Positions 1-64,000 of a stretch of DNA of 64,000 bases are shown here, piece after piece. Source of the DNA: Gammaproteobacteria bacterium (GTDB lineage: Bacteria; Pseudomonadota; Gammaproteobacteria; JAUZRS01); assembly GCA_030949385.1 (NCBI GenBank), contig JAUZSP010000001.1, positions 124,001 to 188,000 on the forward strand, given 5' to 3'. Numbering within the stretch: the stretch's first letter is position 1; each line of letters opens with the position of its first letter. The position numbers were made by a program, and so were the translations under genes. The notes under the pieces were generated by a model. That model was not told the origin of the DNA. It was given only the letters and a program-made list of their open reading frames with translations, and made no database searches.

Positions 1-177
1 ACAAAGACGTAACTTTCACTCAGTTGCACGCGCCCATCACGCAGGCTTTTGACCTCCCAGCCTTGCAGGGAGAGTCCCGCCTCGTAACGGTCTTCGATAA
101 AGTAGTCATGCGTCGCCTTCTTGTTGAGGGCGATGGTGCTACCGCTGGATCTGGGTTTCTTTTTTTTGTCTGGCCAT
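1..177 (-). CDS. smpB: SsrA-binding protein SmpB, N-terminal part, frame broken by a homopolymer
   Basis: SmpB binds tmRNA and takes it to stalled ribosomes for trans-translation. The minus strand reads [14 protein letters not shown], then [20 protein letters not shown] and [12 protein letters not shown], the characteristic start of the SmpB beta-barrel; the rest lies outside the window. The only sensible start, ATG at 177-175, is one base out of frame because the run at 160-167 is eight A (minus strand). With seven A the N-terminus reads [20 protein letters not shown], a standard lysine-rich SmpB start. The ATG lies only 8 bases after a TATAAT box, so the message would be nearly leaderless. 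Family identity is clear; whether the shift is a sequencing error, a mutation or a slippage site is not. Confidence 0.85.
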
Positions 178-185
178 AGGGGAGT

Positions 186-214
186 ATTATAAGCCGTTTG
201 GTCTGTTTTGTCCT
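186..214 (-). promoter_or_regulatory. Sigma-70-type promoter for smpB
   Basis: On the minus strand a perfect TATAAT (191-186) follows AGGACA (214-209) with a 17-base spacer. Transcription would start within a few bases of the smpB ATG at 177, implying a leaderless or very short-leader mRNA; no Shine-Dalgarno sequence is visible in front of that ATG. Confidence 0.55.
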
Positions 215-254
215 AAATTGATATGGGTTTGCACTTGTTCTTGTGCTTATTATT

Positions 255-645
255 TTAAGGCAACTCAACCTTGAGCGGAGCAACCCAATCCTCAGCACGA
301 TGTTCAACCACCACATCGGTATTGATGCCGCCACGGATATTAAACTTACCGGTTAAACGCATAAAAGACGGCTGACAGGCTTTGACCAGATCATCCAGAA
401 TGCGATTGGTAACGTCTTCGTGGAAATGCCCCTCTTCGCGGAACGTCCAGAGATAGAGTTTGAGGGATTTCAGCTCAACGCACTCTTTAGCAGGAACGTA
501 TTCCAGCAAAAAAGGTCGCAAAATCCGGTTGGCCGGTTTTGGGACAGACGCAGGTGAACTCAGGAATGTTCATGCGAATGGTGTAGTCGCGTTCGCCTCT
601 TGGGTTGGGAAAGGTTTCCAATGAATGAGTGGGCTGAGTGGACAT
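255..645 (-). CDS. queF: NADPH-dependent 7-cyano-7-deazaguanine reductase QueF, frame broken
   Basis: QueF reduces preQ0 to preQ1 in queuosine synthesis. From the ATG at 645 (AGGAG about 9 bases upstream) the protein reads [20 protein letters not shown] and then the active-site stretch [14 protein letters not shown]; it continues in another frame as [20 protein letters not shown], then [13 protein letters not shown], the rest of a short (unimodal) QueF. The switch falls in the A-run at 508-513 (plus strand): six bases where five would keep frame and give ATFLLEYVP. The corrected product is about 129 residues, normal for the short form. An intact catalytic Cys and full-length ends argue for a sequencing error. 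Confidence 0.88.
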
Positions 646-845
646 GATGGTCGGCTCCTGCTGTAAAAAACCGGCGAGTATAGCACCCTTCGATGGGGCT
701 ATTTAGGCAGGGTTGTCAGTTGAGTCTCGTGTTAGGGAGGCTGATTTGGGAAAAAGGGTTTGATTCCACTGGAAATTTCTCAACAGCTTGGTTAGGCTGC
801 GCGACACGATCTAAGCATTCTTCTGAGTAGCCATCGAACCATAAT

Positions 846-3800
846 ATGCGTCTGAGTAAAATCAAATTAGCGGGCTTCAAATCTTTTGTTGATCCGACCA
901 CCATTCACATCCCCAGTAACTTGATTGGCATTGTCGGCCCCAATGGCTGTGGTAAATCCAATGTCATTGATGCGGTGCGTTGGGTGATGGGAGAGTCTTC
1001 AGCCAAACATTTGCGTGGCGCGTCGATGGACGATGTGATCTTCACCGGCTCCTCGGCGCGTAAGCCGGTGGGGCAAGCTTCGGTGGAGCTGGTGTTTGAT
1101 AACAGCGACGGCACCTTAGGGGGCGAGTACGCCAGTTACAGTGAAATTGCTTTGAAACGGCGCATCACTCGCGAAGGCCAATCGCAATATTTTCTCAATA
1201 ACAGCCGTTGTCGTCGCCGTGACATCACCGATATTTTTCTCGGTACCGGTCTGGGACCGCGCAGCTACGCCATTATCGAGCAGGGGATGGTGAATCGTCT
1301 GATTGAAGCCAAACCGGAAGAGCTGCGAGTTTATCTGGAAGAGGCCGCAGGCATTTCCAAATACAAAGAACGCCGCCGTGAAACAGAAAACCGCATTCGC
1401 CACACCCGTGAAAATCTAGAGCGTCTTGACGATCTACGCGAAGAATTGGAGAAACAGCTCGAACGTCTGAAACGCCAAGCGGCCACGGCCCGTCGCTTTA
1501 AAACCTTAAAAGAGGAAGAGCGTCGTCTCAAAGCGGAGTTGTTGGCGCTGCGTTATCGCGATCTAAATCAGGAGTTGGAACAGAAGCAGGGTCGTCAGTC
1601 GGCTTTAGAGACCGAACTGGAAGCGAGCATTGCCCAGCAGCGTTCCATTGAACGTCATATTGAAGCGGATCGGCAGCGTTACAGCGAAGCCAACGATGCG
1701 TTTAATGCCATTCAGGCTAAATTTTATCAGCTCGGTGGTGAGATCAGCCGAGTTGAACAGAGCATTCAACATCTGCGTGAGAGTCGTTCTAAGGCGGAAC
1801 GTGAACTTCAGCAGGTTTTGGGTCTGTGGCAAGAGCTTGAAGAGCACATCGCCAGCGAGCAGATGCAGTTGGAACAACTGAACGAGCAGCGCTTGCAAGA
1901 TGAACCGGCGCAAGAAGAGCTGTTGATGCAGCAAGAGATGCAGGCAGATCAGTTGCAGACGGCGGAAGAAGCGATGGAGGCGTGGCAGCAGCAGTGGCAC
2001 GACTACAGCCAACGCAGTGCCGAACCGCTTCGGATCGCTCACGGCGAACGCTCGCGTATGGATCAGCTGGAAGCCCAAGTCCAGCGCCATCAGCAGCGCC
2101 GCGAACGTCTGGAAGGGGAGCAGGCTCACCTCGATGGCAGCGAACTGGATAGCGAGATTGAGCAGTGGCAAGAGCAGCAATTGAGCGGCGAAGCGCAGTT
2201 GCAAGAGGCGGAGCAGCAGTTGGAAGGCGTGCAAAAGTCTTTGAACGACAACCAGTTGCTGCGTCGCGAACAAGAGAATGAATTGAATCAGTTGCGTCAG
2301 CGTCAACAGAAGCAGAGCGGTCGTTTGGCCTCTTTGGAAGCGTTGCAACAGGCTGCACTTGGCCAGCAAGAACAAAATGTGGTGAGCTGGTTGGAAGGGC
2401 AAAATTTAGCCGATCGTCCTCGTCTGGCGCAGCAGTTGGAGGTGGATGAGGGCTGGCAGCAGGCGGTAGAAACGGTGCTGGCGGATCATTTAGAAGCGGT
2501 CTGTGTCGATCAGCTGGGTCCAGTGGCTCCTCTGTTAGAGAGTCTGGAGCACGGTTCGTTGCTGTTGCTGGAGCGCGGCAGCTCTGCTCCGGTGTTGAGC
2601 AGTACAAAAACGCTGCTGAGCAAGGTGCGCAGTGAAGAGAATCTTGAGAGCTTGTTGGCTTCAGTTTATGTGGCCGATGACTTGCCATCTGCGTTGCAAA
2701 TGAGGTTGCAGTTACAGCAGCATGAATCTGTAATTACCCCAGAGGGCATTTGGCTGGGATCCAACTGGCTGCGGATCAAACAAGACGAGGATAAAAACAG
2801 CGGTGTGTTGGTGCGTGGGCAAGAGATTAAAACCTTGAGTGCCGATCAAGCGCTGTTGGTGGAACAGATTGAGCAGCTTGAAGATCAACTGGAAGCCACT
2901 TTGTCCGCTGTGCAGGAGCAAGAGCAGCAGTTGGAAGAGCTGCGCCAAAGCGTCAATCAGAATCAGCGTGAGATCGGTGAGGCGCATCGCCATCTCGACA
3001 GCGCACGCTTGCGTCGTGAGCAACTGAGCCAGCGTTGGCAGCGGTTGGGTGAAGAGGCAGAAGAGATACAGGTGCAATTGGAGAGCGATCAGGAGGCGTT
3101 GCAGATTGCAGAGCAGCGTTATCATGAGGCGTTGCAGCAGAGCGAAGTGATGGCCGATGAGGGTGAGGCACTGCGTTTGCAACAAGATGAGTTGAATTCG
3201 CAACTGAATGAACTGCGTCAACAGGCACGGGAATTGACCGAGGCCGAACATGTTTTGGCACTGCGTCTGGAATCCAATCGCAGCGCGTTGGCGGCGGCAG
3301 AACAGAGTGGGCAACGAGCTCAGGCTCAGCTGTTGCAGTTGAGTGAGCGACGTGAAACGTTGCAGCAACAGTTGAGTGTTGAAGAGCAACCGGTGGATCA
3401 GTTGCAGCGCGAGTTGGAGCGTTATTTGGCCGACCGTGTTGGCATTGAAAAACGTCTGAGTGATGCACAGAATTTGCGTGCTGAGATTGAAACCCGCCAG
3501 CAACAGCAAGAGAAGCAGCGTCTGGAAGTGGAGCAGGTTGTTAACGAGGTACGCGAGCGCGTGCAACAGGAGAGTTTGGCCGTACAGGAGAGTAAAGTGC
3601 GCTGCGGTACACTGTTGGAGCAGTTGGCTGAGACCAATTTTAGCCTTGAATGGTTACTGCAAGAATTAGATGTGTCGGCATCGGTTAAGATCTGGCAGCC
3701 TAATGTCGAGCAGATGGCGCAAAAAATTCAGCGTTTGGGGGCGATTAACTTAGCGGCCATTGATGAATACGAAGAGCAATTGCAGCGTAAAGAGCATATG

Positions 3801-4349
3801 CAGAGCCAATATGATGATATTAATGAGGCGCTGCTGACCTTGGAGACCGCCATTGCTAAAATGGATCGTGAAACGCGCAGCCGGTTTAAAGAGACCTTTG
3901 ATCAAGTTAACCGTAAAATGCAGCACTTCTTCCCACGCCTGTTTGGTGGAGGTAAGGCAAATCTGGAATTGACTGACGATGATCTGTTGACGGCGGGGGT
4001 CACGATTCGCGCTCAACCTCCAGGCAAGCGGGTTAATAACATTCATCTGTTGTCGGGCGGTGAAAAAGCTTTGACCGCAGTGGCGTTGGTGTTTGCCTTT
4101 TTCGAATTAAACCCCTCGCCGTTTTGTATGTTGGATGAGGTAGATGCACCGTTGGATGACGCCAATGTGGGGCGTTTTTGTGAGTTGGTAAAAGAGATGT
4201 CGGAGCGGGTACAGTTTATTTTTATTACCCATAATAAGAGTACGATGGAGTTGTCGGAGCAGTTGATGGGGGTGACCATGCATGAAGCAGGTGTTTCACG
4301 TCTTGTTACTGTAAATGTTCATGAGGCGGCCAAGATGGCCAATGGTTAG
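846..4349 (+). CDS. smc: Chromosome partition protein SMC
   Basis: A 1167-residue SMC ATPase that organises and condenses the chromosome, probably with ScpA and ScpB, which are not in this window. The N-terminal head has Walker A GPNGCGKSN (31-39). Two long glutamine- and glutamate-rich coiled coils flank a hinge at roughly residues 520-640. The C-terminal head has the ABC signature LSGGEKALTA and Walker B CMLDEVDAPLDD. Length matches the gammaproteobacterial family. Eleven bases separate it from zipA, as in many gammaproteobacteria that use SMC rather than MukB. The many long reading frames on the opposite strand are a result of its biased codon use. Confidence 0.97.
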   Translation: MRLSKIKLAGFKSFVDPTTIHIPSNLIGIVGPNGCGKSNVIDAVRWVMGESSAKHLRGASMDDVIFTGSSARKPVGQASVELVFDNSDGTLGGEYASYSEIALKRRITREGQSQYFLNNSRCRRRDITDIFLGTGLGPRSYAIIEQGMVNRLIEAKPEELRVYLEEAAGISKYKERRRETENRIRHTRENLERLDDLREELEKQLERLKRQAATARRFKTLKEEERRLKAELLALRYRDLNQELEQKQGRQSALETELEASIAQQRSIERHIEADRQRYSEANDAFNAIQAKFYQLGGEISRVEQSIQHLRESRSKAERELQQVLGLWQELEEHIASEQMQLEQLNEQRLQDEPAQEELLMQQEMQADQLQTAEEAMEAWQQQWHDYSQRSAEPLRIAHGERSRMDQLEAQVQRHQQRRERLEGEQAHLDGSELDSEIEQWQEQQLSGEAQLQEAEQQLEGVQKSLNDNQLLRREQENELNQLRQRQQKQSGRLASLEALQQAALGQQEQNVVSWLEGQNLADRPRLAQQLEVDEGWQQAVETVLADHLEAVCVDQLGPVAPLLESLEHGSLLLLERGSSAPVLSSTKTLLSKVRSEENLESLLASVYVADDLPSALQMRLQLQQHESVITPEGIWLGSNWLRIKQDEDKNSGVLVRGQEIKTLSADQALLVEQIEQLEDQLEATLSAVQEQEQQLEELRQSVNQNQREIGEAHRHLDSARLRREQLSQRWQRLGEEAEEIQVQLESDQEALQIAEQRYHEALQQSEVMADEGEALRLQQDELNSQLNELRQQARELTEAEHVLALRLESNRSALAAAEQSGQRAQAQLLQLSERRETLQQQLSVEEQPVDQLQRELERYLADRVGIEKRLSDAQNLRAEIETRQQQQEKQRLEVEQVVNEVRERVQQESLAVQESKVRCGTLLEQLAETNFSLEWLLQELDVSASVKIWQPNVEQMAQKIQRLGAINLAAIDEYEEQLQRKEHMQSQYDDINEALLTLETAIAKMDRETRSRFKETFDQVNRKMQHFFPRLFGGGKANLELTDDDLLTAGVTIRAQPPGKRVNNIHLLSGGEKALTAVALVFAFFELNPSPFCMLDEVDAPLDDANVGRFCELVKEMSERVQFIFITHNKSTMELSEQLMGVTMHEAGVSRLVTVNVHEAAKMANG

Positions 4350-4360
4350 GAGAGACAACC

Positions 4361-5134
4361 ATGGACCTGTTGCGTTGGGTGTTGTTATTGATTGGAATCG
4401 CTATTTTGGCGGCCATTTATTTGAGTGGTCGCAACAGCGAAAATCGTTTGCGCCCGAAAACAAAGTCGAAAGTACACAAAGAACCGGCTCTGGATGCCGG
4501 TTCTCTGGATGAGACGTTGGAGAGTTTGGACCGGGTGGTGGCGGAAAAAACCGGGGTTGATGGTGATTTTGTTTTGCCAGATGAGCCAAAAAGGCCATCC
4601 AAGACTAAAAAAGACAGCAAAACCAAAGCTGAAAAAATAAACATTAAAGAGAGCATCGAACACTTTGATGAGCAGAAAACCGACTCTTGGCAGGCCTTCA
4701 CCGGCGAAGTGAAAAGCAAAATTATTTCACTGCATGTGGCGGCGCTGGGTGAGGCGACCTTTTCAGGTCTGGATCTGACCGCCATTTTTACTGCACGCAA
4801 TTACAAATACGGCAAGATGGCTATTTTTCATGAGGTGCATGGCAATGAGATTATCTACAGCATCGCCAATATGGTTGAGCCGGGCATTTTTATTCTTGAT
4901 GATATGGATGAATTACAGACCCCTGGTATTACCTTGTTTATCTCCTTGCCTGCGCCGTTGTCGGCCACAGTGGTGTTTGATGCCATGCTCAATGAAGCCA
5001 TTTCACTCTCACAAGAGTTGGGTGGTCAGCTGCGGGACGATCAACACAGCACGTTGACCAATCAGCGGGTAACACAAATTCAAGACGAGCTGCGTGAATA
5101 CGAGCGGCAGTTAAAACTCAAAGGGGTTGGATAA
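4361..5134 (+). CDS. zipA: Cell division protein ZipA
   Basis: ZipA anchors FtsZ to the inner membrane at the division site. The 257-residue product has an N-terminal membrane anchor (about residues 4-22, LLRWVLLLIGIAILAAIYL), a charged low-complexity linker (about 25-115) and the C-terminal FtsZ-binding ZipA domain from about residue 118 (IISLHVAALGEATFSGLDL, later VEPGIFILDDMDE). It lies between smc and ligA, a conserved arrangement (zipA-ligA). The product is somewhat shorter than the E. coli one because the linker is short. Confidence 0.95.
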   Translation: MDLLRWVLLLIGIAILAAIYLSGRNSENRLRPKTKSKVHKEPALDAGSLDETLESLDRVVAEKTGVDGDFVLPDEPKRPSKTKKDSKTKAEKINIKESIEHFDEQKTDSWQAFTGEVKSKIISLHVAALGEATFSGLDLTAIFTARNYKYGKMAIFHEVHGNEIIYSIANMVEPGIFILDDMDELQTPGITLFISLPAPLSATVVFDAMLNEAISLSQELGGQLRDDQHSTLTNQRVTQIQDELREYERQLKLKGVG

Positions 5135-7192
<2,058 letters not shown>

Positions 7193-7250
7193 AGAAAATC
7201 AAAGAGGCTATCGAACGCTTGACTTTACAGGCGTTACATTTGACTCATAC

Positions 7251-7279
7251 AAAACCGCTGCTTTATCCAGCGGTTTTTT
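7251..7279 (+). terminator. Intrinsic terminator after ligA
   Basis: Perfect 10-base inverted repeat AAAACCGCTG (7251-7260) and CAGCGGTTTT (7268-7277) with a 7-base loop, running into six T (7274-7279). It would end the smc-zipA-ligA transcript. A short hydrophobic reading frame crosses this region in a second frame but is not convincing as a gene. Confidence 0.75.
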
Positions 7280-7353
7280 ATTGCTGTTGTTGGCGCTGGC
7301 GTTTTGTGACCCGCTGCTGTTTAACAACGATCTGCTGGGTAAGGGAGCATAAA

Positions 7354-8301
7354 ATGGTTTTTTTAGATTCGGTTTTGGCGTTTGCAATTACCTTGCTGGC
7401 GTTCAGTTTGGTGGTGACGTTGCTGGTGGATTTTACCGTGGCTAAGTTGGGTTTTCGGCATCAGACGGTGGTGAGTACCTTAAAGGTGTTGTACAGCGAT
7501 TACATTCAGTTTAATCGAGCCAGTGATGATACGACAAAAGTGGCTGCGGAAGCCGATACCTTTGTGCGTACGTTATTGAATTTTGTTGGCTTGCGTCAGA
7601 GCGGGGGTAATACGGATCTGCGTTGCCAAACCTTGCAGGAAGATGCCAAGCTCTATCAAAAATCCTCGCCTGTGGTGGAGATTGCTGAAACGACGTTGGC
7701 CAACGCCTTGAGTGCGGATCTGTTTGCGGATAAAAAACTCACTGCAATTGAGGTCGGTGCCAAGCTGCAAGGTGATAACGGTGCTGATGAGAATGATTTT
7801 TATCGCTATGTGAAAGCGCACTATTTTTTGCGCATGGAGAATCAACAGCGGCTGTTTAAGGTTAAGGCTAAACGCATCAGTTACAGCTTCTCTTTTTTGG
7901 TGGTGGTGCTGTTTAATGTTAATGCGCTGGATCTTTATCAGGCCTTTATGGGCAGTGCGGCTGCGCGTGAAAATGTGATTCAGAGTTACTCAACGGAGCT
8001 TAAGCCACAGGCGGAGAAGGTCTTAAGTGGTGCTGCCAGTGAGCACGATATTAAGCCAATTATGCAAACAGTGGACTCATGGCAATTGCCCATCGGTTGG
8101 AAAAACAGCGCGGTTGTTACTGATATTTATAACTTTAAGCAAGGGTCTTTGAGCGTAATGCAGTTGTTGCTGGCTCTGGTGACGTGGTTAATAGGCTTGA
8201 TTGCAGCGGGTTTGATGATTGGTCAAGGCGCACCGTTTTGGTTTGACTTGATTCAGAAGATGGTGAAAATTCGGGATTCGGTGAAGTCGGCTAAGGGTTA
8301 G
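7354..8301 (+). CDS. Membrane protein of unknown function
   Basis: No family recognised. From ATG 7354 (GGGAG 5-9 bases upstream) the product is 315 residues. It has an N-terminal membrane segment (about 7-27, VLAFAITLLAFSLVVTLLV), a soluble part of about 140 residues with several hydrophilic helices, a second membrane segment (about 173-187, YSFSFLVVVLFNVNAL), another soluble part, and a C-terminal membrane segment (about 272-292, LLLALVTWLIGLIAAGLMIG). The reading frame is open further upstream to 7189, but that part crosses the ligA terminator and has unlikely composition, so the later start with a good ribosome site is chosen. Its end overlaps the convergent toxin gene by four bases. Confidence 0.7.
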   Translation: MVFLDSVLAFAITLLAFSLVVTLLVDFTVAKLGFRHQTVVSTLKVLYSDYIQFNRASDDTTKVAAEADTFVRTLLNFVGLRQSGGNTDLRCQTLQEDAKLYQKSSPVVEIAETTLANALSADLFADKKLTAIEVGAKLQGDNGADENDFYRYVKAHYFLRMENQQRLFKVKAKRISYSFSFLVVVLFNVNALDLYQAFMGSAAARENVIQSYSTELKPQAEKVLSGAASEHDIKPIMQTVDSWQLPIGWKNSAVVTDIYNFKQGSLSVMQLLLALVTWLIGLIAAGLMIGQGAPFWFDLIQKMVKIRDSVKSAKG

Positions 8302-8711
8302 TAATTTCCGCGCATCAGCACGGTGCCGTAACGTAAAAAATCATCAAGGTGGTGTTTGATAATGTTGATGGTAATGGGCAATTGCAACGCTTGATAATCA
8401 TGTACGGCAATGTTCCGAAAGCCAACCATGCGTTTTAAGGTGTCCGCCAGTTCGTTGTCGATCCAGTTGCTTTGTGCCAGTAGGGTGAACACATCACGCG
8501 AGCTTTGCGGTACACCCAATTTTTCACGTCGAATCAGGTGGTAGCCCATGTCCAGCGAGGCTTCGCAAGCGCGTTGAATGTTTAAAATGGCGGCATCTTG
8601 GCGGGAGTAATTTTGTGCAAAGCTGTCAGGATCGGCTTCATACTCTTCCCGTATTCGTATCACGCATCGTTCGATGGTGGCCAGTTTGTTGATTAATACG
8701 TCATCGACCAT
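8298..8711 (-). CDS. hepT: HepT-like toxin (HEPN RNase, DUF86)
   Basis: The 137-residue product has the HEPN active-site motif R(X)4HXY as R99, H104 and Y106 (RNIAVHDY). HepT family toxins are RNases neutralised by a partner MntA nucleotidyltransferase, which AMPylates a tyrosine near the active site. The gene overlaps the upstream antitoxin by 11 bases, the usual arrangement. A second, diverged pair occurs at 51.3-52.0 kb. The toxin role is inferred from family and pairing. Confidence 0.85.
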   Translation of the reverse strand: MVDDVLINKLATIERCVIRIREEYEADPDSFAQNYSRQDAAILNIQRACEASLDMGYHLIRREKLGVPQSSRDVFTLLAQSNWIDNELADTLKRMVGFRNIAVHDYQALQLPITINIIKHHLDDFLRYGTVLMRGNY

Positions 8712-9096
8712 AAACAGTGCCTTGTTGTTCGATCTCTTTTAGTTGTTGACCGCGAGCTTCATCAAGTTCGGTTTTTTCTCTCAGGATCATGATTTCGTAG
8801 AGTGGCGCTTGAAGATCATACGCCCACCAACGTTCACCGAGGGTGATGATTTGATATTGCATGACGGTGGAGGCGGCGCGCAGATCGAGCAGATCCACGG
8901 GGCAGTGAACCCAATCTTCCAGTGATCCGGCGAACTCCCACAATTTCAGTGGATCGGCGTAACCGCCAACCAGAACAGCCAGATCAAGGTCGCTTTCCGC
9001 ATGGGCATCGCCACGAATGCGGCTGCCGAAGGCGTAGATGGCCAATAGGTTTGGAAATTGGTTTTTCAAAAAAGTGACGATGGGGGCTTTTTTCAT
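8701..9096 (-). CDS. mntA: MntA-like antitoxin nucleotidyltransferase
   Basis: A 131-residue minimal nucleotidyltransferase with the GSX10DXD motif: G24-S25 then D36 and D38 (FGSRIRGDAHAESDLDLAV). It is encoded just before the HepT-type toxin, overlapping it by 11 bases. In known pairs the MntA protein inactivates HepT by AMPylation. The C-terminal part is helical and charged (EKTELDEARGQQLKEIEQQ). Confidence 0.83.
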   Translation of the reverse strand: MKKAPIVTFLKNQFPNLLAIYAFGSRIRGDAHAESDLDLAVLVGGYADPLKLWEFAGSLEDWVHCPVDLLDLRAASTVMQYQIITLGERWWAYDLQAPLYEIMILREKTELDEARGQQLKEIEQQGTVYGR

Positions 9097-9123
9097 GCCT
9101 CATGCTCGGTTTGATGTGATTGG

Positions 9124-9711
9124 CTAGTTGGGATAACTGACCTTTTCGTTATCGACGGTAATTAATTGCTTGTTTATGAGATGATTGAAGTAGTTTTGAA
9201 TTGCAATGTCATTGCCCTGAATGTGTAACTGAGCTGCAATATGGTTTTTGAGTGAGCTGACTTTTTGTGGGCGTTTTTCGATAGGTCGAGATTTTAGACT
9301 GTTTTTCAGTAGATCAATGTCGGTAATGTGTGTCTCTTTTTCTTCTGCATTGCTGGTGCTTATTTTGGCTAAATTGACTTTAATTTGTTTGCAGGTTCTA
9401 CCGTTGGCTCGTATATGGGCGATTAAAGGGGGGAGTAACCTTTATCGTTGCTGATGACTTCAAAGGTAATGTTTTTGTTGGCTTCTTGATCGTATTTGCC
9501 AAGATAATAGGCAAGGTGAAAATCAAGGTTGTTTTCTTGCGTGGTATGAATTTGAATAATGATCATATCAAGCGGTGTGGAATATTTTTTTATCGCCAAA
9601 ATCAACTCTGGGCTGTTTGGCACCTAAAAAAATAAAAATTTTAGAGTATTCATCAAGGCTGATTTTGCTGAGACAATTGATGTTTTCGTAATCAATAAAA
9701 GCCCATTTCAT
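9124..9711 (-). CDS. PIN-like domain protein, frame broken at two homopolymers
   Basis: Assembled across frames the product is about 195 residues. It starts at ATG 9711 (GGAG 8 bases upstream) with MKWAFIDYENINCLSKISLD, whose early acidic residues are typical of a PIN or NYN-like nuclease. It continues with NNLDFHLAYYLGKYD and ITFEVISNDKGYSPL, motifs of a PIN-like family I know by pattern rather than name. It ends with a basic C-terminal part (RPIEKRPQKVSSLKNHIAAQ then INKQLITVDNEKVSYPN). The frame is lost at the T-run 9585-9591 (seven where six fit) and at the G-run 9428-9433 (six where four would give GYSPLIAHI). Nuclease function is inferred. It sits next to a toxin-antitoxin pair in the same orientation. 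Confidence 0.65.
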
Positions 9712-9735
9712 AAGCTACTCCCATATCGGGTGAAA

Positions 9736-9766
9736 GTAGGGTGCAATAACCAAAGGGCATTGCACC
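9736..9766 (+). repeat. Dispersed intergenic repeat, copy 1
   Basis: A 31-base element beginning GTAGG, with inverted arms GGTGCAAT and ATTGCACC around AACCAAAGGGC. Close copies occur at 16769-16799 (opposite strand) and 48179-48210. It lies downstream of gltD and upstream of the PIN-like gene. Confidence 0.75.
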
Positions 9767-9784
9767 TGTAAAGTCAGAAAAAAC

Positions 9785-11236
9785 CTAACGAGGTAATTCA
9801 GAGCTGCCCATCAAATAGGCATCTACGCTGCGCGCACACTGACGGCCTTCACGGATTGCCCAGACCACCAAGGATTGACCACGGCGCATGTCCCCGGCGG
9901 CAAACACACCCTCCAGAGAGGTGGTGTAGGCGTTTTCGCCTTCGGTCTCACCGAGCACATTGCCTCGTGCGTCCTGTTCAACACCCAGCTCATTCAACAT
10001 GCCCTCATGCACCGGATGCACAAAACCCATCGCCAGCGTAACCAAATCCGCCTTGAGGACAAACTCAGAACCGTCCACTTCAGACATCTGCCACTGGCCG
10101 TTGTCGTCCTGTTGCCATTCGACTTTGATGCAGCGCACACCGGTTAGTGTGCCGTTTTTACCAATAAATTCTTTACTGGCAATCGACCACATGCGTGTGC
10201 AGCCCTCCTCTTGTGACGAAGAGGTACGCATCTTGTTGGGCCAATTCGGCCATGTGAGCGCCTTGTTCTCTTTTTCCGGCGGTTGCGGCATGATCTCAAT
10301 CTGGGTGATGGAGACGGCACCGTGACGAGCCGAGGTACCGATGCAATCAGAGCCGGTATCACCGCCGCCAATCACCACCACATGCTTGCCACGGGCGGAG
10401 ATAAACTGACCTTTTTTCAACTGACTGCCTTGGATTTTTTTACTGTTGGCGCGTAAAAAATCCATCGCATACTCAACGCCTTTCAACTCACGGCCAGAAA
10501 TGGACAGATCACGGGGCAGCTCAGCGCCGCCGGTCAAAATGACCGCATCGTATTTATCACGCAGGCTCTGCGCTGACACATCAACGCCCACATGGGTTTG
10601 GGTGTGCAGTGAAACCCCTTCGGCCAGCAGTTGCGAAACGCGGCGGTCGATGAGTTTTTTGTTCAGCTTGAAATCGGGGATACCGTAGCGCAGCAGACCG
10701 CCGATGCGATCCTCTTTTTCATACAGCGCCACGTTGTGACCGGCGCGTGCCAGTTGCTGCGCACAGGCCATGCCCGCAGGGCCTGAGCCGATCACTGCGA
10801 CCCGTTTTCCGCTCTTTTTAGGCGCGATTTGCGGCGTGATCCAACCCTGATCCCAACCTTTATCGACGATGCTGCACTCGATGGTTTTGATCGTCACCGA
10901 CTCATCGGTGAGGTTCAAGGTGCAGGAAGACTCACAGGGAGCAGGGCAGATGCGACCAGTGAATTCAGGGAAGTTATTCGTGCTGTGCAGCACCTCCAAC
11001 GCCTCTTGCCATTCGCCCTTGTAGACCAAATCGTTCCAGTCGGGAATGTTGTTGTTGACCGGACAGCCTTGGTGACAAAAAGGGATGCCACAATCCATAC
11101 AACGTGCGCCTTGGTGGCTCAGCTCTTGTTCACTGAGAGCGACGGTGAATTCATTGTAGTGCAGGGTGCGATCCCCAACGGGGGCGTAACGCCGTTCCTG
11201 ACGTTGGATCTCCATAAAACCGGTGGTTTTACCCAT
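9785..11236 (-). CDS. gltD: Glutamate synthase (NADPH) small subunit
   Basis: The beta subunit of GOGAT passes electrons from NADPH to the large subunit for making glutamate from glutamine and 2-oxoglutarate. The 483 residues include an N-terminal iron-sulfur region ([17 protein letters not shown], then [12 protein letters not shown]), an FAD-binding motif ([20 protein letters not shown]) and an NADPH-binding motif ([16 protein letters not shown]), ending with the conserved [20 protein letters not shown]. It follows gltB by one base, so translation is likely coupled. Confidence 0.96.
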
Positions 11237-11237
11237 C

Positions 11238-14200
11238 TTAGCGTCCTCCCTTAGAGACGTGATTACTGGTCTGTTGGTACTGCATGTCGAGCAAAGCGCG
11301 GCGATAATCCACCGGCATCACTTTGACAAATTTGGGCAGATAGGCTTCCCAGTCGTTGAGGATCTTCTCTGCCACAGCACTGTTGGTGTAGTGTTTGTGC
11401 TGCTCGATCAACTGCTTCAGGCGCTGGGCATCAAAACGGGTCATGTCGTGGCTGAGATCCACTTTGCCGTGGCTTTCCAGATCGCCGCCTTGGTGATCGA
11501 GTGCTTCCAGAGCGTCATCTTCTTCCGCAATGGGTTCCAGCTCCACCATGGACATATTGCAGCGTGAGGCAAAGGTACCGGCTTCATCAAGCACGTAAGC
11601 GATGCCGCCAGACATGCCAGCAGCGAAGTTTCGTCCGGTTTCACCCAGCACGACGACGATGCCGCCGGTCATGTATTCGCAGCCGTGATCGCCAACGCCT
11701 TCCACTACGGTGGTTGCGCCGGAGTTGCGTACCGCAAAGCGTTCACCGGCCACACCGCGCAGGAAGCACTCGCCTTGCACGGCGCCATAGAGCACGGTGT
11801 TACCGGCGATGATGTTTTCTTCAGCGATGAGGTTGGATTCTGCTGGTGGGTAGATCACCAGACGGCCACCGGAGAGGCCTTTGCCGACGTAATCGTTGCC
11901 TTCTCCAGCGAGCTCAATGCTGACCCCTTTGGCGACAAAGGCACCAAAACTCTGTCCGGCGGTGCCTTTGGCTTTGATGTGAATGGTGTCATCGGGCAGA
12001 CCGGCGTGACCGTAACGTCGAGCGACCTCACCGGACAGCATGGTGCCGAAGGTGCGGTTGGTGTTGCAGATCGGTGTTTCGATCTGTACTGGGGTGCCGT
12101 TTTCCAGCGCCGCTTTGGCTTCTTCGATCAATTTGTGGTCGATGGCTTTGTGCAGGCCGTGGTCTTGGCTTTCGTTGTTGAACAGCGAGACCCCAGCGGC
12201 GGCTTCCGGTTTGTAGAAGACGCTGTCGAAATTCAGACCCTGTGCTTTCCAGTGGCTGATCGCTTTGCGGGTGTTGAGTAGATCGGAGCGACCGATCATC
12301 TCGTTCATGTTACGGAAACCGAGCTGCGCCATCAGTTCGCGAATCTCTTCGGCGACCATGAAGAAGTAATTGATGACGTGTTCTGGTTTGCCGGTAAAGC
12401 GTTTGCGCAGTTCAGGGTCTTGAGTAGCAATGCCGACAGGGCAGGTGTTGAGATGGCATTTACGCATCATCAGACAGCCTTCGACGATCAGTGGCGCGGT
12501 GGCAAAACCGAATTCATCGGCTCCCAGCAGCGCGCCGATGACCACATCTCGACCGGTGCGAATGCCGCCGTCTACTTGGACCGCAACCCGACCGCGCAGT
12601 TTGTTCATCACCAAGGTCTGGTGGGTTTCCGCCAGACCCAGCTCCCAAGAGCTGCCCGCGTGTTTGATTGAGGTCAGTGGTGAAGCACCGGTGCCGCCGT
12701 CGTAGCCGGAGACGGTGATGTGATCGGCATGGGCTTTGGCAACCCCTGCGGCCACCGTGCCGACACCCACTTCGGAGACCAGTTTGACGCTGACGCGCGC
12801 TTTGGGGTTGACGTTTTTCAGATCGTGGATCAGTTGTGCCAGATCTTCAATGGAGTAGATGTCATGGTGCGGTGGCGGTGAGATTAGCCCCACGCCCTGA
12901 GTGGAGTGACGTACCCGCGCAATTTGGGCGTTGACCTTGTGGCCCGGCAGCTGACCGCCTTCTCCGGGCTTGGCTCCCTGTGCCATTTTGATCTGAATGT
13001 CGTCGGCGTTGACCAAGTATTCGGTGGTGACTCCAAAACGCCCCGAGGCGACTTGTTTGATCGCCGAACGCATGGGGTTCATGCTGCCATCGGGCAGAGG
13101 GTTAAACCGTTCGGGTTCTTCGCCGCCTTCGCCGGTATTGGATTTACCGCCGATTTTGTTCATCGCAATGGCCAGTGTTGAGTGCGCTTCCATAGAGATG
13201 GAGCCAAAGGACATTGCGCCGGTGACAAAGCGTTTGACGATCTCTTTGGCCGGTTCGACTTCATCCAGAGGGAGGGAGTTGTCGGCAAATTGGAACTCAA
13301 ACAGGCCACGGAAGGTGAGCAGGTTTTCGCTCTGTTCGTTGATCAGGCGAGCGAAACTCTTGGTAGCTTTTCGCATCGTTGGCGCGGGTGGCGTATTGCA
13401 GTTTGGAGATGGTGTCGGCAGTCCAGATGTGATTTTCACCGCGCAAACGCACGGCGTAATCGCCGCCTACATCAAGGTGCTTGTTGTAGATAGGGTTGTT
13501 GCCATAAGCGTTGCTGTGCCACTTGATTGCTTCTGCTGCCACTTCCAACAGGCCAATGCCTTCGATGTGGGTGCTGGTACCGCGAAAGTAGTCGTGGACA
13601 AAGGCGCTGTTGAGGCCAACGATGTCGAAAATCTGTGCGCCGCAGTAGGATTGATAGGTGGAGATGCCCATTTTGGACATGACTTTCATCAAACCTTTGC
13701 CCACCGCTTTGATGTAGCGTTTTTGCGCTTCATCGGCGCCGATGTCGTTGGGTAGATCGCTCATCTGAGTCAGGGTTTCAAACGCGACGTAGGGGTTGAC
13801 CGCTTCGGCTCCGTAACCGGCCAAAGTGGCGAAGTGATGCACTTCACGTGCGGCACCGGTTTCGATGACTAAGCCGGTTTCGGTACGCAGCCCTTTGCGG
13901 ATCAGATGTTGATGTACTGTTGAGGTGGCCAGCAGAGCCGGAATGGCAATGTTCTCCTGATTCACGTTGCGGTCGGAGAGGATCAAGATGTTAAAGCCAC
14001 CTGTAACCGCCGTTTCGGCTTTTTCACAGAGCAGTTCCAGTGCGCCCTGCATTCCGTTAGCACCCAGATCGACGCTGTAGCAGATGTTGAGGGTTTTGGT
14101 TTTGAACGCCCCACTGGTGTGATCTTCAATGCGGCGAATGCGTTCCAGATCGGTGTTGGTTAACACCGGTTGGCTTACCTCTAATCTCATGCCTTGGTTT

Positions 14201-15876
14201 TGACTGCCATCGGCCAGACCGAGCAAATTGGGGCGTGGGCCAATCAAGGAGACCAAGGACATCACAATTTCTTCCCGAATCGGGTCGATGGGTGGATTGG
14301 TCACTTGGGCAAAGTTCTGCTTGAAGTAGTTGGCCAGAGGTTTGGCTTGGCTGGAGAGCACTGCGGGTGGGTTGTCGGAACCCATTGAACCAATGGCTTC
14401 TTGGCCACTGCTGGCCATGGGCAGCAGCAAGAATTTTAGATCTTCCTGCGTGGTACCAAAGGCTTGCTGTTTGGCCAGCAGAGTGGCGGCATCCGGTGCC
14501 ATTGGGCCGACCTCTTCTGGCAGCGTGTCCAGTGAGATTTGATCCTGCTGTAGCCACTTTTGATAGGGTTTTTTCTTTGAGAGAGTGGATTTAATCTCTT
14601 CGTCGTCGATGATGCGACCTTCTTCCAAGTCAATGAGGAACATTTTCCCTGGTTGCAGTCGCCATTTTTTGACAATCTTCTCTTCAGGAAAGGTCAACAC
14701 GCCCATCTCTGAGGCCATCATGACGGTGCCGTCGTCGGTGATCAAATAACGCGCCGGACGCAGACCATTGCGATCCAAGGTTGCGCCAATTTGACGACCG
14801 TCGGTGAAGGCGATGGCGGAAGGGCCGTCCCACGGTTCCATCAAGGCGGCGTGGTACTCATAAAACGAGCGTCGCGTTTTTTCCATTAAGTCGTTGCCCG
14901 CCCACGCTTCTGGGATCAGCATCATCATGGCATGGGAAAGGGAATAACCGCCCATTACCAACAGTTCTAGGGCGTTGTCGAAACAGGCCGAATCGGACTG
15001 ACCTTCGGAGATCAGTGGCCAGAGTTTGTTCAGATCGTCGCCCAGTAGATCGGACTGCATGGAGTGACGACGAGCGGCCATCCAGTTGACGTTGCCCTGC
15101 ACGGTGTTGATTTCGCCGTTGTGAGCGATCATGCGGAAGGGCTGTGCCAGATCCCAAGTGGGGAAGGTGTTGGTGGAAAAACGCTGATGAACCAAGGCCA
15201 GCGCTGAGGCCATTTTGTCGTTTTGCAGGTCGAGGTAATATTCGCCCACTTGATTGGAGAGCAACATGCCTTTGTAGAGGATCACGCGGCTGGAGAGGGA
15301 GATTAGGTGAAAATTGTCCAGACCAGAAAGGCTCGCTTGGCGAATGCTGTGTTCTACTTGTTTTCGAATCACGAACAGTGTGCGTTCAAAGGCGGCTTGA
15401 TCGGCGCAGTTTTCTCCACGGCCAATGAAGATTTGGCGAATAAAGGGTTCTGTGGGCAGCACCGATTCACCGAGGCCGTGATTATCTACCGGCACATCGC
15501 GCCAGCCGAGTAGGTGTTGGCCTTCGGCGGCAACGTATTCGGCGATGGTGGCTTCGCAAAAAGCACGGGCTTTCTCTTCTTGCGGGGCGAAGATCATGCC
15601 GACGGCGTAGTCTCCTTCGCTGGGCAGCTCAAAATTGACCACGGAGCGTAGGAAGTCATCGGGGATCTGAATCAAGATGCCTGCACCGTCACCGGCACGA
15701 GGGTCTGCGCCAACCGCACCGCGATGGGTTAAGTTGTGCAAAATTTCCAGACCTTGCTGGACGATGGTGAAACTTTTCCGACCTTTGATGTCGGCTACAA
15801 AACCGACACCACAGTTATCATGTTCGTTACGAGGGTCGTATAACCCCTGTTTGGGTGGCAATTTACCTACGCTCAT
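11238..15876 (-). CDS. gltB: Glutamate synthase large subunit, frame broken by one base
   Basis: The alpha subunit of GOGAT, about 1545 residues once the frame is repaired. Start ATG 15876 is chosen over an earlier in-frame ATG because GAGG lies 7 bases before it. After a short propeptide comes the glutaminase cysteine ([10 protein letters not shown]). The central region and the FMN and 3Fe-4S synthase region ([18 protein letters not shown]) are followed by the GXGXG-rich beta-helix tail. The frame changes at 13354-13356: the minus strand has GAGTTTCGC where GAGTTCGCT would continue YQEFARLIN. Both halves are otherwise intact, which favours a sequencing error. Confidence 0.93.
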
Positions 15877-16106
15877 CTTAGACCTCATTCATCTAATCAT
15901 CCGTTGTTTGGCGGATTTTCGCTCGTTGTTATCAAGTATTGGAACCCGTTTTCTAGGGGCTCGAACAGAACCGTGCAGGATACCTTAGAACGCTTTGTTA
16001 TCCCACCAAGAAAATTTCCCTTAAGCCCTCTGTCTTTGTGAAAAAGGTGAATAAAATATTTTGTTGTTCAGGTCGCAGCGTCGTAGGGCGGCACTAACCC
16101 CTATTG

Positions 16107-16126
16107 ATTCCCGCCTTCGCGGGAAT
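16107..16126 (+). repeat. ATTCCCG hairpin repeat, copy 1
   Basis: Perfect inverted repeat ATTCCCGC and GCGGGAAT around CTTC, followed by GAC. A second copy with a different loop is at 35566-35585. It lies in the 278-base gap between gltB and the rhodanese gene; nothing else was recognised there. Confidence 0.65.
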
Positions 16127-16154
16127 GACGAGCGAAAAATCAGCTGTTAAATTG

Positions 16155-16619
16155 TTACTTCGGTGACCTCTGTTCAGGACGCAGCATGGAGCGGAAAAAT
16201 TCATCGGCAGCGTCAATGTCCACCTCGTTACCCTGTTGGTCTATCAGCGGCAGTTCGTAGTCGTTCCAGCCGCGCAGGCCGGTTTTGAGGGAGAAGACCT
16301 TTTGATAACCGAGCTGGTGGAGGGTGAGGGCGGCCAACACACTGCGATTGCCGGAGCGGCAAAGCACCATCACGTCGCGGTCTCGCGCTTCGACCAGTTC
16401 GGGCAGGGTGTCGTCGTAGTCGTATTCGCAGGCGCTTTCTAAAATGCCTCGGGGAACCCAGAGGGAGTCTTTGATGTGCATGGCGTGGTATTCGTCGGCT
16501 TCACGCACGTCGAGCAGCAGCGGTTTTTCCGTTTGTTGCAGTTGTTCTTCCAGATCCCAAGGAAAGAGTTCTTTGACGTTGTGGAGGGCTTCGTTGACCA
16601 GATCGGTAAAGCGTTTCAT
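16155..16619 (-). CDS. Rhodanese-domain protein
   Basis: A single rhodanese domain of 154 residues with an active-site loop CRSGNRS and the flanking motif LLLDVREADEYHAMHI. Such proteins carry persulfide sulfur on the cysteine; the substrate here is unknown. The start at 16619 (MKRFTDLVNE) is preferred because AGGAT stands 8 bases upstream; the longer frame to 16826 runs into the region upstream of cmoB and has no good ribosome site. Transcribed away from cmoB. Confidence 0.85.
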   Translation of the reverse strand: MKRFTDLVNEALHNVKELFPWDLEEQLQQTEKPLLLDVREADEYHAMHIKDSLWVPRGILESACEYDYDDTLPELVEARDRDVMVLCRSGNRSVLAALTLHQLGYQKVFSLKTGLRGWNDYELPLIDQQGNEVDIDAADEFFRSMLRPEQRSPK

Positions 16620-16768
16620 GGGGTGATCCTTAAAGACGGCAAAATTAGAGGGTAGTGAGGAAGATCGGTTTGGTGTTTCATATTTTAACGTAATCAAGGG
16701 ATTTGTAGATACCAAGGGAGTGAGTTTTAAATGCCGGATCGAGGCGGATTTGCTCTTGCTTGTTTTTT

Positions 16769-16799
16769 GGCGCACTGCCCTTTGGTTACTGCGCCCTAC
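16769..16799 (-). repeat. Dispersed intergenic repeat, copy 2
   Basis: On the minus strand it begins GTAGGGCGCAGTAACCAAAG, sharing 26 to 27 of 31 positions with the copy at 9736-9766. It sits 48 bases upstream of cmoB, between two divergent genes. Confidence 0.75.
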
Positions 16800-16847
16800 A
16801 AAATGATAAAATCGTGATCCACACAATGGATAAAAAAAAGAGCCGTT

Positions 16848-17819
16848 ATGATTCCCGATTACCGACCGTTTTACGCCTTAGTTAAAAATTCCATCTTGGC
16901 GGAGTGGCTGCCCACTCTGCCCAAACAGGTGGAGTCGGCGTTTGATCCGCAGCGTCACGGTGATCTATCGCAGTGGTTGCAGGCGATTCATGATCTGCCT
17001 GATGTGATGACAGAGAGACGGGGATTGAACCGCTCAAGCGTGAGCGTGGGGTTGAGGCAGGAGCTAACCTCGGAACAGTTTTTGAGGTTGGAAAGGGCTT
17101 TGAGGCAGTTGCACCCGTGGCGAAAAGGACCGTTTGAGCTGTTTGGGCTGCCAATTGAGACCGAATGGCGGTCTGATTGGAAATGGGATCGTTTGCAGTC
17201 GTTTATTGCACCGCTGAAAAATCGCACCGTATTGGATATTGGTTGTGGTAACGGTTATCACTGTTGGCGCATGGCGGGTGAGGGGGCGAGTTTGAGTGTC
17301 GGCATTGATCCGAGTTTGCGTTTTGTGATGCAGTTTTGGGCGCTGCAACGTTACATTAACAATCCGGCGGTAACGGTTTTGCCCTTGGGGGTGGATGACC
17401 TGCCGGAGTCGATGGCTTTTGATACGGTGTTTTCTATGGGGGTGCTTTACCATCGTCGTGCGCCAATTGATTTTTTGCAGAGACTTAAATCATGTTTGCG
17501 TCCAGACGGTGAGCTGGTGTTGGAGACTTTGGTGATTGAGGGGGATGAACAGCAATTGCTCATTCCTGAGGGGCGTTACGCCAAGATGCGTAACGTTTGG
17601 TTTATTCCCAGTGTGTTGATGCTGGAGCGAATGTTGCGCCGCTGCGGTTATAAAAACGTGCGTACCGTGGATCTTTCGCCTACGACGGTGTTGGAGCAGC
17701 GCAGTACGGATTGGATGCGCTTTCACTCGTTGGTGGATTTTTTAGACCCTAATGATCATAACTTGACCGTGGAAGGTTATCCTGCGCCAAAACGGGCGGT
17801 ATTGATCGCTAACGCTTGA
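16848..17819 (+). CDS. cmoB: tRNA U34 carboxymethyltransferase CmoB
   Basis: CmoB uses carboxy-S-adenosylmethionine to form 5-carboxymethoxyuridine at the wobble position of certain tRNAs. The 323 residues have the CmoB-specific N-terminal region (MIPDYRPFYALVKNSILAEW), HPWRKGPFELFGLPIETEWRSDWKWDR cut here into HPWRKGPFELFG and WRSDWKWDR, and the methyltransferase motif VLDIGCGNGYH (128-138), followed by GIDPSLRF and FSMGVLYHRR. CmoA, which makes the cofactor, is not adjacent in this window. Confidence 0.96.
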   Translation: MIPDYRPFYALVKNSILAEWLPTLPKQVESAFDPQRHGDLSQWLQAIHDLPDVMTERRGLNRSSVSVGLRQELTSEQFLRLERALRQLHPWRKGPFELFGLPIETEWRSDWKWDRLQSFIAPLKNRTVLDIGCGNGYHCWRMAGEGASLSVGIDPSLRFVMQFWALQRYINNPAVTVLPLGVDDLPESMAFDTVFSMGVLYHRRAPIDFLQRLKSCLRPDGELVLETLVIEGDEQQLLIPEGRYAKMRNVWFIPSVLMLERMLRRCGYKNVRTVDLSPTTVLEQRSTDWMRFHSLVDFLDPNDHNLTVEGYPAPKRAVLIANA

Positions 17820-17882
17820 TTTTTTAGTGGCATTCAGCTTGCATTAAGGATTTTCACTCTGGGTTATGAGTGGCTGAATATC

Positions 17883-19520
17883 ATGGTGGTGCAGGTGCAA
17901 GAAGAAGTCACCTTGAAGCGTATGCCTACTGGTTTTGTTCTGGGTGTGGTGATCGTCTGTCTTTCACCGTTTGTATTGACTTTGCTGGGTTTTGATTTTG
18001 GCAATCATGCTCAAAAGTTGGTTTGGTCTGAACTACCACAACTGACGGCAACAGAGCAGACGAACGCGCTGTTTTATCGTCTGCCGGGTGCCTTTACCCA
18101 CGCTCTGTTGGAATGGACGGCCTTTTGTGCCGCGCTGTTTACCGTGTTGTTGGCGTTTAGTCAGTTTCGAATGAGCGGTGATGTTACTACCCCGATTATC
18201 GGCATGGCGCTTTTTTGTGCGGGCAGTATGGATGCGTTTCATACCTTGGCGGCGGCGCGTTTGATCGAAGCCAATGCGGCTAATCAGGATTTAATCCCCT
18301 TTACTTGGGCTATTTGTCGTATTTTTAATGCTTTGATTATGATTGTTGGGGTGGGGCTGTTTCTGGGCAAGGGGGTGCAGTATCGCCGCTTTGGTACGCC
18401 TTTTTTGCTGCTGGTGTCGTTGCTGTTTATTTTATTGGCGTACGGCATTATCAGTTACTGTGCGCATTCGGACATCCTGCCGCAGACGCAGTACCCTGAT
18501 AACTTTATTACCCGCCCTTATGATCTGATACCGCTGCTGCTGTTTGCTTTTGCCGGTCTTTACCTTTACCCCAAGTTTTACCGACAACAACCGAGTCTGT
18601 TTGCGCATGCGTTGATTATCAGCGCGATTCCTGAAGTGGTGGTTCAATTGCATATGGTGTTTGGTTCGGCGGCGCTGTTTGACCATCATTTTAACATTGC
18701 TCATTTTTTGAAGATTGTCGCTTATGTGGTGCCGATGCTGGGGTTGACTCTGGATTACATTCGTACCTATCAAGAGCAGCAGCGCAGCGCAGCGGCTTTG
18801 GATGAGATGAATAAAAAGTTGGCTCACTCTAACGCTGAATTGGCAACGTCCAATGCTGAACTGGAGCAGTTTGCCTATATTGCTTCACACGATTTGCAGG
18901 AGCCGCTGCGTACCGTCACCAGCTTTTTGCAGTTGTTGCAGAGCGATACGGACACCAAGGTAAGTCAAGATGGGGAAAAGTACCTCAGTTTTGCTATGGA
19001 GGGCAGTGCTCGAATGAAATGTTTGGTGGAAGGTCTGCTGGATTTTTCTCGATTGGGTTCGTCTCAAACGGATTTACAGCGGGTGGACAGCGCGGCGGTT
19101 GTGCAAACGGTGTTGCAGGATCTCGAAGTGTCGATTAGAGATGGGGCGGCTCAGATTGAGGTGGGACGACTGCCGATGGTGCACGCGGATAAACATTTGC
19201 TCTATCAATTGTTGCAAAACCTACTGGCCAATGCGCTTAAGTACCGTTCTGATCAATCTAAAATTCATATTAAGGCGGAGTTGTTTGAAGAGCGTTGGCA
19301 TTTTTCGGTGCAGGATAACGGCATCGGTATGGAGCAGAAACACCATGAGCGTATTTTCCAAATTTTTCAGCGTTTGCACGGCCAGAATGAGTATTCTGGG
19401 GTGGGCATTGGACTGGCGATGTGCAAAAAAATCGCGGAACGCTTGGGTGGCCAGATTTGGGTGGAGTCGGAGTTGGGGGTCGGCTCCACCTTTTTCTTTA
19501 GTCTTGCAGCGGTACGTTAA
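17883..19520 (+). CDS. Orphan membrane sensor histidine kinase
   Basis: The 545-residue protein has about seven membrane segments (residues 15-290), a short coiled linker (300-328), and a HisKA dimerisation domain with the phospho-acceptor H336 in ASHDLQEPLR. The ATPase domain carries the N box (LLANALKYRS), DNGIGM and GVGIGLAMCK. The SHDLQEPL variant is typical of phytochrome-like or cyanobacterial-type kinases. The N-terminal domain, with SMDAFHTLA and TWAICRIFNAL, resembles MASE3-like membrane sensors, but this is a weak assignment. No response regulator gene is next to it; the convergent neighbour is ispG. The signal is unknown. Confidence 0.8.
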   Translation: MVVQVQEEVTLKRMPTGFVLGVVIVCLSPFVLTLLGFDFGNHAQKLVWSELPQLTATEQTNALFYRLPGAFTHALLEWTAFCAALFTVLLAFSQFRMSGDVTTPIIGMALFCAGSMDAFHTLAAARLIEANAANQDLIPFTWAICRIFNALIMIVGVGLFLGKGVQYRRFGTPFLLLVSLLFILLAYGIISYCAHSDILPQTQYPDNFITRPYDLIPLLLFAFAGLYLYPKFYRQQPSLFAHALIISAIPEVVVQLHMVFGSAALFDHHFNIAHFLKIVAYVVPMLGLTLDYIRTYQEQQRSAAALDEMNKKLAHSNAELATSNAELEQFAYIASHDLQEPLRTVTSFLQLLQSDTDTKVSQDGEKYLSFAMEGSARMKCLVEGLLDFSRLGSSQTDLQRVDSAAVVQTVLQDLEVSIRDGAAQIEVGRLPMVHADKHLLYQLLQNLLANALKYRSDQSKIHIKAELFEERWHFSVQDNGIGMEQKHHERIFQIFQRLHGQNEYSGVGIGLAMCKKIAERLGGQIWVESELGVGSTFFFSLAAVR

Positions 19521-19529
19521 TGGTCTGGT

Positions 19530-20762
19530 TTATGATTTGCCGTAGCGTTTTTGTACGTATTGATCAATCAGTTGTTGAAATTCGGCGGCGATGTTGTCGC
19601 CTTTTAGAGTGACGGTTTTCGCGCCATCTTCGTAGACTGGGGCGACGGGTCGTTCACCGGTGCCGGGCATACTGATGCCGATGTTGGCCAGTTTGCTTTC
19701 ACCAGGGCCGTTGACCACACAGCCCATTACCGCCACATTCATGCTTTCAACGCCCGGATGGTTTGTTTTCCAAATGGGCATCTGTTGGCGCAGGTAGTCT
19801 TGGGTTTGCTCAGCTAGGCTTTGAAAAAAGGTGCTGCTGGTGCGCCCACAGCCAGGGCAGGCGATCACCATCGGGGTGAAGGCGCGTAGGCCGAGGGATT
19901 GCAAAATTTCCTGGCCTACGATCACCTCTTGAGTGCGTTTGCCGTTCGGTTCGGGGGTTAGGGAGATGCGAATGGTGTTGCCGATGCCTTCGTTGAGCAG
20001 CACCGCCAGAGCAGCGGTGGAGGCGACAATGCCTTTGGAACCGATGCCCGCCTCGGTCAGACCCAGATGCAGGGCGTAGTCGCAGCGCTGTGCCAGATCA
20101 CGGTAGACGGCGATCAGATCTTGTACGCCGCTCATTTTGCACGAAAGGATGATCTTGTCTTTACCCAGGCCGAGCTCTTCGGCCTTTTGGGCGCTCTCCA
20201 GTGCCGAGGTGACCACCGCTTCGCAGTTGATTTGGTGCAGGCTTTTGGGCTGTTCAGCTTGGGCGTTTTTATCCAGTAGGCGGGCGAGAAGTTCTTGATC
20301 AAGGCTGCCCCAATTGACCCCGATGCGCACCGGTTTGTCGTATTGAATGGCGAATTCAATCATGGTGGCAAACTGTTCATCACGGCGCTTGCCGCGCCCG
20401 ACGTTGCCAGGATTGATGCGGTATTTGTCCAGTGCTTGCGCGCACTCGGGGTGTTTGGTGAGCAGTTTATGACCATTGAAATGAAAGTCGCCGACGATGG
20501 GTACGTCACAGCCCATTTTAGCCAGCTGTTGTTTGATCTCGGGTACGGCTTTGGCGGCGGCTTCGGTGTTGACCGTGATGCGCACCAGTTCGGATCCGGC
20601 GTTGGCCAGTTCGACGATTTGGGCGGCGGTGCGAATCACATCGACGGTGTCGGTGTTGGTCATGGATTGTACTACTACGGGGGCATCACCGCCGATTTGA
20701 ACGTTGCCGACCATGACACTGTGGCGTGTTGGGTGTGAGTTTGTAGGTTGAGTTTGGGACAT
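19530..20762 (-). CDS. ispG: 4-hydroxy-3-methylbut-2-enyl diphosphate synthase IspG (GcpE)
   Basis: IspG is the iron-sulfur enzyme of the penultimate step of the MEP isoprenoid pathway. The chosen start ([15 protein letters not shown]) gives 410 residues; a longer frame to 20816 adds an unconvincing hydrophobic lead. Seen in the sequence: VQSMTNTDT near the N-terminus, [17 protein letters not shown], the cluster cysteines in CPGCGRTS and in [12 protein letters not shown]. It is convergent with the kinase gene upstream. Confidence 0.95.
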
Positions 20763-20830
20763 AATGATTTTAAGGCTGGCTGGGAGAAAAGGATATAGTA
20801 GCTTTTTTTGCTGCAATGATCACTCGGGTA

Positions 20831-20855
20831 TTGAATTTTCTATTTTGACCCCTAT
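20831..20855 (+). promoter_or_regulatory. Sigma-32-type heat-shock promoter of grpE
   Basis: TTGAA (20831-20835), a 13-base spacer, then CCCCTAT (20849-20855) matches the sigma-32 consensus CTTGAA-N13-CCCCAT closely. It lies about 57 bases upstream of the grpE start, as expected for a heat-shock chaperone gene. Confidence 0.75.
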
Positions 20856-20912
20856 TATCCCTTTTTGTTTTATGGTCTTAATAAATAAAAGTGAGCGAGG
20901 TTATCTGAAGCG

Positions 20913-21548
20913 ATGTCTATCGAAGGTGTACCAGAAGATTCAGAACAGCAGGGCAATGCAGAGCAGCAGAGTGCCGCTGCGGACGAGAACAGCGCGCCTA
21001 TCAGTGGTGATGTGCTTGAAGAGGAGGTTCCTGAGCTAAGCAATGAGACAGAGGGCAATGGGTCGGTCAGTCGTGAGATTTTTACCACGGTAACGGAAGA
21101 GCTAGAGAAGACTCGATTAGAGGCAACGGATTATTGGAATCGTCTGTTGCGGATGCAGGCAGAGATGGAAAACATGCGCAAGCGCAATCAACGGGCTTTG
21201 GATAACGCGCATAAATATTCATTGGAAAAATTTTCTGCTGAGTTGTTGGGTGTGGTGGACAGCTTGGATTTGGGTTTGCAAGCGGCTAAAAAAGAGGGGT
21301 CCGATGTGAAGCACATTGTTGAGGGCACAGAGTTGACCTTGAAAATGTTTTTACAGACCTTGGATAAGTTTGACATCGAAGAGGTCAATCCTCTGGGTGA
21401 AAAATTTGACCCTGCGTTGCATCAGGCGATGGGCATGTTGCCCGCTGCGGAAGGCATCGAAAGTAATACGGTGATCACTGTGATGCAGAAAGGCTATCAG
21501 TTGCATGAGCGTCTGTTACGCCCTGCTTTGGTGATGGTGGCAAAATAA
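20913..21548 (+). CDS. grpE: Nucleotide exchange factor GrpE
   Basis: GrpE releases ADP from DnaK. The 211-residue product has an acidic disordered N-terminus (about 1-55), a long coiled coil with WNRLLRMQAEMENMRKRNQR, and the C-terminal beta domain (FDPALHQAMGMLP, KGYQLHERLLRPALVMVAK). It heads the grpE-dnaK-dnaJ group and has its own sigma-32-type promoter. Confidence 0.96.
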   Translation: MSIEGVPEDSEQQGNAEQQSAAADENSAPISGDVLEEEVPELSNETEGNGSVSREIFTTVTEELEKTRLEATDYWNRLLRMQAEMENMRKRNQRALDNAHKYSLEKFSAELLGVVDSLDLGLQAAKKEGSDVKHIVEGTELTLKMFLQTLDKFDIEEVNPLGEKFDPALHQAMGMLPAAEGIESNTVITVMQKGYQLHERLLRPALVMVAK

Positions 21549-21561
21549 GAGTATCAATCCC

Positions 21562-21588
21562 CTTGAATTTGCATCAACTGCCTATAAC
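21562..21588 (+). promoter_or_regulatory. Possible second sigma-32-type promoter, before dnaK
   Basis: CTTGAA (21562-21567), a 13-base spacer and CCTATAAC (21581-21588) resemble a heat-shock promoter with a partial -10 region. It lies in the 102-base gap between grpE and dnaK, so dnaK may be transcribed both from here and from the grpE promoter. Confidence 0.5.
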
Positions 21589-21650
21589 TAATGCAGTAGA
21601 GATTTTTCGGGTTTTAATTTTTTAGGTTTCAGAGTGTTGGAGAAAGAATA

Positions 21651-23576
21651 ATGGGCAAAATTATCGGTATTGATTTGGGCACTACAAATTCCTGTGTGGC
21701 CATTATGGAAGGCGACACCCCTAAAGTTATTGAAAACAGTGAAGGGGATCGCACCACACCCTCTATTGTTGCGTTTACGGACGATGACGAGGTGATTGTG
21801 GGTCAATCGGCCAAACGTCAAGCGGTGACAAACCCTCAGAACACGTTGTTTGCGGTTAAGCGTTTGATTGGTCGTCGCTTTGAAGAAGATGCGGTGCAAA
21901 AAGACATTAAGCTGGTGCCGTATAAGATTGTTAAAGCCGATAACGGTGACGCTTGGGTGGAAGCGCAAGGTAAAGCGATGGCTGCGCCTGAAATTTCAGC
22001 TCGCGTTTTGCAGAAGATGAAAAAGACCGCTGAAGATTATCTCGGCGAAGAAGTGACCGAAGCGGTCATTACCGTACCGGCTTATTTCAACGACTCCCAG
22101 CGTCAAGCCACCAAAGATGCCGGTCGCATCGCCGGTCTGGATGTAAAGCGCATCATCAACGAGCCTACCGCTGCGGCGTTGGCTTACGGCATGGATAAAA
22201 AACGCGGCGACAAAACCATCGCGGTTTATGATCTGGGTGGCGGTACCTTTGATGTTTCTATCATTGAGATTTCTGAGGTTGACGGCGAACATCAGTTTGA
22301 AGTGCTTTCTACCAACGGAGATACCTTCCTTGGTGGTGAAGATTTTGACATGCGCATCATTGATTACCTCTCCGATGAATTTAAACGCGACACGGGCATT
22401 GATCTGCACAACGACCCTTTGGCGTTGCAACGTCTGAAAGAAGCGGCAGAGAAGACCAAAATCGAGCTCTCTTCCAGTCAGCAGACGGAAGTGAACTTGC
22501 CTTACATTACTGCGGATGCCTCGGGTCCGAAACACCTTAACTTGAAAATGACCCGCGCTAAGCTGGAGTCACTGGTTGAAGAGTTGGTGCAACGTACCAT
22601 CGGGCCTTGTCGTACTGCGCTGCACGATGCGGGTTTGAGTGTCGGTGAAATTGACGACGTTATTTTGGTCGGTGGTCAAATTCGGATGCCGATGGTGCAA
22701 TCGGTTGTTGAAGAGTTTTTCGGCAAAGAACCCCGTCGTGATGTGAACCCAGATGAAGCGGTGGCCATTGGTGCTTCCATTCAAGGTGGTGTGTTGGGCG
22801 GTGATGTTAAAGACGTTCTGTTGTTGGATGTGACCCCTCTCTCGCTGGGCATTGAAACCCTCGGTGGTGTGATGACCAAATTGATCGAGAAAAACACCAC
22901 CATTCCTACCAAAGCCAATCAGGTGTTTTCTACCGCAGAAGACAATCAGAGTGCGGTGACCGTGCATGTGATGCAGGGTGAGCGTGAAATGGCGATGCAC
23001 AATAAATCATTGGGGCGTTTTGATCTCGGTGATCTGCCCAGTGCGCCACGGGGTGTGCCACAGATCGAAGTGAATTTTGACATTGATGCCAACGGCATCT
23101 TAAACGTCTCTGCTAAAGACAAGGCGACGGGCAAAGAGCAGTCCATTGTTATTAAAGCCTCCAGCGGTCTGTCGGATGATGAAATTGATGCGATGGTGCG
23201 CGATGCTGAAACCCATGCGGAAGAAGATCGCAAGATGAAAGAGCTGGTGGAAGCCCGTAACCAAGCGGACTCGCTGATTCATTCTTCAGCTAAATCGGTG
23301 GTTGATCTGGGTGATAAAGTCACTGCTGATGAGAAGAAAGAGATTGAAGAGGCCAGTGAAGCGCTGAAAGCGGTGATGGACAGCGACGATAAATTGGTGA
23401 TTCAAGAGAAAACCGAAGTGTTGGCAACGGCCTCTTCAAAACTGGCTGAGCGCATTTACGCCCAGCAGGCCGAAGCGGAAGCGGCGGGTGGTGATGACGC
23501 TGCTGGTAACGACGCAAACAACGCAGATGACATTGTTGATGCGGAATTTGAAGAAGTGAAAGACGAGAAAAAATAA
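21651..23576 (+). CDS. dnaK: Chaperone DnaK (Hsp70)
   Basis: DnaK binds exposed hydrophobic stretches in an ATP cycle driven by DnaJ and GrpE. The 641 residues show the phosphate-binding motif [44 protein letters not shown], the linker region ([14 protein letters not shown]), the peptide-binding domain, and the conserved acidic tail [14 protein letters not shown] lies 8 bases before the ATG. A strong terminator follows. Confidence 0.98.
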
Positions 23577-23607
23577 TCGTCTGAAGAAGCTTCGAGTGAA
23601 AGGTAAG

Positions 23608-23644
23608 CGCCCGTTGCAGCTGAAAACGTAACGGGCGTTTTTTT
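23608..23644 (+). terminator. Intrinsic terminator after dnaK
   Basis: Stem CGCCCGTT (23608-23615) and AACGGGCG (23630-23637) followed by seven T. It lies 48 bases before dnaJ and would reduce read-through from dnaK. Confidence 0.8.
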
Positions 23645-23685
23645 GTGGTGAAAAGCCACACAGTTTTGATAAAAGGCGTGACGTG

Positions 23686-24831
23686 ATGTCAAAACGTGAT
23701 TATTACGAGGTGCTTGGGGTACAAAAAAATGCCACTGACCCTGAGTTAAAAAAAGCCTATCGGCGCTTGGCGATGAAATATCATCCGGATAGAAATACCG
23801 ATGATAAGAGCGCCGAAGATAAGTTTAAAGAAGCCAAAGAGGCTTTTGAGATTCTAAAAGATTCGCAAAAGCGAGCGGCCTATGATCAATTTGGTCATGC
23901 AGGTGTGGACTCCTCTATGGGGGGTGGCCCTGGAGCCGGTGCTGGCAATTTCAGTGATGTTTTCGGCGATGTTTTTGGCGACATCTTTGGCGGCGGTCGT
24001 GGTGGAGCGGGTGGCGGTGGCCAACGTTCCTATCGTGGTTCTGATCTGCAATACAATCTGGAGATCAATCTGGATGCGGCCGTTGCTGGTACCACGGTTA
24101 AAGTCAGTGTGCCGACCATGGTGGGTTGTGAACCCTGTGATGGCAGCGGGGCGAAAAAGGGCAGCAAACCACAAACGTGCCCAACCTGTAACGGCATGGG
24201 TCAGGTACGCATGCAGCAGGCCTTTTTCTCCGTTCAGCAGACCTGTCCCTCTTGTGCTGGTAACGGTCAGGTGATCCAAAACCCTTGCGACAGTTGTCAC
24301 GGTTCTGGGCGGCGGCAAGAGACCAAGACCTTGTCGGTTAAAATACCTGCTGGTGTGGACACCGGTGATCGCATTCGTCTTTCGGGCGAAGGTGAAGTGG
24401 GTGAAAACGGCGGTCGAGCTGGAGATCTCTATGTTCAATTGTCGGTGAAAAAACACGCGATTTTTGAACGTGATGGCAGCAATTTGCTCTGCGAAGTGCC
24501 GATCAACATCGTTACCGCTGCTTTGGGGGGTGATCTCAATGTGCCAACTTTGAATAATAAGGTGAAACTCAAGGTGCCTTCGGGTACGCAGACGGGCAAA
24601 GTGTTCCGTGTGCGCGGTAAGGGTGTTAAGCCGGTTCGTGGTGGTGACGTGGGTGATCTGCTCTGTCGAGTGAAGGTGGAGACCCCGGTTCACTTGACTG
24701 CTGGGCAAGAAGAACTGTTGCGTAAATTTGGCGAGACCTTGCATCTAAGCAGTGGCGGTGATCGTCACAGTCCTCAAGAGCACGGCTTTATTGCTAAGGT
24801 GAAAAAGTTTGTGGATGACCTAAAAGGTTAA
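23686..24831 (+). CDS. dnaJ: Chaperone DnaJ (Hsp40)
   Basis: DnaJ stimulates the DnaK ATPase and delivers substrates. From ATG 23686 (a GTG directly before is not needed) the 381-residue protein has a J domain with HPD (KYHPDRN), a glycine/phenylalanine-rich region (about 72-115), four zinc-binding CXXCXGXG repeats ([32 protein letters not shown]) and a C-terminal substrate domain. A full type I DnaJ. Confidence 0.97.
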
Positions 24832-24868
24832 TCACGTCAGTACGGCTTTTTCAGCCAAGTGGACTTTG

Positions 24869-24902
24869 GGCAAAGTGGTGAATTTCACCCCTTTGCCTTT
24901 TT
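24869..24902 (+). terminator. Intrinsic terminator after dnaJ
   Basis: Stem GGCAAAG-T-GGTG (24869-24880) with CACC-C-CTTTGCC (24886-24897), loop AATTT, then five T. A TATAAT box at 24939-24944 just beyond may start dapB transcription. Confidence 0.75.
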
Positions 24903-24979
24903 ATTGCCCCTAAGTCTGGCCTCTGGGCTGATTTGCGATATAATCGCGCTGGTTTTCTGTCGTTAGGAATTAAAAATAG

Positions 24980-25780
<801 letters not shown>

Positions 25781-25807
25781 ATAAAAATAAATGCTTGGGA
25801 TAACATT

Positions 25808-26746
25808 ATGAAAATCGCGGCGGTATTTCCGGGACAAGGTTCCCAATCAGTGGCCATGTTGGCTGATCTGGCAGCAAGTCATGCAGAGGTTCAAGCAACC
25901 TTTGCTGAGGCATCACAGCGGCTGGATTACGATCTCTGGCAGTTGGTGCAAGAGGGGCCAGTAGAGAAACTGAATCAGACCGAATTCACTCAACCGGCCA
26001 TGTTGGCTGCTGGGGTGGCAACGTATCGAGTGTGGAGGGCGACTGGGGGTGCAGAGCCTGAATTGTTGGCCGGTCACAGTTTGGGAGAATACAGTGCTCT
26101 GGTGGTGGCGGGTGTGTTGTCACTGGCGGATGCGGCTTGGTTGGTTTCTGAGCGTGGTCGTTTGATGCAGTCGGCGGTTCCCGCAGGCAAGGGGGCGATG
26201 GCGGCCATTTTGGGCTTAAGTGATGAACAGGTGATTGAGGTTTGTCGCGCCGCAACGCAAGGTGAAGTGGTGGAAGCGGTCAATTTCAATTCCAGTGGTC
26301 AGGTGGTGATTGCTGGTCAAACCGCCGCTGTTGAACGGGCCATGAGTGGTGCAAAAGAGGCGGGTGCTAAACGTGCCCTGCCGTTGCCGGTCAGTGTGCC
26401 GTCACACAGCAGTTTGATGACTGGCGCGGCGGATCAGTTGGCGACGTGTTTTGCACAGATCGAATTTTCGGAACCCAAAATTCCGGTATTGCAGAACGTC
26501 ACTGCTGAAGCAGCCAGCGATTTGGAGACTTTGAAGGGTGCGCTAAAACAGCAACTTTTCAGTCCGGTGCAGTGGGTCAAGTGTGTGCAAAATTTGCAAG
26601 CCGCCGAAGCGGATGTGCTGCTGGAATTGGGGCCAGGTAAGGTATTGACCGGCTTGGCAAAACGCATTGATCGTCGTTTTGCTTCGTTTGCGGTAGCCGA
26701 TACCGCGACTTTAGAAAAAGCCTTAACCCATTGCAAAGGAGAATAA
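25808..26746 (+). CDS. fabD: Malonyl-CoA:ACP transacylase FabD
   Basis: FabD loads malonyl groups onto acyl carrier protein. The 312 residues contain FPGQGSQ at the N-terminus, the catalytic serine S91 in GHSLGEYSAL, and the catalytic histidine in VPSHSSLM. First gene of a fabD-fabG-acpP-fabF group. In many gammaproteobacteria plsX and fabH stand directly upstream; here they are 31 kb away and dapB takes that place. Confidence 0.97.
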   Translation: MKIAAVFPGQGSQSVAMLADLAASHAEVQATFAEASQRLDYDLWQLVQEGPVEKLNQTEFTQPAMLAAGVATYRVWRATGGAEPELLAGHSLGEYSALVVAGVLSLADAAWLVSERGRLMQSAVPAGKGAMAAILGLSDEQVIEVCRAATQGEVVEAVNFNSSGQVVIAGQTAAVERAMSGAKEAGAKRALPLPVSVPSHSSLMTGAADQLATCFAQIEFSEPKIPVLQNVTAEAASDLETLKGALKQQLFSPVQWVKCVQNLQAAEADVLLELGPGKVLTGLAKRIDRRFASFAVADTATLEKALTHCKGE

Positions 26747-26748
26747 TG

Positions 26749-27489
26749 ATGTTGGAAAAACAAATTACGTTGGTTACCGGTGCCAGTCGTGGCATCGGCA
26801 AAGCCATCGCGTTGTCCTTGGCAAAACAGGGCGCGTTTGTGATCGGCACAGCAACCTCTGATGCTGGAGCTGAGGCGATCAGTGCATATTTGACTGAGGC
26901 TGGTGTTGATGGTGTGGGTAAAAAGCTCAATGTGACCGAGCCAGAGAGCATCACCAACCTGGTTACTGAGATCACTAAGCAGTACGGTGCGGTGACGATC
27001 TTGGTCAATAATGCGGGTATCACCCGCGATAATCTTCTTTTGCGGATGAAAGAGGCCGAATGGGATGATATTTTACAGACTAATCTCAGTTCGATTTTCC
27101 GCGTCAGCAAAGCCTGCATGAAAGGGATGATAAAGGCGCGCAAAGGACGTATCATTAACATCGCTTCGATTGTCGGTGTGACGGGCAATCCTGGGCAGGC
27201 GAATTATGCTGCTGCGAAAGCGGGCATGATCGGTTTTGCTAAGTCGATGGCGCAGGAAGTTGGTGCGCGTAATATTACCGTGAATACCATCGCACCTGGG
27301 TTTATTGATACGGATATGACTCGGGCGTTGTCAGAGTCGCAAAAAGAGGCATTATTGGTTAAAATCCCGCTCAAACGGTTGGGAGAAGCCGATGAAATTG
27401 CCCATGCAGTGACCTTTTTAGCTTCACCACAAGCGGGTTATATCACTGGCCATACGTTGCACGTCAACGGCGGCATGCATATGAATTGA
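26749..27489 (+). CDS. fabG: 3-oxoacyl-ACP reductase FabG
   Basis: FabG reduces 3-ketoacyl-ACP with NADPH. The 246-residue short-chain dehydrogenase has TGASRGIG, NNAGITRDN, and the Ser-Tyr-Lys centre with YAAAKAG. Two ATG codons stand in tandem (26746, 26749); the second is chosen because AGGAG is then 7 bases away. The first overlaps the fabD stop, so the genes are translationally coupled either way. Confidence 0.97.
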   Translation: MLEKQITLVTGASRGIGKAIALSLAKQGAFVIGTATSDAGAEAISAYLTEAGVDGVGKKLNVTEPESITNLVTEITKQYGAVTILVNNAGITRDNLLLRMKEAEWDDILQTNLSSIFRVSKACMKGMIKARKGRIINIASIVGVTGNPGQANYAAAKAGMIGFAKSMAQEVGARNITVNTIAPGFIDTDMTRALSESQKEALLVKIPLKRLGEADEIAHAVTFLASPQAGYITGHTLHVNGGMHMN

Positions 27490-27622
27490 TTTTTTTGGTG
27501 AACACGTAACGATTTTGTTTCTGGAGTTTGGTACTGCATAAATCCACTGGATTGCAGGGTTCGAACTCTCTAAAATAGCCAAGCTGTAACATGCAGCTTT
27601 AGAATTCTGGAGATTGATTGAA

Positions 27623-27859
27623 ATGAGCAGTATTGAAGAGCGGGTCAAGAACATTGTTGTAGAACAGCTCGGTGTGAAAGAAGATGAAGTGACCAATGTT
27701 GCGTCATTTGTTGACGATCTGGGTGCAGATTCACTGGACACTGTCGAGTTGGTGATGGCACTGGAAGAAGAGTTTGAGTGCGAAATTCCCGATGATGATG
27801 CGGAAAAAATTACCACCGTTCAACAAGCAATTGATTACGTTTCTAAGAACTTAGATTAA
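27623..27859 (+). CDS. acpP: Acyl carrier protein
   Basis: A 78-residue acidic protein with the phosphopantetheine serine S37 in [10 protein letters not shown]. It starts at ATG 27623 ([10 protein letters not shown]), with GGAG upstream; an earlier in-frame ATG is not needed. The 133-base gap after fabG holds no recognised element beyond a possible promoter, which fits the usual separate, strong expression of acpP. Confidence 0.97.
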
Positions 27860-27894
27860 GTTCGATTGTTTGATCCATACGGTATTTAGATTTC

Positions 27895-27937
27895 AAAACC
27901 GCCTTTGTGTTAGTCACAATGGCGGTTTTGGTATTTT
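27895..27937 (+). terminator. Hairpin between acpP and fabF, likely terminator or attenuator
   Basis: AAAACCGCC (27895-27903) pairs with GGCGGTTTT (27921-27929); inside, TTGTG and CACAA extend the stem after one mismatch. A T-rich tail follows (GGTATTTTAG). Such partial terminators let acpP be made in excess over fabF. Confidence 0.65.
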
Positions 27938-27976
27938 AGAGATTATAATTCTATTTTTTAGTGGGGAGACAAGGTC

Positions 27977-29215
27977 GTGGCGAACAGACGTGTTGTAATT
28001 ACTGGGCTGGGTATTGTTTCCCCAGTGGGAAGTACAGTTGATAGTGCTTGGGAAAATATTTTGGCAGGGCGTTCAGGGGCGGCTCCAATCAGCCATTTTG
28101 ATGCGTCTGATTTTTCGGTGCGTTTTTCAGCGCCGGTGAAAGAGTTTGATGTGACCCAATACTTGCAGAAAAAAGAGATTAAAAAGATGGATCTCTTTAT
28201 TCATTACGGGATGGCAGCGTCCATTCAGGCCTTTGAAGATTCGGGTATTGAAGTGACCGAAGAGAACTCTGAACGCATTGGGGTGGCGGTGGGTTCAGGT
28301 ATCGGTGGTTTGCCGTACATCGAAGCGCAGCGGGCGGTGTATGAAAAAAAGGGGCCGCGTAAGGTTTCACCTTTCTTTGTACCGGCAACCATCATTAATA
28401 TGATTTCGGGGAATCTTTCCATTCGTTACGGTTTGAAAGGGCCGAACATTGCCATTGTGACCGCCTGTTCTACTGGCACTCACAGCATCGGTGATGCGGC
28501 GCGTTTGATTGAATACGGCGATGCCGATGTGATGGTGGCCGGTGGAGCTGAGATGGCCTGTTCGCCGCTGGGTTTGGGTGGTTTTGCTGCGGCGCGGGCA
28601 CTCTCGACCCGTAACGACGATCCGACCACCGCCAGCCGTCCTTGGGATAAAGACCGCGATGGTTTTGTTTTGGGTGACGGTGCTGGTGTGTTGGTGCTGG
28701 AAGAGTACGAACACGCCAAAGCCCGTGGCGCAAAAATTTACGCAGAAGTGACCGGTTACGGCATGAGTGGGGATGCTTATCATATGACCATGCCCGCCAA
28801 GAACGGTGACGGTGCGCGTCGTTGTATGCGTAACGCGATGAAAAACGCGGGGCTGAATCCCGATCAGGTGGATTACATCAATGCTCATGGCACCTCAACG
28901 CCTGCCGGTGACATTGCTGAAACCCAAGCGATGAAGGGTGCATTGGGCGATCACGCCTACAAAGTGGCGGTCAGTTCAACCAAATCCATGACCGGTCATC
29001 TTTTGGGGGCTGCCGGTGGCATTGAGGCGGTCTTTACTACTTTGGCCATTCGGGATCAAGTGGCTCCGCCGACGATCAATATCTTTAACCAAGATCCAGA
29101 GTGTGACTTGGATTACGTGCCCAATACCGCCAGAGAGATGAAGATCGATCACGCGCTCTCCAACTCCTTCGGTTTTGGGGGTACCAACGGTACCCTGATT
29201 ATGAGTAAGATCTAG
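27977..29215 (+). CDS. fabF: 3-oxoacyl-ACP synthase II FabF
   Basis: The condensing enzyme of fatty-acid elongation. It starts at GTG 27977 with AAGG nearby. The 412 residues have the catalytic triad in its usual places: C164 in [11 protein letters not shown], a histidine in [11 protein letters not shown] and a second in [12 protein letters not shown], with the C-terminal SFGFGGTNG. Followed by pabC after 10 bases. Confidence 0.97.
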
Positions 29216-29225
29216 CGGTTTTCGT

Positions 29226-30032
29226 ATGTCAACGCTGGTTAACGGTGATCTAACAGAGTCCATCAGTGCTCTGGATCGGGGGCTGGCGTACGGTGATGGT
29301 CTGTTCGAAACGGTTGCGGTTCGAGCAGGTCAGCCGTTGCTCTGGTCAGCGCACATTGAACGGCTGCTTCTCGGTTGTTCGCGTCTAAAAATTACTCCTC
29401 CCAATGTCAAACAGCTTTGCTTAGAAGCAGAACAGCTTTGCCAACAGGATGATGGGGTTTTAAAAATAGTCGTGACCCGTGGAGTGGGTCGTCGAGGTTA
29501 TGCGCCTTTTGATTGCGAGCCAACCCGTATTGTTTCTTTTGCCAAGCAGCCTAGAAGAGAAATAAATGCACCGGCAAGAATACGGGTCAGACTCTGTCAA
29601 AGTCGTCTGTCAATTAATCCGCAGTTGGCAGGAATCAAACATCTTAATCGTCTGGAGCAAGTTTTGGCGCGTGCCGAATGGGACGATGATCGGATTGCAG
29701 AAGGTATCATCTGTTCTGTTGCCGGTGAGGTGATTGAAGGTGTGAGCAGTAATCTATTTGTAGTGCAAGATGGGGTGTTGTTAACGCCTGATTTGAGTCA
29801 ATGTGGGGTTGCCGGTGTAATGCGAGCACAGGTTATTCAGGAAGCAAAAAAAATGGACGTGAAGTGCCAAATCAGCCAAATCACTCTTAATGACTTGCAC
29901 CAAGCCGATGAAGTGTTGCTGTGCAACAGTCTGACGGGCATTCGAGTGGTGAAACAATGTGAAGGGTTGGTTTGGCCTCAGGTGGGAGAGATCAGCCAGC
30001 AACTTTGGCAGCAATTGAGGCCATATTGGTGA
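29226..30032 (+). CDS. pabC: Aminodeoxychorismate lyase PabC
   Basis: PabC releases pyruvate from aminodeoxychorismate to give p-aminobenzoate for folate. The 268-residue fold-type IV PLP enzyme shows DRGLAYGDGLFETVAV at the N-terminus, the PLP lysine in AGIKHLNRLEQVLAR, and EGVSSNLFVVQDG. The fabF-pabC-mltG-tmk-holB order matches E. coli. Confidence 0.95.
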   Translation: MSTLVNGDLTESISALDRGLAYGDGLFETVAVRAGQPLLWSAHIERLLLGCSRLKITPPNVKQLCLEAEQLCQQDDGVLKIVVTRGVGRRGYAPFDCEPTRIVSFAKQPRREINAPARIRVRLCQSRLSINPQLAGIKHLNRLEQVLARAEWDDDRIAEGIICSVAGEVIEGVSSNLFVVQDGVLLTPDLSQCGVAGVMRAQVIQEAKKMDVKCQISQITLNDLHQADEVLLCNSLTGIRVVKQCEGLVWPQVGEISQQLWQQLRPYW

Positions 30033-30041
30033 GGGGCAAAC

Positions 30042-31079
30042 ATGTTGAAAAAAATATTACTCTTGTTATTGGGTCTCTTTTTGCTGGCAGCGGCTGCATT
30101 GGCGTATCTGGCTTGGGATCTGGATCAGTTTTTAAATCGGCCTATTGAGGCGGAAAAAACCTTTGTTTATCAAGTGAGATCCGGTGCCACGGTGCGGGGT
30201 ATTGAAGATGAATTTGTGCGCATGGGGGTGTTGTCGCGTTCCCACTATTTTTCCTCTTATGCGCGTTATTTTGGGTTGGCAGAAAAGATTAAAAAGGGTG
30301 AGTACCAAGTTGAAGTTCACTTAACTCCACCACAATTGTTGGATCTGTTGGTCTCGGGCAAAGTGATTCAATACAGCTTGACCTTGGTGGAAGGCTGGAA
30401 TTTTAAACAGATGATGAGTGCTGTAGATAATAATTCCATTCTGGAACACGAACTGAAAGGCTTAAGCAAGAAAGAGATTATGCAGCGTTTGGGTTATGCC
30501 GGTGTGCATCCAGAAGGGCGCTTTTATCCTGATACTTATGCGTTTACGCGTGGCACATCGGATCTGAGCTTTTTAAAGCGCAGTTATAACAAAATGTCCT
30601 CGGTATTGGAGCGTGAGTGGCAAAAACGGCAGAAAAAGTTGCCGCTCAAAAGCGCTTACGAGGCGTTGATTTTGGCCTCAATTGTGGAGCGAGAGACCGC
30701 TGCTGTTCAAGAACGACCCAAAATTGCCGGGGTATTCATTCGCCGTCTGCGTAAAAAAATGCGCCTTCAGACCGATCCAACGGTAATTTATGGCATGGGA
30801 GATCGATACGATGGCAACATTCGCCGTCGTGATCTGACAGCCGATACGCCTTACAACACCTACACCCGCAGCGGTTTAACCCCCACGCCCATTGCCATGC
30901 CCAGTGGTGATGCGATCAGAGCGGTTCTGCATCCAGATGAGGACGGTTCGCTCTACTTTGTTGCTAAAGGCGATGGCAGTGGTGAACATGATTTTTCCAA
31001 AACCTTAATTGAGCACAATAAAGCGGTGGCACGTTATCTGAAACGGCTGCGTCAAAATCGGCGTAAAAACAAGAAGTGA
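30042..31079 (+). CDS. mltG: Endolytic murein transglycosylase MltG
   Basis: MltG cleaves nascent peptidoglycan strands and acts at the inner membrane. The 345 residues have an N-terminal membrane anchor (about 4-25), a LysM-like part, and the catalytic YceG domain with the active glutamate in ASIVERETA, followed by RLQTDPTVIYG and the typical NTYTRSGLTPTPIAMPS. The very basic C-terminus (RLRQNRRKNKK) is usual. Its stop lies just before the tmk start. Confidence 0.95.
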   Translation: MLKKILLLLLGLFLLAAAALAYLAWDLDQFLNRPIEAEKTFVYQVRSGATVRGIEDEFVRMGVLSRSHYFSSYARYFGLAEKIKKGEYQVEVHLTPPQLLDLLVSGKVIQYSLTLVEGWNFKQMMSAVDNNSILEHELKGLSKKEIMQRLGYAGVHPEGRFYPDTYAFTRGTSDLSFLKRSYNKMSSVLEREWQKRQKKLPLKSAYEALILASIVERETAAVQERPKIAGVFIRRLRKKMRLQTDPTVIYGMGDRYDGNIRRRDLTADTPYNTYTRSGLTPTPIAMPSGDAIRAVLHPDEDGSLYFVAKGDGSGEHDFSKTLIEHNKAVARYLKRLRQNRRKNKK

Positions 31080-31084
31080 TCTTT

Positions 31085-31717
31085 ATGCAACAGGCTAAAT
31101 TTATCACGCTGGAAGGCATTGAAGGGGTGGGGAAATCGAGTAATTTGATTTTTCTCTTGCAGCTGCTCAAAGAGAAAAGTATTCCTTTTTGCCAGACCCG
31201 CGAACCTGGAGGAACCCCTTTAGGAGAGCAGTTGCGAGCGCTGTTGTTGGCTCCAACTGGGTCGAGCATGGGCAGCAATACGGAGTTGTTGTTGATGTTT
31301 GCCGCCCGTGCCGAGCATCTACACGCTTTGATTCAACCGGAACTCAAAAAAGGTAACTGGGTGGTTTCGGATCGTTTTACCGATGCCAGTTACGCCTATC
31401 AAGGCGGTGGTCGTGGGGTTTCAAAACAGCGTATTTTAGCGTTAGAGTCGTGGTTGCAAGAGGGGTTTCAGCCTGATTTGACCTTGTTATTGGATGCGCC
31501 ACCTGAGGTGGGTTTGGCGCGGGTACGCCAGCGCGGCGCTTCGGATCGTTTTGAGCAAGAGCAGGTGAGTTTTTTTCAGCGGGTGCGTGAGGCCTATTTA
31601 GAGCGTGCAGAACGAGAGCCTGAGCGTTTTCGAGTGATCAATGCGGATCAGCCTTTGCTTGCGGTGCAAGCGGAAATTAAAGCGGTTTTGATGCCCTTTT
31701 TAAGCCGTGCTGTATGA
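31085..31717 (+). CDS. tmk: Thymidylate kinase
   Basis: Tmk phosphorylates dTMP. From ATG 31085 the product is 210 residues with the P-loop EGIEGVGKSSN, the DRX motif in SDRFTDASYAYQGGGRG and the substrate motif TREPGGTPLGE. An upstream in-frame GTG at 31076 overlaps the mltG stop but adds only three residues. It overlaps holB by four bases. Confidence 0.96.
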   Translation: MQQAKFITLEGIEGVGKSSNLIFLLQLLKEKSIPFCQTREPGGTPLGEQLRALLLAPTGSSMGSNTELLLMFAARAEHLHALIQPELKKGNWVVSDRFTDASYAYQGGGRGVSKQRILALESWLQEGFQPDLTLLLDAPPEVGLARVRQRGASDRFEQEQVSFFQRVREAYLERAEREPERFRVINADQPLLAVQAEIKAVLMPFLSRAV

Positions 31718-32706
31718 GCGAACTGTATCCTTGGCTACAAACCCCTTGGGATCGGCTTTGGCAGCGTCACAGCACTTCTGGTCTGCCTCATGGCATACTG
31801 CTATTGGCACCGTTTGGCTGCGGTAAAATGGCCTTTTCGGAGTACCTTGCGCAGGCTCTGCTTTGTTCGAACGGAAAAACGTCGGGTGCGGCTTGCGGTG
31901 GCTGTCGTTCTTGTCAGTTGTTTGAGGCGGGGAATCACCCCGATCATCATCTTGTGGAGCCTGAACAGGTAGGTAAGTCGATTAAAATCGATCAAATTCG
32001 CAAGTTGTGTCGGGATTTGGAATTAACCGCGCAGTTTTCAGGGTATAAGGTTGCTGTAATAACAGCGGCGGAGAGCATGACAGAGGCGGCTTTTAACAGC
32101 TTATTAAAAACCTTAGAGGAGCCGAGCAACAATACTCTGTTACTGCTGCTCTGTTCGCAACCGGCGCGTTTACCAAAAACAATAATCAGTCGCTGCGAAA
32201 CGTTCTCTTTGCCATTGCCTGACTCTCAGCAGGCGCTGAATTGGCTTATCGGAGAAGTTGGGGAGAGAACACAGGAGGAGTTACTTTTGGCTCTCTCTTT
32301 GTCCTTTGGTGCGCCGTTGTTGGCAAAAAAGGCACTGCAAGATGAGCATCTGGATGAACGTCGTGCGCGCTTGTCTCGCTATCAAGCGCTGTTTGCTGGG
32401 CGTGAAAATCCGGTTCAATTGGCTGCGCTTTGGAAGGAGGTTTCTCAAGCGAAGCAGGTGGTGTTTGAACTGCGCTCTTGGGTTTCGGATTTGATCCGTT
32501 TGCGTTTGTCTGCTGTTGCGAAAATCGAGAATCTGGATTGTAAAAGAGAGTTGCTTGTGCTGGCAGAGTCGTTAGACTTGAAGTCTCTCTACCGCTACTC
32601 TGATCGTTTGCAGTCGGTCTTCAGAGAGGGGGAGAGCAGTATGAATCCGCAAACGGTACTTGAAGAGCTGTTGATTGTTGCCACTGAACTGGTTCGTAGA
32701 CGTTAA
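31714..32706 (+). CDS. holB: DNA polymerase III delta-prime subunit
   Basis: A clamp-loader subunit. The 330 residues show the degenerate P-loop region LLAPFGCGKMAFSEYLAQAL, a zinc-binding loop with CGGCRSCQLFEAGNHPDHH, and the AAA sensor motif IISRCETFSLPLP. The overlap with tmk (ATGA) is conserved in gammaproteobacteria. Confidence 0.95.
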   Translation: MSELYPWLQTPWDRLWQRHSTSGLPHGILLLAPFGCGKMAFSEYLAQALLCSNGKTSGAACGGCRSCQLFEAGNHPDHHLVEPEQVGKSIKIDQIRKLCRDLELTAQFSGYKVAVITAAESMTEAAFNSLLKTLEEPSNNTLLLLLCSQPARLPKTIISRCETFSLPLPDSQQALNWLIGEVGERTQEELLLALSLSFGAPLLAKKALQDEHLDERRARLSRYQALFAGRENPVQLAALWKEVSQAKQVVFELRSWVSDLIRLRLSAVAKIENLDCKRELLVLAESLDLKSLYRYSDRLQSVFREGESSMNPQTVLEELLIVATELVRRR

Positions 32707-32725
32707 ACTGAATAGGGGTTAAAGA

Positions 32726-33073
32726 ATGAGCAGTCAAGGTCGCCAAGGCATTTTGTCGCTGACAATTAAAGAGAAAAGTGCGCTCTACTCGGCTTACATG
32801 CCCTTTGTGAAAAACGGCGGTCTGTTTGTGCCGACGGATAAGTTTTACAATTTAGGCGATGAGGTCTTTATGCTTTTGACCCTAATGGATAACAAAGAAC
32901 GTCTACCTGTGGCGGGTAAAATTGTTTGGGTCACCCCAGTGGGTGCGCAGGGTAATAAAACGGCGGGCATCGGGGTAAAATTCAGCGATCAGGACAATGG
33001 TTCAACCCGAGATAAAATCGAGACCTATTTGGCCGGTGCTTTGGGCGCAGATCGCCCAACTCATACCCTATAA
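32726..33073 (+). CDS. pilZ: PilZ-domain protein of the type IV pilus group
   Basis: The 115-residue protein has a compact PilZ fold (FVKNGGLFVPTDK, LGDEVFMLLTLMD, VAGKIVWVTPVG, GIGVKFS) but lacks the RXXXR c-di-GMP-binding start, as does the stand-alone PilZ needed for type IV pilus assembly. Placement after holB is the standard context for that protein. Its last bases overlap the end of the convergent YiiX-like gene. Confidence 0.9.
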   Translation: MSSQGRQGILSLTIKEKSALYSAYMPFVKNGGLFVPTDKFYNLGDEVFMLLTLMDNKERLPVAGKIVWVTPVGAQGNKTAGIGVKFSDQDNGSTRDKIETYLAGALGADRPTHTL

Positions 33074-34006
33074 ACCGATTTTTAGTGCTTTTAGCTTGGC
33101 TAAGATGGCGAAGCGATGGCTGCCTTCTTGCTCGGATTTCTGCCGGTAGTGATGGCTTAGTGTTCTTGATCTGGTTGGTTTGAGCAGTACTTCTTCCAGT
33201 GAACTTTCTGAATCATTATAAATAACCCCTTCCTCGTTCCAAGGCAGTTTCCGATAGAGTGCCAAATCATCAAACTCAAAGACCGGGTATTTGATGATGT
33301 CAAAGTAAGGTGAATAATCGAAGTCTCTGGGAGTGAAGAGGCGAAAATTGCGTCGATAGAATTTGATATGTCCCTGTTCATTGCGCAGCACGGGTAGCAC
33401 AGGGAAACGGACGCTGGCAAAAGCTTGTGCAATCAGCGCTGAACAGACGGTGCGAGTGGGGGTACCGATGTGATGTGAAAACAGGCTGGAGCGATAGCGA
33501 CGTGGCAAAATATTGTAAGGAAATAGAAAACGCGCCAGATCCAGCAGCTGGCGAACGTCGTAATCCAGCCCGAGATTGGCGATCAGATGGTTGACCACAT
33601 ATTGTGAATCTTGGCGAGAGAGCCCTTTAGGCCGACAAATACGCAGGTGTTCGTTTTCATAGCTGTTTAGCGGTCGAATGACCGTGCCTTCCCCCAGCAA
33701 CGCTTCAATAATCAACTGCTCATCCGGTTTGGCGGGGTAGTGTTTTTCAATTAAGCCTCTCATTTCGGGTGCATCAATGTCGTGTAAACGGCCAATGTAG
33801 AGTGCTGAGTGCGTCCAAGAGCTTAAGGTAATGCATTTGATGACTTCGCTGACACGGCTGCGCCCTTCAACCAGCAGCACATCCCCTGGACGAATCTCGT
33901 AACTGAGGCGTTGATAATCGGACAGAGGCGGCTGTGTGTTGGGTTTTTCATCATTGAGCCATGATATGGCACGATTCCAGATCCATGTTTTGATATTAAA
34001 GCTCAT
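33068..34006 (-). CDS. YiiX/YebB-like cysteine hydrolase (permuted NlpC/P60 fold)
   Basis: The 312-residue protein has the circularly permuted papain-like arrangement: RPGDVLLVEGRS, then a histidine H66 in SSWTHSALYIG, an acidic residue E101 in IIEALLGEGTV, and the cysteine C188 in RTVCSALIAQAF. These positions fit a His-Glu-Cys centre of YiiX-like lipid or peptidoglycan hydrolases. No signal peptide is seen. The start at 34006 has GGGAG 8 bases upstream. The substrate is unknown. Its upstream region shares a 22-base element with that of the beta-propeller lipoprotein at 63.5 kb. Confidence 0.8.
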   Translation of the reverse strand: MSFNIKTWIWNRAISWLNDEKPNTQPPLSDYQRLSYEIRPGDVLLVEGRSRVSEVIKCITLSSWTHSALYIGRLHDIDAPEMRGLIEKHYPAKPDEQLIIEALLGEGTVIRPLNSYENEHLRICRPKGLSRQDSQYVVNHLIANLGLDYDVRQLLDLARFLFPYNILPRRYRSSLFSHHIGTPTRTVCSALIAQAFASVRFPVLPVLRNEQGHIKFYRRNFRLFTPRDFDYSPYFDIIKYPVFEFDDLALYRKLPWNEEGVIYNDSESSLEEVLLKPTRSRTLSHHYRQKSEQEGSHRFAILAKLKALKIGL

Positions 34007-34087
34007 TAGACAGACTCCCTTTTTGTATCTCTTTTTAAATAGAAGGCTGTAATGTTGTCGAAGTTCCTAAAAAATTATTATTATCAC

Positions 34088-34109
34088 ATAATGTATATTA
34101 TGTTAAATA
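34088..34109 (-). promoter_or_regulatory. Shared 22-base upstream element, copy A
   Basis: Read on the minus strand this is exactly the 22 bases at 63404-63425 (core TTTAACATAATATACATTA). It ends 81 bases before the YiiX-like start codon. It contains an imperfect dyad, ACATAAT with ATTATGT around four bases. An operator or UP-type element is inferred. Confidence 0.6.
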
Positions 34110-34113
34110 ATAA

Positions 34114-34203
34114 CCAAATATAATACCACCTCAAGAAATCCAAAAAGAACGTCAACACGCAATAGAAAAAATCAAAGATACTTATTTGAAGCATTCAATT
34201 TAG
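34114..34203 (+). other. Possible remnant of a coding sequence
   Basis: This open stretch in the 291-base gap before glyA reads PPQEIQKERQHAIEKIKD and then TYLKHSI before a stop. It has the look of a hydrophilic helix from a real protein but has no start codon or ribosome site. It may be the tail of a lost gene, or chance. Confidence 0.25.
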
Positions 34204-34224
34204 CCTTATCGATTCAAGAAAGCC

Positions 34225-34253
34225 GTGCAGCGACTAATGACTTTAAGTATAAT
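34225..34253 (+). promoter_or_regulatory. Sigma-70-type promoter for glyA
   Basis: GTGCAG (34225-34230), a 17-base spacer and a perfect TATAAT (34248-34253), 44 bases before the glyA start. Confidence 0.6.
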
Positions 34254-34297
34254 CCAGCGCCATTCTTACACACATTACCTACCTTGAGACGATTGCC

Positions 34298-35554
34298 ATG
34301 TTTTCAAAAAATATGAGTATTTCCGGTTACGACGACGCACTGTTTTCTGCCATTCAAGATGAAGCTCAACGCCAAGAAGAGCACATCGAACTGATCGCCT
34401 CAGAGAACTACACCAGTCCTAGAGTCATCGAGGCACAAGGCACAGTACTGACCAACAAATACGCTGAAGGTTATCCTGGTAAACGCTATTACGGCGGCTG
34501 TGAGTTCGTTGATAAAGTAGAGCAGTTGGCTATTGATCGCGCCAAAGAGCTGTTTAACGCCGACTACGTCAATGTGCAACCACACTCAGGTTCACAAGCC
34601 AACTCGGCGGTGTACATGGCTTTATGCCAACCTGGAGACACCATTTTGGGCATGAGTCTGGCGCACGGCGGCCACTTGACCCACGGCGCGAAACCGAGCT
34701 TTTCAGGCAAAATTTACAACGCCGTGCAATACGGTTTAAACCCTGAAACCGGTGAAATTGATTACGCCGAAGTGGAACGTTTGGCCAAAGAACATAAGCC
34801 CAAAATGATCGTGGCTGGTTTTTCTGCTTACTCCCGCATTGTTGATTGGCAGCGTTTTCGTGACATTGCCGATGCCGTTGGTGCTTATCTGTTTGTGGAT
34901 ATGGCACACGTTGCCGGTTTGGTTGCGGCGGGTCTCTATCCGAATCCTGTTCAGATTGCTGATGTCACCACCACCACCACGCACAAAACGTTACGCGGTC
35001 CTCGTGGCGGTCTGATTTTGGCCAAAGCCAATCCCGAACTAGAGAAAAAATTCAACTCAGCGGTGTTTCCTGGTGGGCAGGGTGGTCCTCTGATGCATGT
35101 GATTGCCGCTAAAGCGGTGGCGTTTAAAGAAGCACTTGAACCTGAATTTAAAACCTATCAAGAAAACGTGATTAAAAACGCACAAGTTATGGCCAACGTC
35201 TTTATTGATCGAGGTTACGATGTGGTTTCTGGTGGCACAGACGATCATCTTTTTTTAGTCAGTTTTATCAAAGCCGGTCTGACGGGGCGTGATGTGGACA
35301 AATGGCTCGGAGCCGCCCACATCACCGTTAATATGAATGCGGTACCAAACGACCCTCAATCCCCGTTTGTCACCAGTGGTATTCGAGTCGGTACTCCTGC
35401 GGCCACCACTCGCGGCTTTGCTGAAACTGAATGCGCTGAATTGGCCGCGTGGATGTGTGACATCATCGACAGCAAAGGCGATGAGGCAATTATCAGCTCG
35501 GTGCGTGAAAAAGCCGCCAAGCTTTGTGCCGCTTTTCCTGTTTATGCAGCGTAG
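34298..35554 (+). CDS. glyA: Serine hydroxymethyltransferase
   Basis: GlyA interconverts serine and glycine with tetrahydrofolate and feeds one-carbon metabolism. The 418 residues include [31 protein letters not shown], the PLP lysine in [14 protein letters not shown], and [20 protein letters not shown]. The glyA-nrdR-ribD order is widespread in gammaproteobacteria. Confidence 0.97.
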
Positions 35555-35565
35555 CAAATAAATAA

Positions 35566-35585
35566 ATTCCCGCCTAGTCGGGAAT
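35566..35585 (+). repeat. ATTCCCG hairpin repeat, copy 2
   Basis: ATTCCCG (35566-35572) and CGGGAAT (35579-35585), followed by GAC, as in the copy at 16107-16126. It lies between glyA and nrdR and lacks a T-tract, so it is not a normal terminator, though it could protect the glyA 3' end. Confidence 0.6.
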
Positions 35586-35599
35586 GACATCCACACGGT

Positions 35600-36061
35600 A
35601 TGCACTGTCCCTTCTGTTCTGCCACCCGCACCAAAGTCATCGATTCTCGTGACGCTCATGAAGGCTCACAAGTTCGACGGCGACGACAGTGTTTGGGCTG
35701 TGGGGAACGTTTCACTACCTACGAACAGGCCGACATTGCACTGCCACGCATCATTAAAAACAACAACGAACGCCAAAATTTCTCCGAAAAAAAATTGCAA
35801 GCGGGTCTAAGTCTGGCCTTGCAGAAACGCCCCGTTTCTACTGAGCAACTGGATAACGCCATTTTAAACATTCGTCATCGTCTTTTAACGTGTGGTCAAC
35901 GTGAAGTAAATTCACGACTGTTAGGAGAGTGGGTGATGGAAGAGCTGCGTCAGCTTGATCATGTGGCCTACATTCGTTTTGCTTCCGTTTATAAAAGTTA
36001 CGAAGATCTGCAAGCATTCCGTGAAGCATTGGATCGCCTCGACCGAGAACCCTCACCATGA
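35600..36061 (+). CDS. nrdR: Ribonucleotide reductase regulator NrdR
   Basis: A nucleotide-sensing repressor of ribonucleotide reductase genes. The 153 residues have an N-terminal zinc ribbon ([17 protein letters not shown], then [15 protein letters not shown]) and an ATP-cone ([19 protein letters not shown] onward). The end overlaps the ribD start (ATGA). Confidence 0.96.
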
Positions 36062-37170
36062 TTTTATTTGATCATCAGATGATGAATCGTGCCGTTCAAC
36101 TGGCCAATCGAGGGCGTTACACAACGCACCCCAATCCTCGGGTTGGTTGTGTGATTGCCTACGGCGAGCAGATCGTCGGTGAAGGCTGGCACCAGCGAGC
36201 CGGAAAACCACACGCCGAAGTGTACGCTCTGCGCCAAGCCACTGAAAAAGCAAAAGGCGCTACCGCTTACGTCACATTAGAGCCGTGCTCTCATTTTGGT
36301 AAAACTCCGCCGTGTGCTGACGCACTGATCACAGCGGGTATTTCACGGCTGGTTGTTGCCATGCAAGATCCCAATCCCTTGGTGGCGGGCAAGGGATTGC
36401 AACGTCTGTCCGCAGCAGGCATCGAGGTCGAAGTAGGGCTGTTGCAGTCGGAAGCCGAGGCGTTGAACCCCGGCTTTATCAAACGGATGCAACAAAACAG
36501 ACCCTTTGTGCGTCTCAAATTAGCCATGAGTCTCGATGGTCGCACCGCGATGGCCAGTGGTGAAAGTCAGTGGATCACCGGTTCTGATTCTCGTGCTGAC
36601 GTGCATCGTTTGCGCGCACGCAGCGATGCCATTCTCACCGGCATCGGTACGGTGTTGGCCGATGACCCTTCCTTGAACGTGCGGCTCAGCCCGTCAGATT
36701 TAGAGGGTTTAGAAGGGATCAACGTACCGCAGCCTTTGAGAGTCGTTTTAGACTCTTACTTGTCTATTTCGCCACAGGCTAAAATGTTCGGCCTAGCGGG
36801 TAAAACGCTGCTGATTGGCCACACCAGCACGGCTGAAAAAAGAGCAACACTCATACAAGAGGGTGTCGATGTTGAAATAATAGGTCAGCAGCAGGGCAGG
36901 GTGAATCTCAACGAAGTCATGTCGTTATTGGCTCAACGGGAAATCAATGAACTGTTGATCGAAGCAGGACCAACCCTAGCCGGTGCAGCACTTCAAGCGG
37001 GCATCGTTGATGAGATCGTGCTGTATATGGCACCGCACGTTATGGGCAGTGAGGCTCGCGGACTGTTTAACCTTCCGGGTCTGGATAAAATGGCCGATCG
37101 CATTGATTTAAAAATCAGTGAAATTCGACAGGTGGGTGAAGATGTTCGTCTGACTTTCAGTCTCACCTGA
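36058..37170 (+). CDS. ribD: Bifunctional riboflavin deaminase/reductase RibD
   Basis: RibD carries out the second and third steps of riboflavin synthesis. In the 370 residues the deaminase domain comes first with [10 protein letters not shown] and [16 protein letters not shown] (zinc ligands), then the reductase domain from about residue 150 ([34 protein letters not shown]). The next riboflavin gene, ribE, is 6.3 kb downstream because a cassette is inserted in between. Confidence 0.96.
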
Positions 37171-37456
37171 ATCCCGTAACGGCAGCGTTACAAAAATCAA
37201 CGATTCTCTGTAAGAGTTCACCAATACAATCAGATCAAGGTCTAACGCCTCAATGGTTGTTGCACTATTTTGGTTCAATTCTTGTTTGTGACCATCCATT
37301 AAACATAAAAAATATCTTCACTGGAAACATGAAAAATACATAACATGTTGTAAATAAACAAAAAATTAAATTTTTATTGGTCTGTTTTTTTATTGGATCA
37401 TTTTTTGCTTATTTTTAAAAGTCTATATTTTATCCCCCTTTATTTAGGAGTGCAGC
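37171..37456 (+). other. AT-rich gap between ribD and narK
   Basis: These 286 bases begin with a small hairpin, GTAACG and CGTTAC around GCAG, without a T-tract, and become strongly AT-rich from about 37310. The last 60 bases carry T-runs and a TATATTTTAT stretch that may serve as the -10 of narK. No clear NarL, FNR or sigma-54 site could be assigned by eye. Confidence 0.4.
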
Positions 37457-38968
37457 ATGGCGGCAACGGGCACAGGAGTTGATCAAAGTCGTATCAACTT
37501 ATTTTCATTCAACGGTAAAATGAAAATTTTACACCTCTCTTGGTTTGCATTCTTTCTTAGTTTCATGGTTTGGTTTAACTTTGCTCCGTTGATGGCTTCC
37601 ATTCGAGAGACCTTTGGCCTTTCAGATCAAGAGGTGAAACTGCTGCTTATTTTAAATGTGGCGCTGACCATTCCAGCACGCATTATTGTTGGCATGTTAG
37701 TGGATAAACATGGCCCAAAAATTACCTTTTCTGTCTTGTTGGCTCTTTCCAGTGTGGTCTGTTTTCTCTTCGCATCGGCGCAAAGTTATACTGAACTGGC
37801 AACGTACCGTTTTCTACTTGGTTTTGTTGGGGCTGGTTTTGTCATTGGTATTCGTTTGGTTTCTGAGTGGTTTCCAGCCAAACAGGTCGGCACTGCTGAA
37901 GGCATCTACGGTGGTTGGGGTAATTTTGGTTCCGCTGGCGCGGCGATTTTATTACCCACTTTGGCGCTGATGTTTGGGGGTGATGAGGGCTGGCGCTGGG
38001 CGGTGGCCACCACTGGGGTCTTGGCTTTACTCTTTTCTTTTGTTTTTTATTTTTCGGTAAGCAACAACCCAAAAGGAACGACTTACTTTCGACCTAAAAA
38101 CTTAGGTGCAATGGAGGTGAGCAGCAAAGGTGACTTTTATTTTTATTGTTTTATGACAGCTCCCCTTTATTTGGCACTGGCAACCCTGAGTTGGAAAATC
38201 TCTCCTGCCAACTTGAATATTTTCAGTCACTCTTTGACCTACACCATCTACACAATGCTGCTGCTGCTTTATATTTATCAAGTTTTGCAGATTTATCGCA
38301 TTAACAAAGCCCTTTTTGCTGTCAATGCACGCCCTCCAGCAGAAATTCATCGCTATAAATTTCGTCAAGTGGCGGCGTTAAACCTCTCTTATATGGTTAC
38401 TTTTGGTTCTGAATTGGCTGTGATCTCTATGTTACCGCTCTTTTTCTTTGATGTTTTTAAGGAAAGTGCAGATTTAAGTATTGCTCAAGCGGCTTTAATT
38501 GCGTCTATTTTTGCGGCTTTAAATTTGGTTATGCGTCCAGCAGGCGGTTATCTTAGTGACAAATACGGGCGTAAAATAGTGTTAAGCATTACTTTAGGCG
38601 GGCTTTCATTCGGTTATTTTTTAATGGGTCAAATTGATCAAAGTTGGACTGTCTCAATGGCCGTCGGTGCAATGATCATTACCTCGTTATTTGTTAATGC
38701 AGGTAATGGAGCGGTGTTTGCCGTAGTGCCTTTGGTAAAGAGGCGTTTGACGGGACAAATTGCGGGTATGACCGGTGCCTTTGGTAATGTGGGTGGCGTG
38801 GCTTTTCTTACTGTATTGTCTTTTGTTTCTTCACAGCTCTTTTTCCTTACCATTTCAGCCGTGTCCTTTGTGGTTTTTTTGTTGGTCTTGTTTATATTGA
38901 AAGAGCCAAAAGGGTTTATGTATGAGCAAAATGACGATGGCAGCATTGAGAAAATTGAACTCCATTAA
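37457..38968 (+). CDS. narK: Nitrate/nitrite transporter of the NarK/NNP family
   Basis: The 503-residue major facilitator protein has about 12 membrane segments, starting with LSWFAFFLSFMVWFNFAPL, and the family motifs RIIVGMLVDKHGPK, the nitrate signature GGWGNFGSAGAAILLP in the fifth segment, RPAGGYLSDKYGR, and the second signature GAFGNVGGVAFL in the eleventh. No nitrate or nitrite reductase gene is in the window. It is followed after 11 bases by a PP2C/kinase fusion; a similar transporter-kinase pairing is known next to assimilatory nirBD genes in pseudomonads. Confidence 0.9.
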   Translation: MAATGTGVDQSRINLFSFNGKMKILHLSWFAFFLSFMVWFNFAPLMASIRETFGLSDQEVKLLLILNVALTIPARIIVGMLVDKHGPKITFSVLLALSSVVCFLFASAQSYTELATYRFLLGFVGAGFVIGIRLVSEWFPAKQVGTAEGIYGGWGNFGSAGAAILLPTLALMFGGDEGWRWAVATTGVLALLFSFVFYFSVSNNPKGTTYFRPKNLGAMEVSSKGDFYFYCFMTAPLYLALATLSWKISPANLNIFSHSLTYTIYTMLLLLYIYQVLQIYRINKALFAVNARPPAEIHRYKFRQVAALNLSYMVTFGSELAVISMLPLFFFDVFKESADLSIAQAALIASIFAALNLVMRPAGGYLSDKYGRKIVLSITLGGLSFGYFLMGQIDQSWTVSMAVGAMIITSLFVNAGNGAVFAVVPLVKRRLTGQIAGMTGAFGNVGGVAFLTVLSFVSSQLFFLTISAVSFVVFLLVLFILKEPKGFMYEQNDDGSIEKIELH

Positions 38969-38979
38969 GGCGCTTATTT

Positions 38980-40692
38980 ATGAGTAACCAACTGATTGTC
39001 GAAGTAGGGCAATGTACACAAGCAGGCCTTAAAGAGCAGAACGAAGATTGCTGTGGTATTCGTGTTCCTGATGACAATATGGAGCTGATTCATAAAGGCA
39101 TTGTGGCTGTCACTGCTGATGGAGTGGGTTCCAGTGAAGCGGGCAAGGAAGCCAGTGAACACTGTGTACGTGGATTTATCAGCGATTATCTAAGTACCCC
39201 GATGTCTTGGGGAGTGAAAACTGCCGGTGAGCGCATCATTCGTTCACTCAATTCTTGGCTCTACAGCCAAGGCCAAAGCCGTTATGCCTCGGAGCTGAGT
39301 CTGGCTTCAACGTTTGCTGGGCTGATTTTAAAATCGACTACAGCACACCTGTTTCATGTCGGTGATTCGCGTATCTATCTCATTCGGCAAGGCACCATTA
39401 AACAGATGACCAAAGATCACCATTTGGTTATTGATCGCAATAAGGCGTTTCTTTCTCGTGCGATGGGGGGTGAGCATGAGGTGCAGTTTGACCATGCCAG
39501 CCTGCCCATTGAAATCAATGACCGATTTTTGCTCAGCAGCGATGGGGTTCATGAATTTTTGCCAGATGAGCAGCTGTTGGCCTTTGCTCTTGCTTATGAA
39601 CCAGAGGTGGCGGCAGAAAAAATAGTTGAAGCGGCTCTCGATGCGGGCAGTAACGACAATTTAACCTGTCAAATTTTACGGGTCACTCAACTGCCCAATC
39701 AAGATGAGGATGAGTATTATCGCCAATTGACTTCACTGCCCTTTCCACCCGCATTAGGCATTGGCACCGTATTAGACGGTTATAAAATCATCAAAGAGCT
39801 GCACACCAGCAGCACCATCCAAGTCTATTTGGCCGAAGACAATGACAATGGGGAGAGGGTGGTAATCAAAACCCCGTCGGTCAATTTTGAGGATGATCCC
39901 GCGTATATTGACCGTTTTTTCCATGAGGTCTGGGTGGGGCGACGCATCAGTGACCCAAACGTTTTGAAAGTGCATCAACTGGAGCGTAAACGCAGCTGTC
40001 TTTATTACGTTACCGAATTTATTGAAGGGCAATCGTTGGCGCAGTGGATTTTAGACAACCCTGAGCCAGATTTAAATCAGATCCGTGACATAAACGCACA
40101 AATCGTTAAAGGTCTGCGCGCGTTCCAACGGCGTGAAATGGTGCATCAAGACATCAAACCTGAAAACATCATGATTGACAAACACGACCGCATCAAAATC
40201 ATTGATTTTGGTTCTACTCAAGTGGCCGGATTGCAAGAGATCTACACACCACTGCAAAAGCAGGGCAGTCACCTGCAAGGCACGGCCAATTACATTGCCC
40301 CAGAACTGTTTGAGGGTTTTGAAGGCAGTTTCCGCAGTGATATGTATTCACTGGGGGTGACCCTCTACGAGATGCTCAGCGGTGGCAAGTTTCCCTACGG
40401 GAAATTGGAAAAAGCACAGGCGCATAAAAATTACGACTACCGTTCAGTGCGTCAGTACAACGCTAATGTACCCATCTGGATGGACGGTGCGATTCAAAAA
40501 GCGGTACACCCCGATCGCGCCCATCGTTACGACAGTTTTTCTGAATTTCAGCACGACCTTTCCACACCCAACCCCGCTTTTATGAAAACCAGCCTGCCCT
40601 TGATAGAACGTCATCCACTGGCCTTTTGGCGCAGCGTATCAGCGATTTTATTATTGACCAATTTTTTTCTGTTGGCGCTGTTATTCAGGTAG
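38980..40692 (+). CDS. PP2C phosphatase-Ser/Thr kinase fusion, membrane anchored
   Basis: The 570 residues combine two opposing activities. N-terminal PP2C domain: NED (21-23), DGVGSSEAG (47-55), GDSR (128-131), SDGV (187-190), NDN (225-227) form the metal-binding set. C-terminal Hanks-type kinase: K297 in VVIKTP, E316, catalytic HQDIKPEN (389-396) and DFG (409-411), then TANYIAPE. The usual HRD arginine is a glutamine, so activation-loop control is probably absent. A single membrane segment ends the protein (about 548-569). Co-transcribed with narK; its substrate may be the transporter or the convergent TPR protein, which is inference. Ends overlap the TPR gene by 12 bases. Confidence 0.9.
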   Translation: MSNQLIVEVGQCTQAGLKEQNEDCCGIRVPDDNMELIHKGIVAVTADGVGSSEAGKEASEHCVRGFISDYLSTPMSWGVKTAGERIIRSLNSWLYSQGQSRYASELSLASTFAGLILKSTTAHLFHVGDSRIYLIRQGTIKQMTKDHHLVIDRNKAFLSRAMGGEHEVQFDHASLPIEINDRFLLSSDGVHEFLPDEQLLAFALAYEPEVAAEKIVEAALDAGSNDNLTCQILRVTQLPNQDEDEYYRQLTSLPFPPALGIGTVLDGYKIIKELHTSSTIQVYLAEDNDNGERVVIKTPSVNFEDDPAYIDRFFHEVWVGRRISDPNVLKVHQLERKRSCLYYVTEFIEGQSLAQWILDNPEPDLNQIRDINAQIVKGLRAFQRREMVHQDIKPENIMIDKHDRIKIIDFGSTQVAGLQEIYTPLQKQGSHLQGTANYIAPELFEGFEGSFRSDMYSLGVTLYEMLSGGKFPYGKLEKAQAHKNYDYRSVRQYNANVPIWMDGAIQKAVHPDRAHRYDSFSEFQHDLSTPNPAFMKTSLPLIERHPLAFWRSVSAILLLTNFFLLALLFR

Positions 40693-43206
40693 CAGTTGTG
40701 GCGGTAACCACGTCTGCACAAAATTTGTCGCCTCCTCCTTAGAAAGGTGATGGTTCATAAAAAAGAGAAAATCATCCAACGCCATCTGCCGGTTCTCTTT
40801 GTGCCTATTCACCAAACTTCTAAAATAGCTGAGCATGCTCTGACGAGTTTGCAGGCTCTCTTTACCTAAAGATGCAAACCAAATGGTCAGCGCTTGCTTC
40901 TGATACGAAGCAGCGCTGCTGTACAGTTCCATTTCATCGTGCAACAGGGCTAAATGATTTAAGGTTGCGGCCACCATCGGGCTTTCAGAGCCGGAAATTG
41001 ATTTTTGTAGCGCCAACGTACGTTTGAATAAGCTCGCGGACTTGTCGTACTCTTTGGTTGATTGGCATAACAGAGCGTAATTGATCAGAGTGGAAGCAAC
41101 GCTCATATTGCCACTTTTTCCAAATACTTCTTCTCGGATTACTAACGCATCTTCGCATAAGGGCAGGGCTTTTTTATAGTCGCCCATGAGCCGATACAAA
41201 ACAGAGAGATTGTGCATGCTTCTGGCTAAAGTGCGACTGCTTTTACAAAACAACGCTTGCCGAATGGCCAGTGATCGTTTACCCAGTGGCAGGGCTTTTT
41301 TGTAGTCGCCCAACAACATGTAAAGCTCGGTTAATTTACTCAGAACCGATGCCACAGAGGGAGAATTAGCCCCAAAGACACGTTCGCGAATGCTCAAAGC
41401 ACGTTGATAGAGGGGCAAGGCGTGTTCGTATTTGCCGCCCAATTTATACAACATGGCCAGTTTGACCAACGCAGCTGGCACAGAACGATCCTTTTCACCC
41501 AGCGTCTCTTCCAGATTAGCGAGCATCAACCGATAGGTTTCCAAATTCTTTTCCAAATCGTGCGGGAAGGTTTCTCCCGAGCCATTTTCATACAAAAATT
41601 CCAATTTTTCTCGCAACGCCAATACCGTCAATGAATCTTCTGGCAGACGCTTTTCATCAATATTAAGGATACGTTCGTACAGTGGCAACGCTTCATCGTA
41701 TTCGAACATTGACTCCAACTGACGTGCCATCTTCTCCAAAATGTTGCGCACGGTGTTGTCATTTTTACCGTAATAACGTTCGCTGAACTTCAAGGCACGT
41801 TCGTATAAAACCAGTGCTTCATCGGGTTTATTAGACTCTAGGTAGAGTTCGGCCAGATCATTTAACAGCCGATCTTTTGCCAATCCATCATGGCTCAGAG
41901 CCGCTTCATAAACGGCACCGTATTGTTCATACAGTGCCACCGCTCTGTCCGATTCGGCCATAAACTCATACAGTGCCACCAGCTTTCTTAAAATAGGGTG
42001 CAGTTGGCTGCTGTCATTGTCTAAGGCTTTTTCCATCAAATCCAATGAGCGTTCATACAGGGGCAACGCTTCATCTAAATTGCCCAAAACCTCATACGCT
42101 TCGGCTAAACGGTATAGGAGTTCAGCTTGATGTTGCAGGGTGGTTGAACTCATTGAGGCTGAATAATGTTTCCCCGCCGTCTGTTGATAAACCCGTAGAT
42201 ACTGTTCACAACGGGGTTCATACAGCACCGTATGATCATCAAAAACTTGACCCTCACGGTATTTTTCAAAGACCTTATCTCTAAAATCAACGCAACGGCG
42301 ATGTAAATTTAATTGTTTACTGGGTTCATGCTGAGCATACAACTCAGCTAAGGCCATTGCCTTCTGGTGCAACCTGGCCAAATCGGTCAATAGGTTTTCA
42401 ACGGTGTGTTGCTCTCTATTGAATTGGTTTGCAGCAAAGGTGAAGGACTGTTCGTAAAAGGAGAGCATCTTGTCCAGTTCACCATTACGTTCATATAGCC
42501 GAGCTAAATCACACAGCAGTTCTCCAATGACCGGTGGAGGCTGGGTTTGATCGACCGCTTGATAACGATGCAACGCATCGCTGTATAACCTAATGGCCTC
42601 ATCAATATTGTCCGCTTCGCCATAGAGTTTTGCCAAACAGAGCTCGGTTTCGGCCAGCGCCAATGGCTCTGTTTTCACACTCTGTTTTCTAAGCTTCAAA
42701 ACCCGCTCAAACAGAGGCAATGCCTTAACCGGCTGCTCCATTAACTGATGCAACAGCGCCAAATCATTTAATCCTGCTTCCACTTCTGGGCTGTTGTGCT
42801 CAAATAACTGCTCTTGTAAAGCAAGCGCCTTCTCCAACAAGGGACGAGCTTTTGAGTGCTGTTTCAACACTTTTAGAGCTCTGGCGGTCTGATCTAAATA
42901 CACCAACAAGAGGATTTTATTTTTTTCAGAGGGCACTCGGTTCAGTAGGCTGTCAATTAAATTGAGTGCTTGTTGAGCGTGCTGGGCACGTTCAAAATGA
43001 GCACCTTGTCTCTCTTTTAGCTCGCTTTGCAAGGCCGCTGAACTGGCAGCAAGGTGGATCGAAGCTTCAAATTCAAAGGTCAATTTGTCAATCTGTTGCA
43101 GCGTATTTCGGGCGCTCTCTTCATCCGTGCTCTGTGCTTTTGCGAGACGTGAGAGAGCTTGTTTTAACTCACCTTCAGCGATTAACCTTTCCACTGAGTC
43201 ATGCAT
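40681..43206 (-). CDS. Large tetratricopeptide-repeat protein
   Basis: About 841 residues made almost wholly of kinesin-light-chain-like TPR units of about 42 residues, with the recurring core ALPLYERALxIRE. At least a dozen repeats can be counted by eye, best preserved between residues 370 and 790. No signal peptide or membrane segment. ATG 43206 (MHDSVERLIAEGELKQAL) is chosen; the frame stays open to a TTG at 43257. Such proteins serve as scaffolds; convergent overlap with the kinase gene suggests, but does not prove, a shared function. Confidence 0.75.
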   Translation of the reverse strand: MHDSVERLIAEGELKQALSRLAKAQSTDEESARNTLQQIDKLTFEFEASIHLAASSAALQSELKERQGAHFERAQHAQQALNLIDSLLNRVPSEKNKILLLVYLDQTARALKVLKQHSKARPLLEKALALQEQLFEHNSPEVEAGLNDLALLHQLMEQPVKALPLFERVLKLRKQSVKTEPLALAETELCLAKLYGEADNIDEAIRLYSDALHRYQAVDQTQPPPVIGELLCDLARLYERNGELDKMLSFYEQSFTFAANQFNREQHTVENLLTDLARLHQKAMALAELYAQHEPSKQLNLHRRCVDFRDKVFEKYREGQVFDDHTVLYEPRCEQYLRVYQQTAGKHYSASMSSTTLQHQAELLYRLAEAYEVLGNLDEALPLYERSLDLMEKALDNDSSQLHPILRKLVALYEFMAESDRAVALYEQYGAVYEAALSHDGLAKDRLLNDLAELYLESNKPDEALVLYERALKFSERYYGKNDNTVRNILEKMARQLESMFEYDEALPLYERILNIDEKRLPEDSLTVLALREKLEFLYENGSGETFPHDLEKNLETYRLMLANLEETLGEKDRSVPAALVKLAMLYKLGGKYEHALPLYQRALSIRERVFGANSPSVASVLSKLTELYMLLGDYKKALPLGKRSLAIRQALFCKSSRTLARSMHNLSVLYRLMGDYKKALPLCEDALVIREEVFGKSGNMSVASTLINYALLCQSTKEYDKSASLFKRTLALQKSISGSESPMVAATLNHLALLHDEMELYSSAASYQKQALTIWFASLGKESLQTRQSMLSYFRSLVNRHKENRQMALDDFLFFMNHHLSKEEATNFVQTWLPPQLLPE

Positions 43207-43328
43207 ATTTTCAATTATTCTTCTAAACACCCGATAATTCCAATTCAGCGATGGCAATCTAACATTTTATTCCTGAGAAGGAGGGGGCTGCAAGCACAAA
43301 CAGGCTGAAACGTGTGCTTACTCTGATT

Positions 43329-43352
43329 AACTGTGAGATCTGCCTCACAGTT
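43329..43352. promoter_or_regulatory. Perfect inverted repeat, possible operator
   Basis: AACTGTGAG (43329-43337) and CTCACAGTT (43344-43352) around six bases. It lies between the divergent TPR gene and ribE, with no T-tract on the plus side. An operator for one or both genes, or a transcribed hairpin. No FMN riboswitch consensus was found in this gap. Confidence 0.45.
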
Positions 43353-43493
43353 TAGTATATTAAGTCTTTATATTCGTAACTATAAAAGACCAAATAGAGC
43401 AACGATAAACACTGGGTTCTCAGGCTCTGCACGTTTATGATGCGCCTCACGATTTTTTTATTAACTCAGTTCAATCGTTCAATTGGGGACACT

Positions 43494-44150
43494 ATGTTTA
43501 CAGGTATTATTGAAGCGGTCGGCAGCATTAAAGCATTGGAGTCCCGAGGGGGCGATGTGCGGCTGCACATTCAGAGTGGAAAACTGGATCTCAGCGATGT
43601 GGCTTTGGGAGACAGCATCGCCACCAATGGGGTGTGCCTAACGGTGGTTGCTCTGCCAGGTGACGGTTATGCCGCTGATGTTTCATTGGAAACCCTCTCT
43701 TTGACTACCTTAGGCAAGCTGCAAAACGGCAGCCCCGTTAATCTGGAAAAAGCCCTCACCCTCAGCACTCGTCTTGGTGGCCACATGGTCAGCGGTCATG
43801 TGGATGGTTTGGGCAACGTGGTGGAGCGGGTGGACTCGGCGCGCTCAGTGAAATTCATTATCGAAGCGCCGCAAGAGTTGGCCAAATACATTGTGCATAA
43901 AGGCTCAATCACTGTGGACGGCATCAGCCTGACGGTGAACGCCATCGACAATAACCGCTTTGAGCTCAACATCGTGCCACACACGGTGCAAGAGACGGTA
44001 ATCGGCCAATACCAAGTTGGTACAGAGGTGAATTTAGAGGTGGATCTGATTGCCCGTTATCTGGAACGATTGCTCTGGGGTGCGGAGCAAGAAAAGAAAT
44101 CAAACGGCATCACTGAGCGATTATTGACAGAAAATGGCTTTATGAAGTGA
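43494..44150 (+). CDS. ribE: Riboflavin synthase alpha chain
   Basis: Catalyses dismutation of two lumazines to riboflavin. From ATG 43494 (GGGGA 6 bases upstream) the product is 218 residues with the two homologous lumazine-binding halves, starting MFTGIIEAVGSIKALES and around residue 98 GGHMVSGHVDGLGNV, each with the conserved TNGVCLTV and VDGISLTV motif. An in-frame ATG at 43437 gives an unlikely lead. Known as ribC in E. coli nomenclature. Confidence 0.95.
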   Translation: MFTGIIEAVGSIKALESRGGDVRLHIQSGKLDLSDVALGDSIATNGVCLTVVALPGDGYAADVSLETLSLTTLGKLQNGSPVNLEKALTLSTRLGGHMVSGHVDGLGNVVERVDSARSVKFIIEAPQELAKYIVHKGSITVDGISLTVNAIDNNRFELNIVPHTVQETVIGQYQVGTEVNLEVDLIARYLERLLWGAEQEKKSNGITERLLTENGFMK

Positions 44151-44233
44151 TCTATTGCCCTAGGCTCTGTTAGAATCGCGCCTTCGCTGCACAGCACCCC
44201 CTTATTTTGAAATTTTAAAGATAAAGAACTGTT

Positions 44234-45340
44234 ATGGAATTAAATACAACTGAAGAGATCATCGCTGACCTGCGTCAAGGAAAAATGGTCATCATCATGG
44301 ACGATGAAGGGCGTGAAAACGAAGGCGATCTGATTATGGCCTCCTCTGCGGTTCAACCCGACGATGTGAACTTTATGGCGCGTTACGGTCGAGGTTTGAT
44401 CTGCCTGACGCTGACCCATGAACGCTGCTACCAACTGCGTCTGCCTTTGATGGTGACCCACACCCAAGACGCTCACGGCACCAACTTCACCGTTTCCATT
44501 GAAGCAGCGCAGGGTGTTACCACCGGCATCTCCGCTGCGGATCGTGCCGTGACCGTGCAAGCGGCGGTGGCCGCAGATGCCAAACCGGAAGACATTGTGC
44601 AACCTGGGCATATTTTCCCCTTGATGGCGCAAGACGGTGGGGTACTCAACCGCGCTGGACACACCGAGGCGGGCTGTGATTTGGCGCGCTTGGCCGGTTT
44701 TGAACCCTCTTCCATGATCGTCGAAATCCTCAACGAAGACGGCACCATGGCACGTCGCCCCGATCTGGAGATCTTTGCTCAAGAGCACGATCTAAAAATC
44801 GGCAGTATCGAAGATCTGATCCGCTATCGAATTGAAAACGAAAAGAGCATCGAGCGCGTGGCCGAAACGCCAATGCTCACCAAACACGGTGATTTTCATC
44901 TGGTGGCCTATCAAGATCGGATCGAAAACGGTCTGCACATGGCGCTGGTTAAGGGCAAAATTGATCCTGAAACCGCCACACCGGTACGGGTGCATGTGGA
45001 AAATGTGCTTTGTGACTCTCTGGGTGCCAGTAACGCTTGCGGTTGGCCGTTGCAAGACGCGATGCAGCGCATTGCGGAAATGGAGTCGGGGGTGTTGGTG
45101 ATTCTGCGCAAACCCGAAGAAGCCAGTGATCTTGTCCGCCAGTTGCAATATTACCAGATGCACAGCGGTAAACCGGAAGAGACGAAACACGACGAACCGG
45201 AAGATTTGCGTACCTTCGGCATCGGCGCGCAAATTCTCTCTGATCTGGGGGTACGCAAAATGTCACTGATGAGCGCCCCGAAAATCTTCCACGGTCTGGC
45301 CGGTTTTGGCTTGGAAGTGGTCGATTACATTACCGATTAA
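44234..45340 (+). CDS. ribBX: DHBP synthase with degenerate GTP cyclohydrolase II domain (RibBX type)
   Basis: The N-terminal domain (to about residue 205) is an intact 3,4-dihydroxy-2-butanone 4-phosphate synthase: [27 protein letters not shown], and [16 protein letters not shown]. The C-terminal domain looks like GTP cyclohydrolase II, but the zinc motif normally of the form SECLTGDxxxxxxCDCG here reads [17 protein letters not shown]; the order of cysteines is lost. Such RibBX proteins are known in gammaproteobacteria and lack cyclohydrolase activity. A separate ribA is therefore expected elsewhere in the genome. Confidence 0.9.
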
Positions 45341-45361
45341 TTTAGATTTAGGACACCTCCC

Positions 45362-45832
45362 ATGAGCAACATCAACACCGTACACGGTGACTTAACCATC
45401 GAATCCGGCAAATTTGGCATTATTGTCGGTCGATTTAACGGCTTTATCGTTGAAAGCCTGCTCGCAGGCGCACTGGATCTGCTGGATCGTTCCGGTATTG
45501 CTGAGTCGCACATCACCATTGCACGTATGCCGGGTGCCTTTGAGATGCCTCTGATTGCCGACAAAATGGCCGCCAGTGGCAATTACGATGCAATCATCGC
45601 CTTGGGTGCAGTCATCCGTGGTTCCACGCCGCATTTTGATTTTGTCGCCAGCGAATCCGCCAAAGGGCTCTCCAGTGTGGCGCTGAAACACGGTTTGCCG
45701 GTGATCAACGGCATTCTCACCACCGACAGCATCGAGCAAGCCATTGAGCGTGCCGGTACCAAGGCGGGCAACAAAGGCTCTGAAGCCGCTCAAACCGCAG
45801 TGGAGATGATCAGCTTGTTACGCAAGCTGTAA
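45362..45832 (+). CDS. ribH: 6,7-dimethyl-8-ribityllumazine synthase
   Basis: Condenses the DHBP product with the ribityl pyrimidine. The 156 residues include [50 protein letters not shown] and the [12 protein letters not shown] tail. Expected to form the hollow 60-mer or pentamer of the family. Between ribBX and nusB as usual. Confidence 0.96.
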
Positions 45833-45838
45833 ACCATA

Positions 45839-46279
45839 ATGGCACGAAAAAATTTACCTCATGCTCGACGCATGGCGCGGCGCAAAGCGTTGCAAGCCCT
45901 CTATCAATGGCAGATGAGCGGTGACAATCTGGCGGACATCCGCGAGCAATTTTCTCACTCTCAAGCGGACATGCACAAAGCCGACCCCGATTATTTTATC
46001 GAGCTGGTAGAAGAGGTGCCAAAAGCACTGAGCCTTTTGGATGCTCTGATTACACCTCACATTGACCGCACAATAGAGCAAGTCGATCCTGTTGAACGGG
46101 CTGTTTTGCGCCTTGGGGCGTACGAGTTGCGCTACCGTTTAGAAATTCCCCATCGGGTGGTAATCAACGAATGGGTCGAGCTGAGCAAACTGTTTGGTGC
46201 GGATCAGAGCCATAAGTTTATCAATGGGGTGCTGGATAAGGTCTCAAAACAGGCGCGAAAATCAGAGCGAAACGCTTAA
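45839..46279 (+). CDS. nusB: Transcription antitermination factor NusB
   Basis: NusB binds boxA RNA with S10 in rRNA antitermination. The 146-residue helical protein reads ARRKALQALYQWQMSG, VDPVERAVLRLGAYELRYR, VVINEWVELSKLFGADQSHK and FINGVLDKVSKQAR, all family hallmarks. Six bases after ribH. Confidence 0.96.
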   Translation: MARKNLPHARRMARRKALQALYQWQMSGDNLADIREQFSHSQADMHKADPDYFIELVEEVPKALSLLDALITPHIDRTIEQVDPVERAVLRLGAYELRYRLEIPHRVVINEWVELSKLFGADQSHKFINGVLDKVSKQARKSERNA

Positions 46280-46293
46280 TCTGGACAGATCCC

Positions 46294-47254
46294 ATGTCAA
46301 GTGAATTTTCTCTGATTGAGCACTATTTCAAACGACGGGCGGGGCGTACTGAACATGTGCCGCTGGGCATCGGTGACGATTGCGCCTTACTTAACGTTCC
46401 CGCTGGCCATCAACTGGCGGTCTCTATAGATACCCTCGCTGCGGGGGTGCATTTTCCTCACCACACCTCAGCGTTTGATGTTGGTCATAAATCCTTAGCC
46501 GTTGGTCTCAGCGACCTTGCTGCGATGGGGGCAGAGCCCGCTTGGGCAACCCTTTCACTCTCTCTTCCTGAGCTTGATCCTCATTGGCTAGAGGCCTTCA
46601 GTGAGGGGTTTTTTCAACTGGCGGAGCGCCACAAGCTGACCTTGGTGGGTGGTGACACCGTCAAAGCCCCTCTGAGCATCACGGTACAAGTGCATGGTTT
46701 TATTCCTGTTGGGGCGGCCTTAAGACGCGATGGTGCGCAACATAGGGGATCTGATCTGTGTTTCTGGGAGAGTAGGGGACGGTGCTCTGGGGTTAAAAAT
46801 GGCCTTGGGTGAGTTAGTCGCTGTAAAAAATCCGCTGCAAAAACTCAACCGCCCCGAAGCTCAAGTGGCCTTGGGTCTGGCTTTGCGCGGCAAAGCTCAC
46901 AGTTGCATTGACATCTCTGACGGTTTGGCTGCCGATTTAGGCCATGTTCTCACCGCCAGCAACGTAGGCGCTCTGTTGCAGCTTGATAAACTGCCCCTTT
47001 CTACCGAATTGCGTCAACAGCCTCCTGAAATTCAAGAAAAAATGGCGCTGTTTGGCGGTGATGATTATGAGTTGTGTTTTACTCTGTCGGCCAAGGCGTT
47101 GCATGAGTTACAAGCGAAAGCCGATTTGCCCAAAATCAGTGTCATTGGCCAAATTGAAGCTGAATTGGGTCTGCGTCTGCAACGTCCACAGGGCATTGAA
47201 TCACTGTTATTTACAGGTTTTGACCATTTTGACCGAGAACAAAAAGATGAGTAA
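46294..47254 (+). CDS. thiL: Thiamine-monophosphate kinase, frame broken by one base
   Basis: ThiL makes thiamine diphosphate. The first frame (MSSEFSLIEHYFKRRAGRTE, LGIGDDCALL, LAVGLSDLAAMGAEP, LVGGDTVKAPLSITVQVHGF) runs to RRDGAQ; the second resumes with IGDLICVSGRVGDGALGLKM, then CIDISDGLAADLGH and FGGDDYELCFTL. The switch lies at about 46738-46748, where one base is in excess (near CAACATAGGGG). The repaired product is about 319 residues, a normal ThiL with all ATP and Mg motifs. A sequencing error is the simplest view. Confidence 0.88.
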
Positions 47255-47735
47255 AACAGCAAAACGTCTGACATTGAAAGACCTCAAACACCCCATCAAT
47301 TTTTTGGCTTTGGGCTTTGGCAGTGGCCTTGCGCCCAAAGCGCCAGGTACCTTTGGCACCTTGGCTGCCGTGCCACTCTATTTGATGATGACTTCGCTTT
47401 CTAACCTTCAGTATCTGTTGGTGACGGTCTTTGTCTGCCTGATTGGCATCTGGATCTGCGGGGTTTCTGCGGATATTTTAGGTGTACACGACCATTCGGG
47501 CATTGTTTGGGATGAGATCGCCGGTTTTCTGATCACCATGTTTATGGCTCCCAGCGGTTGGCAGTGGATTGTATTGGGGTTTATTTACTTTCGAATTTTC
47601 GATATTTTGAAACCGTGGCCGATCAGTTGGTTGGATCGACAGGTGGGCGGTGGCTTTGGCATTATGATTGACGATGTGATTGCCGGTCTGTTTGCGTGGT
47701 TCTGTCTCTGGATAACGGTAAAAATAGTGGCCTAA
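47247..47735 (+). CDS. pgpA: Phosphatidylglycerophosphatase A
   Basis: Dephosphorylates phosphatidylglycerol phosphate in the inner membrane. From ATG 47247 (overlapping the thiL stop) the product is 162 residues with about four membrane segments and motifs GFGSGLAPKAPGTFGTLAAV, VWDEIAGF, FRIFDILKPWPISW and GIMIDDVIAG. It closes the rib-nusB-thiL operon, as in E. coli. The longer frame upstream is only an alternative reading of thiL. Confidence 0.95.
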   Translation: MSKTAKRLTLKDLKHPINFLALGFGSGLAPKAPGTFGTLAAVPLYLMMTSLSNLQYLLVTVFVCLIGIWICGVSADILGVHDHSGIVWDEIAGFLITMFMAPSGWQWIVLGFIYFRIFDILKPWPISWLDRQVGGGFGIMIDDVIAGLFAWFCLWITVKIVA

Positions 47736-47844
47736 GACGAGACTTATGTTCATAGGCTGTTGAAATTCCCGCTTAGTGGAGGTGACACTCCACTCAATAT
47801 ATGGATAATGGAGAGCGAATTCAGCCACCCAGAGTGAGTTTTTG

Positions 47845-48075
47845 ATGTCAGTAGTTAATGTTGTGATACCGAATGAACTGGATGTTCGTTTGCAAAAGCT
47901 AATGGAATCCAATCACTCCTCTCGCAGCAGCCTGTTACTGGATGCTCTGCAACGTTATGTGGAAGGCCAAGAATTGTTGGCGCGAGTGGAACAGCCCACT
48001 CAAAAACACGTTGAGACTGAAGAGTCTTATTATGCTCCACAGCAAAAATTGAACAACTGGTTGGCCAGTTTTTAG
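47845..48075 (+). CDS. Small ribbon-helix-helix-like protein, orphan antitoxin candidate
   Basis: A 76-residue product starting MSVVNVVIPNELDVRLQKLM, the beta-strand and first helix of an RHH DNA-binding domain, followed by SSRSSLLLDALQRYVEG, the second helix. The C-terminal half is charged and may bind a partner. No toxin gene is adjacent, so it may be an orphan antitoxin or a plain repressor. A hairpin (AGTGGAG and CTCCACT, 47775-47794) lies 50 bases upstream and could be its operator. Confidence 0.6.
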   Translation: MSVVNVVIPNELDVRLQKLMESNHSSRSSLLLDALQRYVEGQELLARVEQPTQKHVETEESYYAPQQKLNNWLASF

Positions 48076-48136
48076 TTTTTAATTGATCCAGTCGTTCATT
48101 TCCACTTCTCTAAAAACCATCTCACAGCGTAAATAA

Positions 48137-48156
48137 GGGCTGAAAATTTTCAGCCC
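48137..48156. repeat. Perfect 20-base palindrome
   Basis: GGGCTGAAAATTTTCAGCCC, in the 304-base gap between the RHH gene and the recombinase gene. No T-tract follows on the plus side; on the minus side TTATTT follows, so it could end the recombinase transcript weakly. Confidence 0.5.
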
Positions 48157-48178
48157 CTACACCTCGATAGACACCTTG

Positions 48179-48210
48179 GTAGGGCGTCAATAAGCGCAGC
48201 GCATTGCGCC
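48179..48210 (+). repeat. Dispersed intergenic repeat, copy 3
   Basis: Begins GTAGGGCGTCAATAAGC and ends GCATTGCGCC; related to copies at 9736-9766 and 16769-16799, with a different middle (GCGCAGC). Apart from this and the palindrome at 48137, the gap 48076-48379 holds nothing recognised. Confidence 0.6.
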
Positions 48211-48379
48211 ACACGCAAACCATCAAGTACTGCTGAACTTGCCCCCCGCTGAAATACACCGACCCGAGTGGCTTTTTCCTCAGTGGCTTGTGGAAGGCAG
48301 TTAAGTGGCGAACTGTGGGGGGATGATTTCCCATTAAGGAAAAAATATAGTAAAAATACTTGGAAATAATACAACCAAA

Positions 48380-49567
48380 TCACTTCTTCGATTTTATTTT
48401 TTCCATCGCATGACTCTGCATTGCCTCATGCCAAGCCGCATCTTCGCTGTGCAAGTAAATAGCGGTGGTCTCCAGTTTTGCATGACGAGCGTTTTTATTC
48501 AGATACCGCAGTTCAATGCCCGCATCGGCTTGATGGGTGATGGAGGTGTGGCGCAGCCAGTGGGTTGAGGCCAACCGCAATTTTTCCGCTTTGTGTGGAA
48601 ATTCCGCTTGAATCTGTTCTGCGGTATCCAACATCACTTTTTTCACAATTCGATAGACCATATTCGCACCGATGCCTTTTTTACCTCCCAAACTGAGGGC
48701 GATGGGCGTGGCGTCGCTGGGGGCGGGTAGGGGTGATTTTTGCAAATAAGTTCGATAGTTGGCCAAGGCGCTTAACATCTCATCGTTAACCGGAATTTGC
48801 GCGGTTTTATTGCCTTTTCCGGTGACACGCCACCACCAGTTGCCCCGCGACTCAATAAAGCTGCCCATGTTGTGGTTAGAGACCTCACTGACCCGAGGGC
48901 CGAGCAGGTAGAGCAGGGTGAAGAGAAATTTCACTCGTTGATAATGCGCCTCTTGACGTTTTGAATCACGGGGCAGGAAGTCAATCTGCTCCAACACCTT
49001 CTGCCAACTCTCTTGATCAAGAAACCGTTCGACGCTGTTTTTCGGCGTGGTTGGGTTGAACTGGGTGCGCCGTCGCATCAAGGCGAGCGGATTGGCGGTC
49101 AAGTAACCGGCGTGAACCAGATAGGTTAAGAGTGAATTGATGATCACCAAGGCTTGGCGAATGCTGACAGCATGTAAAGCACCTTGGAACGGTCGCCAAT
49201 CGGGACTGAAACGCGGTTTACGCGCACCAACCCAAAGCTTAATTGGCTGAGGATCGGCCAAGAAATTTTGATAAGCCAAAAAATCTTCCCGAATCAAACT
49301 GGAGAGCGGCTTGCCACGTTCACGCAAGCCCCACAGCAACAAACGTTCAACTTCTCTACGGTAGTTTCTCAAGGTGTGCGGTGAGCCTTGATACTCCATC
49401 AACCAAGTCTGAATCGCTTGCAGATCGGTGCTGGCCTCGATCAAGGCCGCTCCTGGGCTGCGATTACTGCCTTCTGAACCATCCAAGGCTTTTGGCAGCT
49501 GTAAACTTTCCAGCGGTTGCAGTTGTAATAAATTACGCGCTGAATCTGCTTTCTGCTCATTTTGCAT
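48380..49567 (-). CDS. Tyrosine recombinase (site-specific integrase)
   Basis: The 395-residue protein has an N-terminal core-binding domain (SPHTLRNYRREVERLLLWGL) and a complete catalytic set: R225 (LLGPRVSEV), K251, H336 with R339 (HWLRH), H362 (ARHAKLE) and nucleophile Y371 (AIYLHSE). The start ATG 49567 has GAGGG 8 bases upstream. It is divergent from a KfrA-like gene, with a 147-base region of inverted repeats between them. There is no cargo, excisionase or att duplication visible; it may be a resident chromosomal recombinase or the remnant of an element. Confidence 0.85.
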   Translation of the reverse strand: MQNEQKADSARNLLQLQPLESLQLPKALDGSEGSNRSPGAALIEASTDLQAIQTWLMEYQGSPHTLRNYRREVERLLLWGLRERGKPLSSLIREDFLAYQNFLADPQPIKLWVGARKPRFSPDWRPFQGALHAVSIRQALVIINSLLTYLVHAGYLTANPLALMRRRTQFNPTTPKNSVERFLDQESWQKVLEQIDFLPRDSKRQEAHYQRVKFLFTLLYLLGPRVSEVSNHNMGSFIESRGNWWWRVTGKGNKTAQIPVNDEMLSALANYRTYLQKSPLPAPSDATPIALSLGGKKGIGANMVYRIVKKVMLDTAEQIQAEFPHKAEKLRLASTHWLRHTSITHQADAGIELRYLNKNARHAKLETTAIYLHSEDAAWHEAMQSHAMEKIKSKK

Positions 49568-49598
49568 CAAAATCGCCCTCTTTTTGGCTTTTTTCAGT

Positions 49599-49626
49599 AT
49601 TCATGATTATAGGCGTAATCATGAAT
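49599..49626. promoter_or_regulatory. Operator candidate 1 between recombinase and KfrA genes
   Basis: Perfect 11-base arms ATTCATGATTA (49599-49609) and TAATCATGAAT (49616-49626) with a six-base spacer. KfrA-type proteins bind inverted repeats at their own promoters, so autoregulation is plausible. Confidence 0.55.
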
Positions 49627-49648
49627 TATTGCCAGATGTGATTATATT

Positions 49649-49671
49649 TATTACATATTATGTATGTAATA
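49649..49671. promoter_or_regulatory. Operator candidate 2 between recombinase and KfrA genes
   Basis: Arms TATTACATA (49649-49657) and TATGTAATA (49663-49671) around TTATG, 43 bases before the KfrA start. Sequence differs from candidate 1, so the two may serve different proteins. Confidence 0.5.
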
Positions 49672-49714
49672 TTTGTTACGATAACCGTGCATTCAAAATC
49701 ACTGAGAGCCAAAA

Positions 49715-50680
49715 ATGGATTCAAACTCAATCGACACCCGCACGCTGGTCAAACAGACCGCCGACCAACTGCTGGCCGAAGGCATCAAACCCACCGTAGC
49801 CAATGTTCGTGAACGCACTCAACGTGGCAGCGCCGGTACCATCAACGAAGCCTTAAAAAGTTGGTGGCAAGAGTTGTCCGAAAAAATCCGCCAACCGTCA
49901 TCAGATATTCCAGAGGCGATCCAGATTGCCACCCAGAAGATTTGGCAATCCGCCACCCAGTTAGCCGAAGAACAGTTAGAAGAGTTTCGCCAACAAGCGC
50001 AGCAACAGATTGACCACGCCACTGAAAAAAAGCAGCAGGCTCAAGAGGATCAAGAACAACTGCAAAAAGATCAGCAGCAATTATTAGAGACCAATGCCGC
50101 GTTGCAACAAGCCAATCAAGCTCTGAAAAAACAACTGGAGTCAGAAGAAGCTCAACATCAACTGGCGATGAAAAACTGGGCACAAAGCAGAGAAAAAAAC
50201 ACAGAACTGAAAAACAACCTGCAACACGCAAGGGAAGAATCAGCAGAGAAACAGAAAGAGCTGCAACAAAAATATCAAAAGGAGATTGAACAAAGGGAGA
50301 CAGAGCAGAACGCCCTACTGGAAAAAAACCATCAATTGGTACTTAAATCGGCGCTGCTTGAAGAAAAAACACAGCAAAACCAACAGCAGATCAGTGAAAT
50401 GCAGCAGCGTTTTGAGCTGCAACTGAGCCAACAAAACAACCTACTGCAACACAGCCAAAAACTACAAGAGTCTCTCAGTCTCAGTGAAGCACGGTTGGAT
50501 TCTGAACGACAACAGAGGCAAGATTTGCATACTCAACAGCAAAAATCACAATCGACCTATGACGCACTGTCTTTGCAGTTTGAGCAACAATCGACACAGT
50601 TAAACGCCAAAACAGCCGAGAACCGATTTCTCCAAAATCTGCTGGATCATGTTTCCTCACCTAAAAGTGGCGTAAGCTAA
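49715..50680 (+). CDS. KfrA-like DNA-binding coiled-coil protein
   Basis: The 321 residues start with a KfrA_N helix-turn-helix domain (about 1-115, TADQLLAEGIKPTVANVRER then GSAGTINEALKSWWQ), followed by about 200 residues of glutamine- and glutamate-rich coiled coil. KfrA proteins of plasmids are autorepressors that form filaments and assist partition; chromosomal relatives are less studied. It is divergent from the tyrosine recombinase, a pairing that may be functional. The protease gene follows only four bases later. Confidence 0.8.
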   Translation: MDSNSIDTRTLVKQTADQLLAEGIKPTVANVRERTQRGSAGTINEALKSWWQELSEKIRQPSSDIPEAIQIATQKIWQSATQLAEEQLEEFRQQAQQQIDHATEKKQQAQEDQEQLQKDQQQLLETNAALQQANQALKKQLESEEAQHQLAMKNWAQSREKNTELKNNLQHAREESAEKQKELQQKYQKEIEQRETEQNALLEKNHQLVLKSALLEEKTQQNQQQISEMQQRFELQLSQQNNLLQHSQKLQESLSLSEARLDSERQQRQDLHTQQQKSQSTYDALSLQFEQQSTQLNAKTAENRFLQNLLDHVSSPKSGVS

Positions 50681-50684
50681 GTCG

Positions 50685-51317
50685 ATGAAAAACGCCCTCT
50701 CCCTACTCGTCCTGCTGCTTTTTAGTCCATACACCGTGGCCGACAACCTGCGTTTGGTCGGCCTGTTTGGCAACAAAGCCGCTGTAATCCTCAACGGTAA
50801 ACAGAAAATCATCAGCACCAACCATACAGAGCAAGGCTTGCGGCTGCTCAGCACCACTCAAGATTCAGCGGAAATCGAGGTGAATGGAGAGCGACGACAG
50901 TTTCAACTGGGCAGCAACAGCATTGTGGCGAGCTACCAAAAACCACGACGCATGACGGTGAGAATCGAGCAAAATGCACAAGGAATGTATCAGGCATCGG
51001 GTAAAGTCAATGGCCAGGTCACAGAGTTTTTAGTTGATACAGGGGCTTCTGTGGTGGCAATGAATGAGTACGATGCCGAACGTTTTGGTCTGCCAAAAAC
51101 CGGCCCCGAGGTCAGGGCGCAAACCGCTAGCGGTGAAACTCGCGGTCATCTGGTTAATCTAAAACAGATCTCCATTGGCCAAATTCAGCTCAACAACATC
51201 AAAGCCGTGGTACTGCCAGGCGCTCACCCAAACCGCCCTCTGCTTGGCATGTCGTTTTTACAGCATCTGAAAGTTAATCAGCAGCAGCGGCGTTTGTTGC
51301 TGGAATCGATGTTTTAA
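50685..51317 (+). CDS. Retropepsin-like aspartic protease, exported
   Basis: The 210-residue protein has a signal peptide (MKNALSLLVLLLFSPYTVAD) and a single-domain retropepsin-type fold from about residue 90, with the catalytic D118 in FLVDTGASVVAMN and the later LLGMSFLQHL. The family (clan AA, bacterial exported type) is of unknown physiological role; a homodimer is expected because only one DTG is present. The position four bases after the KfrA gene suggests co-transcription, though functions appear unrelated. Confidence 0.85.
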   Translation: MKNALSLLVLLLFSPYTVADNLRLVGLFGNKAAVILNGKQKIISTNHTEQGLRLLSTTQDSAEIEVNGERRQFQLGSNSIVASYQKPRRMTVRIEQNAQGMYQASGKVNGQVTEFLVDTGASVVAMNEYDAERFGLPKTGPEVRAQTASGETRGHLVNLKQISIGQIQLNNIKAVVLPGAHPNRPLLGMSFLQHLKVNQQQRRLLLESMF

Positions 51318-51324
51318 GACTTTA

Positions 51325-51762
51325 TTAGCGGAAGGATTTTAGTTGAGCATAAATTGTTTTCAATATTTCATAACCCTTAAAGGCCAACTGAATGTTTGCA
51401 ATACGTTCGGCCAGATCAAAAGGGTACTCATGAGCTAAAACATTTCGAATTTCTCGCAGTTCATCCCACGTTGAAACATCCTCAACGATACCCCGCTTTT
51501 CCAGAATATTGAGCACATCAATCATGGGCATATTGAGAGTATCAATCTCTTTTAATTCATACAGTAATTTTCTAAACAGCTTTGCGCCAAGGGCGTCTTG
51601 CAACTTGGCAAAGTTGAAGAGGAAGCTATTAACGATCCGAGTATTACGATAATCATTAAAAAATTCTGGGGTCATTTTCATCTGTTTGAGATCGTTATAA
51701 TCCAGTTCTGCACCAACAAAAAGAGCATCACAACGCTCAAAAATGCTTTCCAGTTCATTCAC
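51325..51762 (-). CDS. HepT-like HEPN toxin, second copy
   Basis: The 145-residue product has R106, H111 and Y113 in the R(X)4HXY motif (RNVLAHEY). It is diverged from the HepT-type protein at 8.3 kb and belongs to a different subfamily. It starts with GTG overlapping the antitoxin stop by four bases. Convergent with the protease gene. The toxin role is inferred from family and pairing. Confidence 0.8.
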   Translation of the reverse strand: MNELESIFERCDALFVGAELDYNDLKQMKMTPEFFNDYRNTRIVNSFLFNFAKLQDALGAKLFRKLLYELKEIDTLNMPMIDVLNILEKRGIVEDVSTWDELREIRNVLAHEYPFDLAERIANIQLAFKGYEILKTIYAQLKSFR

Positions 51763-52046
51763 AACAGAACACCCTCTCTGCGGGCATTGACCTCAATAAG
51801 GCGATTTTGGTCATAATTCAACACAACATCAATCTTTTGTTGGCCAATCTCTCGTTTCAACATGACTAAAAATTTCACCTTCTTTTCCACCAAATTTTCA
51901 TGCTCATCGGCCACAATGTAGAGGTCAATATCCCCTCCTCTCTTACTGTCATCGGTACGACTGCCAAAGAGAAAAATCTTGCCACGACCAAAGACGTTAT
52001 TGAAGTTGGATTTAATCGCTTCAATTTGTTTTTGAGTTAGTCTCAC
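51759..52046 (-). CDS. MntA-like nucleotidyltransferase antitoxin, second copy
   Basis: The 95-residue protein has a minimal nucleotidyltransferase motif, G28-S29 with D39 and D41 (LFGSRTDDSKRGGDIDLYIV), and starts at GTG 52046. Paired with the HEPN gene downstream. With nine rather than ten residues between GS and DXD it is of the second common subtype. Confidence 0.8.
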   Translation of the reverse strand: MRLTQKQIEAIKSNFNNVFGRGKIFLFGSRTDDSKRGGDIDLYIVADEHENLVEKKVKFLVMLKREIGQQKIDVVLNYDQNRLIEVNARREGVLL

Positions 52047-52095
52047 TCTCTACCCTCGCCGTTATGTGAAGCAAGAACCGTTGAACAGTGGCACA

Positions 52096-52671
52096 TCATG
52101 GCAACAAACACCCCTCAGCCATCAACATGCTGGTTAACTCAATCAGCGGTAGCCCCATCAACGCCGTAGGATCATCGCCACTCAATTTTTCAAACAAGGT
52201 AATTCCCAACGCTTCTGACTTAAAACTGCCTGCACAGTTATACGGTTTCTCTTTTAGCAGATAAGATTCGATCTGCTGATCACTCAAGCTGCGAAACCTC
52301 ACCTCAAAAGGAACCCACACCCTCTGCGCTTGATCCGTTTCACTGTTTAACAGGCACAACCCAGTATGAAACAGCACCGATTTTCCAGAAACGTGCTGTA
52401 ACTGCTGCACCGCTTTTTCGTGCGTGCCTGGCTTGCCAAGAATCAGATCATCCACCGTCGCCACCTGATCTGAGCCGATAATCAACGCCTTGGGAAACTT
52501 ATCTGCAATGCTGCGGGCTTTTTTCTCCGCCAGACGCAGCACCATTTTATCTGCCGGTTCATTGTCAAAACGACTCTCATCAGAATCGGGAGCAGCCGTT
52601 TCGAAAGCTTGGCCTAAACGAGAGAGCAGTTCGTGACGAAAGGGTGAAGTGGATGCTAAAACGAGTTTCAT
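52096..52671 (-). CDS. maf: Maf-family nucleotide pyrophosphatase (YceF type)
   Basis: House-cleaning pyrophosphatase, probably for 7-methyl-GTP. The 191 residues show ASTSPFRHELLSRLG at the N-terminus, the catalytic region ALIIGSDQVATVDDLILGKPG and the central NCAGSFKSEALGITLFE. In E. coli yceF is next to yceD-rpmF-plsX; here it is 4 kb from that cluster, with accessory genes and pyruvate carboxylase between. Confidence 0.93.
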   Translation of the reverse strand: MKLVLASTSPFRHELLSRLGQAFETAAPDSDESRFDNEPADKMVLRLAEKKARSIADKFPKALIIGSDQVATVDDLILGKPGTHEKAVQQLQHVSGKSVLFHTGLCLLNSETDQAQRVWVPFEVRFRSLSDQQIESYLLKEKPYNCAGSFKSEALGITLFEKLSGDDPTALMGLPLIELTSMLMAEGCLLP

Positions 52672-52697
52672 GGAAAACCTTTGTAAACGTCGGCGGT

Positions 52698-53055
52698 TTA
52701 TTTAATCAGGGTTGTAAAGGGATGCTTGTTATTACGTCGATAAACATCAAAATCTCGATCAATGGTCGCAATGTGATCAATATTCAGTTTTTCTGCCAAA
52801 AATACCAAGCAGGCATCAGAAAAATCCATCGGGAGATCGGAATATTTAATGGTTAATGCTCTAATTCTACCAAAATCATTTGGTGTTATCGCCTCTATTG
52901 AAATCAAGCAGGTGCAATGTTTCGGTAACCGAGGCAAGTGTCGTGATAAGTTCGCAGTGGTTATCCCGAATAAAGTCTACAGAAGAACGATGGTACTTAT
53001 CACTGCGATCAAACAGAGCAATCAGAGGCCCTGAATCAATCAAAATTTTTCTCAT
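52698..53055 (-). pseudogene. vapC: Broken VapC-type PIN toxin
   Basis: From ATG 53055 the first frame reads MRKILIDSGPLIALFDRSDK with the first acidic residue, then ELITTLASVTETLHLLDFN before stopping at 52876. The rest continues in another frame: ITPNDFGRIRALTIKYSD, then MDFSDACLVFLAEKLNID and IATIDRDFDVY with the remaining acidic residues. About 16-18 residues that normally join these parts are missing near 52895-52902, so a short deletion plus frameshift is likely, rather than a one-base error. Toxin activity is probably lost. Confidence 0.75.
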
Positions 53056-53300
53056 CGTTGTTTTTGTTTTTCTTGAAGTTTTTCTTGAAGCAATGCTTTT
53101 CTATCTCTCGATAGACTTTCATATTGGCTGCCATATTGACCAAAAATGGGAGCACCTAGCTCCCAAGCAGAAGGTTTATCCAACTTCTCAATAAATTCAG
53201 CGATGCTTTTTCGGATCAACTCCGACTTACTCAACCCCAATTTCTGAGCAGCCTCAACAACACTGCTTTCAAGTTTGGCATCCAACCTCAAAGTAATCAT
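53052..53300 (-). CDS. vapB: RHH antitoxin of the VapB/CopG type
   Basis: An 82-residue protein that begins MITLRLDAKLESSVVEAAQK, then LGLSKSELIRKSIAEFIEK: the strand-helix-helix of an Arc/CopG fold. Its stop overlaps the toxin start (ATGA), the usual arrangement. With the toxin broken, it is an orphan or retains only its repressor role. A short inverted sequence around 53310-53345 (TGTCTTAC and GTAAGACA) lies just upstream and may be its operator. Confidence 0.8.
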   Translation of the reverse strand: MITLRLDAKLESSVVEAAQKLGLSKSELIRKSIAEFIEKLDKPSAWELGAPIFGQYGSQYESLSRDRKALLQEKLQEKQKQR

Positions 53301-53311
53301 CTGCTTATCTC

Positions 53312-53342
53312 ACATAAAATGTCTTACGCAGTGTAAGACATT
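53312..53342. promoter_or_regulatory. Inverted repeat upstream of the antitoxin gene
   Basis: AAAATGTCTTAC and GTAAGACATTTT stand nearly back to back at about 53316-53345, just before the start of the RHH antitoxin (53300). Such palindromes are typical antitoxin operators, allowing autoregulation. Confidence 0.55.
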
Positions 53343-53364
53343 TTATACGACAAAACATCCCATC

Positions 53365-55185
53365 TCAGTCAGTTTCAATCTCCAACAACACCTCATCAGG
53401 ATTTACGCCCTCCCCTTTCTGCACATAAATTCCTTTCACCACCCCAGCGATGGGAGCCGCAATCTCACTCTCCATTTTCATCGCCTCGGTAATCAACACC
53501 GGCTGACCTTCGCTGACCTGATCACCCTCTTTCACCAACACCTCAATCACCGTACCTGGCATGGAGGTGGTCACGTGACCCGGTTCCGTAGCACGTTGCC
53601 TCCCACTGCTGCTGGTAGGGCTGCTGCTGATCGCCCCGCCGCCCATCATCATCTCCGCGTGAGTTTCGACCAAGACTTCCTCTGGCACCCCATCCAGAGT
53701 CAAATAAACCGGACGATGGCCATCGGATTCATGGCCGCTTCCGGTCACTTTAACGTCGTAATTTTCGCCGTGCAGAGTCAAGGTGAATTCCACCGGCGCA
53801 GTGCCTGCCGGTTCTCCGTTGGGAATCGGCTCCAGTGGTTCGGGGGTCAAGGTGCCAGAGGTTCGCTCGGCCAAAAAGCTCGCCCCTAGATCAGGAAACA
53901 TTGCCACAATCATGGCATCTTCTTCACACTGAGCGTTTTCACCGGCACTGCGTTCTAACTTATCCCACTCTGGTGGCAACAGATCGGCGGGACGCACCTC
54001 GATAATCTCCTCGTTGCCAATGGCCAACTGGCGAATTTTACCGCTAACCGTGCCAGGCGCTTTTCCGTAACGCCCTTGAAAATAAAGTTTGACCTCATTG
54101 GTGATGTTGTTATAACGCTCGCCCGTAAGGACATTAAAAACCGCTTGGCTGCCCACAATTTGTGAGGTGGGTGTCACCAACGGCGGATAACCTAAGTCGG
54201 CGCGCACCTTGGGGATCTCGGCCAAAACCTCGTTCATACGTTCGCTGGCGTTCTGCTCTTTGAGTTGATTGGCCAGATTGGAGATCATTCCACCTGGCAC
54301 CTGATTGACATGCACACGGGTATCAATGCCGGTAAACTCACTTTCAAACTGGTGGTACTTTTTGCGGATCTCTTTAAAGTAAAAACCGATCTCTTGCAGC
54401 AGCGGCAGATCCAAACCCGTGGTGTACTCGCTGTCCGCCAACGCCACCACCATGCTTTCCGTGGGCGGATGACTGGCACCGTTGGCCATCGAGGAGATGG
54501 CGGTGTCGATGTGATAACAACCGTTTTCAATCGCCTTCAACTGCGCCATGTCCGCCAGCCCTGAAGTAGCGTGGCTGTGCAGATGAATCGGCACGCTGAC
54601 CGCAAGGGTTAACTGCTGCATCAAATTCGCCGCTGCGCTGGGGGTTAACAACCCCGCCATGTCTTTGACCACTACACTGTCGCAGCCGCGATTTTCCAGC
54701 GCCTTGGCCATCGTTACAAACTGCTCCGTGGTGTGAACGGGACTGAGGGTGTAGCAGATCGTACCTTGCGCGTGTTTCCCGGCTTTTTTAACCGCATCAA
54801 TGGCAGTGTGAAGGTTACGCACATCGTTCATGGCATCAAAAATTCGGAACACATCCATGCCGTTGTTGGCCGCCAACTGGACAAATTTTTGCACCACATC
54901 ATCAGAATAGTGGCGATAACCGAGCAGATTTTGCCCGCGCAGCAACATCTGGGTACGGCTGTTGGGCAACGCTTCGCGCAGTTGCCGAAGTCGTTGCCAC
55001 GGGTCTTCTTTCAAAAAACGCAAACAGGCATCGTAGGTCGCCCCGCCCCAACACTCCAATGACCAATACCCCACCTGATCCAACTTTTGGCAGATGGGCA
55101 GCATGTCAGCCAAACGCATCCGTGTGGCCAACAGGCTCTGATGAGCATCACGCAAAACCGTTTCAGTGATTTTTACAGCAGGCAT
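53365..55185 (-). CDS. pycB: Pyruvate carboxylase subunit B (oxaloacetate decarboxylase alpha-like)
   Basis: The carboxyltransferase and biotin carrier subunit. From ATG 55185 (AGAGGATTG upstream) the product is 606 residues: a TIM-barrel carboxyltransferase (ETVLRDAHQSLLATRMR, VFRIFDAMNDVRNL, HLHSHATSGLADMAQLKA), a linker rich in serine and glycine, and a C-terminal biotinyl domain with the biotin lysine in EAMKMESEI. It is four bases after a biotin carboxylase gene and has no beta or gamma sodium-pump subunits nearby, so an anaplerotic pyruvate carboxylase is more likely than a sodium-pumping decarboxylase. Confidence 0.9.
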   Translation of the reverse strand: MPAVKITETVLRDAHQSLLATRMRLADMLPICQKLDQVGYWSLECWGGATYDACLRFLKEDPWQRLRQLREALPNSRTQMLLRGQNLLGYRHYSDDVVQKFVQLAANNGMDVFRIFDAMNDVRNLHTAIDAVKKAGKHAQGTICYTLSPVHTTEQFVTMAKALENRGCDSVVVKDMAGLLTPSAAANLMQQLTLAVSVPIHLHSHATSGLADMAQLKAIENGCYHIDTAISSMANGASHPPTESMVVALADSEYTTGLDLPLLQEIGFYFKEIRKKYHQFESEFTGIDTRVHVNQVPGGMISNLANQLKEQNASERMNEVLAEIPKVRADLGYPPLVTPTSQIVGSQAVFNVLTGERYNNITNEVKLYFQGRYGKAPGTVSGKIRQLAIGNEEIIEVRPADLLPPEWDKLERSAGENAQCEEDAMIVAMFPDLGASFLAERTSGTLTPEPLEPIPNGEPAGTAPVEFTLTLHGENYDVKVTGSGHESDGHRPVYLTLDGVPEEVLVETHAEMMMGGGAISSSPTSSSGRQRATEPGHVTTSMPGTVIEVLVKEGDQVSEGQPVLITEAMKMESEIAAPIAGVVKGIYVQKGEGVNPDEVLLEIETD

Positions 55186-55189
55186 TATT

Positions 55190-56632
55190 TCAATCCTCTT
55201 GTTTGGCATGTGCGGTACAGCAACGGTGCGCAAAAATAGCGGCGGCAATTACCACCGCCTCGCTGCGCGGATCTTGTTTTACCGAGTAGTCGATTAACTC
55301 GGGGTGCATCTCCACAAAACGGGTATCAAACGTTGCCGCTTGAAATTCTTTACACTCTAAAATTTCCAACTGATAAGGAAGGGTGGTTTTCACCCCATAA
55401 ACACCGATGTCGTTCAACGCCCGTTTGGCGCGGCGCAACAGACGTGGCCAATCCGGTGCCCAAACGATCAATTTGGCGCACATCGAATCGTAATGAGGCG
55501 GAATGTAATAGCCAGAATAGATTGCCGCATCGGTTCTTACCCCAGGCCCTCCAGCGGCAAAATAGCGGGTGATGCGGCCAAAACTGGGCAGAAAATCGTT
55601 TTTTGGGTCTTCAGCGTTGATGCGAAACTCCATCGCCATGCCGTTCACCGCCAGATCCTCTTGCTGCACACTCAAGGGTTTGCCAGAGGCGACGTTGATC
55701 TGTTCCTGAACCAGATCAATGCCGGTGATGCTTTCGGTGACGGGGTGCTCCACTTGGAGGCGCGTGTTCATCTCCATGAAGTAGAACTGATTGTTTTCAT
55801 CGAGCAGAAATTCCACCGTACCGGCGTTTTCATAGCCCACCGCCTTGCACGCCCGCACCGCCATTTCACCCAACCACTCTCGCTGTTCTGCATTAATCTG
55901 CGGTGAAGGGGCGATTTCGATCAGCTTTTGATGCCGACGTTGAATGGAGCAATCCCGTTCAAACAGATGAATGGCGTTGCCAAACGAGTCACCCATCACC
56001 TGCACTTCGATGTGACGTGAATTAACGATGGCTTTTTCCATAAAGATGTCGCCTTGACCAAAGGCTTTAGTGGCTTCCGATTTGACCCGAGGCAGATTAA
56101 AACGCAGCTCGTCGTCATTATCGCAACGGCGAATCCCTCGCCCCCCGCCGCCGTTGGTGGCTTTGAGCATTACCGGATAACCCATTTCAGCGGCCAAACT
56201 CAAAGCCACTTCGATGTTGGCCAAATTGCTCTCACTGCCGGGAATCACCGGTACCCCAGCGGCCATCATCGCACTACGAGCGGCGATTTTGTCCCCCATA
56301 CGCGCGATCACTTCCGAACGGGGGCCAATAAACGTAACCCCACGTTTTTCACAACGACGCGCCAACTCGGGGTTTTCCGATAGAAAACCATATCCAGGGT
56401 GCAGAGCATCACAGCCTGTGGCCAAGGCTAAATCAACCAAACGATGCACATTCAGATAACCGGCTACGGATTCAGGACCGATGTTATACGCCTCATCGGC
56501 CTTTTTAACGTGCAGACCATGCCGATCAGCATCGGTGTAAACCGCCACCGAGACAATCTCCATCTCAGCACAGGCACGGGCAATACGTACCGCAATCTCG
56601 CCACGATTGGCGATCAATATTTTTTTGATCAA
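55190..56632 (-). CDS. pycA: Pyruvate carboxylase subunit A (biotin carboxylase)
   Basis: ATP-dependent biotin carboxylase of 480 residues: KILIANRGEIAVRIARAC at the N-terminus, HPGYGFLSENPE, the glycine-rich ATP loop KATNGGGGRGIR, ERDCSIQRRHQKLIE, FYFMEMNTRLQVEHPVTE. It starts at TTG 56632 with AAGGAG 8 bases away. It resembles AccC but the pairing with the carboxyltransferase gene points to the two-subunit pyruvate carboxylase. Confidence 0.9.
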   Translation of the reverse strand: MIKKILIANRGEIAVRIARACAEMEIVSVAVYTDADRHGLHVKKADEAYNIGPESVAGYLNVHRLVDLALATGCDALHPGYGFLSENPELARRCEKRGVTFIGPRSEVIARMGDKIAARSAMMAAGVPVIPGSESNLANIEVALSLAAEMGYPVMLKATNGGGGRGIRRCDNDDELRFNLPRVKSEATKAFGQGDIFMEKAIVNSRHIEVQVMGDSFGNAIHLFERDCSIQRRHQKLIEIAPSPQINAEQREWLGEMAVRACKAVGYENAGTVEFLLDENNQFYFMEMNTRLQVEHPVTESITGIDLVQEQINVASGKPLSVQQEDLAVNGMAMEFRINAEDPKNDFLPSFGRITRYFAAGGPGVRTDAAIYSGYYIPPHYDSMCAKLIVWAPDWPRLLRRAKRALNDIGVYGVKTTLPYQLEILECKEFQAATFDTRFVEMHPELIDYSVKQDPRSEAVVIAAAIFAHRCCTAHAKQED

Positions 56633-56775
56633 GGTTCAAGCTCCTTTCGCAAAACTGAGCGGTAAAGCAGTAAAAAGGAATCTCTAGAGTTTTCTATATC
56701 ATGGTCAGAGCGGGAATCCCAGTGAAAATTCCCCTACGCTCGCAAATAAGCAATAAATTAGCCCGAAACAAGGCT

Positions 56776-56805
56776 TTGACACTTAGGCCGCTTCTCCTTT
56801 ATGAT
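56776..56805 (+). promoter_or_regulatory. Strong sigma-70-type promoter for yceD-rpmF
   Basis: A perfect TTGACA (56776-56781), an 18-base spacer, and TATGAT (56800-56805). Initiation would fall within a few bases of the yceD ATG at 56815, so the message is nearly leaderless. Confidence 0.75.
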
Positions 56806-56814
56806 TGCGCGCTT

Positions 56815-57357
56815 ATGTTCGCACCGCTTCCCATACAGATCAGACCCTTTGATTTAGCAAAAAAAAACGTCTCCTTTTCAGGGGGTATTTTGCTGTCTCA
56901 TTTTAAACGTCTTACCGGTTATCTCCTTGATAATTCAGGGGAAGTAACTGTTGAAGTGACCTTTGGCAACGAGGTGTCTGGTGTACGTTACGCCAAAGGC
57001 GAACTAAAAGCAGAGTTTTCATTAACCTGCCAACGCTGCCTAAAGCCGATGCGATTGCGCGTTGAAAACGAATTTTGTTTAGCACTCATTGAAAACGAGA
57101 ATGAAGCGGATCAACTACCAGAGCACTTTGATCCCATTATCCTTGATCCGCTGGTGGTCATTCACGCTACGGATCTGTTTGAGGATGAGTTGATTCTCTG
57201 TTTGCCTTTGGTGGCTAAACACACTGGGTCAGAATTTTGTTCTGAAGCAGAAGAGACAGACTCTGAGAGCGAAATCTCAGAGAATGACGGTGTTGCGAAA
57301 CGAAAAAATCCGTTTGCAGTGCTGGAAAATTTTAACAAAGCGAAACAGAAACATTAA
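56815..57357 (+). CDS. yceD: YceD (DUF177) protein, rRNA-processing associated
   Basis: The 180-residue protein is placed before rpmF as in most proteobacteria, and has the family's CQRCLKPM motif. Relatives have been linked to 23S rRNA processing, but the function is not settled. ATG 56815 (MFAPLPIQIRPFDL) is chosen because a strong promoter lies just upstream of it; the longer frame to 56701 would start before the promoter. The acidic C-terminus (EAEETDSESEISEND) ends with a basic tail. Confidence 0.88.
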   Translation: MFAPLPIQIRPFDLAKKNVSFSGGILLSHFKRLTGYLLDNSGEVTVEVTFGNEVSGVRYAKGELKAEFSLTCQRCLKPMRLRVENEFCLALIENENEADQLPEHFDPIILDPLVVIHATDLFEDELILCLPLVAKHTGSEFCSEAEETDSESEISENDGVAKRKNPFAVLENFNKAKQKH

Positions 57358-57409
57358 CTTATTGTTTCATGTTGCTTCTATTTATTGATAGTGTTTCGGA
57401 GATTGAATC

Positions 57410-57601
57410 ATGGCAGTACAAAAAAGTCGCAAAACCCCTTCTCGTCGTGGCATGCGTCGTTCACACGATGCTCTGAGCAGCGCCACCCTTTCGGTTGATC
57501 AGACTTCAGGCGAAACTCACCTGCGTCATCACATCACCGCTGATGGTTTTTACAAAGGCCGTAAAGTCATTGATACCAAAGCTGTACAAGAAAGCGAATA
57601 A
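57410..57601 (+). CDS. rpmF: Ribosomal protein L32
   Basis: A 63-residue basic protein: [20 protein letters not shown], then [14 protein letters not shown]. It is the zinc-free L32 form typical of proteobacteria (no paired cysteines). GGAG lies 8-11 bases before the ATG. A perfect terminator follows. Confidence 0.97.
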
Positions 57602-57638
57602 ACAAAATCTGGCTGGCAACAGCCCTTGTTTGTTTAGC

Positions 57639-57670
57639 TTAAGCGACTCTTTCGAGTCGCTTAACTTTTT
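57639..57670 (+). terminator. Intrinsic terminator after rpmF
   Basis: Perfect 11-base stem TTAAGCGACTC (57639-57649) and GAGTCGCTTAA (57654-57664), loop TTTC, then CTTTTT. It separates rpmF from plsX and should lower read-through. Confidence 0.85.
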
Positions 57671-57700
57671 ATCCCCCCGCTAAATTGAGGCGCTTGCTTT

Positions 57701-58729
57701 ATGACGAGGTCGCTTACCATCTCACTGGATGCCATGGGAGGCGATCACGGTCTAAAAGTGATCGTACCTGCTGCACTGGACATCTTACATCGGCACCCCA
57801 AACTGCATCTGGTTTTGGTTGGAGATGAACACGACATTCAACGTCAACTTGAAAAACACGATTACAGCTCTGATTCACGCCTCATCATTCAGCACGCCTC
57901 ACAAGTGGTGGCGATGGATGAATCCCCCTCTAAAGCACTGCGTAAAAAACGCGACTCCTCCATGCGCGTGGCGATTAATTTGGTCAAAAGCGGTGAAGCA
58001 GATGCCTGTGTCAGTGCAGGCAATACCGGTGCGCTGATGGCCACAGCGCGTTACGTGCTCAAAACCTTGCCAGGCATTGATCGCCCCGCCATCATCTCCA
58101 CTCTGCCTGCCGTTGGCGGCCATACCCACATGCTCGATCTGGGTGCCAACATCGACAGCAGCGCCGAACACCTGTATCAATTTGCCGTTATGGGATCGGT
58201 TCTAAGTCACTCTTTGGACAACATTGCCAAACCGAAAGTCGGTTTGTTAAACATTGGCGAAGAGGAGATCAAAGGCAATGAACAGGTCAAACAAGCGGCT
58301 AAATTACTCGCCAACAGCAATCTAAACTACATCGGTTTTGTGGAAGGCAACGACATCTTTAATGGCCGTGTAGATGTGGTGGTCTGTGATGGTTTTGTTG
58401 GCAACGTCTCGCTGAAAACCTGCGAAGGAGTAGCCAAAATGATTGCCAACGCCATGAAAGAGGAGTTCAATCGTTCATGGTTTACACGACTTTTGGGGCT
58501 GTTTTCACTGCCGGTGCTTAAATCACTAAAAAAGCGCATTGACCCTCGACGTTACAACGGTGCCAGTCTGCTTGGTTTGCAGGGAATTGTGATCAAAAGT
58601 CACGGTGGAGCCGATGCCTTGGCCTTTGCCAATGCGGTTGAAATTGCCATTGAAGAGGTGGCCAACGCCATCCCCAGTCGCATTCATTCTCATCTTAAAA
58701 CAGAGCTCCTAGAAGGAGAAACGGTGTGA
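57701..58729 (+). CDS. plsX: Phosphate acyltransferase PlsX
   Basis: Converts acyl-ACP to acyl-phosphate for phospholipid synthesis. The 342 residues begin [20 protein letters not shown] and contain [47 protein letters not shown] and [13 protein letters not shown]. Its stop overlaps the fabH GTG start. Confidence 0.96.
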
Positions 58730-59691
58730 CATATTCACGCATTAGTGGTACTGGTAGCTACCTGCCCGAAACCATTTTAAGCAACGCCGACATCGCCAAA
58801 ATGGTCGATACCAGTGACGAATGGATTCAAGAACGCACAGGAATTAAAGAACGCCACATCGCGGCCAAAGAAGAGACCACCTGTGATTTGGCCGAACACG
58901 CCTGTCGCCGTGCTATGGAAGCCGCCGGTAAAAGCAAAGGCGACATTGATCTAATTATCGTCGCCACCACCACTCCCGATCAAGTCTTTCCCAGCACCGC
59001 CTGCCTGCTGCAAAGCCGTCTGGACATTCACGGCTGTGCGGCGTTTGATGTGCAAGCGGTTTGTACCGGCTTCATCTACGCGCTCAGTGTGGCCGATCAA
59101 TTCATTCAATCCGGCAGTGCCACCTGTGCGCTGGTTATCGGCGCAGAGACCTTTTCTCGGATCGTCGATTGGAGTGATCGCAACACCTGTATTTTGTTCG
59201 GTGACGGTGCTGGGGCGGTGGTGCTGGAAGCCAGCGAAGAACCAGGTGTGCTCTCCACTCACCTGCATGCCGATGGCGATTACGCCAGCCTGTTGCAACT
59301 GCCTCAAGGGGTCTCTCGTTATCAAGAGCTTCTAGACGCTACTGCCTACGTGGAGATGAAAGGCAATGAGGTGTTTAAAATCGCCGTCAACACCTTAGGC
59401 CACATCGCTGAAGAGACACTGGCAGCCAATAATTTGGAAAAAAGCGACATTGATTGGCTGGTGCCACACCAAGCCAACATCCGCATTATCAAAGCGACGG
59501 CGCGTAAATTAAAAATGTCGATGGACAAAGTGGTGGTGACTGTTGGCGAGCATGGCAATACTTCCGCGGCTTCCGTGCCGTTGGCCTTAGACACAGCGGT
59601 ACGTGACGGTCGCATTAAACGAGGAGAAACGCTCTTACTGGAAGCCTTTGGCGGTGGATTTACTTGGGGATCCGCCTTGGTTAAATATTAA
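58726..59691 (+). CDS. fabH: 3-oxoacyl-ACP synthase III FabH
   Basis: Starts fatty-acid synthesis by joining acetyl-CoA and malonyl-ACP. It starts at GTG 58726 with AGGAG about 8 bases upstream. The 321 residues have the catalytic C113 in [12 protein letters not shown], a histidine in VPHQANIRI and an asparagine in [10 protein letters not shown]. The fabD gene that usually follows is at 25.8 kb; fabH ends the operon here. Confidence 0.96.
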
Positions 59692-59803
59692 AAACCACCT
59701 TAATATCCTTTATTTGTCTCTTAAGGCTGCTTTTTTCAGTTTTTTTCATGGAATTATGCGGTAAACTTCTGAGACACTCTAACCAAGGCGGATCGTTATC
59801 AAC

Positions 59804-60451
59804 GTGATAACCCTACTGATCATCGATGACCATGAGCTGATTCGAGAAGGCATCCGCCGCCTACTCGAAGACCAAGCGCACATCTCCGTGCTGGCACAAG
59901 CGGCCAGCGGCGAAGAAGCCATTCGACTGGCAGCGGAACTGAAACCTGAAATAATCTTAATGGATATTTCCATGCCTGGCATAGGTGGCTTAGAAGCCAC
60001 CCATCGCCTCTTACAGATGAATCCCAAGCAGAAAATCATTATTGTCACCGCCCACACCGCCGATCCGTTTCCAAAAGTACTGCTGCGTGCGGGAGCGGTG
60101 GGTTACATCAGTAAAAACAGCGGCCTTAGTGAGATGCAAACGGCCATCGAGGCCATTCACCAAGGCAAATCTTATATTTCACCGGACATCGCGCAAAAAC
60201 TGGCCATTGCCGCACTCAACCCCTCCAGCGAAACCCCCTTTGATCGCCTCAGTCAACGTGAATTGCAAATTATCATGCTCATTTCACAAGGGCTGCGTAC
60301 TCAAGACATTGCCAAACGTCTTTGTCTTAGCCCAAAAACCATCAGCACCTACCGATCCAGGTTGATGGATAAATTATCCGTACCCAGCGTAGTCGAACTG
60401 ATGAAGCTGGCCGAACAACACGGCCTCAATGAACAACCCAGCGTTTCATAA
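59804..60451 (+). CDS. uvrY: LuxR-type response regulator UvrY/GacA
   Basis: The 215-residue regulator has a receiver domain with D54 (IILMDISMPG) and acidic pair DD at 8-9, and a C-terminal helix-turn-helix (LSQRELQIIMLISQGLRTQD then LCLSPKTISTYRSRLMDKL). It starts at GTG 59804. In gammaproteobacteria it is paired with the distant BarA/GacS kinase and drives CsrB-type small RNAs. The uvrY-uvrC-pgsA-tRNA order is exactly that of E. coli. Confidence 0.94.
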   Translation: MITLLIIDDHELIREGIRRLLEDQAHISVLAQAASGEEAIRLAAELKPEIILMDISMPGIGGLEATHRLLQMNPKQKIIIVTAHTADPFPKVLLRAGAVGYISKNSGLSEMQTAIEAIHQGKSYISPDIAQKLAIAALNPSSETPFDRLSQRELQIIMLISQGLRTQDIAKRLCLSPKTISTYRSRLMDKLSVPSVVELMKLAEQHGLNEQPSVS

Positions 60452-60480
60452 TCGGCGCTGCGCCTCTGCCTATTTAGACT

Positions 60481-62298
60481 ATGCCCTCTCCCGCGCAAGC
60501 CTTTGACTCAAAACATTTTTTAAAACATCTCAGTACAAAGCCCGGCGTTTATCGCATGTTCGATACTGAACAAAAAATTCTCTATGTCGGTAAAGCCAAA
60601 AACCTCAAAAACCGCCTCAGCAGCTACTTTCGCAAAGAAGTGGACTCTGAAAAAACCCGTCTGTTGGTCAGCCAAATTCAGAGCATTGAAACCACCGTCA
60701 CCCACACCGAGGCGGAAGCGCTGATTCTTGAGTTTCACCTGATCAGAGAGCATCAACCCCGTTACAATATTCTTCTGCGTGACGGCAAAGGCTACCCCTC
60801 CATTGAGCTGACCTCAGCCCCTTATCCCCGCATCGCCTACCACCGTGGACGACGTAACGAGCAACACCGTTACTTTGGCCCTTACCCCAATGGCCATGCA
60901 GTCAAACAGACCCTTTACTTATTACAAAAGCTGTTTCAACTGCGTCAATGTGATGACTCTTTTTTTAACAATCGCTCCCGCCCCTGTTTGCAATATCAGA
61001 TCAAACGCTGCAAAGCGCCTTGTGTGGGTCGCATCAGTGAAGAAGAGTATGCCCTTGATGTGCTTAATACCCGTCTTTTTCTGGAAGGCAAAAGCAATCG
61101 GGTGGTTGAGACTTTCATTACACAAATGGAAGCCGCCTCAAAAGCACTCAAGTTTGAGCAAGCAGCCCAATTTCGGGATCAAATTAGGGCACTTAAGAGT
61201 GTGCAAGAACGGCAGTACGTCAGCGGTGAGCGTGGTAATTTAGACGTGGTTGCCTGCCATCAAGAAGGTGGACAAAGTTGTATTCAGCTGTTTTTTATTC
61301 GCCATGGCCGCAACCTGGGAAATAAGTCATTTTTTCCTAAAATAGCTCTCAAAAGCAGCCCAACCGAGGTAATTTATGCTTTTCTGAGCCAATTTTATTT
61401 TCAGCAAGAAATTCCCAATGAAATTTTACTCAGCCACGCATTGGAAGATCAAACGGTGCTAAGCGAGGCCTTTAGCAACAAGGTTGGCAGAAAAATAAAG
61501 TTAAGTCATAAACTGCGCGGTGAACGGCAACGTTGGATGCAGATGGCCGTCAACAACGCCAAAATTGCCCTCACCAGTCGCCTCGCCTCCCGTGCGGGCA
61601 TGAACCGTCGCCTACAATCCCTTAAGAATCTGTTACAGCTCGAAAACCTGCCACAACGCATGGAGTGTTTTGATATCAGCCACACTCAAGGTGAAGCCAC
61701 GGTGGCCTCTTGTGTGGTGTTTAATGCCGAAGGGCCATTAAAAAGTGAGTATCGACGTTTCAATATCAAAAACATCACCCCAGGAGATGATTACGCTGCC
61801 ATGTCACAAGCGCTACAGAGACGCTACAGTCGTCTGATCAAAGAAGAGGCTACCCTGCCCGAGATTATCTTTGTTGATGGTGGTAAAGGGCAGCTCTCTC
61901 AAGCAGAAGCGATTATCGAGGAGCTGCAATTGGATGTGACTTTGGTTGGGGTGGCCAAAGGCGCTGCTCGCCGTGTGGGGGATGAAGAGTTATTTTTACA
62001 CAGCAAAGCCAAACCACTTGATGTTAGAAATGAGACTGCCGCACTGCATTTGATCCAACAAATTCGTGATGAGTCGCATCGTTTTGCCATTGCTGGTCAT
62101 CGCGCTCAGCGCGGTAAAAAACGCGTTCAATCCGTACTTGAGAAAATAACCGGTCTAGGGTCGAAGCGACGCCAATCTTTACTTAAACACTTTGGTGGTT
62201 TACAAGGTGTTCAGCGGGCTGGCATTGAAGATTTGTCTAAAGTGCCAGGAATCAGTGGCAAATTAGCCCAGTTAATTTATGATTCCCTCCATCTTTGA
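60481..62298 (+). CDS. uvrC: Excinuclease ABC subunit UvrC
   Basis: The dual-incision nuclease of nucleotide excision repair. The 605 residues have a GIY-YIG domain (KPGVYRMFDTEQKILYVGKA), a cysteine-rich loop (CLQYQIKRCKAPCVG), a UVR segment (KFEQAAQFRDQIRALKSV), the RNase H-like endonuclease part (MECFDISHTQGEATVASCVV, FVDGGKGQLSQA) and C-terminal helix-hairpin-helix motifs. Complete. Confidence 0.97.
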   Translation: MPSPAQAFDSKHFLKHLSTKPGVYRMFDTEQKILYVGKAKNLKNRLSSYFRKEVDSEKTRLLVSQIQSIETTVTHTEAEALILEFHLIREHQPRYNILLRDGKGYPSIELTSAPYPRIAYHRGRRNEQHRYFGPYPNGHAVKQTLYLLQKLFQLRQCDDSFFNNRSRPCLQYQIKRCKAPCVGRISEEEYALDVLNTRLFLEGKSNRVVETFITQMEAASKALKFEQAAQFRDQIRALKSVQERQYVSGERGNLDVVACHQEGGQSCIQLFFIRHGRNLGNKSFFPKIALKSSPTEVIYAFLSQFYFQQEIPNEILLSHALEDQTVLSEAFSNKVGRKIKLSHKLRGERQRWMQMAVNNAKIALTSRLASRAGMNRRLQSLKNLLQLENLPQRMECFDISHTQGEATVASCVVFNAEGPLKSEYRRFNIKNITPGDDYAAMSQALQRRYSRLIKEEATLPEIIFVDGGKGQLSQAEAIIEELQLDVTLVGVAKGAARRVGDEELFLHSKAKPLDVRNETAALHLIQQIRDESHRFAIAGHRAQRGKKRVQSVLEKITGLGSKRRQSLLKHFGGLQGVQRAGIEDLSKVPGISGKLAQLIYDSLHL

Positions 62299-62321
62299 AA
62301 AATAGAACACCATTCAGCACT

Positions 62322-62885
62322 ATGATTTTAAATCTTCCCAATTTTTTAACCTTACTGCGCATATTTTTGATGCCGGTTTTGATTTTCATCTTTTACCTAC
62401 CTTACGAATGGGCACACCCCGTCAGTGCTTTGATCTTTATGTTGGCTGGTTTTACCGATTGGTTGGATGGTTATTTGGCACGCCGTCTCAATCAACAGTC
62501 GGCATTTGGTGCCTTTTTGGATCCCGTGGCAGATAAATTATTGGTTGCAGTGATATTGATCTTGGTGTTACAAGAGAATCCAACCCCTTGGATTGCCCTC
62601 CCCGCGATGGTCATTATTGGCCGTGAAATCGTTGTTTCAGCACTGCGTGAATGGATGGCAGAGTTAGGTCAACGTAATTTGATCGCGGTTTCTATGCTGG
62701 GGAAAATAAAAACCAGCGCCCAAATGCTAGCGTTGCTGTTCCTCTTGTATCATGACGATATTGGTGGCGTTTCAATGTTTTACATTGGCCAGATTTTACT
62801 GTATATTGCCGCCCTCTTGACTGTGCAGTCGATGTTTTTGTACCTAAAAACGGTATTCAACTCTCAGCTCTTGAAAGAGAAATAA
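62322..62885 (+). CDS. pgsA: Phosphatidylglycerophosphate synthase
   Basis: Joins CDP-diacylglycerol and glycerol-3-phosphate in the inner membrane. From ATG 62322 the product is 187 residues with several membrane segments and the CDP-alcohol transferase motif DWLDGYLARRLNQQ, continuing AFGAFLDPVADK. A TTG at 62295 is possible but the later start matches the family (MILNLPNFLTLLRI). Pairs functionally with PgpA at 47.2 kb. Confidence 0.96.
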   Translation: MILNLPNFLTLLRIFLMPVLIFIFYLPYEWAHPVSALIFMLAGFTDWLDGYLARRLNQQSAFGAFLDPVADKLLVAVILILVLQENPTPWIALPAMVIIGREIVVSALREWMAELGQRNLIAVSMLGKIKTSAQMLALLFLLYHDDIGGVSMFYIGQILLYIAALLTVQSMFLYLKTVFNSQLLKEK

Positions 62886-62889
62886 GCGC

Positions 62890-62917
62890 TTGACTATCAA
62901 ACGGTTGTCATTACAAT
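62890..62917 (+). promoter_or_regulatory. Promoter of the tRNA cluster
   Basis: TTGACT (62890-62895), a 16-base spacer and TACAAT (62912-62917), followed by a GC-rich AGCGCCGAC discriminator typical of stringently controlled stable-RNA promoters. It lies directly after pgsA. Confidence 0.7.
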
Positions 62918-62931
62918 AGCGCCGACTTAAT

Positions 62932-63007
<76 letters not shown>

Positions 63008-63056
63008 TTTTTAAAAGGGTTCTTAGATTGTTAAGAACTTTTTGCCACACTTATAT

Positions 63057-63130
63057 GGCTGGGTGGCAGAGTGGTTATGCAGCGGCCTGCAAAGCCGTGG
63101 ACGCCGGTTCGATTCCGGCCTCAGCCTCCA
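63057..63130 (+). tRNA. tRNA-Cys (GCA)
   Basis: 74 bases including CCA: acceptor GGCTGGG, anticodon GCA at 63089-63091 in CCTGCAAAG, T arm GCCGGTTCGATTCCGGC. The Gly-Cys-Leu order is as in E. coli glyW-cysT-leuZ. Confidence 0.97.
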
Positions 63131-63157
63131 TATATTTAAATACCAAAGCTTACCCTT

Positions 63158-63244
63158 GCCCGGGTGGCGAAATTGGTAGACGCAAGGGACTTAAAATCCC
63201 TCGGAGGCAACTCCGTGCCGGTTCGAGTCCGGCCCCGGGCACCA
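63158..63244 (+). tRNA. tRNA-Leu (TAA)
   Basis: 87 bases including CCA with a long variable arm (class II). Acceptor GCCCGGG, anticodon TAA at 63192-63194 in the loop CTTAAAA, variable arm TCGGAGGCAACTCCG, T arm GCCGGTTCGAGTCCGGC. Confidence 0.97.
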
Positions 63245-63263
63245 ATTTATATACCATCAAAAT

Positions 63264-63339
<76 letters not shown>

Positions 63340-63365
63340 TTCTTTTACCCAGTATTTAAATTTTT

Positions 63366-63396
63366 TTGGAAGTTTGATTTTCCAATTGTGTTTTTT
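63366..63396 (+). terminator. Possible terminator of the tRNA cluster
   Basis: TTGGAA (63366-63371) and TTCCAA (63380-63385) around eight bases, then TTGTGTTTTTT. A short stem but well placed, 27 bases after the last tRNA. Confidence 0.5.
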
Positions 63397-63403
63397 AGAC
63401 ATA

Positions 63404-63425
63404 TATTTAACATAATATACATTAT
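63404..63425 (+). promoter_or_regulatory. Shared 22-base upstream element, copy B
   Basis: Identical over 22 bases to the minus strand of 34088-34109 (core TTTAACATAATATACATTA), with further matches beyond (TGATA then ATAA). It ends 21 bases before the -35 box of the lipoprotein gene and 86 bases before its start codon. Confidence 0.6.
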
Positions 63426-63446
63426 ATGATATATATAATGATCTGT

Positions 63447-63475
63447 TTGTTTCAATGCAAAGCATTCCCTATACT
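63447..63475 (+). promoter_or_regulatory. Sigma-70-type promoter of the lipoprotein gene
   Basis: TTGTTT (63447-63452), 17-base spacer, TATACT (63470-63475). AGGAG stands at 63498-63502, before ATG 63512. Confidence 0.65.
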
Positions 63476-63511
63476 GGTTCAAGCAAGCACCCAAGGATAG
63501 GAGCCACCCCC

Positions 63512-64000
63512 ATGTCCAAAATCAAAACCATACTCTCGATTTCTCTACTGACACTGCTCATCATGAGCTGTGATTCATTTCTAAATAACACCCCACAAAA
63601 AACGACTGACATCAGTACAAACAACTCATTTCGACTCAACCGAAGCAACTCAAACGCAGAGTTGGAAACCTACTTGAAAACCGCTCTCAAACAGTCCGCC
63701 ATCTATACCGATGTCATTATGCTTACTGAAGCTCCCACACCGGCTCAATCCTCTACTGCCTCAACACCCGCTTCCGACACTGCTAATTCCAGCGGCACTA
63801 CTGAAAATGGCAACTACTCCAACACCAATGTCTGGGAAAAAGGCATTGATGAAGCGGATCGAATGAAGTTCGATGGCCAAAATCTCTACGTCATGCAAAC
63901 CAGTGACCTCTACTTTTACGACGCGCTGCCCGTCGCCACCCCAGCCGTAAGCAACAGCCTCTCCATCGCACCACCCAGCAACCCCATCAGCAATGAAACC
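63512..64000 (+). CDS. Beta-propeller lipoprotein, N-terminal part
   Basis: The gene runs off the window; 163 residues are visible. A signal peptide with a lipobox (SLLTLLIMSC, cysteine at 20) marks it as a lipoprotein. After a serine/threonine-rich region comes NTNVWEKGIDEADRMKFDG and NLYVMQTSDLYFYD, the hallmark start of the secreted C-terminal beta-propeller family (PF09826 type; related proteins read NVQVEGVDEADIVK). Function unknown. Its upstream region carries the 22-base element also found upstream of the YiiX-like hydrolase gene, which suggests joint control. Confidence 0.8.
   Translation, partial: MSKIKTILSISLLTLLIMSCDSFLNNTPQKTTDISTNNSFRLNRSNSNAELETYLKTALKQSAIYTDVIMLTEAPTPAQSSTASTPASDTANSSGTTENGNYSNTNVWEKGIDEADRMKFDGQNLYVMQTSDLYFYDALPVATPAVSNSLSIAPPSNPISNET

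Follow-up and report, generated by a model that had tools for sequence, protein, structure and literature searches.

A narK gene and the gene that follows it, which encodes a PP2C phosphatase fused to a Ser/Thr kinase, form a real and old pair, and the constant partner of the kinase is the transporter. We consider it probable that the two make up a module dedicated to the post-translational control of nitrate/nitrite uptake, one in which the adjacent TPR gene is not involved. The pair lies in a 64,000-nucleotide stretch of gammaproteobacterial DNA (the window), flanked by ribD and ribE and outside any assimilatory nitrate/nitrite reductase cluster (Table 1). The narK stop and the kinase start are only 11 nt apart, and co-transcription of the two is therefore likely, judging by this spacing. 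A search for a leader RNA upstream of narK gave no Rfam match.

Table 1. Features of the locus, with position in the window, strand and basis of assignment.
ribD, flanking the inserted pair on the left	36058..37170	+	90% DNA identity to sister species
narK, nitrate/nitrite MFS (NNP) transporter, 503 aa, long form	37457..38968	+	TIGR00886 over cut-off; 14 membrane helices in the predicted model
NarK residues 224-282, additional membrane-helix pair between TM6 and TM7	38126..38302	+	alignment of 102 NarKs; AlphaFold2 helices 224-248 and 258-282
NarK residues 486-502, C-terminal tail, predicted beta-hairpin with turn at conserved DG; candidate kinase contact	38912..38962	+	alignments and model
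PP2C phosphatase/Hanks-type Ser/Thr kinase fusion (ppkB-like), 570 aa	38980..40692	+	Pfam, alignment, AlphaFold2
PP2C domain, residues 1-237; D47, D188, D226	38980..39690	+	Pfam, alignment; PDB matches tPphA, PppA, PstP
Kinase domain, residues 265-529; K297, E316, HQD 389-391, N396, DFG 409-411; glycine-poor P-loop	39772..40566	+	Pfam, alignment, structure match
C-terminal membrane helix, residues 546-569, after conserved PLxERxPxxFW motif	40615..40686	+	alignment, AlphaFold2
TPR (kinesin-light-chain-like) protein gene	40681..43206	-	start ATG 43206 or TTG 43257
ribE (riboflavin synthase), right flank	43437..44150	+	93% DNA identity to sister species (figure includes TPR)

An earlier reading made from the sequence alone had described the fusion as having a full PP2C metal set, a Hanks kinase with HQD in place of HRD and a C-terminal membrane anchor. 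All three hold. The PP2C_2/PP2C and Pkinase domains both score above their Pfam cut-offs, and the AlphaFold2 model (mean pLDDT 90) has a PP2C fold, a kinase with the usual two lobes and, at 546-569, a terminal helix. The PP2C metal-site residues D47, D188 and D226 and the kinase residues K297, E316, D391 and D409 are kept in at least 160 of 163 relatives; N396 and the APE motif (A440-E442) complete the Hanks set. The HQD is a family trait, with Q in 104 and R in 49 of these relatives. The P-loop, LHTSSTIQVYLA, does not match the glycine-rich GxGxxG pattern, and the glycines are also missing from most long-NarK-clade and FNT-clade relatives. Not all kinases depend on a GxGxxG loop.

The kinase and PP2C folds are shared with the PknB/Stk1 (PASTA) kinases and the stand-alone PP2C proteins PstP, tPphA and PppA. 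Unlike these, the window's protein carries both folds in one chain, has its anchor at the extreme C-terminus and combines a glycine-poor P-loop with HQD. A domain search of the fusion found no PASTA domain. The fusion falls below the NCBIfam cut-offs for both PASTA kinases (NF033483, 172 versus 450 bits) and Stp1.

The transporter–kinase pairing is found again in hundreds of genomes. The kinase is present in 123 of 369 gammaproteobacterial genomes, about a third of the sample. Genomes with a NarK of the long clade nearly all carry it (84/88), and in 74 of 89 cases the long narK gene immediately precedes it. Another genome, scored as kinase-less, has a truncated kinase copy after narK at a contig end. 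When all three transporter classes are counted (long NarK, short NarK and FNT channel), 115 of 132 kinase genes have one of them next door, and the median transporter–kinase gap is 52 bp. The sequence-only reading had tied the kinase to its transporter and would have been called into question by a kinase found mostly without narK; the kinase occurs mostly with narK or another nitrogen-anion transporter. In the kinase tree the three transporter classes separate with two changes, the minimum; shuffled labels need 20 or more. The linked enzyme varies, being nirB with NarK and cyanase with FNT (14/27, as against 0/88 with NarK).

For 17 of the 132 kinase genes, neither NarK nor FNT is close by; some of them stand instead next to an ammonium transporter, an ABC transporter or genes for nitrite or nitrate reductase. 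One genus (two genomes, G211 and G312) has a long NarK and no kinase; therefore, the transporter can exist without the kinase. Both observations count against reading the kinase as an uptake switch.

The narK–kinase arrangement has been described before. Pseudomonas sp. UW4 carries the cluster nasST-nasA-ppkB-nasDEC-cobA, for which phosphorylation of the transporter by the kinase was suggested without test (PMC3596284), and the window's pair is a member of this nasA-ppkB arrangement. The sequence-only reading had pointed to such a pairing near assimilatory nitrite reductase genes of pseudomonads. In UW4, as in P. aeruginosa (PA1783-PA1782-nirB), a NarK-family transporter gene lies directly upstream of and co-oriented with a Ser/Thr kinase gene, as it does in the window; the likeness is one of gene arrangement. 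The window's pair differs in standing alone inside a riboflavin cluster. A reductase cluster is a frequent but non-defining setting of nasA-ppkB pairs, nirB being close by (a few kb at most) in 47 of the 78 long-NarK loci.

These neighbors raise the alternative that the target of the kinase is nitrite/nitrate reductase or a regulator of it, and that the kinase is linked to the transporter only through a shared operon. Besides the frequency of nirB, this would fit the P. aeruginosa finding that PA1782 (ppkB) is co-regulated with nasA and nirB (PMC6954232), and two loci (L266 and L048) in which the kinase adjoins a reductase without NarK. However, 23 of 27 FNT-linked kinases lack nirB, and kinase clades track the class of transporter. 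Targeted searches of the window's own genome, the basis of our statements about it, place a nirB-nirD-nitrate reductase-like cluster on another contig, apart from the pair. The earlier remark that no reductase is present is therefore right locally and wrong genome-wide. We regard a reductase target as improbable.

The TPR protein had been proposed as a scaffold for the other two, making a three-component system. In the window the TPR gene does end at 40681, giving the 12-bp overlap with the convergent kinase gene that was originally noted, and the two genes are also neighbors in the sister species. There, however, a 27-bp gap replaces the overlap. The TPR gene occurs in 2 of 369 gammaproteobacterial genomes, both of the window's genus, and in none of the 29 genomes with the NarK closest to that of the window; the neighborhood survey of kinase genes found no further TPR copy adjoining a kinase. 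A survey of the three families thus upholds linkage of transporter and kinase, and leaves the TPR gene unlinked elsewhere. The convergent orientation also means that TPR and kinase genes are not co-transcribed. As a general feature the scaffold is already refuted, and even for this locus we give it almost no credence. The TPR gene is an unrelated neighbor with no part in the system.

Comparison with the sister species separates the histories of these genes. The narK–kinase segment is 81-84% identical at the DNA level versus 90-93% for its flanks (ribD 90%; TPR and rib genes 93%), so that the TPR gene groups with the rib genes. By this measure the pair diverged as one unit. For narK and the kinase alike, the closest relatives (68-83% and 68-77%, respectively) belong to one and the same different class within the phylum, and the pair also occurs on plasmids. 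Viral spread was considered and rejected, as viral contigs gave only partial kinase-domain matches (21-35% identical).

Plasmid carriage and divergence as a unit would also suit a mobile accessory operon whose two proteins are merely co-inherited, with no regulatory link between them. The correlation of NarK and kinase distances is only moderate (r = 0.40), a value uninformative without a species tree. Such an operon does not readily account for a kinase that is found, in class-specific clades, with three classes of transporter built on two unrelated folds, MFS and FNT, nor for kinase and phosphatase active sites kept intact. We consider simple co-inheritance very unlikely.

In the module that we favor, the membrane-tethered fusion would sit beside NarK. 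Its kinase domain would add phosphate to the transporter and its PP2C domain remove it; alternatively, the fusion's own phosphorylation could alter its contact with the transporter. Uptake may thereby be lowered when nitrogen is sufficient or nitrite accumulates, and later restored. What we infer is that the transporter is the substrate, which way the effect runs and what the signal is. The supports are gene identity, two intact active sites, the membrane helix, very strong and class-specific transporter linkage, and divergence as a unit. Gene adjacency cannot separate a substrate from a sensor. In a different arrangement, the transporter would be the sensor, and the kinase/phosphatase would report carrier flux to cytoplasmic nitrogen-assimilation regulators or enzymes. 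The membrane anchor and class-specific pairing fit a sensor–kinase pair as well as a kinase–substrate pair, and a transporter site for phosphorylation was not found. Yet it is the linked enzyme that differs from case to case (nirB, cyanase or none), with the transporter constant, which makes a common enzyme target unlikely. We see this transceptor arrangement as having some, but a low, likelihood.

The transporter itself is a NarK by the NCBIfam model TIGR00886 (326.2 versus a cut-off of 311.7 bits). In an alignment of 102 NarKs, the two extra central helices of the long form are missing from short NarKs. This insert was rejected as a docking site for the kinase; kinase linkage is also seen among the short NarKs, which lack it, and unlinked NarKs have it. 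A conserved Ser/Thr on the transporter had been proposed as a check on the model, and the best candidate was position 496 in the NarK tail. Ser/Thr 496 was invariant in the first 75 linked NarKs, but a wider set broke the pattern: 7 kinase-linked NarKs with intact tails have E, R or N, and several unlinked NarKs keep the Ser/Thr. It was rejected as a universal phosphosite and is now read as the turn of the tail beta-hairpin. The hairpin is degenerate in the sole genus with a long NarK and no kinase, but this is a single independent event, and the hairpin was set aside as a kinase-dependent element. A threonine in the FNT tail was likewise dismissed, since unlinked FNTs also have it. That no phosphosite was identified on the transporter weighs against the uptake-switch reading.

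Related proteins extend the comparison beyond NarK. Proteins annotated by PGAP as 'bifunctional protein-serine/threonine kinase/phosphatase' lie beside a formate/nitrite transporter and cyanase, for example on Azospirillum, Acinetobacter and Sulfitobacter plasmids. They share the PP2C-kinase-membrane-helix architecture, are 38-44% identical to the window's fusion over 97% of the length and are likewise encoded directly after a nitrogen-anion transporter. They differ in that the transporter is an FNT channel, the enzyme is cyanase and the kinase clade is separate. Kinase control of nitrate transport is also known in eukaryotes. In plants, C-terminal phosphorylation at Ser501 inactivates NRT2.1, a member of the same transporter superfamily (PMC10944928), with Ser28 as another site, and the yeast nitrate transporter Ynt1 is under the kinase Npr1, as cited in PMC3596284. 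The plant and yeast kinases are general and unlinked, unlike the window's pair, and a homologous site was not found in NarK. In the literature searched, no experiment on the transporter–kinase pair was found.

We tentatively entertain, at less than even likelihood, a broader reading in which the PP2C-kinase family serves generally as a dedicated switch on inorganic nitrogen anion importers (14-helix NarK, short NarK, and FNT with cyanase), every class having a kinase clade of its own and the NarK case working through the conserved cytoplasmic C-terminal hairpin. If so, entry of nitrate, nitrite and cyanate would be controlled by reversible Ser/Thr phosphorylation, in parallel to plants and yeast. 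The class-by-class pairing raises a direct question, whether each kinase is specific for its own transporter and not for the others. If the kinase sets transporter activity, this would account for the way in which bacteria halt nitrate/nitrite uptake more quickly than transcription permits, and it would add a bacterial case to the kinase-controlled nutrient transporters.

The fusion lies between narK and a TPR gene, in the order nrdR, ribD, narK, PP2C-kinase fusion, TPR gene, ribE, ribBA, ribH, nusB. A PP2C phosphatase, a Hanks kinase and a C-terminal anchor had been read from the sequence as parts of one protein, and domain matches and modelling bear this out. The AlphaFold2 model (mean pLDDT 90, pTM 0.83) contains a PP2C fold, a bilobal kinase and a membrane helix at residues 546-569. 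With Foldseek, one half matches Stk1/PknB and the other tPphA, PppA and PstP. Catalytic residues of both halves are kept in at least 160 of 163 relatives. Most of the family has a degenerate glycine loop. The HQD motif in place of HRD is present but is a family trait, not a peculiarity of this protein: the middle residue is Q in 104 of the 163 relatives and R in 49, and R without exception in the kinase clade paired with short NarKs (those lacking two central helices of the window NarK).

Features of the window and of related loci (L-numbers)
Feature	Coordinates	Remarks
Peptidase_C92 (YiiX-like) permuted papain-like amidase gene	window 33068-34006, minus strand	beside glyA
narK	window 37457-38968	above NCBIfam NarK-family transporter cut-off
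PP2C-kinase fusion	window 38980-40692	570 aa; both halves above Pfam cut-offs
TPR gene	window 40681-43206 or 43257	convergent to fusion
thiL (thiamine-monophosphate kinase)	window 46294-46812 and 46730-47254 (span 46294-47254)	two overlapping frames; putative frameshift or sequencing error
thiL, sister species	L040:1375-2322	single 315-aa ORF
nirB-nirD-molybdopterin oxidoreductase-DmsBC-like cluster	L290:6616-13358	own genome, contig C3
ORF with NarK-homologous stretch, then kinase	L046:5620-8793	1057 aa
Kinase beside ABC transporter	L162:4533-8427	no NarK or FNT; ATPase confirmed, substrate specificity putative
Kinase beside Amt ammonium transporter	L199:404-4196	no NarK or FNT

The pairing of kinase and transporter recurs widely. 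The kinase was found in 123 of 369 gammaproteobacterial genomes. For the 132 kinase genes with upstream sequence available, a transporter was scored within 1.6 kb, and 115 have one: 78 a long NarK (the window type), 10 a short NarK and 27 a formate/nitrite transporter (FNT) channel. Transporter and kinase genes are a median 52 bp apart. Counted from the transporter side, the kinase is carried by 84 of the 88 genomes having the window's NarK clade and lies directly downstream of 74 of 89 NarK genes of that clade. In one genome scored as kinase-less, narK is in fact followed by a truncated kinase where the contig ends (L291); the kinase is truly absent from two, both of one genus. Chance cannot account for this adjacency when a genome holds some 3000 genes. 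Annotated plasmids carry the same arrangements, the kinase being named by PGAP 'bifunctional protein-serine/threonine kinase/phosphatase'.

The constant partner of the kinase is the transporter, while the accompanying enzyme varies. nirB is near 47 of the 78 long-NarK loci; cyanase is near 14 of the 27 kinase-linked FNTs versus none of the 88 kinase-linked NarKs. The FNT channels are 60-85% identical across proteobacterial classes and are followed by the kinase, often with cyanase (L042, L043, L045, L049, L050, L052, L296 and others). Such loci probably form a cyanate/nitrite uptake module that has a kinase clade of its own. The L046 ORF may be a fusion of NarK with another domain or with a second transporter, or simply an over-long ORF. 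The L162 and L199 loci extend the link to nitrogen transporters, nitrate specificity being putative at L162.

A tree of 163 kinases, 138 with known transporter class, separates the three classes by two changes, the minimum possible. A smaller tree under a mixture model repeats this result: the FNT-linked kinases are set off by a fully supported branch, and so are the short-NarK-linked ones. Shuffled labels on the smaller tree need at least 20 changes. Such clades are as would be predicted for a dedicated kinase-transporter relation. They would also arise if the genes had long been inherited together in one operon, and therefore the clades alone do not prove the substrate.

The NarK itself was searched for a conserved Ser/Thr. 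The tail of kinase-linked NarKs is conserved and is modelled as a beta-hairpin at residues 486-502 (AlphaFold2, moderate confidence). Its Ser/Thr, residue 496 in the window, is invariant in the first 75 kinase-linked NarKs and lost in the kinase-less genus, a pattern resembling that of a phosphosite. In a wider sample, Glu, Arg or Asn takes its place in seven kinase-linked NarKs (L373, L374, L375, L385, L386 and L070 among these loci), and several unlinked ones keep Ser/Thr, such as the second NarK of genome G679 (L372), with Thr. Site 496 was thus rejected as the phosphosite. The extra central helix pair of the window NarK likewise shows no tie to the kinase. Given neither tie, that the transporter is the kinase substrate is something we infer. 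The tail hairpin may be a kinase contact, a single correlated loss pointing to it.

The TPR protein, which resembles kinesin light chain TPRs, had been proposed as a scaffold. This role is not upheld. Among 369 gammaproteobacterial genomes its gene is present in 2, both of the window's genus, and it is missing from all 29 genomes with the NarK closest to that of the window. Being convergent to the kinase gene, it is not co-transcribed with it. The two gene ends overlap by 12 bp in the window, but in the sister species 27 bp separate them. We regard the TPR gene as a mere neighbour. Near its N-terminus the protein (window 40681-43206) weakly matches the effector-associated domain EAD11 (PF19964, E 8e-4, below cut-off).

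DNA comparison with one sister species sets the pair apart. narK and kinase are 81-84% identical, versus 90% for the left flank (to ribD) and 93% for the right, including the TPR gene; the right-hand step lies at the kinase/TPR junction. G+C is 0.425 in narK and 0.476 in the kinase versus 0.51-0.54 in the rib genes. The nearest NarKs (68-83% identity) and kinases (68-77%) come from another class of the phylum, where they are mutually adjacent and nirB is usually divergent from narK. Most simply, narK and the kinase gene would have been gained or exchanged together, as one two-gene unit that did not include the reductase. The sister assembly has a contig break within its kinase gene and, near a contig end, an in-frame TAG in that gene that is either real or an assembly error.

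The sequence-only reading also held that no reductase is present. This is true beside the pair but not genome-wide, as contig C3 carries a nirB-nirD-oxidoreductase cluster. The top hits of its molybdopterin oxidoreductase are formate dehydrogenase alpha and NasC, neither reaching the cut-off, and the DmsBC-like part of the cluster is a fused 4Fe-4S/DmsC protein. The cluster appears to encode an assimilatory-type nitrate reductase with an apparently membrane-anchored DmsBC-like electron-transfer subunit. Nitrate assimilation is therefore probable, and the lone narK-kinase pair would fit its uptake step.

The arrangement equals nasA-ppkB of Pseudomonas. A nasST-nasA-ppkB-nasDEC-cobA cluster is described in the genome paper of Pseudomonas sp. 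UW4, which already points to plant and yeast kinase control of nitrate transporters (PMC3596284). The P. aeruginosa genes PA1783 (nasA), PA1782 (ppkB) and nirB are co-regulated (PMC6954232). The open-access literature searched yielded no functional study of the kinase. The window pair is a further example of this known type. The papers found do not cover the extension of the kinase to FNT/cyanase and short-NarK loci, each with a separate kinase clade.
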